The notes under the pieces: model-generated | Database searches by the model: none | What the model was told of the DNA's origin: nothing | Seen by the model: the letters and a program-made list of their open reading frames with translations, nothing else | From: Mya arenaria | Lineage: Eukaryota; Mollusca; Bivalvia; Myida; Myidae | Direction: 5' to 3' | Assembly: GCF_026914265.1 (NCBI RefSeq) | Contig: NC_069134.1 | Coordinates: forward strand, 14,229,205 to 14,293,204 | DNA length: 64,000 bases | Shown: positions 1 to 64,000 of the stretch, piece after piece | Layout: each line of letters opens with the position of its first letter | How positions within the stretch are numbered: the first letter of the stretch is position 1 | Made by a program: the position numbers and the translations under genes

Positions 1-1370
1 GCATCCACACAAAGGCACATGCACGGCAGGGTCGAAAGGACGGCATCCACATAAAGGCACATGAATGGCAGGGCCGAAAGGATGGCATCCACACAAAGGC
101 ACATGCACGGCAGGGTCGAAAGGACGGCATCCACACAAAGGCACGTGAACGGCAGGGCCGAAAGGACGGCATCCACACAATGGCACATGTATGGCAGGTC
201 AGAAAGAACGGCATCCACACAAAGGCACATGTATGGCAGAGTCGAAAGGACGGCATCCACACAAAGGCACGTGAACGGCAGGCCAGAAAGGATGGCATCC
301 ACACAAAGGCACATGTACGGCAGGCCAGAAAGGATGGCATCCACACAAAGGCACATGTTAGGCAGGCCAGAAAGGATGGCATCCGCACTAAGGCACATGT
401 ACGGCAGATCCGAAAGGATGGCATACGCACTACGGCACGTGAACGACAGGCCAGAAAGGATGACATCCACACAAAGGCACATGTACGGCAGGCCAGAAAG
501 GGTGGTACCCTGACAAAGGCACATGTATGGCAGGCCAGAAAGGATGGCACCCTGACAAAGGCACATGTATGGCAGGCCAGAAAGGATGACACCTTGACAA
601 AGGCACATATATGGCAGGCCAGAGAGGGTGGCACCCTGACAAAGGCACATGTACGGCAGGCCAGAGAGGATGGCACCTTGACAAAGGCACATGTATGGCA
701 GGCCCAGAAAGGATGGCATCCGCGCTAAGGTACATGTACGGCAGGCCAGAAAGGATTGCATCCACACAAAGGCACATGTACGACAGGCCAGAAAGGATGG
801 CATCCACACAAAGGCACATGTATGGCAGGCCAGAAAGGATGGCATCCACACAAAGGCACATGATAGGCAGATCAGAAAGGATGGCATCCACACAAAGGCA
901 CATGTACGGCACGTCAGAAAGGATGGCATCCACACAAAGGCACATGTATGGCAGGCCAGAAAGGATGGCATCCCCACAAAGGCACATGTACGGCAAGTCA
1001 GAAAGGATGGCATCCACACGAAGGCACATGAACGGCAGATCAGAAAGGATGGCATCCGCACTACGGCACGTGAACGACAGGTCAGAAAGGATGGCATCCA
1101 CACAAACGCACATGTATGGCTGGCCAGAAAGGATGGCATCCACACAAAGGCACATGTATGGCAGGTCAGAGAGGATGGCACCCTGACAAAGGCACATGTA
1201 TGGCAAGCCAGAAAGGATGGCATCCACACAAAGGCACATGTATGGCAGGCCAGAGAGGATGGCACCCTGACAAAGGCACATGTACGGCAGGCCAGAAAGG
1301 ATGGCACCCTGACAAAGGCACGAATATGGCAGGCCAGAGAGGATGGCATCCAAAACAAAGGCACATGTTC
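1..1370. repeat. 42-bp minisatellite, about 32 copies, cut by the window start
   Basis: Head-to-tail units of 42 bp. One unit reads roughly GCATCCACACAAAGGCACAT, then GTACGGCAGGCCAGAAAGGATG. Successive GCATCC starts lie 42 bp apart (1, 43 and so on). Units vary by substitutions such as CACATG/CACGTG and ATCCACAC/ACCCTGAC, and a few are 41 or 43 bp. Because 42 is a multiple of three and the unit lacks stops in several frames, long repetitive open frames appear on both strands. They have no domain, no splice context and unnatural composition, so I do not call them genes. The array runs off the left edge, so its full length is unknown. Confidence 0.95.
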
Positions 1371-1399
1371 AATATCGTAAAATCAAACATTCCGGTTTG

Positions 1400-4190
1400 A
1401 TGTTATTGTAAAACAACAACAAAAAAACAAGATCATACAAACACTTAAAAAAAAGTTTTTGAAAAAGAATAATAACATATGTAAACGTTTTACCGATACG
1501 CCTTCATCGAAAGATTAACATTAAAATAATCATAGAAATATTAAAAACTAATGTAATTGAAAGGTTTACCTGCAAATTCTTAAACTGTTTGTCTCACCAC
1601 TATTTTTTTTAAATATGTTTCAAAATATACATGATTACTTCTCAGTTCCACCGATTTGAAAACCAATCTCGTACGGTACGGGTGCCATAGAACTTGTGCA
1701 AGTAGTCATAATCACATTTAGTCAGAAACTAAACGGACATAATAACTCAGTATTCTATACATATTTTATCACACATAATATTGTTCTGAATTATTTTCCA
1801 CTGACATTAATCAGATAAAATGGCACTATTACAAGGTGGGGAGGGGTGGGGAGGGGTGGGTCGCAATCTAAAAGGTTTTCAATTTCCGGACGTTATTATG
1901 GTACTACTTACACATCTGTTCGAATACTTATTTAAAAAGTTCAAGCATTTTGGTGTCATTAGTAGATGCCCAAATGAAGCTAGTCGTCATTCTGACGGAT
2001 GTATATCGGCGTCAACCTCAGATTTCAGGTTGTATTTCTCATTTCCTTCGGCCGAGCTCTTGTTTCCAACGCGTGTTTACATCAACAACATTTCACCAGG
2101 TCCAAACCACAGCGCGATCCCACCATGAAAGAACACATTGACAACTTGTCCTTGCTCACTTACAGATTAAGAGTCTGCGCTCAACAGATTCAATTAAACC
2201 CAATTAATTACTGAAGAGTATATTGGCGGTGTTTATATTTAATCAATATTCAATAAATGCTCCCAGGAGTCGTAGAGTGGGCAGTAAGTGATGTTACTGA
2301 CGCCTCCAATGGGAATAATATACCACTCGAGGTCCTCTTTGATGCCGGTTAATGAAGCCCAGCGGGTACAGACAACGCATATAAAAGGCCACTATAGGAT
2401 ATTTACTAGCCATTTACGGCATCCCAAAACGTCATGCTGGCCATTTTTTCCATTTTCATTACTGGTTTGAAGTCGTAAAATTGTTCTTTATACGTAAAGC
2501 ATTTTTAAAAACCCCAGATCGCTTCAATTTTATTTTTGTTGAATTCGGATGCACATTCCTTATAAAACTGTTTGGCTGTTTCATTTGAGATATTCAGTTA
2601 GCATATATATTGCGTCATGTTTTGTCTACACATACAAGTGTACCTTTTAAGAGTCGACAATTGTTACCATTATGGAATGTATACAGTTAATGAATATTTT
2701 AATTTGATGTTTGTAAGAAAGAGCTTTGACAGGCTTACGTGTATTGAAGATTGCTTTTATGAAAAAATAAGAAGAAGGCTAATGCTTGAAGCCCAGTTCA
2801 AGGAAACAACCAGTGAATTCCTCGGTGTTTTCGGTGGCTATTCTAAGGCGATAGTCACAACATTCATCGATATAAATTGACAGTGAAATTTACTTCTTTG
2901 CAAAATACATGGTGGACGTGATTTATTAATGGTATGACGAACTCGAACGCTTTAATAAGCTTATTTGCAAACAGTAGTATTCTGTGTGTATTTGACTTAG
3001 TTGGTGCGGGCGTTTTCATTACATTCGAAATGTTTTATATTGAGCGAAAACGAGTGTCGTATTATTATATAAATACGGTTTCTATGAAAAACAAATCACC
3101 GGCATCAATAAAGCATAGTTTGATAATTGGTAAGAGAGAGGAAAAAGGACACATATTTTGAGTGCATACTCTGTCCCGTCTCTACGTCTCGTGGAATCAG
3201 GTTTTCTAAACAGCGGGATTCGGTCCGAACATGATACGTGCATTTAGCTATAATAGTCGCCGCCACTTACCAGAGCTTGATTGAGGAATTGACCGATAAA
3301 CGTAAAAGCAATTAATCACTTCATCGTAATATCTGGATTTTGTGACAGATAAACCGAAGTTATTCCCCGATATTTTCATGCATTAGTTTGAACATATTTA
3401 TTTTACATCGATTGTGAAAGAAGTAATTCCATGCATATAGACGTTTGCCATTTCCAGTCCTGTTTAACATGTGGGTTATACATTCGCATCAGTGCAATTT
3501 CATGCCCTATGATGATAGCTGAAGATATATTGTCAGTTGCGTACTGAGTATGTGATGTGAACCTGCGCGAGCATCGATAAACATTCGAAGTTTTTGAAAC
3601 TTTAAAGACGTAACTTTCGATCCATCGTATCATTATTTTTTATTATTTTTTTGGTCAAATTCATAAGTATGTTTCGGAAACGTTTTTAATCCTCGAAAAC
3701 ATATAACAGTACACTTTTTAATTGAGTCAAAAGATTGGCTTTCAACTTAGTGTTACTGCTAGCGCCGAGTCTCCTCAGTTTAATATGGAAAAGGGGCTGT
3801 GCATAGAATAAACACTTTAAACGGTTAGTAGTCGTTTTGACATATTTCTTATCGGTTTATTGTTGTATTATCAACAAAGTTGTGTTCTCTCGGGGTTTTT
3901 TTAATGGAAAGTCACACAATCAGGAGATACTTGTTTTATAAGAATAAAGCAGGCAGCACTCTTGTTGGATTTTTTGGGTCTAAATTTTACCGTGACAGTT
4001 CTTGGAAAAGTTATAATTTTAAACGCCGCGTAATTTGGTGATACATGTCTTTGGAAGTGATTTCAGGTGAGGTTGTCGTCTTTTTCTGCAGTCTACCCCC
4101 CCCCCCGCAATACCCCCTCCCCCCTCACGTCGGTTTCACTCAAGTATGTAATCCAGACAGTTGGAAATCATCTGCTTTCTAAATTCCCCT
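1400..4190. other. Non-coding or unassigned stretch
   Basis: AT-rich sequence without a recognisable protein domain, RNA gene or repeat family. Small features are a G-run at 1836-1861 (GGGGAGGGGTGGGG type) and a C-run at 4096-4106. The longest reading frame (2617-2880, +) encodes an 87-residue peptide with no recognised motif, and I do not support it as a gene. Confidence 0.6.
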
Positions 4191-4194
4191 GCAG

Positions 4195-4317
4195 GAGGCT
4201 GAGGAGCTGGAGCGTCAGGGGCAGCGGCCGCCGCTCCAATATTTCGAGGAGCGGCGAAAATTAATTTTGTCTTTTTTTATGAATAAAGTAACTATATTTA
4301 TGAAAGACTGTTGCGGT
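4195..4317 (+). CDS. Orphan terminal-exon candidate
   Basis: A GC-rich patch in AT-rich surroundings follows a good splice acceptor (pyrimidine-rich, then CCCCTGCAG ending at 4194). The open frame starts Glu-Ala-Glu-Glu-Leu-Glu-Arg-Gln-Gly-Gln-Arg, continues through a charged segment with Tyr-Phe-Glu-Glu-Arg-Arg-Lys, and ends at TAA 4315-4317. It could be the last coding exon of an upstream + strand gene. An AATAAA lies inside the frame near 4281, so the true end could be earlier. I found no matching upstream exon and do not recognise the protein. The call rests on composition and the acceptor only. Confidence 0.3.
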
Positions 4318-4319
4318 CC

Positions 4320-7300
4320 TTAATGCAATTAAATGTACACGGTCATATAACCTGCGCCTGGTGTAGGAAAACAGAATACTACATGTACATCATAGATAAT
4401 CCGTAACGCCACCGGCCTCTTCTCAAGTTTATAGTTAGGAGCCACAGATATAGACTGGAGAAATGAAACTCTATCAATTAGTCAGAGATGTGGTACAACT
4501 CTAGATGGCATTAACCGCTGATTTCGCGGCAATTTTTGGTACAGAATTATTAATTTGGCAATGCTATCCCATCAACGAAATCATCGGAGAGTAAAAATCC
4601 CTCCTTTGGCTTCAACATTTTGTTTATGTCACATTTGTGGATGTGACGAAGTTACGCCATTATAGGGCGCGGCCAAACCTATAAAATAAACAACACCAAC
4701 AACAGCAACATGAGTCTCAGAATATTGGCCATAATTGTAAAACATGACCGTGAATTGCTCAAGATGACACTCATAAAAGACACTCGTCATTAGGATGTTG
4801 GGTGGTTGTGTAAGTCTTCGATTCTCGCACTCGGGCAAGGCCCATTCGGCGATTGCTCCGATTCGACTGTTAGTCATATTAAGTTTTTGGAGCATAGTGC
4901 ACAGACAGAGTATAACCCTGGTATAGCACTGTCACATGGTACCCCCATTTTTTAAACGTCACTCCCGGAAGACTTGCAATTAATAAATTCTAGTGTCTTA
5001 TATTCTACCATCAAAGGTAAGAATGTTGGTGGGAAAACACATAAATCGGTGTCTTAGGATGTATTTTACATACATGTAGTACATTTAACTGAGTAATTTG
5101 ACAATAAATTTAATCTGGGACCAGTAATCTTACCGTCACAGATTTAATTCACGTCTTTTACCCGATGTCATGAACGTCTTTTTTAAAACAAGATTCCTGT
5201 AAAAAGTCTTCAGAATGTTACCATATAATGTCTGCCAGCTATTCCGTGAACCAGGTATAGTTTGCCATCTTTGTTCAACACAAAAAAAATACGGCACATG
5301 GATGTGTAACTTTGTCAGTGTTTTGAAGTATACCTGAAATGCAAATGCAAAGAGCGAAAAAAAAACGTGCAAAATTGTCACAAGAGTTTGGATACCAACA
5401 GTTGCTTAAATATCGTTTCCAGTAATGCACCAGATCGCACCAATTATTAAAAATATTTGTAGAATTTTCCCTGGGACAACCCAGACCCCGACTAAAACGG
5501 AGGGGAACTCCCGCTCCCAAACCCACTCTCTTTCGCGGCCCAAATACAATTGCGTTCATACGCGCCTGAAACTGTATAAGAAAGTATTTTATATTTGCAA
5601 GATTATTACTCACAATCTAAAACCACGATTTAAGGTGTAACGATAATAGTTATGAAAGGGGAAGTAATTGCGGTTGGACTTTATGCCTGCAGATGCTGAA
5701 ACTGTTGTGTGCTATGGCTATTTTGCGTAATATACGACATAAAATCTTTATGACAGTAGGTGCGATTTTTCCATTTCTATTTTTTTTAAACTACTCTTTG
5801 TGATAAGCTAATTTTACTCATGACATATATTATTTAAAATGAAACAGTTGTATGTATGACTCTCCGAATTATCATTAATCTAGCATGTGTACGAAACGGA
5901 AAATAATTGCATTTGTTAATGAAGTACATTTCGGATACTAACATTCGGACTATGATAGTCATAATGATTTAAGATAGTCATAGTGATTCATTATTTGATT
6001 GATAATATAGTCCATTTTCCGTCTTATAAGGAACGTCTAACACCCATTATGTTTGGCTAGGTCTTAAGCAATGTGGTTAAAATGCAGTGACAAAACCTGT
6101 ATTCAGGTTTAACTATAACAGTGTTTAAGGGATTCAGTTCACTACAAGTCACAAAAAGGGGGGATTGCAGTGCCAGCCATTTAAGCCAGCTTATGTGTGA
6201 ACTGTAACTGCATCATCCTTCTTTTATAGCTTCATTATTTTAATAATAAATGCAATCATTAATGCAATTCGTGAGCAATTTTCACTTTCAGTAGAGTCAT
6301 CCCGGTCACCCTCTTCTTGAAGGAACCCATACTTTGTTTTGATGGGGTAGTGCTATTTAGCATATAAATGAGGGCAGACTGGACAACACTGGTTCTCAAC
6401 AGGGAGGGATTTATTCTTATCTTCCTCAACTACGTATTCTTCTCCCTTATAGTTCTCAGGTAAAAGCAAAATATTTGTAAAGTCTTAGTAGCAATGTGCC
6501 TGAATTGGGCTCTAGCTTTAGGGTTCCCTCTGCTGATCGCCATTGTCATCATTTGTGATAAATTTGCACAACTGGCGACAATTTCATTTTCAAATTTGGC
6601 GATTGGCAACACCTTTTTTTATATTTTATTATATATCTAAATGACATAAGTAGTGCACTAAGTTGCCTCTATGATAATTGTTTCAGTCTCATCAGATATC
6701 AGGCATGCCGCTTTTGTGACATATCTGATAATTAGGTTAATTAATTCAGAAATTTATGGCTTTCGGTATCCTATAATGATTATGGCTCTTAGTCTAAGTA
6801 GCAAAAGTGAGACAATGGTTCTTTGCCATCTAATAGCCAGATCAAATGCTTCTGACCTGCGATAATTATTTCGAAAACAAGTTAAGAGGGCATGAATTTT
6901 ACAGTAATGATGCAAAGTGAAGGAATAAACAAGTACTTTTGATTCTTGTATTAACAATCTTACCAATGTCAATAAAGAATGAATATGTATTTGTATGACA
7001 ATGTGCTAACAACATGTGATATTTATACAGTAAAATGTATAATGTTATTGCCACAAATAAATGCTAATTAATGTTATTTATACTATTTGAATGATTAAAA
7101 TGTTAACAGTAACTTGTTGCTTTTAATTGGATTCACACCCCAGTTTGCTTCAAGTTTGTAGCAAAAGTAATTCTCAAAAGAGGTTCTTAAAAAGCATACT
7201 ACTTTAAAAGCAATTGTGTCCAGTAAATAAATATTGCATCATTAAATAAGTACAAAAATGTGTCATTAAAGTACATATATTAATCACAATTGTTGGTTTA

Positions 7301-7840
7301 CTGAGTTTTTTCCAATATTTTACGCTTACTTCAGTTGCCTGTTGTTCCTGCTGTTGTTAGCCCACTCGTCATCACCTCCCTGGAGTTTGACCACCTCACT
7401 GACCATCCTCGCCTTCACCTTTGTAATGGTCAACATGATACTTGCTGACTACGTCGTTCAAACTATCCACACAAAGAGGGACTTTAAGAACTTCCTTTAA
7501 TGGATGGTGACATGAATAGTATTGTTTATGGCGGAACAAGTGTGCAGTGATCAAATAAAAAAAACATTGTTGAGTGTTCATATGAATTATTGATCTAATA
7601 GCACTGCACTGGCCAGTAAGTAAAGTTGTAGATCATTTTTATATTTTTTCTATGGTGCTTTCTCGTGAAAATCAAAATATTTCAGACTCCTGTACTCACA
7701 AGCTATATCATTGTGACATACACAGCCTTGCTCAAGACTAAAGACTAATCAAATATAGAACAGTTGGCATACATTTAATGAAAGCAATGTCTTAAGTGCA
7801 TTTTGATTGGAGGTTGATTGAAATGTAAGCAAGTAACTGA
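4320..7840. other. Intergenic stretch upstream of C9orf72
   Basis: No gene recognised. The segment presumably contains the C9orf72 promoter and any untranslated first exon, but no TATA box, CpG cluster or initiator stands out. Two minus-strand pieces look slightly protein-like. One is 6612-6430, with a stretch reading Lys-Phe-Glu-Asn-Glu-Ile-Val-Ala-Ser-Cys. The other is 7425-7344, beginning Met-Val-Ser-Glu-Val-Val-Lys-Leu-Gln and followed by a GTAAGC donor-like site. Neither has a recognised family, so neither is called. Confidence 0.5.
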
Positions 7841-7843
7841 ATA

Positions 7844-10800
7844 ATGTCAAGTGGAAATACAGATGGAGTGTTAAGACATGATGCAGCTGATCATGGTGTT
7901 CTGGAGATTAAGACAGAAATCGACAACCCTGCTGTAACACCATCCAGTCCTAGCTCTAAATATTCAAAATCTGAGCTTATCAGGATTAACTTGGATCATT
8001 GTCCATTCCAAGGACTTGCATTGTCATTCTGGGACAACATTCTTGGCCCTCGCACTAGACATGTATGGAATATAAGTAATGAAAAGCCTCTTAAGTCAGA
8101 CTTGCTTTCACTCATTACAAGTCAGGTTCTCAGCTGTGAGATTTGCCGAGACCCGTTCAAGAGTGATATTGACTTTAAGTTTTATAACCTTCCTTATAAG
8201 GATGTGGTTGTTCCTGCTTTTGTGTTCTCAGCAAAGGGATCAAATGGGATATCTGTTCATTCCCTGTATGTCGTCATTCCAATATCGGGGCTCAAGTTTT
8301 ACCTTAAAATACATGAGGTTCTGCAGAGCTGCTTACAGAGGCTGATCAGGAAATTACGGGTCATTCTTGACAAGGTTAGCGATTTTATTTCATTATGAAA
8401 CTGTTGACTAGTTAAATAGTTATTAATAGCAATATTAAACAATTGACTCTTGTCCTGTATTTGGTCACTTTTTTGCTGTTAATTTTGATATCATATATTA
8501 CTGCTAACCAATTATGAAAGTATGAAAGTATTCTACAGAACCCATTTGAGATGTGTATGAGTGTGTTCGGCAAGTACCTCTCCGACTGTGTTCAGGTCCT
8601 GTCTCGACTAAACAGCTCTTCGCTAGCCAGGAATGTCTCGGTCAGTATATACATATAAATGCTGGTAACTTATTTATGAGATGAGTGAAACAGATTTTTG
8701 TTGGACGAGGTTAGATAACTCCATTTTATTCTTTACACAGATTATGGCCCATGATTGACTATGGAACTTAGGTTAAAGTTTTAGGGCAGGTTGGGATATT
8801 TATTAATAACTTCTATATCCTTTGTTCAATTGACTTAATACTTCACACAGTTGTCCAGGACCATCACACAATGAGGTTACATAACCCCATATTATCCTTA
8901 ATACAAGTTATGGCCCCTGATTGACTTAGGTTAAAGTTTTAGGGCAGGTTAAAGTTTTAGGGCAAGTTAGGATTTTCACTTAAAACTCCAATACCATTCA
9001 TTCAATTGACCTAATACTTCACACAGTTGTTCAGAGCCATCACATAATGAGGTTAGATAACTCCATATTATCTTTTATACAGATTATGGCCCCTGATTGA
9101 CTATGGAACTTAGGTTAAAGTTTTAGGGCCGGTTGGGATATTTATTAATTGCTTCTATACCCTTCATTCAATTGACTTAATACTTCACACAATTGTTCAG
9201 GACTGTTACCCAATGAGGTTACATAACTTCATATCCTTAATACAAGTTATGGCCTCTGATTGAATTAGATTAAAGTTTTAGGCAAGTAAAAGTTAAGGGC
9301 AAGTTGGGATTTTAATAAAAAAACTTCTATACCGTTCATTAAATGCACTTTATAAAATTCAAAATTATTTACGACCATCTTACAACAAGAAACATAACTC
9401 CATTTTAACCCTAAATACAAATTATGGCCCTTGATTTTTTTATTTTTTTTTATTTCTTTTGAAAGGCATATTTGTATATTCTTAACCACATTTTCATAAT
9501 GGGAAATCAAGTTATTTGAATGACTTGCATCATTGTTCGGGCTGGTGGGAGGGCAGCATCAAAGTCACCTTATGTATCAAATAATTTTAGTTAGGTTTGA
9601 CATAAAGAGACCAAACTTGGTAATATTACATCGTTATTGTATTCACTTCTAAGTCAAAGCGGCGTAGTCGAGCGCGCTGTCTTACGACGGCTGTTGTTAT
9701 TAATCAATGTGCCAGTGCATAAAACTTTGATGTCATTTCTACTGCAGAATTTTTATACACTGTATTATGTAAAAATTAAGAGTCGTTGTTAAATTGCAGT
9801 TTTAAATGCATTCTAAAGTCCTCTCAGAATTGCCCAGAATGCAGAAATTTTCATTGATTATGAAAATGTTATGGGCCTAGTCTGGGAACATCCCTAGCTG
9901 GCCGCCGCCAGTATCTTTTCCTTTTGGGCTAGTTCACTTGAAATTAATTGCAAATAATGCTCAATAAGTACGCCAGTGTTGCAAGAGGGGTACCATGATT
10001 AGAAAGACTTGTGGACTTCAACTGAATCCCTTAAGAAGCATAAGTTTCTGAGCAAAGATAGGCTATATGTTCATCAAAATTTATGAAAAGTTTCAATAAT
10101 AATTTATATGCTACTACTGCTGTTGCTTTCTGCCCTTAAAATCCCTACTTTTTAGCCTATTTTTTTAAATTGATAGCACTTAAAAGACTGCACAGTGTAA
10201 AATGGATAATTCCTGAAAATAAGGTATGTTTCATTATATTAAATCCATCAAAATAAATGGTCAAATTGAGTGTTTATTCGCTCCTTATTTTTAAAGAAAT
10301 CTCCCCAAAAAAACCTTCAAGGTAATTTGCTAAATATCAACCTTTATAAAACCTTTATTACATCAAGGCCTGGTAGGAGGCATGCAAATTACAAGAACTT
10401 AGCAATGTTTTAATGACACCTCTCCTCACAGGCACACACTCAAGTGAACTACCCTTTATGTCGATAGCAAGACATGTAAAGTGGCCTCCTTCGAAAACAT
10501 ACTTGAAAATGAACTTCTTTTCATCATGTTATCAAAATAAAGATTAAATGTACACCTTAACCATTAAAGTGACATATATTGTATCTGAAGCTTTTAGACA
10601 CGGCCTTCAGCCCTGGTCATGTCCTGGAGCGTGACTTTTTGGCCCGGTGTGTAGCCTCCCATCTCATGACATTTGGAAGGAGTCTCGTCATTGGAGAAAC
10701 TGCGGAGAGGATCAATTTGGTAATTTACAAGTTTTAGATCTGAAAATAACGTCAACCATATTATGTAAGTTTTGTGGAATGGATTGTAAATCTCAGATCA

Positions 10801-13800
10801 GTAACATTTTGTATCTGGTTTTGATTTTTTTTGGTTTCATTTCCTGTCTAGTTCATTTTTTTAACAGATACTAGTCCATAACCAATATCTGTAATCGTTG
10901 AGTCTAAGTTTCATTTGAAGAAACTGCAAAACATTATAATATTATATTGATTAATTGAATTCTTATTTACTTCATTCATCATTACAACGCTATTGTATTT
11001 CTAGGTTTTAAACACCCTGTCAATGTTCAACAGTGAGAGTGAGCGGCACTGCTCCCTGCCATACTGTGTGAAGGACCCGCAGCTTTATCACCACGACCTC
11101 TACTTACAGGGGCTTGTCAAGGTTTCTGTAGAAATTCTGAAATTGGATGTTTATTCACACAAAATAGGAAGACAGTTAAGGAGCCTCTCTACTGATATAT
11201 ATGTAGACATAATTAATGGAAAAGCAATATTTCACAATGATGATTTAAGCAAAATAAAAGGATAGATACAACTCTATTATTTTTATGTCTCTGACAGTTT
11301 CTGTTCATTCTTCGTGAAAATAATATTGACTCCATAAGGCTTAAAAGCTGTTGTGGATATTGTTGAAATAATGCACTTTTTTATGTAAATTTATTTTTCA
11401 CTATTAGGAGGACAAGCATTCGGTGTTGCCTATGACAGAGATTACTGCAAGTCGCTACCCAACTACCATCATAGATCTGACGAGCCGTGAGGTGAAACAG
11501 ACCCAGTCTTACAGTGAACATGTCCTTCACAGGTACATGTGCTTATTCTTTCAGCACCTCAATGGATATCCTCAGCACTTGATCATGTACCACTGGACGT
11601 TTAACAGGCAAAATTATGTTTATGCAAAGGCATTAGGTTTCTTTTAGATTTAATATATTTAATCCTGGAAAGCTCAGTTGGAAGTGCCCCTGACGTGGGC
11701 ACAACATTTTATTATTAAAGTTATAATCTCACTTATACCACGATATTCTATTATAAAACTAATTATCTCACCTATTCCACTAAATCTTATTATAAAAGTT
11801 ATAAAGTTATAATCTCACCTATACCACTAAATCTTATTATAAAAGATATAATCTCACCTATTCCACAAAATCTTATTATAACAGTTATAATCTCACCTAT
11901 TCCACAAAATCTTATTATAACAGTTATAATCTCACCTATTCCACAAAATCTTATTATAAAAGTTATAATCTCACCTATTCCATAAAATCTTGTTATAAAA
12001 CTAATTATCTCACCTATTCCACTAAATCTTATAAGAAAAGTTATAATCTCACCTATTCCACAAAATCTTATTAGAAAAGTTATAATCTCACCTATTCCAC
12101 AAAATCTTATTAGAAAAGTTATAATCTCACCTATTCCACAAAATCTTATTAGAAAAGTTATAATCTCACCTATTCCACAAAATCTTATTAGAAAAGTTAT
12201 AATCTCACCTATTCCACAAAATCTTATTATAAAAGTTATAATCTCACCTATACCACAAAATTCTTTTTATATTTGTTATAATATTACCTACACCACAAAA
12301 TGTATAAATACCATGTACTTATATTCTTTTAAAACAATTATTTGTCAGTACAGATCATGAATAAACTCGGTCTGGCTTGGAATGCATCAGTAGTTCTAGA
12401 GATGGGCTGAAATTCGAGACAAGTGTTGGGAATAGGACAAAAAATTTGATAATCGGGAATGCAAACCAATCAATGATCAATTAATTACTGACTTCATTTG
12501 TACATGAATAAACAGCTTCATCTTAGCTTATTGGCTATAGAAAAAGTGACCTTAAGACTTCTTGTTAGATATTGTTGGTATATCCATATCTGATTTTTGG
12601 AGAAAAGTAGTTTTTAAACAAAGGAAAGTGGAATAAATGTGTGTTACCATTACAGAAAAACAGCCTTTATTACAGATATGAATTTTAATATTCAATTATG
12701 ACCAAAAAAAGAAATTAAATCACTCTCTTTGCCAACTTTTCGGTCATTTTTTGATTGTTAAGACTTAGTGAATAAATCTGTTCTACATGATGGTCTAGTA
12801 CATTTTTGAGTGAAAACTTTGAAAGGTTAACTTGAACATTTATCAATTTTTAATAAAATAACTGGGCTTGATGCAAATCTGTGTCTACAAAATGATAAAT
12901 ATTATATGTTTCTGTATTCATGCAGGTTTGAGACCTTGAAGAATGAGCTGATATGTCTGCAGTATGGCCACTTTGATGAATTAGTTGTGTTAGACCAGTA
13001 AGTTAAACTCATTTTAGTAGTTTCGGTTAATGTTTAAAAAAGGTCACACATTTGAAAGGATATTTAAAGCGCTAAGATTCAATATTTTTTCATTATGTTT
13101 GGACATTCGCAATACAACAGCATACCGGTACATTCAAACACTTCATCTTATCTGCATTGTATGTATCCACATGTGCTAATTCAAAATTTCATCATTGTCT
13201 ATGTACGAGAAATGTGACCATAAATCATAACTAGAAGTAGTTCCCTGAACTTGTTGTTTCAGGGACTTGCATTCCAGCTCTGCGTATCCTGACACCCTGG
13301 TGCAAATTTTGGTGAAAGAGGTGGGTATTAAACCGCTCAATGTTCTCTTTATGTGTGTTAATGCATGTTAGACCCATATCTATGGCTGGCCCCACAATTA
13401 TGCCACAACTGTGTACAATCTCTGAAACGTGGCTAATTTATTCCACAACTGGCTGATCCCTAATTCCTCCCACACCTTTGGCTGAAAATGATGTCACTAA
13501 TCTTTTACCTGATGTCATCTGATAATCAAAATAACATACATGCTGTTGGACTAAAGTATTGATTTACTAAATAGGGAAAAGCATCTATCATAGTTCATTA
13601 ATTATTGGGGTGGTTTTCTTGCCAAAGATAATCTGATTTTAACCATGGTCGAAACGTTTCAACACTCAAACAAAAAACAGTAACAAGCAAACATAAATCG
13701 TACAGTAACTACACCCCTGTAACTATTATGAAAAATAAAATAAAAATTCTTTGTTAACTTGTTTAAGCTGCTACCCCCACCAACTGCTGACAACTGCTGA

Positions 13801-16800
13801 CCCTGTTTAAATAGGATGGCCATGGTGGTGGGTCTGGCAAAAGTTTTGGGGTTTGCCATATACATCTGTCTTACATGTATTAAATGTGTTATCTGTATCT
13901 TCATACACCTATGCAAAAATTGAGACAAAATATAACAGATTTGACTTCTTATCATTAGATGAAAGTAAAAAACGTAAACAATTTCACATATTTGATTTCG
14001 ATATAAGTGACTATGACTTCTGACAGTCAGTATTTGACTTTTTTTCAAAGACATGGCAAAATGATTGATATCATATGCTAAGCGCATGATTGTAAAAAAA
14101 GCTGTCCTAACTTGACCTTTGAAACTAAACTTCGATATTTTCCTTACAGCTGTTTGAGTTACGTTCTGTGTGCTGGGTGCGGGAAGCGTTTATCTCCCAG
14201 TTTGTACGTATGCTAAACAAGAGGGCCCAGTGTCTCATTGCTGCGGTCAAGGCTGAGGGGTAAGGGTGTTGCACATGAAATTGTTGAAATTTGGATAAGC
14301 CTGTATTTTTTGGCTTTTAAAACTGTAAAATGCCAGTTTTACAATCCAGCCTGGTAGCTTATGCAGTATTTTATTTGCCTATTATTGTAACAATGGAAAC
14401 TTTTCACTGAAAATTTAGTTTTAAATAAAACCATTGGACATTGATTTTATACATTAGTTTTCATGTTTTTAGTTTCAATTTTCAATTATATTGATCACTA
14501 ATGCTTCTGGACTAGATTTTCAATCCATAGTCACAAGTCACAAGTAAGTGAAAAAATGAAGACAACAATAAAAAACCTCCGTCTTCAAAAATAACTAAAA
14601 GGAATATAATATATATATATATATATATTCCTTTATAAATGTATAAGAATTGGATAAAATATATAATCATTTGGAAAAATTCATAACCTGGAAAGATAGC
14701 GGCAGGTTTGAGAATTAGATTTTAAAGTAAATCTTCAGCAATGAAATACTGTAAACTAGCAGCAATTGAAATTCACAAATATCACTAGAAGAGGATGTTG
14801 CAGGATAACCTGAATATGGATCTGCACACATTGCATTATGTCATTGCTATCTATCTATAGTATATACCAAGTTTCATTTAAATAATTTTAGAACATTTAG
14901 GATTATGGTTTTGTACACTGCACTTCTCTCATTGCCATCTATTTCTTTACCAAGTTTTATTTCAATCCCATCTGTAGCTTAGAAGTTTTTCTCTGGACAA
15001 GGGTGTGGCATATAGCTGGACAAAGCAGGGACTATATGATCTTCCTTCAGGGAGCATAAAAATGAAATAATAAAATTAACAAAAATATGCTTTGATGAAA
15101 ATACCAACACAAAGGATTTCTTAAAAATGATGATTGGTAGTAAAACAAATCAATTATTATATTTATGCCCCCCTTCGAAGAATAGGGGTATATTGCTTTG
15201 CACAGGCATGTCGGTATGTCGGTCGGTCCGTCGGTAGACCAAAGCTTGTCCGAGTGATAACTCAACAATTCCTGGACGTATGGTCATCAAACTTCACATG
15301 AAGGTTGGGCCTGACCAGTAGATGAACCCTATTGATTTTGGGGGTCATCGGGTCAAAGGTCAAGGTCACAGTGACCTTTAATGGTATTTTTTTTAAAGCT
15401 TGTCCGAGTGATAACTCAACAATGCCTGCACCCATGGCCCTCAAACTTGACATGGAGGTTGGGCCTGACCAGTAGATGACCCCTATTGTTTTTGGGGATC
15501 ATCAGGTTAAAGGTCAAGGTCACAGTGACCTTGAATGGTAAAAGGTTGTCCGAGTGATAACGTGACAATGCCTGCACCCATGGCCCTCAAACTTGACTTG
15601 GGGGTTGGGCCTGACGAGTAGCTGACCCCTATTGTTTTTTTGGGCTCAATGGGTCAAAGGTCAAGGTTACAGTGACCTTGAATGGTAAAAGGTTGTTCGA
15701 GTGATAACTCAACAATGCCTGCACCCATGGCCCTCAAACTTGACTTGGAGGTTGGGCCTGACCAGTCGATGACCCCTATTGTTTTGGGGGGTCATTGGGC
15801 CAAAGGTCAAGGTCACAGTGACCTTGAATGGTAAAAGGTTGTCCGATTGATAACTCAACAATGCCTGCACCCATGGCCCTCAAACTTGACTTGGAGAATT
15901 GGCCTGACCAGGAGATGACCCCTATGGTTTTGGGGGTCATCTGGCCAAAGGTCAAGGTCACAGTGACCTGGAATGGTAAAAGGTTGTCCGAGTGATAACT
16001 CGACAATGCCTGCACCCATGACCCTCAAACTTGACTTGGAGGTTGGGCCTGGCCAGAAGAAGGTCCCTATTGATTTAAGGGGTCATTGGGCCAAAGGTCA
16101 AGGTCACAGTGACCTGGAATGGTAAAAGGTTATCCGAGTGATAACTTGACAATGGCTGCACCCATGGCCCTCAAACTTGATTTGGAGGTTGAGCCTGGCC
16201 AGAAGATTGTCCCTATTAATTTTAGGGGTCATTGGGCCAAAGGTCAAGGTCACAGTGACCTTGAATGATAAAAGGTTGTCCAAGTGATAACTCAACAATG
16301 CCTGCACCCATGGCCCTCAAACTTGACATGGAGGTTGGGCCTGACCAGTAGATGACCCCTATTGATTTTAGGGGTCAAAGGTCAAGGTCACAGTGACCTT
16401 GAAAGCAAACTCGACAATTCTTGGACCTATGGTCATCAAACTTGACATGAAGGTTGGGCCTGCCCAGTAGATGACCCCTATCGACTTTGGGGGTCATCAG
16501 GCCAAGGTCAATGTCACAGTAACCTTTAACGCAAAAAGTTATCAAATCTTCCCCCACTGATATCTTAACAATGCCTGAACCTATGATCATTAAATTTGAC
16601 ATGGATGTTAAGCCTGACCAGTAGATCACCCTTATTGATTTTAGGATTCATAGAGCCAAAGGTCAAGGTCACAGTGAACTTGAATGGTAAAGGTTGTCCG
16701 AGTGATAACTCAACAATGCCTGAACCCATGGCCTTCAAACTTGACTTGGAGTTGCATCTGACTTGTAGATGACCCCTTATGATTTAAGGGGTCATCGGGT

Positions 16801-17370
16801 CAAAGGTCAAGGTCACAGTGACCTTGAACGAAAAAAACTTGTCTTGTGATAACTTGACAATGCCTGCACCCATGGCCCTCAAACTTGACATTTAGGTTTC
16901 AGGTGACCAGCTGATGACTCTGGATTTTGAGTTCATAGAGTCAAAGGTCATGACGGTCATATCACACTTTATCCTCACACTTTAATGGTCATAATCTTAA
17001 AACAGCAACAAAACAGCTGTCATTTCGGTCCATGCACATTTCATTCAATTGTCCATATAATCCTGACAACATGGCGCTCAGGGGGGGGCATAATGTTTGA
17101 CAAACATCTCTTGTTTTGTTGTGTTTTACCCAATTTTAATTACTTGATGCATAGTTCGCTCATAACTTTTCAACTTCCAGTGATGAGAGCCATGGTACAG
17201 TTAAACCACAGACGCTAAAGAAGATACGCCAGGATTTAAACCTGCACGCAGAGGGCGACTTCTGTATTGTCTTGGCAACCGCAGAAAAACTGAAACCTGG
17301 AATCTACTGTCTCCTGAAACCACACAGGAGAAACGAGAGAGAGTTCAATAAAGCAGTGGAGATTTTGTAG
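7844..17370 (+). CDS. C9orf72: C9orf72 homologue: DENN-type guanine nucleotide exchange C9orf72, nine coding exons, 476 aa
   Basis: Coding exons: 7844-8374, 8539-8644, 10598-10719, 11005-11121, 11408-11532, 12926-12997, 13263-13320, 14150-14259, 17181-17370. All junctions are GT-AG, phases agree, and the sum is 476 codons plus TAG; human C9orf72 has 481. Landmarks: FWDNILGPRTRHVWN (residues about 62-76), the hallmark of the N-terminal longin/uDENN part; CVASHLMTFGRSLVIGETAE near the exon 3 end; GLVK at the exon 4 end; YPTTIIDL in exon 5; LNLHAEGDFCIVLATAEKLK in exon 9, aligning with the human LDLTAEGDLNIIMALAEKIK. The ATG is preceded by an in-frame TGA (7838-7840), which fixes it unless a 5' intron intervenes. 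Known role: with SMCR8 and WDR41 it forms a lysosome/autophagy complex with GAP activity on ARF/RAB GTPases. The gene looks intact. Introns 2, 5 and 8 carry large tandem repeats. Confidence 0.93.
8641..8646 (+). promoter_or_regulatory. C9orf72: Tandem 5' splice sites of C9orf72 exon 2
   Basis: Two GT donors lie 4 nt apart, TCG|GTCAGT at 8641 and GTCA|GTATAT at 8645. Only the second keeps frame with the exon 3 acceptor (CTTTTAG|ACACGG, exon from 10598), giving Val-Asn-Thr-Ala-Phe across the junction. That string aligns with the human Ile-Ala-Asp-Thr-Val segment. Use of the first would shift frame. The choice is inferred from phase and alignment. Confidence 0.6.
8690..9698 (+). mobile_element. 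Pearl-like repeat with about five 170-bp core units, in C9orf72 intron 2
   Basis: Tandem units begin near GAGGTTAGATAACTCCAT at 8707, 8873, 9049, 9214 and, more diverged, 9388 (spacing 165-176 bp). They include GATTATGGCCC and TTAGGTTAAAGTTTTAGGGC motifs. The 3' end GTAGTCGAGCGCGCTGTC (from 9664) matches the element at 17913-18628. It contains a hairpin (GCTGTC, loop TTAC, GACGGC; 9676-9691, one T-G pair), then TGTTGTT. No clear 5' end is visible, so the copy is probably 5'-truncated. Confidence 0.7.
11690..12300 (+). repeat. 39-bp minisatellite in C9orf72 intron 5
   Basis: About 15 units with period 39 bp, core TATAATCTCACCTATTCCAC followed by AAAATCTTATTAGAAAAGT. The central units (about 12020-12230) are nearly identical, and the outer ones (11715-11830, 12240-12300) are diverged and partly shortened. 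That gradient fits growth from the centre. The array lies between exon 5 (ends 11532) and exon 6 (starts 12926). Confidence 0.9.
14596..14637. repeat. AT microsatellite inside a palindrome
   Basis: An (AT)n run is bracketed by TAAAAGGAATAT and its complement ATATTCCTTTA, so the whole segment is an inverted repeat that can form a hairpin. It lies in C9orf72 intron 8. Confidence 0.8.
15165..17115 (+). mobile_element. Pearl-like element with about eleven 146-bp core units, in C9orf72 intron 8
   Basis: The 5' end ATGCCCCCCTTCGAAG (15165-15180) is followed by a TCGGTCGGTCCGTCGG stretch. About eleven units of roughly 146 bp follow, each with CAACAATGCCTGCACCCATG, CTCAAACTTGAC, GGGCCTGACCAGTAGATGAC and AAAGGTCAAGGTCACAGTGA. 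The 3' end has GGGGGGCAT (17083-17091, complement of the 5' ATGCCCCCC), a perfect hairpin ATGTTT-GAC-AAACAT (17093-17107), then CTCTTGTT. I saw no protein-coding part. The layout resembles non-autonomous pearl/Helentron-associated elements reported from bivalves. The family name is from memory; the structure is read directly. Confidence 0.85.
15363..16824 (+). promoter_or_regulatory. Cluster of ERE-like palindromes in the 146-bp repeat
   Basis: The perfect palindrome AGGTCACAGTGACCT occurs at 15363, 15517, 15810, 15955, 16101, 16247, 16385 and 16810 (start positions). One-mismatch copies begin at 15664 and 16666. It equals the consensus estrogen response element (AGGTCA, 3-nt spacer, TGACCT). 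The preceding TCAAGGTCA also fits an ERR/SF-1 monomer site. Binding in this animal is unknown; only the motif identity is seen. Confidence 0.6.
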
Positions 17371-17905
17371 CCATAAAATTGTATTTGTTTCTTGTTTGCT
17401 CTGAATCATCATTTTATATTTATTCTGATTTATAATGCTTAATTCTTCAACAAATGATGATCACCCCTGGTGGGTTTTTACATTGACCTGCCCAAGTGCA
17501 AATAAGCACTGCTCACTTACTCTTATTACTCAGACTTCATGGCTGTTGAACTGCCTATGTGCTCATTATGAACTTCATAGTTTGGTTCTGAGTTGGAAGA
17601 TTATTTTTTTAAATTATTGAATTAATGTCAAGCTGAAGGAAGTAGTTACTGTATGCCATTTATGTTTTGCCTACATGGTTTCATTTTTATCTGTTCATTC
17701 TATTGATGTTGGTCACACGTATTGGTTAATTATTATGGAGAGCTGAGTATATGCACATAAAACTATAGGTGGTCATGTGCAGACAGTAACTTTCTTATGG
17801 ATGAGGGGATTTTGAAATAACATAGCACAGATGTTGAGCACATTAAGGCGACAAGTCAGGTGCAACACACAGGCCCTTAGCTCTGAAAGTGTTGCATTCA
17901 AGTTA
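17371..17905. other. Downstream flank of C9orf72
   Basis: No repeat family or gene recognised. It presumably holds the C9orf72 3' UTR. No clean AATAAA follows the stop codon within the first few hundred bases; ATAAAA occurs at about 17374. Confidence 0.5.
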
Positions 17906-17912
17906 TGATTTT

Positions 17913-18628
17913 TAGCTCGACTATTCGAAGAATATGGAGAGCTATACTACTCACCCAAGCGTCGGCGTCACACCTTGGTTAAGGTTTTGCGTGCAAGCAC
18001 ACATAGGTTAATATCTCAGCAACTACTTGAGGTATTGCATTGAGACTTTATACAGTGGTACTCAACCATCAAACCTACTTAATTAACCAAGTTAGATAAC
18101 TCTAGTTTGCATTTAATGCAAATAATTGCCCCTTATTATTCGACTGAATAACTCACCGAATACATCATGTATTGCATTGAATCTTTACACACGGCTCCCA
18201 ACCATTTAACCTTCTTCTTTAATCAAGTAAGATAATTCTATCTTTCATATTATATAATTTTTGCTCCTTTCTTATGCAACTTAGAAATTCTGGTTAGGGT
18301 CTTGCATGTTAGCACACATAGGATAATATCTCAGCAACTACTTGATGTATTGCATTGAGACTTTATACAGTGGTATTCAACCATCCAACGTAATTGAATA
18401 ACCAAGATAGATAACTGTATTTTGCAAATAATGGCCCTTTATTATTAGACTTAAAAATTCTGGTTGAAATTTTCCATGTAGCCACATTTATGTTAACATC
18501 TCAGCACATCATTTATTGCATTGAAATCTAATCTAACAGTGATCCAAGCATGTTTCGCCAAAACTTTTCAATCCTTACACTTAAAAGTTGCGGAATAGTC
18601 GAGCGCGCTGTCTCTGACAGCTCTTGTT
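17913..18628 (+). mobile_element. Pearl-like element, second family
   Basis: The 5' end TAGCTCGACTATTCGAAGAA has a terminal hairpin (TAGCTC at 17913 pairs with GAGCTA at 17939). The body has about three diverged units containing CACATAGGTTAATATCTCAG, ACTACTTGAGGTATTGCATT and GACTTTATACAGTGGTA. The subterminal GAATAGTCGAG (18593-18603) is the exact complement of the 5' CTCGACTATTC. It is followed by hairpin GCTGTC-TCT-GACAGC (18607-18621) and TCTTGTT. No coding sequence was seen. Confidence 0.82.
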
Positions 18629-19085
18629 TTTATTATGTTCCTACCACTTAGTTCATAACCCACCCACACATATTTATGGTAGCTCTTCCTGAAAATATGC
18701 ATGTTCCACTTATATGTCTTACTCTTTGGGGCATTCATAACTTACAGTGACAGCTCTTTATAAAACTTTCATATTTTTTTTGTTTCTTTGCATGTTATAA
18801 AATGGCTGTAGCCGTTGAACCCGCAATGCCTGCAAAGAATTTACACAATGTTAAAGCTTTAGAGATGTGTTTATATACCAGTATGTGATATAATGTAAGA
18901 AGTTGGACAGGTGATACTGTTGTTGTTTGCATTTTAATGCAAAACTAGGACTCATATCTGTGTAGTGCAAATTACAAACTTTTTTTCTTATTTTATGAAT
19001 TTGTATATGTTTGTGAATATGCACACAACTGATCTTAAACTAGTTAACTGTTGTGCTGTTTATGTTTTCATTTTGTCTACTTTTC

Positions 19086-19644
19086 ATGCCCCCGAAGGTG
19101 GGCATATTAAAATCGCACCGTCCGTCCGTCCGTCCGGCTCTGTAACTTTCCCTTGTATGGACAGATTTTAAAAAAACTTGACACATGTGTTCTTCATACC
19201 AAGACGACATGTCGCGTGCAAGACCAATGTCCCTACCTCAAAGGTCAAGGTCACACTTAGTGTTTATTCACAATGGAGTGCTGCATATAAGGACATAGAG
19301 TATAGGTTGTCGTGTCAGGGCTGTTACTTTCCCTTGTATGGACAGATTTTAAAATCACTTGCTACATGTGTTCCACATACCAAGACAACGTGTCGTGTGC
19401 AAGACCCATGTCCCTACCTCTAAGGTGAAAGATACACTGTGTTTATTCACAAGGGAATTCTGAATATAAGGACATAACAGTGTAGGTTGTCAAGTATGGG
19501 TGGTATTTTTTTATGTTCAGAGGCAATTTAAAATAACTTGCCATATGTATTTGACACGTAAAGGCAAGATCAACTTTTCATGTACTGACCTTGTTCGTAG
19601 GTCACATTCGGGGGCATTCGTCACATACTGTGACAGCTCTTGTT
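19086..19644 (+). mobile_element. Pearl-like element, third family
   Basis: The 5' end ATGCCCCCGAAGGTGGGCAT is itself a hairpin. It is followed by a CCGTCCGTCCGTCCGT run. Two to three core units of about 180 bp share TTTCCCTTGTATGGACAGAT and AAAGGTCAAGGTCACACT. The subterminal TTCGGGGGCAT (19607-19617) is the exact complement of the 5' ATGCCCCCGAA. Hairpin GTCACA-TAC-TGTGAC (19620-19634) and AGCTCTTGTT follow. No coding sequence was seen. Confidence 0.82.
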
Positions 19645-19649
19645 TAACT

Positions 19650-20240
19650 AGTAATGTACAGTTATTGTTATGGTATAAACTACAAAAGAGTCAATGTATG
19701 AAGGTATCTGATGTAATCTCGTCTGGGTAATACCGCTACATTTTGGGACTCTCCCATATAAGTTTGTATCACTTGAAAGGGAATCGCTTACTGATTAGTA
19801 AAATTAAGTCATTGCAGGTTGTATTGTTGTTCTTTTTTCCATCTGAATTGGGATGTGAAATGATTTATTTTGCAATCCTACCAGGCAACAAATCTTATTT
19901 GTAATATTCTTTCAGTATAGGTTAACACATTATTTCTCTTCTCATTACAAAGTTTCAGGTGATACCATAATATGGGGCTACCAGGCATTCAAAATTACCA
20001 TATTTTTCCATTATATACTTTTACGGCTTAGTTTGTCTTGTCTGTGATAAAATAAACTCTTATATTATAGATACTATATATCCTTTCAAACTCCTGTATG
20101 TACCTATATGTATAAAATGCATTTGCGTTTGTCAAAGTTGGATTAACGACTAGAATCAGATGACATGTTGTTGTAGCCTTTAGTAACAACAACTTACTGC
20201 TGTACCAACAATGTAATAGTAAATGGTAATATTGTTCTCA
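19650..20240. other. Intergenic spacer between the convergent genes
   Basis: AT-rich DNA in which I see no gene, RNA or repeat family. It separates the third pearl-like element from the first 18-bp minisatellite. Confidence 0.6.
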
Positions 20241-20261
20241 CATTGCAATTTTTAAAAAAAG

Positions 20262-21018
20262 ATGGTATGATGTTGTTTGGTGAGGAGATGTTGTATGGTG
20301 AGGAGATGTTGTATGGTGAGGAGATGTTGTGTGGAGAGATGTTGTATGGTGAGGAGATGTTGAATGGTGAGGAGATGTTGTATGGTGAGGAGATGTTGTA
20401 CGATGAGGAGATGTTGAACGGTGAGGAGATGTTGTATGGTGAGGAGATGTTGTGTGGTGAGGAGATGTTGTATGTTGAGGAGATGTTGTATGGTGAGGAG
20501 ATGTTGTATGGTGAGGAGATGTTGAGTGGTGAGGAGATGTTGAGTGGTGAGGAGATGTTGTGTGGTGAGGAGATGTTGTGTGGTGAGGAGATGTTGAATG
20601 GTGAGGAGATGTTGAATGGTGAGGAGATGTTGTATGGTGAGGATGTTGTATGGTGAGGACATGTTGTAAGGTGAGGAGATGTTGAATGGTGAGGAGATGT
20701 TGTATGGAGAGGAGATGTTGAATGGTGAGGAGATGATGTATGGTGAGGAGATGTTGAATGGTGAGGAGATGTTGAATGGTGAGGAGATGTTGTATGGTGA
20801 GGAGATGTTGAATGGTGAGGAGATGTTGTGTGAGGAGATGTTGTATGGTGAGGAGATGTTGAATGGTGAGGAGATGTTGTATGGTGAGGAGATGTTGTAT
20901 GGTGAGGAGATGTTGAATGGTGAGGAGATGTTGTATGGTGAGGAGATGTTGTATGGTGAGGAGATGTTGAATGGTGAGGAGATGTTGTGTGGTGAGGAGA
21001 TGTTGAATGGTGAGGAGA
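20262..21018 (+). repeat. 18-bp minisatellite, about 42 copies
   Basis: The unit is GGTGAGGAGATGTTGTAT, with TAT/AAT/TGT as the main variable triplet. A few units have a 3-nt deletion (near 20328 and 20825). The strand composition is strongly skewed: G and T rich on +, C and A rich on -. The unit length lets all frames stay open and would give hexapeptide repeats, but there is no gene context. The array lies between the 3' ends of C9orf72 and ETNK. Confidence 0.95.
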
Positions 21019-21267
21019 TACTCGGGCCACACTCATTGCCATCTTGAATCTGAGTTTCAGTCTCAGGCTCAGGTTTCTTGAATGTTTCAAAATATCTATA
21101 ATAAAACTAATGTTGATTAAAGTTGTTTGCCTGATTGATGAACGTATTATTTGTAACAGATACAGCACTTTTGACCATATTTACTGCTGTAATAGCATTT
21201 TTGCAGCAAAATTAATTTTTCGCTTTTCTGAGCCGAAGTTTCAAACTCCGACTCTGGACGTTAGTGA

Positions 21268-21521
21268 ATATGGCCCCAGGTCTTGTCACGGGCCCAGGTC
21301 TTGTCACGGGCCCAGGTCTTGTCACTGGCCCAGGTCTTGTCACAGGCCCAGGTCTTGTCACGGGCCAAGGTCTGGTCACTGGCCCAGGTCTTGTCACGGG
21401 CCCAGGTCTTGTCACGGGCCCAGGTCTTGTCACGGGCACAGGTCTTGTCATGGGCCCAGGTCTTGTCACGGGCCTAGGTCTTGTCACGGCCCAGGTCTTG
21501 TCACGGGCCCAGGTCTTGTCA
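21268..21521 (+). repeat. Second 18-bp minisatellite, about 14 copies
   Basis: The unit is GGGCCCAGGTCTTGTCAC, with small variants (TGGCCC, AGGCCC, GGCACA). It begins about 250 bp after the first 18-bp array but shares no sequence with it. It lies about 250 bp beyond the ETNK stop codon, so it could fall within the ETNK 3' UTR or read-through transcript. Confidence 0.93.
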
Positions 21522-21774
21522 ATCTCCCTGGATGGATGGAGGCTGTATATGTGGCCATGGGACCAATAACAAATTCTACTCCCAGATGTGCATGGAGAAC
21601 GGGGGCCATCTCGCTGAACACCTAAAGACTACCAGTTGCAGGACCTCGTTCAATTAAAATGTGAGGTTTAAGGGATGTAAACAATATGTCAGGAGTTCAA
21701 CATTTATCCAGCGAAAAATGTGTAGACTGTTAAGATCATTGTTTCAGAGAAAGAACTGATAGAAGCAGCCTTGG

Positions 21775-24700
21775 TCAATTATCCGGAACAGGCAGTGCTA
21801 ACAGCTCCTCCTTCCTTGATAAATAGTGCTCAAACCTCTTCTGTGCATATCTGAAGAAGGGAAACATTATATTTAGTATGTTGACAGGTCATCAGGTGAT
21901 AAATGTTGAACATGTTTTAAGCATCATTGTATAAAGAACCATGAATGCTACTTACTCTAAATACCCGAAGTCGATAAGCGATAGCTTTGTTTGAGCCAAA
22001 GCCCATAGCCCACAAAATAAATCTGAGGCCTGAAATAATAAAGAACCAAATTAAATGAACCATTATGTAATACTTTGTATTGTGCGTGCATTGAAATTAT
22101 GGGATTAAAATTGTATTCAGATAATCATGTTAGAAATACAAGCACCCTTGAGAACGATCTGCAACATTTACCAATGTAAACTTGTTAGTCAACACATAAC
22201 ATCTCTCAACGTCACTGTCGGCTACGGCATCTTGGGAACGGCCTTGACTTTTTGCCTTCTGTTCGAGGTAGTACCTCAGCCAGTCTAACTGATAAGCCTT
22301 GTCAGGAAATTGGCTATAGTCTAGAACCTCGACACCTGGAAGTGAGTTTACACGGTATCGGCAAAGGAATTTTGAAGTTTTATGATAGTTACATTTTATG
22401 TGTGTTCAGACTTCAATTAAATATCCTTATCGACCTAGATTTCATTTTTAAGGTTTAATTGACCTACTAACTCCCTTGACATACTGAGTCGTTTTAATGG
22501 GATACATAATTATGGAGTTACTTAGTCGTTGTAATGAGACACTCGGTCGTTATCATGAGTTATTCAGTGGGAAAAATGAGATACTGAGTCGTTATAACGA
22601 GTTATTTAGTGGTAAGAATGAGATAATCGGTCATTAATACGAGCTATCTAGTGGTAAGAATGAGCTACTCGGTCGTTAGAACGAGTTATTTAGCTTAAAG
22701 AATGACCTACTGAGTCGTTATAACAAGTTATTTGGTGGTGGTAAGAATGAGATACTCGGTCGATATAGCGAGTTATTTGTTGGTTAAAATGAAATACTGA
22801 GTCGTTATTAAGTGGTAAGAATCGGATATGGGTTGTTATAACGAGTTTTTCAGCGGTAAGAATTTGATACTGGGTCGTTAGAGCGAGTTCTTCAGCGGTA
22901 GGAATGCGAAACTGGGTCGTTAGAACGAGTTTTTCAGCGGAAAGAATTCGATACTGGGTCGTTAGAGCGAGTTCTTCAGCGGTAGGAATGCGATACTGGG
23001 TCGTTAGAACGAGTTCTTCAGCGGTAAGAATTCGATACTGGGTCGTTAGAGCGAGTTCGTCAGCGGTAAGAATTCGATACTGGGTCGTTAGAGCGAGTTC
23101 GTCAGCGGTAAGAATGCGATACTGGGTCGTTAGAGCGAGTTCGTCAGCGGTAAGAATGCGATACTGGGTCGTTAGAGCGAGTTCGTCAGCGGTAAGAATT
23201 CGATACTGGGTCGTTAGAGCGATGGGTCGTGAGAGCGAGTTCTTCAGCGGTAAGAACGCGATACTGGGTCGTGAGAGCGAGTTCTTCAGCGGTAAGAATG
23301 CGATACCGGGTCGTGACAGCGAGTTCTTCAGCGGTAAGAATGCGATACTGGGTCGTTAGAGCGAGTTCTTCAGCGGTAAGAATGCGATACCGGGTCGTTA
23401 GAGCGAGTTCTTCAGCGGTAAGAATGCGATACTGGGTCGTTAGAGCGAGTTCTTCAGCGGTAGGAATTCGATACTGGGTCGTAAGAGCGAGTTCTCAACG
23501 GTAAGAATTCGATACTGGGTCGTTACAATGAGTTATTTAGTGGTAAGAATAAGATACTGAGTATTTATACAATGTAATATGAATTAGGGATGCATTCGAT
23601 GTATTGTTGTTGAATAATTATAATAATAAATATTTTGCCTACAACTTTGTTGTTGTGTTTAAGATTCGTTTGTCTTGTTTTTACAACGATTGGCCAATAC
23701 TGCCAGAGGTGTGAATGTGATGACAATACACTAAACACGCCTCATGTGTCATTTAGGGACTTATCGTCGAGTCCTATAAAAAGTCCCCGTAATTTTACAA
23801 TAACTGGCTGTAAGACAAGTGACACAAAAAATCAATTATTTTCAGTAAATTGCCCCTTCCGATTAAGAATTTCTAGAATAAACTAGTTCCCAAGTTGGTT
23901 TGTTTTTTTCCATAGATTTTTTAGTTGAAGTCAATCCCAGAACGAGGCTGCTCGTCCTACGGTAAGACCCTCCATTGGCGCATAACGCCAATTCACCAGA
24001 ATTCCATCTAAGATCACGTTGTTTACAAATATGAAGGCAGATAATATAAATTAAGAGTTTTTGTTTTTTTTATTACTTTTTGTCTTTCTGAAATGAGGAA
24101 TTTCAGAGGCTCATTTAGTGAAATTCAGGGTCTGCCGCGCGTAGTGGTTACGACAAAGTAGAGCTAAATGTTCCGGCTATTACTTTAGCGAATGATGTAA
24201 TAGTTTACTACAACTTTTAAAAGACGTATTTTGGTATTCGAATATTCGTTCGAAAGAATTACCGAATATTCGAATATCGTTTGCATCCCTATATATGATA
24301 CAATGTCGTATTAACGGGATACTAGGTCGTGTAAAAGAAAACTATTTAATGCATCAATCGTTTTCACGTTTATTTAATAGATTATGTACTATCGGTGCCG
24401 ATCTTGGTGCCGATCTTCTTTAATATGCGTCATATTTCAATTTCAAATGAGGTATATATGCATTATATACAAGGAAGTCCTCTTACCGGCATACTCGTTA
24501 AAATGATTCCCGAGTTCGTAATGCTCGTGATTGTACATGGCAAATACGTAGTCGATGAATGCCAGTCTATCTGAAATAAGAATTAAGGTACTAACTCGTC
24601 CAAAACCATTTGAGTATGAATTATAGATGAATTGCCTTTTGAGCTGGGATTCTAAATGGTGTTTATGCTCAACTAATGTATAGTATCACCCACCTGTCTC

Positions 24701-27700
24701 CTTGTTGTACACAATGTTGTTCATTAGGAGGTCGCTGTGGCAAAACACAACGGGGGAGCCAATGTGTTCAAGATGAGCGTGCATGGCATTCACTTCTCGC
24801 AGGCGAACATCCTAAGACGGAATACTCGCCCACAGCCTGTGTAATTTATATAAATGGATGTTAGCACTATGCCCGTCCCTAGTGAGGGTGTCAATCTATC
24901 CTTTGGTACACCGGATTACAGGTCATTTTTGGCGGTACTCCGGGTGCCGAGGTTATAGGTTTGCCGCATACTGGATTCAGATTCCATAAGGAAACAAGCA
25001 CACATATGACACATATATAAATGACTTAAAAAAAAAATCGCCATTATTGCATATTTTCGAATTATACATATCGCGTTTTCTTTACGGACAAGATTGCCCG
25101 AACCCCAGTATTGCATTTCAACTGATATTGTTATTTAAGGGTCATATTCCTTTTTCGCCGACACTACCACCCCGAACATCGAATCTAGGCATCATCGCTA
25201 GTCACACCATTGCAATAGCAAATATAACTTCAAACATAATTGAACACGTTTTTATTTTAAAGGGGAAAACGTATATAAACAAATACGTAGGAACTCCACG
25301 AGGCCTGTAACTGATATTTCTTCTATTCCCTGGCCTTTTTAGGGGGAGCTATAATTGTAGCAGTCTAGTATATAGCCCATTTTTAGATACGACTAAGCTG
25401 GGCCTGAGGTGGATCAAAATACAAGACTTAGTCAATATATGTATATATAATTATGTTAGTGCGTGGTACACATTAACTTTCCGTAGCATTCCTTGTTTTC
25501 ACTTGTTTTATTATAAGAGATTACTAGAGAAACCAATATATAGATAAAAATATACAAACACGAAGGAATATTTGGACAAGTTAAACAATATAGTTATACT
25601 AAATGGTATTCCGGATGGCGGGCCAAAAGTAAACGGTATTTCCGGATAACAAGGGGGAAACCGCTATGGCTACATTAAGAATTGACCCAGCGCATCCTCA
25701 TTGAGGTGCTCTTGAAAAACAAGAAAATGGGAACATACTCGCACACCATGTCGTTACAGAACTATTTAGAACACGAAGAGTTGTGTAACGACGATGAACG
25801 ACATCTTATACCATGTGTCGGGTTGTACAGGTTGTACACGTATACTAACTTGTCATTTCTCTCTGCGTCGTCTGGTCCGAGTTCCCAGAATGTCCGCATC
25901 CGGTCCCAGAAAGCCGCCTTACGGTCGCGGCCATCCAATGTCACACTCTGAATCTTCACTATCTCCTCTGCTATCAATCTAAAACACGAAAAAACAACAA
26001 CTTTAAAATGTGAAACATTATATACTGTGAAATCATTTATATTCGTTGGCATGAAATTTCGTGGTTTGCCGAAAAATTAAAATTTCGTGGGTACTTGAGT
26101 TCGTGGTTTTTCATTTTTGAAAAAAAAAATCGAAACTGCGATCGTCCTAGATCGTCTGCATTATCTCCACGCGCTGGCCCATGATTTCCGTCCTCTATGT
26201 CACTCGGTTTATGACACTCTTTGGTACGACATGCCAATTAGTGCATATACCCATGTCAATTATCGATTTAATTGGAAATTAAGGTCCTAAAAGAAGATTT
26301 ACCCTGATCATAAATATGGATAGGCGAAGCCATTGAATGCCAATTAAGAATTTTGCAAACTGTGAAAATACCGAGAAGGTCCGTATATTTGATTAAGCAT
26401 TCCCAAAAGATAGCTGATGTTTACAAATTCAATCACTTTTGAATATCATCTTATTTCATATCAAATCATTTAAATATTTATTCACACGTTTTTGTTTAAT
26501 AATTATTATGAACACGTTGTTTTGTACATTGTCACGTTGGGTGCTCAGTAGCCTCAAATGTTATCGATTAATTATTTCATTAAAGAAAAAAATCGAAAAC
26601 CGACACTCATCACTCACATCTTGTTAACCTGGAGATTTTCATGAATAACACACGTTTAGGCACGTGCTTCTGTCATTTGGTTCATAAAAACACATTTAAA
26701 TGATTTGGTTTATAATTTGTTAAAGGCAGATATAATATATTAACAGAACAATTATAGTAAGATATACAGTGAGACGGATATTTACGCTGTATACTGCGGC
26801 CTCTGGTACGAATAAACTAGAGTATGTACATAACATAGCAATTGAAAAAGTGAACAAAGGGTCTTTATTTAGTGGGATCTTGAATTCGTGGATCACCTAA
26901 CCCACGAAAACCACGAACATTAATGCCCCACGAACATTAATGATTTCACAGTATTTAAGACAGCTGACAAAAAATTAGATAGCAGATTTTTATATTTAAG
27001 TTTAAAAAGTAATGTTTCGAACGGAAATATGGAAATCTACGATCTGATTTTTTGGCAGCAATCATATATCATTGTTTTGCAGATATTTATGCAAAAATTT
27101 GCTCTTTCCATGACAAAAATTTTAAAAAAGTTGTAAAAATGGTATATCTGTGAGAGTGCAGCTCTAAAATTTATGATTTAATGACAACTGCCTTGAAATA
27201 GATACCTGATTTAAGCATAATGCCAATGTTAATAAATTTCTATTATATTTTACTGTGAAATAATGTAAATATATACATATAATTGTTTGTGTTAGTTTAA
27301 ATTTGCTTGATTTATCATTAACCTAATTATATATTATTTCATTTTTTTGTATTAACCCAATATTATGTCATATAATATGTCTATGAGTATATAATACCAA
27401 GGTAAACACATGTATACAAATCACTTATTATTATGTATAGATAGTTTTTATTTCCATGTAACTCATTTGCCTACATACATTTTGGAAAATGTGGTCCATT
27501 ACAGATAAAACCCAGATGTATACATGGATTTCCATATTATGCTGCCCAGAATAAAAGACGATGCAGTCCAGATAAAAACATTGTATGGCTCAATAATCTT
27601 TACCAAACTTGGTAAAAAAAACTTTGTCATATTATGAGAAATCCCTGGTTTTTTTTGTTAATTATGTTCATTCACAGAATATGCAATTCACCAAGCAACA

Positions 27701-30700
27701 CAAGACTTAATGTCCACTTGACACATTTCTAGTATATTTGGCTTGTACATAAACATCACTTTTTCATAAGAGAATAAATCTCATGTAGGACATTTAGATT
27801 GCTCTAGAAATAATTGCCAAGATGTTTTGCATTTGAATCATGTTTAAAGCATACCCAACATTATTTGCATTTATTGTGTTCATAATTGTGTTGTATTCTT
27901 CCTTTTTAAGATGCATCAGATGAAGTCTTTGGCTACTAGTACCTAGAAAGGGATTTTGTAAGCTAGTACTGGACATGAAGACAGTCACTTGGAAATGATG
28001 ATTGTGCAACAGCGGTTAAACATATGCAATACATCATATGGTAATTTCTTTTCACCTCAATGAATATTTAAGTGACCTACCCACATATAAAGTGATTCTC
28101 TAATAGTTCCAATTTCCACTTTGATTTTGTAATCTGGTATTCTTCATTACTACTACCCGTAACTGGTATCTAAAAATAACATTATAATATTCATCAATAA
28201 TATCATAAGACCATGTGAATATTCAGTAATTTATATATGTAATCAATTTGTTTTTGTGTATGTGGTGTTTATATGTTGGAGTTTGTAGTTCATTGTCAGT
28301 GATTTTTTTTATTGTGAAAAACTCAATTTTCCCCAAAATTAAAAAAAATTACATTACATTCCGGATTAAAATAGCAATGAATTTCTTGAAATATAAACAA
28401 AATCTTGACAAGTCTTACTCTTTCACAGCATAAGGTATGCATAAAAAAGTTTAAAAAAATATGTATATTTGCCATTATATAAGCTATTTTGGCCTGATTT
28501 TGTATTTTTTCCAAAGTTGACTTTTTACCGAATTTGCAAGGTACATTGTACAGGCAGTAAAAAGAATTCATAAAAAAATCACTGATTGTTGTCAAGTGTT
28601 TTTTATGAATGTTGTTCAAGTTTCGTCCTTGGGGTCAAAGTTGTCCCAACTAGAGTTCCCCTGTTACTGATAGACTTCTAGAACAAAAATTGATACACAT
28701 TCAAATCAGGCAATGACTTCTGCAGTAATGTATGAATTTCTTAGAAATTGATGTCTAAACTAAAAGGTATTTAGTTTCAAAGAATATGAAACAAGTTGTT
28801 ACAACAATATAATAATCACCTTTTGGCACGATGTTAAGCAAGGTTTTGCCTTGTTGAGGAAATCGTAGACCTCGTAGTACCCTTAAGGAACCCACTTGTC
28901 TGACTTAGTGACTACAATCCAAACTCACAATGTCTTCCTTAACAACCACTTTATAAGCAACCAAGGACATCCTTATCAAATACCTCATTTACAGCAGCCA
29001 ATGACTTCCATGAAAAATGATGACTTCCTAAACAATCCTTGGCTTCTTTATCAACCAATGATTGCCTTAGCAACTACCTTCATCCATAGCAACAAATGAA
29101 TTCCCATTCAACCAATGACTTCATTAGCATCCAATTCCTTCCAACGCATCCATTAACTACCTTTATAGGCACCAATGCCTTATTTAGCAACCACTTTTTT
29201 CCTGAGCAACAGCCAGCATCCATAGCAACCAATTACTTCCTTAGTAATCATTGACTTCCATAGCAGCATTCAGGCTCATTACCATAACATCCATTGACCA
29301 TGGGAACAACCAGCTTACCATACTTCTCATTTCTGTTAACAAAGAGCAGCCTTCTTTGAGGAGTCCTTATCAACCATCAAATAACACAACAACCACTAAC
29401 CTGCTAAGCAAATAGTAACACCTTTCATAACCAGTTGTTACCTGACTGACTTGTTCATGGTCAATTTAATCAGGTGATCAATTAAGGGCCATGCTGGCCC
29501 TTTTGTTTTGAATGTACATTTTCTTAGCTTATTCATTTAATTCAGCAAATGTATAAACATAGTGTACAATTCTGGATACTTTCAAGTTTTGTCAATATTA
29601 TATATTATCAATGTTTTAATTTTCAAACAGGTGACCAGACAGGGAGGAAACTAGGGAAATGGTTATCCACCAACAGCCCAAGTGCTTGGTTGATAAGAGG
29701 AGCCACATCATTAAACATTACTTCCCAAAGTGGTGTGCTTTGCAAACACTTATGATTGTGATTTGATAAAAAGGCAATGAATGAACGCACATTATTCATA
29801 ACTATAACTAAAACATTGATGTCAAAAGTTGTCAATTTTCAACATATATAGTATTTGAGATCCTGATCTATAGTTGTGTGCAATGGATTATCAAAGAAAA
29901 ACAAAAGAGTGGGCAACAAAATGAATTGCATAATGCACCAGTCAATTGTAACCACACCCCGCCCCCAGGTCTGGGGACTTTTGACTTTCGGTCCAGCCTA
30001 CCCCAGGTTAAATTCCCTGAACTGATGGTAAAATCCCTGCCAAATTCCCCCGCATCCAACATACCATAGGTAACACAAAACCACCGCATTCACACCCAGT
30101 ATACCCCCGGACGGGGGTGGTGGTGGTTACAATTGACATGTGCATTACCCACTACCCATTTACACCAGTAATTCATAATTATATTTGATAGACATGCCTC
30201 TTGTCAAAGGTTTTGAAGGGTATGAACGTCAGAACTACCTGCCTATGGCCTTTCAAAATTTTTGTAACATTGTTAAACTAAAGAAATTATTATTAAGTTT
30301 ATACTAGATCTTTGTTAAGAGTGACCCCTTTGATAATTCTGGAGAAAAACTATTAGGATTAGGTTCTGTATTTGACCATAATTTGTCATATGACATGTAA
30401 GCAGGAGTTCATTCCTTCAAAGAATTGTGAATCTTTTATAATTATGTATTTGTAAAAACAACACGATTTTAAATAAGTATTTTACATGTGAAATCATTTT
30501 ATACGAAGGGTCTAATTTGGCATTAATTAAAAATGACAAATTGGTGTTGTTTCAAGTATAACTTAAGTTTTTTAACACTACCAATCCCATTCTTTTTCAA
30601 ATGAAGTTTTCTGACAGTTTTACTGTTATGGTTAACAATTGGAGCTTATTTTTACCGGAAGTGACGCAAAATAGAAGTGTTTTACTCATTTTCAGGACGC

Positions 30701-33700
30701 GGTCGAAAATAGGTTGTGGTCGAAAATAGGTTGTTCCGGAACATATGTAAATCTGCGATCTGATCTTTTGTCAGCAGGCTTATATCACTTATTTGCATAT
30801 ATTTACACAGAAACTGGCTCATTCAAACTCCAAGACAAAAATAAAAAAAAATAATAAAGTTGTCAAAATACATGTATAGGTTTGCAGATATTTATACAAA
30901 AATTTGCTCTTTCCAAGACAAAAAATAAAAAAAGTTGTAAAAATGGTATATCTGTGAGAGTGAAGCTTTAACTTAAATATATTTGCAATCCGATGTTTTT
31001 TTTAAGCAGTCTTGTGTCACTGTTTTTCTTGCACTTATGCATTAATTGGCTTGTATAAAGACAAAAAATAAAACAGTTGTCAAAACATTTAATTTGTTAA
31101 AGTGCAATGTTTATTTAAATATACTTGATGCTTGCCTCAATCATTGCCGCTGACAGATCATCAGATGACAGCACCAACATCCAACAATGCAGCGATATTT
31201 TTAAAGTCTCTTTCACATCATTCTGTATCCTAATATTTTAATTTATTTAAGATAGTTGCTTATCAAGATGTTGAACGCATATTTTACAGCCTTTTAGGCT
31301 TTAGAGTGTATTCAATGTCATTTTCAGACAGAAATATCTTAATCGAAGCTAGGAACAAGCTCACAACTGGCATTAGTGAGTCATGCCTGTCAAAACTAAT
31401 TTTGGGGTACATGCATGTCAGTCCAGAGTTTTTGCCCTCAAAACTTATCATTTTGATAAAGGTTACCCAGGGTCAGTGTTTATTAACACCTCTGTGATAA
31501 TGATCTAAAGCAAGCCGCAGAGTTATAAATACTGACTGCCCAGCTGGTGTTAAATTTCTAACACATGTTTCTGAGAACCGATCTGTACATCTCATCGTAT
31601 TTTCTCTTGTTTTTGTTGTTCAGAACATTTCCAAACCGATTTAGTATACTTTAAAAATAGAAGAATTAATTTTATTGCATTTCTTTATAATAAGACACTT
31701 AGAATACAACATTGAACACTTCAGGGTACATGGAATGATCATTTCAAGGCCAGAGCATTACCAATATCCCATTATTCCTTTTTTCTTTATAAATTTATTT
31801 AATTATTTTTACTTTTTTGAGACTCATGCTATCAACATGGATTGCTAAAATTTCAAATACATTAAATTATCATGAAAAGCACGCACAGTGACACTCCTAT
31901 TTCAGCTGATACTTTTTTAAGAATGAAAAAAAAATCGTAAATACGTGCAGTTTAAACTATTAGAAAACGACATTTCATTTTATTCTGAATTTGATAAGAT
32001 ATTCGTATCTGGCGATCTAAACAGCAGGGTCGGTCATAAGTGTGATTTTATTGTCCATGACAATATTAATACTGTGTATGACGATACCGACTATGTTCCC
32101 GACCATACCTCTGTCAGGGCCTCAGTAGACGCTGTACATAATAGTCACGGGATTAAACTTCTTGATATGTGTAAGTCTACAAATTTGCGCATTTTAAATG
32201 GTCGAATAGGTAACAGTCGTAAACACACATTTTATGCTCATAACGGATCATCCGTAATCGACTACTTACTGACTCGTGAATGTAACTTTTCATTGTTATC
32301 CAACTTTACGGTTGGCGATTTCAATCAGTGGAGCGATCACGCACCGCTGCATTTTGTATTGTATTGTAACAATTTCACGCCTCAGTATGAAACATACACC
32401 GATGTTAAATATAAATGGAACAGTTCGCTACGCGAACAATTTCGCTCAGGTATAATCACAAAACTACCTGTTTTCAATGACATTGTTGAGAATATAGACT
32501 GTTTAAATAGAGTATCAATAAATGACACATTAGATAGATTTACCGCTACAATCCGTTGTGTCGCGGATCCGTTGTTTTCAAAGCAATGCAATTACAGTAA
32601 TAAACCGTGTTTTGAAACGGAAAGTTGCATTAAAAGTGCTGATTGGTTTGATAATGATTGTGTTAATGCAAGGAATTTGTACCAAGAATCTTTATGTAAT
32701 TTTAATACAAATAAGACTGAGGTAAATAGGTCTGCACTGTGTTCACGAAAGAAATATTACAAAGATTTAATTCGTAAAAAGAAAAGTTGTGCCTTTCGAA
32801 TCAAAATGAAAGAAATTGAAAACTTAAGAAGAAGTAAGCCTAAAGAATTTTGGAAATTCTTTAAATCAAAAAATAAATTAAATAATTGTAATATTTCTCT
32901 GGAAGATTTCAAGATTTTTTTTGAAAATCTTAGTAACAATACGTCTGATTGTAATAATGCTGAGGCTGAACATTTTTGTTCGAATCACGACTTTGACGAA
33001 AGTAACTTAACATTTCCAGAGTTAGATGAACCTATTTCTGTCAACGAAGTAAATTGCGCAATTAAACATTTGAAACGTAATAAATCGACTGGTAGCGATT
33101 GTATTTTAAATGAGTATTTTATTGAATGTGTTGATATATTATCTAGCCACTGTTGTGACATATTTAATAGCATTTTATCATCGGGTTTCTATCCGGAAAA
33201 GTGGACAGAAGGTGTAATTATTCCTTTACATAAAAAAGGATCTATTGATGACGTTAACAATTATAGAGGAATTACACTTGTAAGCTGTTTTTCAAAAGTA
33301 TTTACAACAATTTTAAACAAACGCATCGAATCATTTTGCGAAGCTAATGCCACTATTTCGGATGCGCAATTCGGATTTCGAAAAGGTTGCTCAACTGTTG
33401 ATGCTATTTATATTCTTATTTCTATTGTGCAAAAGTATATTAATGAAAATAAACGACTATATGTAATTTATGTTGATTTGCTTAAATGCTTTGATAGTAT
33501 TTATCGCAATGCATTATGGCTAAAACTATATAATACTGGTATAAAAGGTAAACTACTTAGAGTAGTTAAAGATATGTACGAAAATGTTAAGTCAGGTGTT
33601 AAATCATGTGCATCTTACTCTGACTATTTTAGTTACGCTGTAGGCCTGCGTCAAGGGGAGGTTATGTCCCCGATACTTTTTTCTTTGTTCGTGGAGGACC

Positions 33701-36700
33701 TAGAACTATTCATGCAAGATAACAATAATTCTGGTTTAAATATTGATGATATTGTATTGATTATGTTGCTATTTGCAGATGATATGGCCATTTAAGGCAA
33801 GTCTCCACAGGAAGTCCAATCCCATTTAGATAACCTCTATTTGTATTGCAATGCATGGGGTCTAAAAGTAAATACATCTAAGACTAAGATAATGGCTTTT
33901 CGTAAACGCGGTGGACTACGTCAAGATGAGAATTGGTTATATAATGGTCATACTATCGAAGTAGTTGATAACTTTAACTATTTAGGAACTGTAATAAATT
34001 ATACTGGAAGTTATACATTTAACCAAGAGCATTTGGTTGGGAAAGCCCTTAAAGCTATGAATATATTATTATATAAATGCAAAGAATATGACCTAAGTCC
34101 TAAACTGTTTTGTCAATTATTTGATGCTTTTGTTGGTTCGATATTGAATTATGCATGTGAAATATGGGGTTATACTAAGTCAAAAGAAATAGAACGTATA
34201 CATTTAAAATTCTGTAAGCGATTGATGCAAGTTAAAATAAACACATGTAATGCTACAGTATATGGAGAACTCGGGAGATATCCCTTATATATCAATAGGT
34301 ATGTCAGAATTATAAAATACTTTTTCAAACTTAATCGTAGTACTAATATTATTATCCAATATGTTTACACCCAGGCTATTAATGATTGTAATAAAGGGTG
34401 TGTAAACTGGGTCTCTAATGTTAAAAAATTGTTAAACGATTATGGATTTGCATATGTATTTGATAACCCAAGTGCTATATGTGTTAACACATTCATATGC
34501 GAATTTAAGTGTAGAGTGATAGATACTTTTAAACAAGAGTGGTACGGAAATATTAGTAAGAGTACTGTTTTAGACATGTATAGACTATTTAAAACCTCTT
34601 TCGAGTATGAAAAATATCTAGATTTAGCGCCTAAAAATTTACGTTTATACTTTGTCAAGCTTAGAGTTTCTGTACATCCATTGAGAATACAAACCGGAAG
34701 ATATGCACGCAACAATATAACTCGCAATGAACGTTATTGCCTATGTTGTAATGACTTAGATATTGAAGATGAATTTCATTTCATTTGTGTTTGTAGGTGC
34801 TATTCGCAAATACGTAAACTTTTTATAAAACCACTGTATTATGTAAATCCATCTGTTTTTAAGTTTCATAAATTACTGACTTCGTATGACAAGACTGAAA
34901 TTATGAATGTCTGTAAATATATGAAACAAGCATTTGTTATACGCAACTCAATAATTAATAACATGACATAAGTACACTACTAAAGATAATTGTCCTCACT
35001 GCCAATGTTATCAAGTAATACATACTATAAGGTTAGTTACTTAGAAATCAATTCTTGACTTTTGCTTGACAACATGCCTTAAATTTGTTAAAAAATCCTC
35101 TTAGTTTGTTTAGAGAAATGACATGAACTTATGTATAACTATATGTATTAAGACGATGTACAATTGTACAAGTCTAATAAAATATCTGTTCTGTTCTGTT
35201 CTGTTCTGTTTAAATGTTTTCTGACAAGATAACCATTTTTTTATTTGTCTTGAATTACTGCAACATCATATCGGTGTAATAAATATTGATATTGATATCT
35301 GGCGTGAATAAAATGAGCTTCCTCATTATGTCTCATGTTCTTTTCAACACACGCTAATGGCATTTTATTAACAATTCAATGTTATAAATTCAATTAGCAT
35401 ATAAACGCTTTCAAAAAATACCACAGGTGCAAATTTGTATACGTGGCATAAAAACGCAACATATAGTAATGAATAGATGAATAGAACTGTTTCATGATGT
35501 ACTTCATACGGACATAAAATACTACGCATTTCGAAATGCAGATCAAAATCATCATTTGAATGTGAAAATGCAAATATGATCAATATCGACAGCGCTGTTT
35601 TGATAAAATCTTCGCTTTATTTTACAATGTCTGTGTATTGATCTTACATGTATCTAAATGCCTAATTGTCTTAACAAATATCTGATCTGAATATCACGTT
35701 GTGCAGTTTTGGAGGTTTTATTATAGAAATGGACCCTAAATGACTCTGAGCCAATACACAAATAAACAGGAAATTAGCCCCTACGGTGCCATCAGTGCAA
35801 TTAGCATGAGATGCACAGCAGAGGATTGCCATGCCAAACATTCCTTAAACTAGGCCTTTTAAAGTAATACTGGTAACTGCGTTTCATTTACTATCAGAGG
35901 GAATTATTTTCTTTCAATCTTTGAACGGTAAGATGCATTACCTTTTTTTATAAAAAGGTACACTTACTTTAAATGTATCCCATATGTCAAGTTCACAATA
36001 AACCATTGGTCGCAATTTAAGAAAAACACATACAAAGTGTGTCGGTTGGTTATGTATACACTATAACCTCTTAATCAAGGAATTGAAACGAGACCTACCA
36101 CTACGTCAACACTATCAGCTTGTTGGTTTATTTGACACACATTTTTCTTTGGACTAAAAACGAGTTAAGATGGCGGTAAAACCCCAAGAAATCAAGTCAA
36201 TTTAGTGCCCTGTAAATCTAAATTCTGTTGATATGAAGTTTATCTAGTGCCAAACATACCACAGTAAGGCTCTTCTACATCCAACTCAGTTCAAAATAAT
36301 CACAAATGCAGCTACATTTAAGTCCATCATGTGTCAAGCTAACATCTAAGCAGCATAACAGTCAGTATTCTTAACCACGTAAGGCTTCTACACGAACCCT
36401 TATAGGGTCTGACGATTCCTTTTGTGGATACAGTCACATTCACTTAAAATTGTAGTTGATAGGAATAATAGAATAACACACTAGTATAAAATTCATTTAA
36501 ATCTGAATATAACCTTTTGCTATGATTCCCATTTTATTCTACAGCTCATGGAATACATCGAATAAGTATGGTGGGCGGGATGGGTTGTGAGTGGTGAGTG
36601 AGTGAGTGGATGGGCCGGTGTGTCGGAAAGTTGGATGAGTGGACGGGCAGGCGTGAGAGTGAGCGAGCGAGTGCCACGTTATCAGACATATGTTGTTGTT

Positions 36701-39700
36701 TTTTATCTTATTATCACATAAAGGGAATCATCGTTCAAACCGTTCAGCACTATCAGTGCTTTGATTATAAATACAATTCATTCATGACAAACTCAATGCG
36801 AACATACTGAAATTGGTCAGTACAAGAAACATCTGGGAATACACAGTAAATAGCCCAGCAGGATGACAAGCTAAGTGGTGATTTATTGACTGGTTCAATT
36901 TCATAGACCAATAAGCCTTCTTTCAAAATGAGGAGTTCGGGAGGCAATTTCCCTGGACTGATGTGTCTTTTAAAGTAGAACAGTAGACATCAACTTTACA
37001 ATGTACATGAATACATTGCATTCATACTTTAGTTATTTATGTATTCATGTACATTGTAAGTTTTTGTAGATGTAGATCGTGTCGATGAGAACAAGCCGTT
37101 TAGTTAGCTCAGTTGGTTACAGCGCCATGATAGTGTTCCAGCAGTTGTTGTTGGTTCAAGCTCCACACTGGGGCACTTCTCCTCCCAGGTTTATTTAAAT
37201 GGTGGCAGCGGTACATGGCAGGAGTGCCTCCGTCGGCTTTAAACTACAGTCGAAACTCGATGGCTCGATATTCTAGGGACCAGCCAAAATAGTTCGAGCC
37301 TCGAGAATATCGAGCCAAGCGGGATTGCTTACAGAATGTTATTTTTTTATTATTCGTTACAAAAAGTCTTGTTTACCTCGTTTGTTATTGGCTATGCTAT
37401 CTCCGCAAGAGAAGAGTATTAACTGGACATAGTTACACGTCGTAAAGTTCGTAACATCACTTATTCAATACTTAGAAAATATTATTTGATTGTTTTTATT
37501 AATTATAAAATTTATGCGAGAACAACATACAAGTAATTTTAAACAGTGGGTAACAAAAACATAGCTTATTAGTTATATCAGGATGCATTGAAATTTATAC
37601 ATGTATAACAATTAGAGAAAGAACTTAGATAAAGTGATGGCATGTTTATTCAAACTGTTAAGTCATTCAAATTTGATAATAATTATAACAAATTCAAGTA
37701 ATTTTTATCGATTAGCGCCGTGTGCTAAATGAAGCCAACAAAACAAATCAAGGTGTGAGGTTCTTACCTGAACCCGCGAAAATGACATCGACCCAAGCAA
37801 ACAAAATTGTGAAATTCCCACTTGGAACCGCAAAAATGACTTCGAGCGTGGAGAAATATCGACCCTCAAGATATCGAGCCATCCGATCAAATTTTATATG
37901 AACAAAGAGTTAAACAAAATCGGTTCTTTTAATCTGGTTCAAGCCAACGAGGATATCGAGCCAACGAGTTTCGACTGTAATATATATATAAAGGGTTAAT
38001 GGAGAGGAGTGGAGTGTATTGTGTGTCACTGTCAGTGTGTAAGAACCAGCCGCTCGGTTACAGTCTGATCATCAAGTTAATGGTTATTGAGATTATGGAA
38101 ATACTTGTACCATAAGTCATGGTTTTTAAGTTTATTGTTTAAAGTTCCATTTTCTAGTTGTTTTGACCTTAAAGGTGCACTCTCACAGATTGAACGTTTT
38201 GACAATTTTTTTGTCTTGGAATGAGGCAATTTTTGCGAAAATCCATGGAAACCAGTTACTAGTATATATAGTTGCCTTCCACGTAAGTATACTCAACGAA
38301 ACTTGTGAGTGTACAACTATTTCCAATGGAATAAATTTGGAACACATATTTGATCCAAGTTAAATCAATATTTCGAGATAAAAGTCAAGTGTACATTGAT
38401 GTAAAATAAATTGCGCAAAATTGTACCAACATCTAACATAACGCATCATGAGACAACACCATAACATAACGACAACAAAAACTGACTGCCCCTTAATAAT
38501 AACCATCTGTATTATATTGACTATCATCGACAACGACTTCATACTAATAAGGACAGTAGCGTTTCCGATTGAAGTTTGTTATTTCTGCATTAATGTAGTA
38601 AATTCACCACTGTTATTTATTATAAATCGTTTATTATGAAAAACAATGTTTAATCATGTTACGAAATCATCTGTAAAAAAGTTTAACCCAATGTTATCTT
38701 TGCGGGTCGTATAATAGGCATCGTTACAATTCAATTGCAACATGATTTTGCCCGTTCGAAGAACACGCTGTTTGGCAAAAATTTGTAAACCGGTTAAAAG
38801 ATACGACATCCAGTTACTTTGCAATTGTATAAAAAATATAACATGTTGTATAATAACTTATGCACGTCTGTATGAAGCCAAGCTTGCCACGCCTTTTCCA
38901 GGAGAGAAATTCAGTCACATCACAGTAAATTTCCTTCTGCATTTAATGGTTAAGAATCTGTATGCACCAACGAGCGTATTTCAACCGCCTTTGTTAAAAA
39001 AAATCATGGTTAAAAACATCAATAACGAATATTTTAATGTTTGTATACTTGAAGTTTCGTTGGGTATATATGCACTTACTGACGAATTGCTAACTATTAT
39101 TGAACCACTTTTCCAACTAATGGACACTACTGAACTTAATATAGATTGAAAGAGATTTTACACAGTGGCATATACCAAAAAACCATCGTGTTCCACCAAC
39201 GCATCACAAACCTGGCGATCGTTCATACGTCTTTAAACTAAGTTAAGGAGGCATGATATTTGTTAAAGACGGTTAATTTATTTTACGAATACCATATAAA
39301 ATCATACAGGACATATGATTAAAACTATTCCATCAATGTTCCTTAACTCCTTGAGGTTTAAAGCGCCACCTACCTGCCTATGTGAGCCTAACTCCTGGAG
39401 GTTTAAAGCGCCACCTACCTGCCTATGTGAGCCTAACTCCTGGAGGTTTAAAGCGCCACCTACCTGCTTATGTGAGCCTAACTCCTGGAGGTTTAAAGCG
39501 CCACCTACCTGCCTATGTGAGCCTAACTCCTTGAGGTTTAAAGCGCCACCTACCTGCCTATGTGAGCCTAACTCCTTGAGGTTTAAAGCGCCACCTACCT
39601 GCCTATGTGAGCCTAACTCCTTGAGGTTTAAAGCGCCACTTACCTGCCTATGTGAGCCTAACTCATGGAGGTATAAAGCGCCACCTTCCTGCCTATGTGA

Positions 39701-42198
39701 GCCTAACTCCTGGAGGTATAAAGCGCCACCTACCTGCCTATGTGAGCCTAACTCCTTGAGGTTTAAAGCGCCACCTACCTGCCTATGTGAGCATAACTCC
39801 TTGAGGTTTAAAGCGCCACCTACCTGCCTATGTCAGCCTAACTCCTGGAGGTATAAAGCGCCACCTACCTGCCTATGTGAGCCTGCCGTACAGAGTCTGC
39901 GTCCAACGTCTCCCCTGAGACGTAGCCGTAAGCAATCCCGTTGTTGAACGTCGCGTACAGCGGTGCGCAAAGCCCACGTGCGTGTAGTGTCTGTATATAA
40001 TTATTATAATTATGCGGATATATGCATGGTCAGCGTTACATGAAAAAGTATCATGTGGCATAATGATCTGGCATAATATCTTAATCACCTCCTATTTCAT
40101 CACGTTTATGTCATGATACCATTCATGTAGAATGCGTGTTTTTTATTCCGGAATTTGAAATTAAATATCAGAACATTTGAAGCGAAAGTCAGCTGCTAAA
40201 AGTTTATACAGACACATACTAGATTCTACCACGGTAAAATATAATGGCATGATACCTTAATGATTTCCTTCTCCAAGACCCTGTCCGTGAATAGTTCTGT
40301 ACCGACTCCATTGATACGGATTAAAACCGTTTCGCCCAACTGGTCGTATAGGTAATAACCGTAAAGTTGGTTAGAAATACCGTTACTAAACACCTGCCGA
40401 AAAAATAAATTCTGAAAACGAGCGCCTTCATACAATAAAGTGGGTTTGAAGGGATGAGATTGAAAAACACATTTGCGACTAAACAAAAAAGGTTAAAGAA
40501 TAGTTTTATATTCGTCCAAACGACACGTATAATTCAAACGAGTTTTTTTTGAGTCTTGAGCCTGTAAGACTGAACTTTGATAATTAAAGAAATTTGTTAA
40601 CACCTACGTTTTCAGGAAGTAAATTGTAGTAACAAAATTTTATTTTATTCATCTTTCTTATTTGTAATGATACCATTGGATGATGTAAATATTTTTTTTC
40701 GTAAACACACACAGTAACCATTTTTTTGCAGATGAGTGTAAAACTGATTTGGAAAATAGAACATATTATTCAGAGTGAACAAAATATAGTAAACTGCCTA
40801 CCATGTAGCGAAGGATATGTTTTACCTTTGCAAAAGTATGTACCCTTAACAAATGACAATGGATTCGTCGAAGGTTGAAATGTTTGACCTTTGCCATCCA
40901 CTTGGGTATTTTGAAAGAGCCTTGTGAGGGGAAACCAAGAACTTCCCACAATAATCACGGTAATAGTTTAAGCAGTCTCATTGCAACATTCCCAATCTTG
41001 CAGATAATTTTTGATGGTTTGCGTTGTACATGAAATACTATTTTTCAAGATTTTCGTCCACGTGTTTTTATCTGTAGTGACCTACAAACTATAGAAAACA
41101 TACCGCCGTTACTTGTGTACACTCATTAGTCGGCGCCCTTTTAGTCGGCGCCCAGAAGGGCGCCGACTATATTTGATATTACTTTAGAAATATTCCAACT
41201 TAGGGACTAGTTCATATATTGCAGAACAATGCTTTCAATAGTTTCCACGTTGCATGATAAAATATGAAGTTTAATTTGTTTTATAAAACTTAACACTTTA
41301 ATTGATCATGAAACCTTGACTTATAATAGCCCTGCTTATCGTTTTGATTTTAAATACCAACTCAATCATAGCAACTCGGCCATCTCCGAGATAGATACAG
41401 GCCGAGGTGTTCCGATTGATATATATGAAGGTTACACGGTACTATTAAAATCTCCTTTATGTCTGTAAACCTCCTACGCAGTAATCTCCCTTGGTGACAG
41501 CAAAAATGCCGAGTTTTGAAAAATTAACCTTGAGCTTATTTGTTTGTTTTGAAAATGCCATTCGAAAGAATGAACTCCCGATAATTCCCCTTTAATATAT
41601 AGTATTTTTACCCCCATTCTATATACTCATATGAGTGAAATGTGTTACATAAACTTGTACAAAATATAAAGCAAGGAATTCACAGAACATGCCGGTACAA
41701 ATAAAAGGTGATTTTCATGCTATTGAAATCTATGTATTAGACCATTGACTCTATTTAATCCGAAGAAACGTATGTATATTTTTGTTATTATTCAGTTTTA
41801 ACCGGAGGATTAGCTTGGGGAAAAAATAACCATAATGTCCTTCGAGCATATGTACACCCAACATAAAACAAAATATTATCATTGAAATAATAACCATTTT
41901 TGGTTATCTGCATGCATGTTTTTCTTCTAATTTCATTGCGCCGACTTGATGCTATGCATCAACTTTTTTCTTGTGCTTTATTGGCCCACACATCTCTTTC
42001 ATGGAATTGGCCAGGTTTATCTTTTTCGATAGTTTGAAAAATGTCAAAAATTACCTTAGACTGAATGGTGCCTTCCTTATCCTCTGTAAACCACTCAGGT
42101 CTGATTCCCTTCAGGATTATTTTAACTTCATCGCATACATTGTTACTTATCTTCTCAGCATCAATGGTAAAGTCATGATGTTGGCATGTTCTAGACAT
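21775..42198 (-). CDS. ETNK1: Ethanolamine kinase (ETNK / easily shocked family), nine coding exons, 350 aa
   Basis: Exons on the - strand: 42198-42055, 40393-40256, 39990-39869, 25978-25846, 24811-24694, 24570-24487, 22335-22172, 22029-21956, 21850-21775. All junctions are GT-AG with matching phase, and the total is 350 codons plus TGA. The enzyme phosphorylates ethanolamine with ATP in the cytosol, the first step of the CDP-ethanolamine pathway. Seen: GIRPEWFTED (31-40); VFSNGISNQLYGYYL (49-63), like the family VFTDGITNKLV; FNNGIAYGYVSGETLD (about 111-126); Brenner motif FCHSDLLMNNIVYN (202-215; His204, Asp206, Asn211); FIDY (223-226) and LGNHFNEYAG (238-247). Odd: the family IDYE, HND and YDIGN become IDYV, HSD and YELGN. 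About 5-8 residues typical of the family are absent at the exon 4/5 join, so a small exon may be missed or the exon 4 end may differ. ETNK1 versus ETNK2 cannot be settled. Confidence 0.88.
22480..23560 (+). repeat. 42-bp minisatellite in ETNK intron 6
   Basis: About 25 units. The best-conserved core (22860-23520) has period 42 bp: GATACTGGGTCGTTAGAGCG, then AGTTCTTCAGCGGTAAGAAT(T/G)C. The left part (22480-22860) and the right edge are older, diverged 39-42 bp units with GATACTGAGTCGTTATAACG. Because the period is divisible by three, open frames run through it, but no gene is implied. It sits between ETNK exons 6 (24487) and 7 (22335). Confidence 0.93.
26025..26951. mobile_element. TA-flanked TIR DNA transposon remnant (MITE-like), ETNK intron 3
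   Basis: The terminal inverted repeat CTGTGAAATCATTTAT at the left matches the complement of the right end (ATTAATGATTTCACAG). TA dinucleotides flank both ends (26023-26024, 26952-26953). Both ends also carry TTCGTGG/CCACGAA motifs. No transposase is readable inside. The TA target and TIR fit the Tc1/mariner-pogo superfamily, but the family is not proven. Confidence 0.7.
27028..27180 (+). repeat. Dispersed repeat ending TATCTGTGAGAGTGCAGC, copy 1
   Basis: It shares GCAGATATTTATGCAAAAAT, TTTGCTCTTTCC, GACAAAA and GTAAAAATGGTATATCTGTG with 30735-31120. A partial inverted copy occurs at 38168-38260 (GGTGCACTCTCACAGATT). Probably a MITE fragment. Confidence 0.65.
28890..29440 (+). repeat. Degenerate tandem repeat of about 30 bp
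   Basis: Diverged units around AGCAACCAATGACTTCCTTA, with TTCCATAGCAAC and CAACCACTT variants. C and A rich on +. No coding role is seen. It lies in ETNK intron 3. Confidence 0.6.
29934..30144. mobile_element. MITE with TIR TGCACCAGTCAATTGTAACC, copy 1 (211 bp)
   Basis: The left end TGCACCAGTCAATTGTAACC is mirrored at the right by GGTTACAATTGACATGTGCA. The ends are flanked by TAA and TTA. The interior is GC-rich with CCCC and GGGG runs next to the TIRs. Same family as 55384-55776 and 58260-58329. No coding capacity. Confidence 0.8.
30735..31120 (+). repeat. Dispersed repeat, copies 2 and 3 in tandem
   Basis: Three partial head-to-tail copies of the 27028-27180 repeat, recognised by AATCTGCGATCTGAT, TTGCTCTTTCCAAGACAAA and AGTTGTAAAAATGGTATATC. 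The last (30975-31120) is the most diverged. Confidence 0.6.
31925..35211 (+). mobile_element. 5'-truncated LINE with AP-endonuclease part, reverse transcriptase and C-terminal zinc motif
   Basis: One frame runs from about 31927 to TAA 34969-34971. It is broken only by an in-frame TAA at 33793-33795, right after the catalytic FADDMAI. Order: C-terminal part of the endonuclease (GDLNSRVG near the start, then SSVIDYLL and WSDHAPLHF); reverse transcriptase (EKWTEGVIIPLHKKGS, NNYRGITLVS, AQFGFRKGCSTVDAI, VIYVDLLKCFDSI, GLRQGEVMSPILFSLF, FADDMA); C-terminal cysteine/histidine block (YCLCCNDLDIEDEFHFICVC). The first ~100 endonuclease residues are missing. The 3' end has AATAAAATATC followed by a TTCTG pentamer tail (35190-35211), as in LINEs that end in short tandem repeats. 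It sits in ETNK intron 3 in antisense orientation. It looks fairly young. The clade is not settled. Confidence 0.88.
35215..36990. other. Intronic stretch without recognised features
   Basis: Part of ETNK intron 3. Only low-complexity GTGAGTGAGTGAGTGGATGG-like DNA at 36580-36680 was noted. No exon, RNA gene or repeat family was seen. Confidence 0.6.
36996..37059. repeat. 21-bp perfect inverted repeat
   Basis: The arms at 36996-37016 and 37039-37059 are exact complements (core CAATGTACATGAATACAT) and are separated by 22 bp. It could be the end pair of a very short foldback element. Function unknown. Confidence 0.85.
37095..37245 (+). mobile_element. tRNA-derived SINE head
   Basis: An A-box-like TAGCTCAGTTGGTTA (about 37103-37117) and a B-box-like GGTTCAAGCTCC (about 37152-37163) stand about 35 bp apart, as in tRNA genes. 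The segment cannot fold as a full tRNA and runs on into a non-tRNA body (GGGGCACTTCTCCTCCCAGG). I therefore call a SINE rather than a tRNA gene. Its right side is interrupted by the TIR element at 37247. Confidence 0.6.
37247..37977. mobile_element. TA-flanked TIR element of 731 bp, pogo/Tigger-like ends
   Basis: The left end CAGTCGAAACTCGATGGCTC and the right end GAGCCAACGAGTTTCGACTG are near-exact complements. TA flanks both ends (37245-37246, 37978-37979). The CAGT start and TA target match pogo/Tigger-type elements. The GATATCGAGCC motif recurs near both ends. No transposase frame was seen, so it is non-autonomous. Confidence 0.78.
39342..39884 (-). repeat. 45-bp minisatellite that duplicates the ETNK exon 3 splice donor
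   Basis: Twelve units with a 45-bp period. On the + strand each reads GCGCCACCTACCTGCCTATG, then TGAGCCTAACTCCTTGAGGTTTAAA. On the gene's strand this contains GGCTCACATAGGCAG|GTAGGTGG, which is exactly the end of ETNK exon 3 plus its donor. The right-most unit (near 39868) is the real exon-intron junction, and the other eleven lie in the intron. One copy has GGCAG|GTAAGT (GT at 39643-39642) and one has lost GT (near 39688). The array evidently arose by amplification of the exon end. Confidence 0.9.
41128..41168. repeat. Hairpin of AGTCGGCGCCC copies
   Basis: Two direct copies of AGTCGGCGCCC (41128 and 41143) are followed by the inverted AAGGGCGCCGACT (41156-41168). The first and last pair over 13 bp. 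The GC-rich stem stands out in AT-rich DNA. It lies in ETNK intron 1. Confidence 0.75.
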
Positions 42199-42439
42199 TG
42201 CACACGTTAGTGTGATGTAGTTTCTTTGGATTCACAATTCTTGAAACCTTAAATTTATTGGCAGTTTTAAGTTGAATATTACTCATCATGCACTTGACCT
42301 ACATTTTAAGCACAACTACCTATCCGCTGCGGTCTAACTCACAATAGTTTGATGGGAATGAACTTCTGCTTTCGTGTCATATCAAAGGGTCACACCTACC
42401 AGCGATCTAGGACAAAATAACTATATATAACTATACAAT

Positions 42440-42745
42440 TTACTGCAGTTTAAAGTGACACTCTTAAGTATTCACAATCAATACATACACATGTATAACA
42501 AACATATATTTTGACTGATAAACCTTTAACTTCTGACTATATAATGAATTTATGAAAAATATTAATTACTGATAACAAGATTGTAACTGTGTTTTTGATA
42601 GCAGAAAGCGCAAAAATATTAAATGATTGGTGAACGCTAAAAGATTTACTTTAGCTTTCTCATAAAGTAGAAATACCGTGTTTTATGCCCATTTCTTTCA
42701 AATTAAACTCGATATCCTTCATAAGAACTATTGTTAAAGAGCATC
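42440..42745 (+). mobile_element. MITE-like repeat, copy 1 (AAAGTGACACTCTTA family)
   Basis: Starts TTTAAAGTGACACTCTTA and is homologous throughout to 61545-61900 and to the two halves at 52510-53310 (for example GCAGAAAGCG, ATATTAAATGATTGGTGA, AAAAGATTTACT). Better copies end in GAGTGCATCTTTAA, complementary to the start, which gives imperfect terminal inverted repeats. It lies just upstream of the ETNK start codon. Confidence 0.7.
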
Positions 42746-43225
42746 TTTAACAATGTCAGATAATCTCGTACAGTAATGCCTATTAAAATACTGCATCTGA
42801 AAGTAAAACAAATCAATTTGATCGAAAATAGTTGAGTACGAAAAACATGCCAAGGAAAGTACTCACACGTAAAGTTGCAACAAAAACACGCAGCCTAGAT
42901 GCACATATAAAGCCGGTTCAGCTTAGCACAGTTGGTTTTGCGTTAGTCTACAAGTCAAGGCCCACCACCACATAACAAAGACAGAGGGCCCTAAGCATGT
43001 TTTTCTCAGATGAGATAAAAATAGAATCAAAACTCAAACAATTTAAATCTTGTCTAAATCTGATGTAAATAACTTTTGCTGGATATTAACTCCAGTAATT
43101 GTGCAGAAACTAATTTTCAGAGAATTAAACCATAAAAGGTTTTATGCTGACTGACCGAAGTAACATATATAAATATTTAAATGTCAAATATCAGTTCAGT
43201 TCCACTTTAAGTTAGGTTTAAAACT

Positions 43226-43382
43226 ATAAGTATCTTCCATGGCCGAGAGTGTAAGATAGGACCATCCCGACCCGAGCGTTGGGTGTTTTGCGGAAACGAG
43301 GTTTACCGAGTTTCCGCAAAACACCCTGCGCGAGGGTCGGGATGAACCTATCTTACACGAGCGGCTATGGTAGATGCTTTTT
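43226..43382. repeat. Large near-perfect palindrome, arms about 70 bp
   Basis: The arms meet near 43300. Left GTGTAAGATAGG, CATCCCGACCC, GGGTGTTTTGCGGAAAC; right GTTTCCGCAAAACACCC, GGGTCGGGATG, CCTATCTTACAC. It could form a long cruciform. It abuts the TIR element at 43379. Confidence 0.85.
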
Positions 43383-43827
43383 CTCCCACCTCAGTTAAAC
43401 AAAATTAAGTAAAAATGTATTTTTTTTTAGCTGGAACTCTTTTGTGCTTAGTGAAAATAATTGCGTACGGATATGCGATAATTCGTGGTTGTCATGGATA
43501 TTCGCGCAGTGATTCAGAGTATGTAAATGGTCTGATCGGTCTTTAAAAAGTTCTAAGAAGAGTGAAGCATTATTTCTTGAAAGGTGCGTGAAAACTGTTT
43601 TCTGGTGACATTTGAAGCGAGAAATAATTAATTAGCGTTCTAAATATTGCCACAAGACAAGGTTTCCATGATGTGCTTCAGACGACAGTCTTCAACAAGG
43701 GAGGTAATTACAATGTGGTGACCATTAAAAGAAGTTCCATACGGGCATTTTATCTCCGCCCGTGGGCAAGATAAGAATTTCTAGCATGGTTAAATTAATG
43801 GATTTACTTATCTGAGGTGGGAGAAAA
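43379..43827. mobile_element. 449-bp element with 16-bp perfect terminal inverted repeats
   Basis: TTTTCTCCCACCTCAG at 43379-43394 is the exact complement of CTGAGGTGGGAGAAAA at 43812-43827. The interior has no coding capacity. The adjoining palindrome (43226-43382) and the CGGGCATTTTATCTCCGCCCG hairpin near 43743 may be parts of the same compound element. Family unknown. Confidence 0.65.
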
Positions 43828-44471
43828 GCTCTTCTTTTACTAACATCCCAAAATGATTAAGGTAGGTAGGTCGGCATACTTTTATTTTTTTTCTATTTTT
43901 AATATGCATTTGTACAACTGAAAAGTAGAACCGGAGTGAATACCAATCAAACCACCACAAAGAAGCGTAGCGTCGGGAGGAAATAAAATAGTCGGTCAAG
44001 TAAGTGGAAGCAAACAATTTTTTATCTTGCGCCTTAAATTCAGAGAGCCATATGTTGGGCAATCATCTTCCAAACGGCATATACCTGCAGTTTAATGAGG
44101 TTTTTTTTTACATAAAATGCAATTGTAAAATTGATAGCCTGTCTTAAAACCTCTGTTACTCTTTATATGTTTTGTTCACTCCATCCACATTGATAAAATG
44201 TAACACACTTATGGTAACCAAAATGAGACAGGGTAGCAATATTTCTTGGAAAGTGTTATTCGAATTAATTTGGCCATTATTTTTGATGAGTAAAAAGAGC
44301 CGCAAATCTGTCCATCTTAAACCTTTTAGAAAACTAGTCCATCCAAGAACATGGCTAAATAATAGGTACCATATAAAGAAAACTGGTTGATGTAAGATAG
44401 TTTGTAAACTTTGCCTCAGTTTCTTTTGAGAAACCTTTGCAATGCTAAGACAAAAGAGTTGTGAGTATTAC

Positions 44472-46906
44472 CTTTCTTTCGCCATTACCGCACACTGTGA
44501 TGTGGTCTCTCAGATTGGTTAAGGGAATGCTCTCGCCACATTTTAGACATATCTCCCTGCCTCCTTCACCAATCCTTTCCTGATGAAAACATACTCAAAC
44601 ATACAGTAAAAATAACATCAAAATCTCATGTCAGTCTGGCTAGTGCAGTTGGTAGCATGCTAGTCTACTAGTAAGAGGATTGTGGGTTTAAGCCCAATGA
44701 CCAGCAAAGATATTTGTTGTAAATTGACTGAAGATCACCTGCCTCTCATTTCTGTGGGAAAGCTGTCAGTCACTTGCAAAGTTCTGAGAAGACAAATGGA
44801 TAGATATGGCACCGAGATACATTCTGACAAAGACCAACAGCCTTAAATAGGCATATACATGTAAGAGCTTAAATCAACAGACAATCTTAAATCCAATGCA
44901 AAAATTATGTACAGTTTCACTTACATACATGTAGATACCGGTACTTGTTTACTATATTGGAACAGTTTTATTTATTTTGTATAAAACTCTAAACTTTAAA
45001 TGAAATGGAAAGATTTGAAAAAGCCATTTAGCATACCCATGTAGGTTCATGACTCAACAGAGAACTGGACACTTATGTAATTCGGGTATAACATTTTTTC
45101 TATGAGTTTTCTGAACTTTCTTTATATTTCTGTTTATTGGTTTGGCAATATTAAATAAAAAAAGTCTTTAATTTTCTGATAGACAGATTGACAAATATGC
45201 AGCAGAAACACACCTCTGTCTATTGAAAGCTGACTTTTAATACTACAGATTGAAATGAACATAATTTACATCTATGGTGGCATCCTCCACTGATATGTCC
45301 CTCTGGATTGGCCTGATGAAGCACAGGGCTTGGCCCAACAAACCATTGTCTGCTAGATAGGCCGCGTTATAACCGCCTGGTGGTAATGGAATGATGTCAA
45401 GCTTATTTCTTGATGTTAATGAAGTCCTAAGTAGCTCCAATCCTCCTCCTATGTCCTTCAGTTTTGGGTAGGTTTCCACCAGCTTGTCGAGAAATTGTGC
45501 TTGGTCTGAAGATTGAACAAATGATTTTTTTCCCCCAGACCAGCCTGGAAGAGTCCTGAAAAAGGGAAGGATAGTTGAACTTTTTAGTAAAACTTTTAAG
45601 ATGCCTAAAGTTACAAATTTCTATTGATGTAAATTAAAGATATGATAAAGCTTCAAAAGATTGACTTCATAAAATATCTTATAACATAACAAACTAGAAC
45701 TATCACTAAAGGTGATTAATACCCCCACATGGGTGCTTGGTACTGGAACTGGAAAGCTTAGAATCAATGGCATAAAGTGACATAAGAAACATGGAAATAT
45801 GTATATATTTTTTATTTAATAATATTGTATATATATAGAGAGAAAAGTCGAATTTGACATGTATCTTGTGATGTCACAGTTGTGTACCAAACACTTTTCA
45901 AATCTGTAAAGCCTTTCATGGGGTCCAGAAACTGATTTTCTTTTTTTAGTAACAGTGACGACCTTGACCTTGGCCCCACCAGCCCCAATATCGAACTTGA
46001 CCTGTATCTTCTGATGTTACACCCGTGTACCAAAAAATGTTCAAATCTGTCAAGCCTTTCATGAGTTATCGTCCGGAAACCGTTTTTCTATTTTTAGTAA
46101 CAGTGACCTTGACCTTGGCCCCACCAGCCCCAATATCGAACTTGACCTGTATCTTCTGATGTTACACCTGTGTACCAAAAAAATTTCAATCCTGTCTAGC
46201 CTTTCATGAGTTATTTTTTTTCATATCATTCATTTTACTTTCACTATTTCATTCAAGTACGGTCAATTATAGTTATCAATACTAAGTTATAAAATTGTTT
46301 GATTTTGAAGGCCTCATGTTTGATAATTTTGTACTTAAAGAGTTACCTTTGTTAAAAAGAATTTGAATTGAATTGAACATACACACCTGGCTCATGTCCA
46401 CAACACAACATGTCATCATGGCAAATATTCGACCAATCACAGCACAAACACAACACCATTATGGTGACAATTTTGAGCTTCACAAGCAGTCTCGACAAAA
46501 ATGATTGAAGGGAGTATTTGAAGTATCATGAGTCGACTATGTACTTTTATTTTGTTTGGTTAATAAAAAAGTTATGAAAACATTTAAATTTCATGGCAAA
46601 ATATAAAACTGCATTTACCTGTGTGCAACTACTTAAGGCACAAAATCTGTGAGACCAAAACGAGATGGGTGGTGCTGCTGTTGTACTTGTTCTTCTGCGA
46701 TGATGCCTCCTGTTAGAATAAGGCGCAAACAGAGATCTTGTTGCCACCCGTAGCTGACTTGTGTGCGTGTGTACAGTCGGTCTGATGTACTCTGTCCCAG
46801 CTGTCACAGTCTCTGAATTCTGACCAGGAGCTGTATATGCTTGTTGTTCATGTAGAAGAGCTGCAGCCTCTCGCAGGAGCTGTGAGGCTCGCTGCTGGTT
46901 ACTCAT
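44472..46906 (-). CDS. Partial gene of a G2E3/HECT-like family (N-terminal block plus C2HC zinc motif)
   Basis: Three exon-like pieces on the - strand: 46906-46619 (96 codons from ATG), 45555-45270 and 44579-44472. Piece 1 starts MSNQQRASQLLREAAALL, has an Arg-rich segment (SNRRHHRRR) and ends with FWSHRFCALSS before CAG|GTAAAT. Piece 2 holds YPKLKDIGGGLELLRTSL and GQALCFIRPIQRDI. Piece 3 holds a C2HC motif, CLKCGESIPLTNLRDHITVC, probably ubiquitin-binding-like. This order matches a family often annotated in fish and invertebrates as G2/M-phase E3 ligase-like. That assignment is from memory. Pieces 1 and 2 are out of phase, so a small exon between them is probably unseen. No HECT domain was found before ETNK begins at 42198. 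It may be a truncated copy or one with unrecognised exons. The start is preceded by an acceptor-like TTTTCCTAG. Confidence 0.5.
44632..44860 (+). mobile_element. tRNA-derived SINE
   Basis: A-box-like GGCTAGTGCAGTTGGTAG (from 44637) and B-box-like GTGGGTTTAAGCCCAATG (from 44682) are followed by a non-tRNA body. The spacing resembles a tRNA, but the stems are not complete. It lies between exon pieces 2 and 3 of the G2E3-like gene. The right boundary is approximate. Confidence 0.55.
45845..46215 (+). repeat. 144-bp tandem repeat, about 2.5 copies
   Basis: TCGAACTTGACCTGTATCTT recurs at 45848 (diverged), 45991 and 46136. Each unit carries AACAGTGACCTTGACCTTGG, the reverse-strand form of the AAGGTCAAGGTCAC core of the pearl-like elements. 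It is probably an internal piece of such an element, since no ends were recognised. Confidence 0.75.
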
Positions 46907-47414
46907 TTCGCTAGGAAAATAAAAAAGATGATTTGTATTAAACTTACAATTAAGTCAACATAGTTTTTTGTAAGATACAGTACAAGATAAACAAGCAAGA
47001 ATTAAGCTATATACATCCAGCGTGAATGTGACAAAACTTTGTCTTTGTGGCCTATATCAATGACAAGCCAGCCAGAATTAGATTCACTGTGTGCCTGTTA
47101 AAAGTGTTTGTAAACGACAATAATTTTTGGAAATTCAAGATATGAAAGTAACAAAAACAAAAAATTGAGCTTATCATTCATATAAACTATGTAATAAATA
47201 ACCATATTTGCAGTCTAAAGAATTGCATGTCATTGTCAAATTGGGTTTCGTTTCTGTAATTTTGCTAAGCCATGTGCCACTTGTTTTCTTTTGTCAATGG
47301 AAAGTATAGAAATGTGCTCTCAGTAATTATAACTATAAACTGGTCAAACAAGAAACATAAAAACCATTCATCAGACTCATAAATCAGAGAAAACACAATC
47401 ATTCTCAAATGTTT

Positions 47415-48302
47415 TAAATACAACTTGGGTCGTATGAGGCTGGGGTCAAATATTATTTGATCTCAGTCTCATACCACAGTTACTTGGTATTTGGACAGCA
47501 TTTTTGGCCAGTCGAGCTACCGGATTCGAGCAATTTGGTCCCTGAAGTGATTTCTTGGACTGAGAATAAAAAAAATGTGTTTCAGTACTCTATGATACAC
47601 ATAATAAACAAATAATCCACTTTTGGTGGTTTATTTTTGCATATTAAATATTTTAAAATTTCATACAATCTTTACCATTCACAAGTTATGAAGGTTAGCA
47701 GATTTCGGATTGAGACATATGTATGGAAACGAGCTCAGATCTACAAGATTTTTTTGATAAAACAACTGTATACGTCGCATGCATGTTCAGAAGAAAGTTA
47801 TCTCTAAGGTGCAATCGCTCAACAAGCACAAACTAGTCGCGTTTTCACAAATTTCTTTAATAAATCTGCCAAGAATACTGTTTATTTACTGACTCACAGA
47901 TCTTCGCCAGTAATTTTGACCATGCACACCGGCCGGACCCGGCACGCGCTTTTCAACTTAACGCGCGAACGGGAACCGGGAATATGTTAACCTTGTGACT
48001 GGTACCCGTCCGCGCGTAGAGCCAAAAAGTGCATGCGGGGTTCGGCCCTTGTGCATACTCAAAAGTGAATGATAAAGATTGTATGAAATTTAAAAATATT
48101 TAATATGTAAAATTAAACGACTAAAAGTGGATTATTTGGTTATTATGTGTTACAAAGAGTACTAAATTACATTTTTTTTATGATTCTCAGTCCAAGAGAT
48201 AACCATAGGGACCAATCGCTCGAGTCCTCAGATAGCTCGACTGGCCAAAAATGCAGTCCAAATACCACGTAACTGTGCCTCATACGACCCAAGTTGTTTT
48301 GA
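47415..48302. mobile_element. Long-TIR foldback element, about 890 bp
   Basis: The left arm (about 47415-47690) and the right arm (about 48063-48302) are diverged inverted copies: ACAACTTGGGTCGTATGAGG against CCTCATACGACCCAAGTTGT at the ends, GGCCAGTCGAGCTA against TAGCTCGACTGGCC, and AATAATCCACTTTTGGTGG against the matching right-hand segment. The outer flanks TTTTAAAT and TTTGAAAT could be an 8-bp target duplication with one change. There is no transposase in the unpaired centre. Confidence 0.8.
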
Positions 48303-48619
48303 AATAAGCCTGCTTAATCGCTTGGGTCGAAAAAGCCTATGCCTCTGATTTACTGACCCTTTAAATATAAAAATCCAACATCGAATATTGGCTATGGAGA
48401 AAAAAAACACCAGAATGTTTTGTTACTCACGAATACTCGGGAATGAAAATGCGAGAGAGAAATCAGAAATCGTGGCTTATTCGCTACAATGGGAGGCTAC
48501 TCTAAGCGCCTGTACTAATACAGTCGTATATTTTCGACATTTTCCGTATCCTTTCGTAAAAAAAGCGAAGAAGAGCCATATGTCTGTCTATAACGTCATA
48601 ACATATTGTGACAAATTTA

Positions 48620-48785
48620 GAATGCAGCCAGGCAAGAAAGAAGGATATATATATATACACACAAGACAAGAAAGAACGAATGTTGCGATGGTGAAAATCA
48701 TTGGAATGCAGCCAGGCAAGAAAGAAGGATACATATATACAATGTACACACAAGACATGGATGAAAGAATGTTGCAATGGTGAAA
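48620..48785 (+). repeat. Tandem duplication of about 85 bp
   Basis: AATGCAGCCAGGCAAGAAAG begins both copies (about 48620 and 48705), and both end GTTGC(G/A)ATGGTGAAAA. There are small differences in the internal TA repeats. Confidence 0.8.
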
Positions 48786-49499
48786 AACATAATTCAGATG
48801 TACTATTGACAAACCACAGTATGCATGACGCAACCATGCAATAAATAGCTCCCAAATTGTAAACACAGGCATGCATTGTGTTGTAAAGTGCTTATTTATG
48901 GGTTTTTTACTTATTAAAAAAACACCGCACTTTGTGAGTTCGTTTATTTTCAAATCATTCACATTCCATATTAAAAGTTAATAGATAAATATTTATAGGA
49001 CAAATATAATGCCTTACAACGAGTAACTCGGTTTGTATTAATATATAAACTGCAATGTAGAGCTCGTCCTGAAATTAACAATAAACAATTGTAAGAACAT
49101 TTTCCATGCATATCAACTGTTATTTTAGCAAATAAACAATACGCATACACCTGATGTACACATGACACCTTAAATATTTACAAATAACACATTATAGAAT
49201 CCCAGTACAAATGTCTGTTCATTCGCGAGCATTTCATTGACTGTCCATTCACATTTTCTTGAACTTACAAACAGAGCCTTGTTTGTCAGTCTTTGCACAA
49301 TAATATTAAATGCCAAACAGTGTGGTTCCAACACTTTAAATATGATAAACAAAAATACAAACACTTACTATTAAATAACCTACTATAAAATTTGGAAAAC
49401 AGAGACCGGATGAGACCGGGACCGGGAAATAGTATCGCCCACGGGAAATAGGATAATTGCGATAGCCAATCACGCATCAGATAAATCAAATATGGCCGC

Positions 49500-51480
49500 G
49501 CCCATGTAGACTTACATGGAAATTTCTTAACGGTGTTACGAAGTATGCAAGGCCCAAAAACAAAAGCATTTTGACGAATATAAACACATAAAATGCCAGT
49601 GCTTAAATACTCCCTTAAATGGGCACACTACCGCCCATGGCCGCCCAATACTGATCATGGTTTGGTTCGTTTTGAGTACGTCTGCCGGTTTTGCAAAGTA
49701 TTTTTGCAATTACTGTGAATTGTATAAACTTGACAGTATTAAACCATGAAACTAGTGATACACCTTGCTATTCCAAAAGGTAAAAAAAGCCTTTTGAAAA
49801 TTATGAGGCAGCAAACATATTGAGAACATTAACAAAGCTGCATATGAAAACTTATGTGTAATGTTTTGAACCTGTCATTCCCTTGTAATAAACAATGGGT
49901 GAGTCAGTGATTTTAATTTGATGTAAATAAAATGAGTAAACAAAATGTTGGGCTCGTGGGTTTGTTGCTGGGCTCGTTAATTTAAAAAGCTACGAGCCCA
50001 GCTGGCTAGTGGTCCGGAAAAGTTATATCCCTGCCTCTATCTAGCGTGACAAGCGACAGCATTTACGTTCGCGCTTTCGTAGTTATAACATCGGGTCGTG
50101 TTCAAATCGAAACCGTGAGTTTCGGATATTACCTAAGTTTATATTAAAAGATTAAAAAAGGATTAATAATATTAGCTATTATTTATCAAGTAAATTTATT
50201 ATTAAATAAATAATATATTTGACAAAACTAGTATTCCGCATATGATAACAAAGTTCCCGTTAACTTAACTAACTTAAATATTTATATAGTTTATACTTGA
50301 AACCTTTCAGTCGTCTGCTGTATAAATGTATTGTTGTGTAAACGCAATACTTCATTTAGTGTTAGTGCACTTGTGTAGGAAGGACGTCTATGTGTATTTT
50401 TCGTGGTCGTGTTAAATGTGAGTGGATCGTCACTAGTTGCAGGTTTCCTGGTCTCCAGAAAAGGTCAATAAAGGTGATACTTTCGCTAACAATCAGAACT
50501 AACAAAAATCTTTCTGAATTAAGATTTTATTTGGATATAAGAATAAACAAGCTGAACAATTTATTTCAGAGAGTATTGCCAAAAATAATCATATAATGTC
50601 TAAACTAATATGTATCAAGAGGTTGGGTAAAGTTTCTTATTTATAAATAAAAAAAATAAGTATTATTGTGATAATTAACGTATATATACATATTGTTTTA
50701 CGTTTACACTATTGATCGTCGGAAAATTAAAGTAATTCCTGATTTATCTTCCAAATAATCCACACAGTTTTAACGATTTTAGGGGAAAGGAAACAAACAG
50801 CTAACTTACAAAAGCACTAACTGACTCTTATTGGTACAAACTAGAACGAATTGGCACTGGCACAAAATCGGTGACACCTGCAAAGCAACTAACACTTCAT
50901 ATGGCGTTTATTCTCCCATACTGTAATGTTTCGCGAATGAGGTATATGTAATACACATACATGACATAGCGGCAGATTTATGATTAAAGTTTGAATATAA
51001 CTGTTATTATACGGAGAACTAAGCAAATGAGAAAAAACTAAGGCACCCTTTATACGGCTTATATATTCCTGCCTTTTTAGGTTTCGTTAATTAAGAAACG
51101 GGTTTTGTTCAAGATAATTGTTGTAAGTGTACACTATAATTTAATATCATAATTGAGGATATTACCATATGGTGAAATGGTTTTAAAATTACAACTTGTG
51201 CATAAAATTCAAGTGAATAAATGACATTTTTCAATTCCTATCCTAGTTTGTCAATTACTCGAAACAAATGAACTCAACTCTTACTTTTAAGAGAGTACTC
51301 ATAAATGCATGTTTCATAATGCTACGCCATTAAAAAATAAAGCAGCTATTCTTCTATTTCTTTCTAACATCATTGAGTAAATTGAATTTATTAATGGCAC
51401 CAGTAGCTTTTGCGAAACATGCAATAAGTTTTTTTTGTTAGTAGAGATTTATTCTAAATGTGTGTGAGGCCATAACTTAC
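49500..51480. other. Stretch without recognised features
   Basis: AT-rich DNA. The 68-codon open frame at 50390-50596 (+) lacks any known motif. Part of the region could be the promoter side of the G2E3-like gene, but no signal is identifiable. Confidence 0.55.
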
Positions 51481-51502
51481 TGAAATACTCAAACATGGAG
51501 GT

Positions 51503-51662
51503 GAAATGATAATGTTTATTAAAGTACTACAAAAATGGTTATTTCATGTCACTTTTTCATGATGAATTCCCCATATAATCAAGAAACTTATTATTCCCTT
51601 CAAGTTGTCATTCCAGCATGAAATAACCATTTTTGTAGTACTTTAATAAACATTATCATTTC
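51503..51662. mobile_element. Perfect 46-bp inverted repeat around a 68-bp loop
   Basis: The arms 51503-51548 and 51617-51662 are exact complements over 46 bp. The left arm begins GAAATGATAATGTTTATTAA and ends TGGTTATTTCATG. Perfect identity implies a recent origin or gene conversion. It could be a tiny MITE or a hairpin RNA source. Confidence 0.88.
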
Positions 51663-52145
51663 GTATGAAAGTTACAAACATAAATAGAACATAATTATTG
51701 AACTGTTATATAAAAAGAGAACATTGTTTACTAGATGAAATGCATTTATAACATAACATGCCTTGTTTTTAGCTGTTTAATAATACTAAAATGTATGAAA
51801 TTGGACAAATTGCATAAAAACTGGTCAATGGAGTTATTATGTTGACTTCTCCATTTACATGGTAAAGAAGAGTTGAAAATGGATGTTTTTAGTTCAAAGT
51901 GATATTAACACAAAAATAGAATGTGTCTTATAAGACAATGGCAAATTTTTCAAATATGATAAAAATAATGCATACAAACTGAATATGTATAAGACTATGC
52001 ATGAAAGAAATAACTGTTTCTATTTTTCACAAAGGTTTTGAAATACAACAATGCACATATAAGCATAAATAGGCCAAATATGCACAAAATAATAGTAAAC
52101 AATGTGTGAAAGTGATACTGAACACTTTAAATAATTTCTTTGTGT

Positions 52146-52480
52146 ATTAAATGAATATATACCAGAAAAGCAATACTAAATCAAATCCAAATTGTATAAT
52201 AACATGAAGAACACCCCTTTATGAATATCTTCATAACAAATCAGAGTACATGTAAACAATAATCATTTATATAATTAGTATCAAATGTGTCTACTTTAAA
52301 GAGTGTTTTCATTTGCATTAAATTAATATATACCAGAAAAGCAATTATAAAAATCCTTAAATGTATAAAAAACTGAAGAAAACAAAGAATGACACCCATT
52401 TATGAATATCTCCAAAACAAATCAGAGGTCACCTAAACAATAATCATTCATACAATTAGTATCAAATGTGTCTAGTTTTT
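52146..52480 (+). repeat. Tandem dimer of about 172 bp
   Basis: Both halves share TATATACCAGAAAAGCAAT, TTTATGAATATCT, AACAAATCAGAG, AACAATAATCATT and TTAGTATCAAATGTGTCTA (first near 52155-52294, second near 52327-52474). Confidence 0.8.
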
Positions 52481-52509
52481 GTGTGTCTGTTTATTATCTT
52501 TAAATGAGC

Positions 52510-53310
52510 ATCTTTAAAGTGAAACTCTTATTTGAAATCAATACATATAACAGGGCTTCCATTAAGAATTTGAAACTGGAAGTATAAACTTCCTGTCCAT
52601 CAATTTTGGAAGTTTTACACTGAAATGTGGACGTTAAAATCTCCTGAATACAATATCTTTTTCCACTATTTTTCAATTAGAATGTTAAAAATCAAGTAAT
52701 TTGTAACTTTAACTTGCCAAATTCAAAGACTTATATTATAATAAATCATTTTATTTATTTTATCATAAGACTGATTGAAATTGTGACCATAAAAGTAATA
52801 TTGACACAAGGTTTGAATATTTTGAATTTCCAAGCTTTCTACTTTGGTGGTTTTCTTCAAAATTATGGAAGTTTTTGTACTTCCTAGAAATCAATTTTGA
52901 AAGTTTTAACCCATTTCTAAGGAGTAATATACTTCCTTTAATGGAAGCCCTGCATATAATTGTATTTATAACACACATCAAATTGACTGATAAAACAATA
53001 ACTACTTACTAAATAATGCATTTACTGAAATATTGTTTACTGATTTATAACAAGCTTGTGACTCTGTTTATAATAGCAGAAAGCATGACAAATATTAAAT
53101 GATTGGTGATTGCTAAAAGATTTACTGTGGTCTTCTATACTATCACAAGGCAGAAATACCATGTTTTATGTTCATTCTTATTAGCAAATTGAACTCAAAA
53201 TCGTTCATTAGAAACATTGTTGTTGACATCTATCAACCCATTTTGAAAAATCAAAACAATAATATTAATTGTGATAAGTCTTGTTTGGGAGTAAGAGTGC
53301 ATCTTTAAAA
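52510..53310 (+). mobile_element. MITE-like repeat, copy 2, split by a nested insertion
   Basis: The left part (about 52510-52552, TTTAAAGTGAAACTCTTA) and the right part (about 52957-53310, ending AGAGTGCATCTTTAA) together match the 42440 and 61545 copies. They are separated by the CAGGGCTTCCATTAA element at 52552-52955. Confidence 0.75.
52552..52955. mobile_element. hAT-like MITE nested in another MITE, about 404 bp
   Basis: The left end CAGGGCTTCCATTAA is the complement of the right end TTAATGGAAGCCCTG, apart from one base in the middle. CATATAA lies on both sides, consistent with a 7-8-bp target duplication. The CAGGG start and the duplication size suggest hAT. Inside are subterminal TTGGAAGTTTT/GGAAGTTTTTGTACTTCC motifs. 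No coding capacity. Confidence 0.75.
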
Positions 53311-53329
53311 ATAGTGTGTGTTTCACTTT

Positions 53330-54720
53330 ATATGAAATATGTACCAATTCAATTTGACAAATGAGACAAACAATTTAAGTAAGGAAATAGAAGTAGTAAT
53401 TGTACATAATACAAAACAACAACAAAATTGAAAAAGCTCAATATAACAGGAAATCTATTTGAAAACCAAAAATATTAAAGACCATAATTATTTAAACTGA
53501 ATTAAGGTATTTAAGTTATACACACTTTAATAAAAGCTTTCACCAACAGCTTAATTATTATCAAGGTACACTATGAGACTTTTATCCAAATTTTGAAGAT
53601 ATTTTACCGTGAATTAAAGTTATTTAAGTTTTATTACACCCAACCCCAAACTCCAAGGGCTACAAAGAGCAAAAAGTAAATATTTTGTCTATATTTGATT
53701 TTTGTTTCACATTATCAGAGCTTATGAAATAAACACAACAGTTTCTGGTGAAATAAACTTCAGTTAACAGAAAACATACGTTCAACCGAACAGCATTATT
53801 GATGCACATGCAAAAAAATCATTTTGATTGATCTTGTGAGTCTTCTGAACAGAGCAGTATTTCGATGTTTGAAAATATAAAGCAGTTTTATAAATTCATA
53901 AAAAAATAATTAATAATAAGACAACCTGCTGAAAACATTTTAAATATTTCTATGATGTCTAATGAACAATTTAAAAGACAATTTATGATAGTTTACCGTT
54001 CAATTTTGAAGAAAGTATACATAATGTCATTTAACCATACATTTTTATAATAATAAAATGCTTAAAAATCAACCCTTTTCTTGTAAAAATTGATAAAGCT
54101 TTATTGGACTTATTTATAAAATGTAATCATTCAAATAAATGAATTTTACATATGATACTAACTCAGAATTCAGATTTAAAAACAATGAATGTACTTTCAA
54201 ATTAAAATATGTAAAGAAACAAGAACACTATGTACATGTAGGCGGTAATGCCCCTCCAAAAATGTCAGAGTAAAAGTTCTCAACTAATTTGTCTTTTTAA
54301 TATTATAACATGTAAACAGTCTCTGTAGGTAATCGATGTCTATTTGTTTTATTTTGTCAATGGTATTCTTACATTTAAATTTTTTCACAATAAGTCTTCA
54401 CTCTTCAACATTTGAAGTTTGGTCTGTTCCCATGCGTTTGTACTTGTAGTGTGTGCACAGTTGATAAATACTCAATGCTGAATCAATGCTGATTTGGTTT
54501 TTATGCCCCTTCAGGTTCTTTACTCATCTAGAATGTTTAGTGCTGTAAAGGAAAAAAATGTACTTTAAAAGCCTTTCTAACTTATTAGTATAGATAATAA
54601 TACTGCCATACATATACAAAATAAAATATAAACAGTTTAATATTTCTCGACATTATTTAAAAAAACAACAACAAGCTGATACATACATGTAGATAATATA
54701 TAAAGAAAATTACTAAATTT
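53330..54720. other. Stretch without recognised features
   Basis: Very AT-rich DNA with no gene, structured RNA or repeat family that I can recognise. Confidence 0.55.
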
Positions 54721-54730
54721 ATCAATAAAA

Positions 54731-54786
<56 letters not shown>

Positions 54787-54812
54787 TGTCATCACCACCA
54801 CCACCACCACTC
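54731..54812 (+). repeat. (CAT)n microsatellite followed by (CAC)n
   Basis: About 18 uninterrupted CAT units, then CATTGTCAT and about seven CAC units. Confidence 0.95.
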
Positions 54813-55383
54813 AATGATCTAACATAGTATTTAATGCAGGCTGGAATTCTTCATAACCCCAATTTGTTGACTTAGTAATATTCAGTCATTTTCCTACCTG
54901 AAAGAAATTAAACTTCTGATTATCAACCGGCAGAAACTACAACTGTGAAAGACAAATGCACATGTACCAATTATACATTCTGCACTAATATCCGTTTTAG
55001 CCAAGAGTAAATTGGTAAGCACAAACGTGTAGTTGTGCATATGGTTGATAATGATTTACAACAGTACGGGGTTTTAACGAGACCTACACCAAGCAAATGA
55101 ATGTCGCTAGTGTCAAAGCTGTCGTGGCTTCCAGCCCGAAACCATGTATGTCTTTTCTTACAGGTTTATTTTGAAAATATGCAGTTTGTAAACAAATAAT
55201 GGATATGTTTATGTATTATGGTATGTTAAAAATAGGTCACATACCAAAACACATCATTTTTAAACAAAATTTTAAGTCTACTATTTTTCTAAGATAAAAC
55301 AATCAAATAAAAGATTACATACTCATATCATATACATAAATAATGTGCATAAGTACAATTAAATATATGAAACATGTACATAA

Positions 55384-55776
55384 TGCACCAGTCAATTGTA
55401 ACCATGGCCCCCCCAGGTCCGGGGTTATGCCGGGGATAGCCAGGGAAACGGGCTGTGTTTTTACCTTTCAGGTGGCCCTGCAGTGCCGGGTGAATGCGGT
55501 GGTTTTGTCTTCGAGCAAAATATAGCGGGGAATATGCCTTACCTAGGCTCCCTGGGGTGCGGGGCATATGGCAGGGATTTGACCATCAGTTCGTCCTCGC
55601 AGGACGAGGATTTTACCTGGGGTTGGCTGGACCGAAAGTCAAAGTAACCATGCCCCACCACCGCATTCACCCGGCACTGTGGGGACACCTCGAAGGTAAA
55701 AACACGGTCCTTTTCCTCCGCTATCCCCGGTATACCCCCGACCTGGGTGGGGGCGTGGTTACAATTGACTGGTGCA
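55384..55776. mobile_element. MITE with TIR TGCACCAGTCAATTGTAACC, copy 2 (393 bp)
   Basis: The longest copy here. TGCACCAGTCAATTGTAACC at the left pairs with GGTTACAATTGACTGGTGCA at the right, flanked by ATAA and TAAG. The interior is GC-rich with internal inverted segments (CGGTGGTTTTGTC, ACCACCGCATTCACCCGG). It shares GACTTTCGGTCCAGC (one strand or the other) with the 29934 copy. Non-autonomous. Confidence 0.85.
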
Positions 55777-57460
55777 TAAGTAGATGTAACATGTGTATTT
55801 ATAATAATATATAATTATAGTACATGTATGTAAAAATATTAACACGCTGTCTTAACATTTAGCAAATAAAAATGATTTAAGAATTCCAAAGATAAATTAA
55901 AAAACAAACATTTTTGAACACATCAACGTACAAAACTACTCAAAGATACTTACATACATAGCCCTTTGATACGAATATCTCAGTTCTATGACGATTGTTG
56001 ACATTCGTTTTTTCGACAGAAAATCTTCTCTTACGCGTATAATTCACTTATAATCCATGTTTTACTGTAATGACTCAAATTGTTAGGTGTATCGTAATCA
56101 ACTGTCAGTGTGCACTTTGTTTACTTATTTTAAACGTATATTCATGATAAAATCATCACCCGAGTTTCCAACTGCTACGATGTAGAAATTCCATTATTGA
56201 CCTATGAATAGCGGGGAAATACCTTCTGGTTCTAAAAATAGCAACATCCGGTATGTGTTACAACTCGGGGGCAATCGTAATACAATTTTACTAATGTCAC
56301 CTTCAACACATTAACAAATAAAGTTAGGTGAACATTTAATTCCAATATCGATAAGATTAAAGAAAAAAAGATTACCTCATGGTTAATCAATGCAGTAAAC
56401 ATAACAAAACAACATTACACATAATTATTCCCATTCACATAATTACCGGTCCACACATTTTACATTTCCGGAACATGATTTTTCAGGTAACCAATCGGAA
56501 AACGTAAACGAATCGGGAACAGTTATTAAAATTATTTGTCGTTCTTCCAAAATAATGTTTTGAAGATAAATTGAAGACTATCTTTTCAACCATAAAAAGC
56601 ATTTTTAACACACATGCATTTTTTAATCATTATAAAATAACAGTAAAATCCAACTGTCAACCAACTTAAAAACCGCTCCTACCACTAACTAAAATAAATT
56701 CTCATTCCATAATAGGCGCGCACTTCAGTGCGGCGCCAAAAACCAGGTGTGTTTATCAAAAATTGTTAGGTACCGCCTTGGAACGGTCAGTAAAATGTAA
56801 ATTTACTGGGGGGTTAAGTGCACAAACCTCACTCCTATCCCAACACTCCTAAATAAAGAAAAAAATGCAAAAGGTAAATCTTATCAAAGTATGCATTCAC
56901 TTGAGGAAACTTAACAATAAAACAAATAATAATAAACTTATAGGTAAACCCAGGTACTTCTATGATTAGAGATCCCAACTCACTCTGCAAACGGAAGACG
57001 ATGCAGTCATTGTTTAAAACTATGAACATCACACACATTCTGCCTTATAAAATAAAAGGTTTAAAACTGTGTGGTCATAGAGTTTCATAATAAAAAGCAT
57101 CATTGTACTTAAACTGGAAACAAATAAAGAAAACATTATTAAAACTAAAAGCAACATGTATTAGCTAATCTTTCCTTCCAAATGATTTGAAAATGTAAAC
57201 TATTTGAAGAAAATAAAGTCACATGCCATAACACTCCGAGTCAGCCAAAAAAGGTTTTAAAGATAACATGAATTAGCAAAATCTTCATAAAATCAAAGGA
57301 CTGAAAGCTTACTTATGTAAGGATTCTATATTCAACCTTATATTTTGTTTCAGGAATTCATCTTCGAAAACTACAAGGCAAGTAAGTACTCTTAAAGATA
57401 TTGCCTTTATATCCGCGGTTTAAATAAATTCCAAGTAATTCAAGGGGTCTATATGTCTAA

Positions 57461-57706
57461 CTACATGCTGGACGGAAACATTTTAATTTTACGAATTTTC
57501 TTTAAAACATCACCATTAAAATCGGGATGAGCAATACCATTAGCTATCAGCGATTTAAGACTATTATTGTACTTTGATACAAGATTATAATGATCATTAA
57601 CAAATTTTGAGAAAGTTTTCCTTAATTTATAATATCTGAAACCCTGTTTTAGAAGTGTTTCCGTCATATGTTTCCTGCGAGAGCTGAACTTTTTACTTCT
57701 GTACAT
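57461..57706 (-). mobile_element. Fragment of a mobile-element protein, probably the region upstream of a reverse transcriptase
   Basis: An 81-codon minus-strand frame includes FSKFVNDHYNLVSKYNNSLK and GIAHPDFNGDVLKKIRKI. This resembles a block I recall in many invertebrate retroelement proteins (HSDLVSKYN ... GDLVYKFRKI). No reverse transcriptase follows in place, so it is an isolated fragment. The assignment is from memory and tentative. Confidence 0.4.
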
Positions 57707-58259
57707 AATCTAGAAAATCTTATCAACTGTACAATAAAAACACTATATGATGGTGAACTAGGAACATATTTTTTTTATCAAACTTTCAAAAAATGTCAAA
57801 AAGGTTAAGAGAAGTCATTTGGATATACACACATTCCGATAAGTTTACATTACTAAAAGATACTGGGACTTGGACTTTAAACATAAAGGATACATGTGGA
57901 TAAATTTAGATGAATAGATGAATATTTGTATTGCTATTATTTCTATGCTAAAGCAGTTAAAATATCTTGAAGTTTTAATATGATTTTGGAAATATATCCT
58001 ATTTTCTAATTATTTGAAATATTTAAAATTCATTTATGATGCTTCTGTAATACGGGCCGTGTTGTACTTCTAAAATTCCTCTAAATTCAGTACAGTTTCT
58101 TTTATCAGACCATTGTATTCTTGCTAATTGTCGAATAAACAATCGTGTGAACTAAATATCATACTTGCTCATTTTTGATAATAAATACCACTCTTCTTAT
58201 GTTGTTTTGTTTTTTTTCATTTTCTTTTCTCATATATGCCCCTGGACTGGTATTCATAA

Positions 58260-58329
58260 TGCACCAGTCAATTGTAACCACGCCCCCCCCCCCCCCCAGG
58301 TCCACAATTCAATACGATTGACTGGTGCA
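58260..58329. mobile_element. MITE TGCACCAGTCAATTG, copy 3 (70 bp, nearly TIRs only)
   Basis: Two termini remain around a run of 15 C: left TGCACCAGTCAATTGTAACC, right ATTGACTGGTGCA. The interior seen in the 211-bp and 393-bp copies is gone. Confidence 0.8.
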
Positions 58330-58668
58330 TAAAACATCATTTCCCAACTTAAACTTCTTTCTTAGGTTCAGTATTTTACTGGTCATATGATATGATAACT
58401 TAATACTATCTGAAATACTTCATGTTCATTAATTATATGTAATTCTCTTAATTTTATGTTTAAAAACATGTAGTTTTTTTCTTAATTGTACCATGAGCAT
58501 GACCATCATGACTTAAGCTGTTTTTTGAATACCATCTCAGTTTTCATAACCATACCCCTTAAAAACTTGAAGAGGGTATAATCTCCCTTATTCAACCAAC
58601 GCTTGTGTCACACTTAACTAAAATCTTATACGTTCATAATTGGTAGTATTATAGCACCTGGGATTTTT

Positions 58669-59050
58669 ATGCCCCAAAGGGTTATCTGACCGTCTGTCCG
58701 TCCATACGTCCTTGCCAACGGTTTCCGATCAATATCTGAAGAACGCTTAGACCCAGGGTTCTTAAGCTTTGTAAGCAGGTTGGTCACGGCCAGCAGATAG
58801 AGCCTTTTGACTTTGAGGTAAGTTGGTCAAAGGTCAATGTCTCGGTGACCTTAAGATTAATTTCAGATGAAAATCGGTTTCAGATCAATACATGTATATA
58901 AAGGCAGGTTCTCCATAACCAGCAGCTGAACCCTATTGCTTTAGAGGTCAGTTAGACTTCGGACATGGTAAAGGTCCCTTAAACATGACCAGCACCCTTA
59001 CTAATTTGATGTCAGTTGGTCAAGAGTCAAGGTCGTGGTGGCCTGGAGCA
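58669..59050 (+). mobile_element. Pearl-like element, degenerate, without recognisable 3' end
   Basis: The 5' ATGCCCCAAAGGGTTAT is followed by CCGTCTGTCCGTCCATACGT and GGTCAAAGGTCAATGTCTCG, the same order as at 15165 and 19086. Core units are diverged, and the hairpin plus TCTTGTT end was not found. Confidence 0.6.
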
Positions 59051-59599
59051 TAGAGTATGCATGACTATTAATATTGTAAGCAAACAATTGAAGGATTATT
59101 ATACATTAATCAATAATTTGTTATAATCTTACAGCTATATAATCTGTATAATCTATGTATTTTTTGAACCGGTATTATTAATAGTATTCATTGCATTACA
59201 TGTTATATCACTTATATAATATGTTAAATTACTAAGCAATGGAACAAGAGAGAATTTATAAGAATCATTGCTATTGTAAAAGGAATGTATTTATTAAATT
59301 CATGGCTTCTTTAATGTAGATTGCTATCTTAGTTGTTCTTTTGCTTAACAAAAGTCGTTTAAACATATCTAAATTTGGCAATGATATTTTACCTGTGTAT
59401 TTTAAGCGAAAGTGTCTAAATTTACTACAGCATAATTGCAAAATCTTCTTAAAATGCAGATCATTACTATTTAAAGCTACATAGATTTTAAGGTATTTAG
59501 AGGGCCACGTGATATGTAAATTTAATTTCGTTATGAATTAAAATGTCAAAATAGTGAAGAGAAGTCATTTGGATTTACATACAAAAAAATAAGTTTACA

Positions 59600-60710
59600 C
59601 CACTAAAGCATATTGGGAACAATCAATTTTACAAAATATGGAAAACAGAAAAAGCCTCAACTGAATCATGGAACAAAATTGAACAACTCTGTTTTACCGA
59701 GCTAAACTATGATATTACTGAAAAATACATTTCATATGGTTCAATGATAACTATGAGAAACTTACGAAAATTCTCAATAAAGCCTAACCAAAAATTCAAC
59801 CAAATATTTAAAAAAAAGGTTAAGAAAATAGTCCCATGGTGTAAAACTAAATTTAAAATTTTAAATGTAGGAAAAACTCTAAACTTTTAAAAATTATCAA
59901 CTATTAAACATGACAACTGGCTAATGACAAGGCTTAAAGGTAAGCAAACAATACGAAATGCTAAAAAGCAAAGGTGGGAACATTTCTGCTTGAAAATAAC
60001 TCACAATACAAATACTAAGGAACTTTGTACGAAAAGTAAAATGAATTCCATTGCCCAAAGGACCACCATTTAAAATTGGCGATAAAGTAATGCACAATCC
60101 CAACGAAAAGGCAGAAATATTAGTAAAACATTATGAAAATATCAATAGCGATAATGAATATACACAACACTTCATTGAGATAAAAAATATGACCAATAAA
60201 ATTCTAACGGATGAAATTCGCAACGGAAATTTCTAATGAATATATTGAGTGTAATGCAGATTTCAGAATAGTTGAACTATACAAAACACTGGCTAATGGT
60301 ATAAGTTGAGCACCTGGTGAAGATTGCATAGCTTCTGATATTCTTGGAAACAAAGTACGAACAACTGAAAAACTAATACTTCTAAGCCTTTAACCAATCC
60401 TGACAATCAGGTTCAACACCACACTTATGGAGTGAGACTGCAATAATTCATCTCCTAAAGTCAAATAAAACAAAATATGATTCCGCATCATACCGGCAAA
60501 TCTCATATACATCAACTGTCGCTGATTTAATGCAAAACAATGATAAAACCTAGATTATGTAACTTCCTTAAAAAAAATAAATATCAAAATTCCAATCAGG
60601 TTGCAGAGTCAATCATTTATGTGAGGACAACATAGATAGACTGGAAACATAATTGTAAAAGGACACAAAAATCTTGACAACAAATACCTGGCGACAGTAT
60701 ACTTGATCCT
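59600..60710 (+). mobile_element. Old degenerate LINE fragment (reverse transcriptase region)
   Basis: Translated pieces in shifting frames resemble a LINE linker and reverse transcriptase. One is KAEILVKHYENINSDNEYTQ (in 60051-60236), the usual 'HF' linker. Another is NG(I)..APGEDCIASDIL near 60300, as in KSAPGPDGI. Others are TAIIHLLKSNKTKYD and SYRQISYTST near 60450-60510, then SGCRVNH near 60600. Several stops and frameshifts interrupt it. Jockey-like is the best guess. Confidence 0.55.
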
Positions 60711-60740
60711 CAGAAAATGATTTGACAAACTATGGAATTG

Positions 60741-60784
60741 CGGATGATAACCGCAATTGCCGAAAGGCAGTTCATTTAAGGAAT
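60741..60784 (+). repeat. 44-bp direct repeat, left copy
   Basis: Identical over 44 bp to 63653-63696 (begins CGGATGATAACCGCAATTGC, ends TTCATTTAAGGAAT). The copies face the same way, 2.9 kb apart. Confidence 0.9.
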
Positions 60785-60922
60785 TAATTGCGAGGTTGAT
60801 GTCATTATCGGGGTATGAACGTTAATGGGCTGGTCAAAGTGTGTGGAGTCCGGACTCCACGCGTACTTTGACCAGCCTAATTGCGTGCATATCCCCAATA
60901 ATGACATCGATCCCGCAATTCA
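60783..60922. repeat. Palindrome with about 70-bp arms
   Basis: Centred on GAGTCCGGACTC at about 60851. Arms: AATTGCGAGGTTGATGTCAT, GGCTGGTCAAAGTG on the left; CACTTTGACCAGCC-like and ATGACATCGATCCCGCAATT on the right, with several mismatches. It starts exactly where the 44-bp repeat ends, suggesting that both belong to one foldback element. Confidence 0.82.
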
Positions 60923-61237
60923 TTACTTGTATTTACAGAAATAGTTCATTATTTCATTCAAGAATTTTTTAAACAATACTTCATGTCATTTAAGAAACCT
61001 TTCTTACACATTCTGTAAATGGAATGACCCAACTGTAACCGGAAACATTTTATCAAATGACGTCACAATAACGCGGAAAAAGATCAACCAATTAAAATCA
61101 CTTTAAAACGTAAAATTGAAACACTTATGACAACAATACATTTAACATATCACAAATAAACACTCTAAAATGTTGATTTATATTTTACGGGACTTGCTGA
61201 GACAATACAAACAATAACAAGATGAAAAATGTTCATG

Positions 61238-61239
<2 letters not shown>

Positions 61240-61293
<54 letters not shown>

Positions 61294-61312
61294 TATTATA
61301 ATAATAACAATA
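61240..61312 (+). repeat. (TAA)n microsatellite
   Basis: About 18 AATAATAAT units, then imperfect ATTATTATAAT and AACAATAAC units. Confidence 0.95.
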
Positions 61313-61544
61313 ACAATATCTTTATTTAGAAAAGGTATATACACATTATGACATGATTACAGGTTCAACCATAACAACACCTTATTTACAATGTGGACTT
61401 CTCTGTAGTAAAACAAACAAACAAAAACAAAATGCAATTGGTTAATCATAAAAATCATAAAACATCTGCATTGCACTTATACGTACATTCGTATACAAGA
61501 ACTAATGATGTTTTGAATATTATTATTCTATACAAATCATGTGT

Positions 61545-61900
61545 AAAGTGACACTCTTATTCAAAATTAATACATACACATGTATAACAAACATTAATTT
61601 AAGTGATAAACATTCAACTACTTACTAAATAATGCATTTATGGAAAATATTAATAACTGACAAAAAGTTTATAAACCTTGTGTTTAATAGCTGAAAACGC
61701 AAAAATATTAAATAATTGGTGGATGGATAAAGATTTACTGTGATCTACTATCGTCTCTTAAGGTAGAAATGCCGTGTTTTCTGCACATTTCTTTCAATTA
61801 AAACCATTGTTTTCGACATTTATCAATCCTTTTTGGTAAATTAAAACATTTGTATTAAATATGGTAAATCTCATTTGGGAGTAATAGTGAATCTTTAATT
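61545..61900 (+). mobile_element. MITE-like repeat, copy 3 (AAAGTGACACTCTTA family)
   Basis: Full-length copy starting GTAAAGTGACACTCTTATT and ending GGGAGTAATAGTGAATCTTTAA. The ends are imperfectly complementary. It is homologous to 42440-42745 and to 52510-53310. Confidence 0.75.
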
Positions 61901-62114
61901 AACATAACAAAGTCATTTCAATATACATAATGTACGCGACGACAGACACTCAATAAAACACAACAATTTATTACAGTTATCTTAATATTTAATATAATGA
62001 AAAGAGTATAAACCTTTTTGCAACTAATGATATGCACATTTCAAGAGGTGCACTTTGTATTTATGCTTAAATGTGTTAATCTTTTTGCATTTCGTATTTC
62101 ATTTCAATAGTATT

Positions 62115-63668
62115 TCAAACCTTCATACTGTAACACGAAAAAGAATCCATGAAATAGATAGTTTGCGGTGTTTTTATCAAAACTAAATCTTGTTTTGAAG
62201 TTGATCTTAGAGAAAAGCGTTCATTATTTAAGATCAGCAATTCAGACATATACCTCGGGGCCATTCCATTAAGGGTATTGTAGACAGGGGTTGCGCAGTG
62301 GTATTTACACCTGTCTGTAAACGTTAGCCACTGAAGTTCTTGTAACAATCCGTTTGAATGTGATCATTTAGGAATTTTAAGAATGATTTTACAGCCCTAT
62401 TTTGCAAGGTTTTAACTTTATGTATGTAACTTGAGTTTCCTTTGCTCCAAATATGACAATGATAATCAAATATTGAAAGGATATATGCATTGTAAAACAA
62501 ACGTTTCATCTCATCATTGAAGTAGAACAATATACGTTTCAAAAGTGAGATTTTACAGTTGATTTTTTTTTTGCAAAAATATTCTATTTTCGGATGCCAC
62601 TAGTTGAGTATATATATAGATTACAAGTAGTTTTTTCACAGCCACATTTTATAATGCTGTTCCATCGATTAGGTTTAATTTACTAACTTGTTTTGTTTTA
62701 TGTATAGTTCCGATTACCGTACACTTGGATTTAGATGGATGCAATGACATGTACTTTATTTTGCACCAGTTGACAACGAGATTAAGACTTTCAATGGTGT
62801 TTATATTACTACCGGTTTCATGCAATATTGAGTCATCTGCAAGTAAGTCGATGTTAATATTCGTATATATATAAAAGAAACAACAGTGAACCAAGAATGG
62901 ATCCCTGAGGGACTCCTGATGATATTGGAAGCAAGCCAAACTGTATGTGTCCGACTTTTTTCATTTTCTATTAGTTAAGTAGGATTTTAAATTTTTTATC
63001 GAATTTTCAGAAAATAATACAAGTTTAATTTATGTAGTAGAATTTCATGATCCACTAAATCAAATGCCTTTCTTAGGTCGAGAAAGATAGCACCAACAAC
63101 TTTGCCACTCTCAATATTACCCATGCATCTATTAAACTTGTATACGCTGTACAACAGGAATGTTTTTCCTAAATCCAGACTGTTTAGTGTGTATAATATT
63201 TGTAGAATGGAAGTAATCTTGAACTTGGTTTGCAATGTGCTTTTCAAATAGTTTTGATATTGTTGGCAATATCGAAATTGGATGATAATTACTTGGATCA
63301 TGTTTACATCCTAATTTAAACAATCGTAATACACGTGCATTTTTCAAAGAGTCTTGACATATTCCGTTCATGAAACTGGTATTTATATTAGACGCAATGC
63401 GTGGTGTGATGAAGTCACCGCAATGTTTAATTACTCTTGGGACAATCTCATCTACCCCAGTTGATTTACTTATATCAAGTTTATCAATGATCTGTTTTAC
63501 CTCAAGTGGTGTTATATAATTTAATTCGAACGTTGTGTTCCCTAATTTCACGTTTAAATCATATTTTAGTTTGCTAAAACGTTCAGGTTTAAAGGGCATT
63601 ATTGTTATGCGATGAATTGCGATCCGAACATATCCGAAGATGTTGCGTTCATCGGATGATAACCGCAA
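62115..63668 (-). mobile_element. Degenerate LINE (CR1/L2-type reverse transcriptase)
   Basis: Minus-strand pieces lie in the correct order for a LINE reverse transcriptase. KLDISKSTGVDEIVPRVIKH, SNYHPISILPTISKLFEKHI and HTKQSGFRK are in 63668-63150. VVGAIFLDLRKAFDLVDHEI and LLHKL are in 63100-63000. LLADDSIL, the YADD-like core, is in 62939-62649. The post-RT LFYNAYILSIFDYHCHIWSK is in 62542-62324. At least four frame changes separate these pieces, so the copy is inactive. CR1/L2 is inferred from the FLDLRKAFDLVDHEILLHKL style. Confidence 0.75.
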
Positions 63669-63696
63669 TTGCCGAAAGGCAGTTCATTTAAGGAAT
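63653..63696 (+). repeat. 44-bp direct repeat, right copy
   Basis: Exact copy of 60741-60784. It is followed directly by a 31-bp tandem duplication (TTAAGGAATGGAAGTTGAGG and onward, 63688-63750). Confidence 0.9.
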
Positions 63697-64000
63697 GGAA
63701 GTTGAGGTGTAAATATTTAAGGAATGGAAGTTGAGGTGTAAATATTTAATGAAATGAGGGGCGGATGCAGGATTTGACGTTAGAAGGGGGCGTATCTTAG
63801 CGGTGTTGCTTTTGAACTGAACAATTTCTAGTCAGAAATGTTGCAATTTTGGCGTGCTTTATTTTTACTCCTATATTCAAATAAAAGGTGAACTTTTTTT
63901 AAAGCCCCCAAGCCCCACTAAATCCGCGAGTTGAATTTCAGAACGACAACATGTAATGAAAGGAAGCGTGTTGTTTTTTGTCAATGATTGTCCTCCATAC

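Follow-up and report, generated by a model that had tools for sequence, protein, structure and literature searches.

A minisatellite of twelve 45-bp units in the clam Mya arenaria has as its first unit the genuine exon 3/intron 3 junction of a gene of the ethanolamine kinase (ETNK) type, and repeats the 5′ splice site of that junction into the intron. We consider it likely that a young minisatellite has here captured the splice junction of an ETNK duplicate that is redundant and probably dying, and that a regulatory role is not needed to account for it. The gene, referred to here as gene A, was found in a 64-kb stretch of DNA, the window (C13:14229205-14293204), of an assembly of 1,216,080,610 bases in 18 contigs.

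Structure of the array

TRF detected a repeat at 39344-39884 with a period of 45, 12.0 copies and 95% matches. On the minus strand its units run from 39884 to 39345, and the array begins within the final 16 nt of gene A exon 3 (Table 1). Unit 1 lies across the exon 3/intron 3 border, with AGGCTCACATAGGCAG on the exon side and GTAGGTGG on the intron side; of its 45 bp, 16 nt come from the end of exon 3 and 29 nt from the start of intron 3. The array has the properties of a minisatellite, namely head-to-tail units of about 10-100 bp, many copies and high identity. An earlier note on this DNA had described twelve 45-bp units of which the first is the real junction, and TRF and unit-by-unit reading bore this out to the base. 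The same reading confirmed its report of a GT donor in ten of the eleven intronic copies and of CAG/GTAAGT at 39643-39642. Overall, CAG/GT is kept in 11 of the 12 units, which vary at 8 of 45 columns and comprise 8 sequence types.

A 26-base core of the unit (at most 3 mismatches) gave 12 matches in the 1.216-Gb genome, all 12 inside the array; the reversed core, used as a control, gave 0 matches genome-wide. Membership of a dispersed repeat was rejected, as the core is confined to the array and a DNA search with the whole region, in which very common words were skipped, found nothing beyond the region itself and the paralog exon.

Gene models and reading frame

Nine-exon models were built for gene A and for two paralogs, B and C, with lengths of 357 residues (A, read through its stop), 378 residues (B) and 363 residues (C). 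All three have GT-AG introns with identical phases, and exon 3 is 122 bp with the same phase-2 end point in each. The previously proposed exon 3 (39990-39869) and exon 4 start (25978) were reproduced by the spliced model; this exon and its donor are real, and their position is conserved in paralogs B and C. Gene A has one internal stop, 0 frameshifts and GT-AG at 8 of 8 introns; the exon 5 TAG (24814-24812) thus sits in an otherwise complete nine-exon frame. The TAG possibly marks a gene that became a pseudogene very recently, or else a null allele that is still segregating.

Table 1. Features of gene A and of the junction array (positions in the window)
Feature	Position	Strand	Basis
ETNK-type gene A exon 1 (from ATG)	42055..42198	-	spliced model, GT donor, alignment with paralogs B and C
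Gene A exon 2; P-loop SGG/TGG of the paralogs is SNG, RIYG is RING	40256..40393	-	model, alignment
Gene A exon 3, phase-2 end ...AHIG(AG)	39869..39990	-	model; 79% DNA match to paralog B exon 3
Gene A intron 3, 13,890 bp (B 614 bp, C 218 bp)	25979..39868	-	exon coordinates
Gene A exon 4	25850..25978	-	spliced model
Gene A exon 5, contains Brenner motif (CHSD...N)	24694..24836	-	spliced model, alignment
Gene A in-frame TAG, codon 186, exon 5, before catalytic motif	24812..24814	-	sense codons in B and C
Gene A exon 6; IDYE of paralog B (choline-kinase motif) is IDYV	24487..24570	-	model, alignment
Gene A exon 7	22172..22335	-	spliced model
Gene A exon 8	21956..22029	-	spliced model
Gene A exon 9 with terminal stop	21775..21850	-	spliced model
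Minisatellite, 12 units x 45 bp, unit 1 the genuine exon 3/intron 3 junction	39345..39884	-	TRF and unit-by-unit reading
Authentic donor GT, CAG/GTAGGT, unit 1	39867..39868	-	U1 duplex -12.9 kcal/mol
Decoy donor, unit 6, CAG/GTAAGT, strongest site of the array	39642..39643	-	U1 duplex -13.2 kcal/mol
Unit 5, sole copy without GT (GA instead)	39687..39688	-	unit-by-unit reading; U1 duplex -8.2 kcal/mol

ETNK-type genes in the genome

The genome holds at least four PF01633 loci, with at least 11 exon-level matches: gene A in the window, B at C13:17.92 Mb, C at C4:50.62 Mb and D at C4:72.99 Mb. Against a cut-off of 29, the PF01633 scores were 206.6 bits for A (with X at the stop), 231.2 for B and 242.5 for C. 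Human CHKB, for which the query sequence came from a PDB match, gave summed scores of 298 bits for D, 130 for B, 106 for C and 70 for A. Since the best match of CHKB is D, which looks like a choline-kinase gene, A, B and C appear to be of the ETNK type and look like one set. The ETNK name is thus our assumption for these three, reached by elimination (CHKB favours D) and from the sequence of known ETNK proteins. Gene A is a divergent duplicate in a group of at least three copies of the ETNK type. The frames of B and C are uninterrupted. The earlier note had called gene A an essential enzyme; this does not agree with the presence of two uninterrupted ETNK-type paralogs, nor with the TAG at codon 186 and the three motif changes found in A itself.

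Coding capacity of gene A

An alternative reading is that gene A is functional and the array harmless: the TAG would be an allele of the sequenced animal or would be skipped by alternative splicing, the kinase would work in most animals, and definition from the exon side would keep unit 1 in use. The substitution pattern agrees with it. Pairwise omega between A and B was 0.20 over 356 codons, with omega = 1 rejected (lnL -2208.0 versus -2255.2), and A showed no excess of private changes (19 A-only versus 31 B-only) and so no acceleration relative to B. With C as the outgroup, branch models gave lnL -3272.4 with free omega, -3273.6 with A = B and -3275.3 with A neutral; since saturated synonymous sites drove the free fit to its bounds, we rely on the pairwise A-B omega alone. 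The omega of 0.20, the lack of a private-change excess and the PF01633 score of 206.6 bits indicate that gene A was constrained through most of its history, so that its death, if it is dead, would be recent. The complete set of splice sites also fits a functional gene, and an open frame is regained with two of the 25 exon 4/5 donor-acceptor pairings examined. The exon 5 stop could be recent, polymorphic or bypassed, but bypass requires very weak donors (-2.8 and -2.1 kcal/mol).

The catalytic motifs speak against this alternative. Eight residues common to B, C and human CHKB are altered in A alone, and these include three catalytic-motif changes, in which the P-loop Gly is replaced by Asn, HND by HSD and IDYE by IDYV; the Gly of the P-loop, the Asn of the Brenner motif and the Glu of the choline-kinase motif are thus all changed. 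The SGG stretch is the putative P-loop of these genes by our own mapping. B alone differs at 7 sites of the matching class (C and human CHKB agreeing), 5 of which appear conservative by our own reading. The Brenner motif HND...N and the choline-kinase motif, including ID(FWY)E, are described as indispensable (PMC4364537). B and C also deviate from the published choline-kinase motif, its D being E in both and C having IDHE; judged from these deviations elsewhere in it, the motif is not absolute. Where an active choline/ethanolamine kinase is expected to have an open frame, HND...N and ID(FWY)E, gene A has TAG, HSD and IDYV. Gene A as assembled has probably ceased to produce a functional enzyme, and we regard a functional gene with a harmless array as unlikely.

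Donor strength and the predicted consequences of decoy use

Each GT site was scored by the ViennaRNA duplex that it forms with the U1 5′ end, the sequence of which we assume to be conserved in the host animal. Eleven GT sites in the whole window (both strands) reached -12.9 kcal/mol or better, and all 11 are in the array. Of the 24 internal donors in the three genes, that of unit 1 is the strongest, the other 23 ranging from -2.6 to -12.2 kcal/mol. As the window's strongest U1 sites are the donors of the array, an effect of the array on splicing is plausible from this model. In paralog B the exon 3 donor is very weak (CAA/GTTGGT, -2.6 kcal/mol; L014:6101-6125, C13:17.923 Mb), and it occupies the position of gene A's donor, the strongest of the set.

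Read-through beyond the unit 1 donor in the exon frame gives AGG and then TAG directly. The prediction made earlier that use of a decoy would truncate the kinase is therefore supported, as any decoy would lead to the immediate stop. An RNA cut at a decoy would keep 45n nt starting with TAG, and would be expected to give a 135-residue fragment or to undergo nonsense-mediated decay. Paralog C, which is without the array, likewise has AGG and then a stop beyond its phase-2 exon 3 donor, so that by this comparison the immediate stop is not specific to the array; paralog B has no immediate stop at this point.

These features bear on the suggestion in the earlier note that the array is a tunable, length-variable regulator. 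In a regulator of this kind copy number would set the share of decoys used, stop-bearing transcripts would be destroyed and kinase output would be tuned. Such a role could draw on the 10 intact strong decoys, on the stop that read-through meets at once, and on a unit length divisible by 3, by which every decoy has the same outcome. But the post-donor stop is present in array-less paralog C too, the array is missing in B and C, and gene A as assembled is unlikely to yield a full-length protein with its exon 5 stop. Nor do the decoy donors show sparing from substitution: 2 of the 8 variable columns fall within the 9 donor columns of 45, against 1.6 expected, a comparison of low power with just 8 variable columns. 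The fold of the array RNA was on a par with that of shuffled sequences (z -0.86, 19 of 100 shuffles equally good), and a structured RNA element was rejected for this reason. With donor columns that vary, an ordinary fold and no array in B and C, the regulator was not sustained, and we consider it improbable. A different role, also quite improbable in our view, would make the array, in which eleven almost identical strong 5′ splice sites follow one exon as a natural titration series, a U1 snRNP sink or a length-dependent leak which silenced gene A in splicing, so that the array and not the TAG was the first step of loss.

Origin of the array

Gene A intron 3 was compared with the introns of the paralogs by alignment scores set against 500 shuffles. 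Over 60 bases, the last unit and its flank scored 47.5 against the start of B intron 3, a value reached by 0 of 500 shuffles (26.5, sd 4.0). The array-bearing start of the intron, from the real donor onward, showed no similarity to B intron 3 beyond that of shuffles (21.0 versus 20.1, 199/500 reaching it). Over 120 bases the match of the last unit and flank to B was weaker (66.0 versus 55.2, 21/500), and the paralog C intron showed no similarity to gene A over 60 bases (455/500). The 45-bp array is missing from B and C, and none with at least 4 copies was detected in 20 kb of sequence around paralog B. Because the flank beyond the last unit aligns to the intron of B, the array grew in place after duplication; most simply, the A-B ancestral intron carried a single unit, and A gained some 495 bp of further units after the split. 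Copy numbers of tandem arrays are frequently uncertain in assemblies, but an artefact of array collapse or expansion is very improbable here, given eight sequence types among the 12 units and a flank that the paralog alignment finds in place.

Minisatellites and donor-like strings elsewhere

Fourteen arrays of at least 4 copies cover 8.8 of 124 kb (the window and 60 kb around B, C and D); 8 of them are in the window (6.0 of 64 kb) and 6 around B, C and D (2.8 of 60 kb). Other minisatellites of gene A are located in intron 6 and just past the 3′ end (22515-23559, 21275-21521 and 20269-21019), and intron 6 of paralog C also has an array of at least 4 copies (L016:5070-5200). By a hand estimate, with arrays making up 7.1% of the 124 kb, random placement would put about 3.4 of the 48 splice sites in A, B and C inside arrays; one was observed, hence no excess among these sites, in a crude comparison which is biased by including the window and the present array. 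None of the 13 other arrays in the 124 kb contains a site that reaches -12.9 kcal/mol, and -10 kcal/mol is reached in 2 of them.

Three copies of CAGGTRRGT with gaps of 8-38 bases were matched 1847 times genome-wide (1279 + 568), versus 1091 times (505 + 586) for the reversed pattern, and rarity of multiplied donor-like strings per se was rejected on these counts. The triple matches listed, part of the total and all on C1 and C2, represent about ten arrays by eye. One of several genome locations that multiply donor-like strings is G000:C2:7694107-7732054, a long run of many arrays with units of about 41 bp bearing CAGGTGAGT. Arrays bearing donor-like strings are frequent in this genome, and what sets the present one apart is its overlap with a real junction.

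Proposed history of the junction array

We propose that, after gene A and its nearest paralog had split, a 45-bp segment at the exon 3/intron 3 junction underwent tandem amplification where it lay, reaching 12 units. Neither the coding end of exon 3 nor the first donor was disrupted, and unit 1 would still be usable for normal splicing, with the decoy units able in principle to bind U1 snRNP. By analogy with human IFI6, we would expect splicing to use mainly unit 1 and, to a small extent, the one or two units after it. Gene A is redundant and, as assembled, unlikely to encode an active kinase given its exon 5 stop and three motif changes, which is probably why the array was tolerated. The array is most likely a neutral repeat.

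Comparison with known systems

The minisatellite of human IFI6 (6-16, G1P3) is said to start at the exon 2 donor and to have a 12-bp unit, and its downstream units reportedly insert residues in frame. This minisatellite is reported to carry more than one splice donor (Turri, Cuin and Porter 1995, Nucleic Acids Res 23:1854), and two downstream units are described as working as donors to give three mRNAs (PMC4526556). As in IFI6 so described, the clam array starts at an exon-intron boundary and repeats the donor in each unit (11 of 12 with CAG/GT). The two differ in host and in unit length, 45 bp in the clam against 12 bp in IFI6; and where IFI6 reportedly gives in-frame variants, read-through in the clam meets an immediate TAG. 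Use of the downstream units is reported for IFI6; in the clam the decoys are candidate donors read from the sequence.

In the tandem-duplication model of intron gain, the duplicated stretch contains AGGT. For a potato RdRp gene, intron gain by tandem genomic duplication with an effect on splicing is described (PMC4974935). The clam case resembles it in being a within-gene tandem duplication that involves a splice signal, but the clam array multiplies an existing junction in an existing intron and a new intron is not evident. With its period of 45, 12 copies, 95% match and single locus, the array is like ordinary intronic minisatellites; what separates it from them is the genuine splice junction in unit 1.

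The anatomy of the clam array is thus of a kind already known from human IFI6, and the array alone reveals no new mechanism. It illustrates how a minisatellite may grow on a splice junction once a duplicated gene is freed from constraint. If transcribed, it would be a natural experiment on spliceosomal choice between strong, almost identical donors 45 nt apart, a question usually addressed with artificial minigenes.
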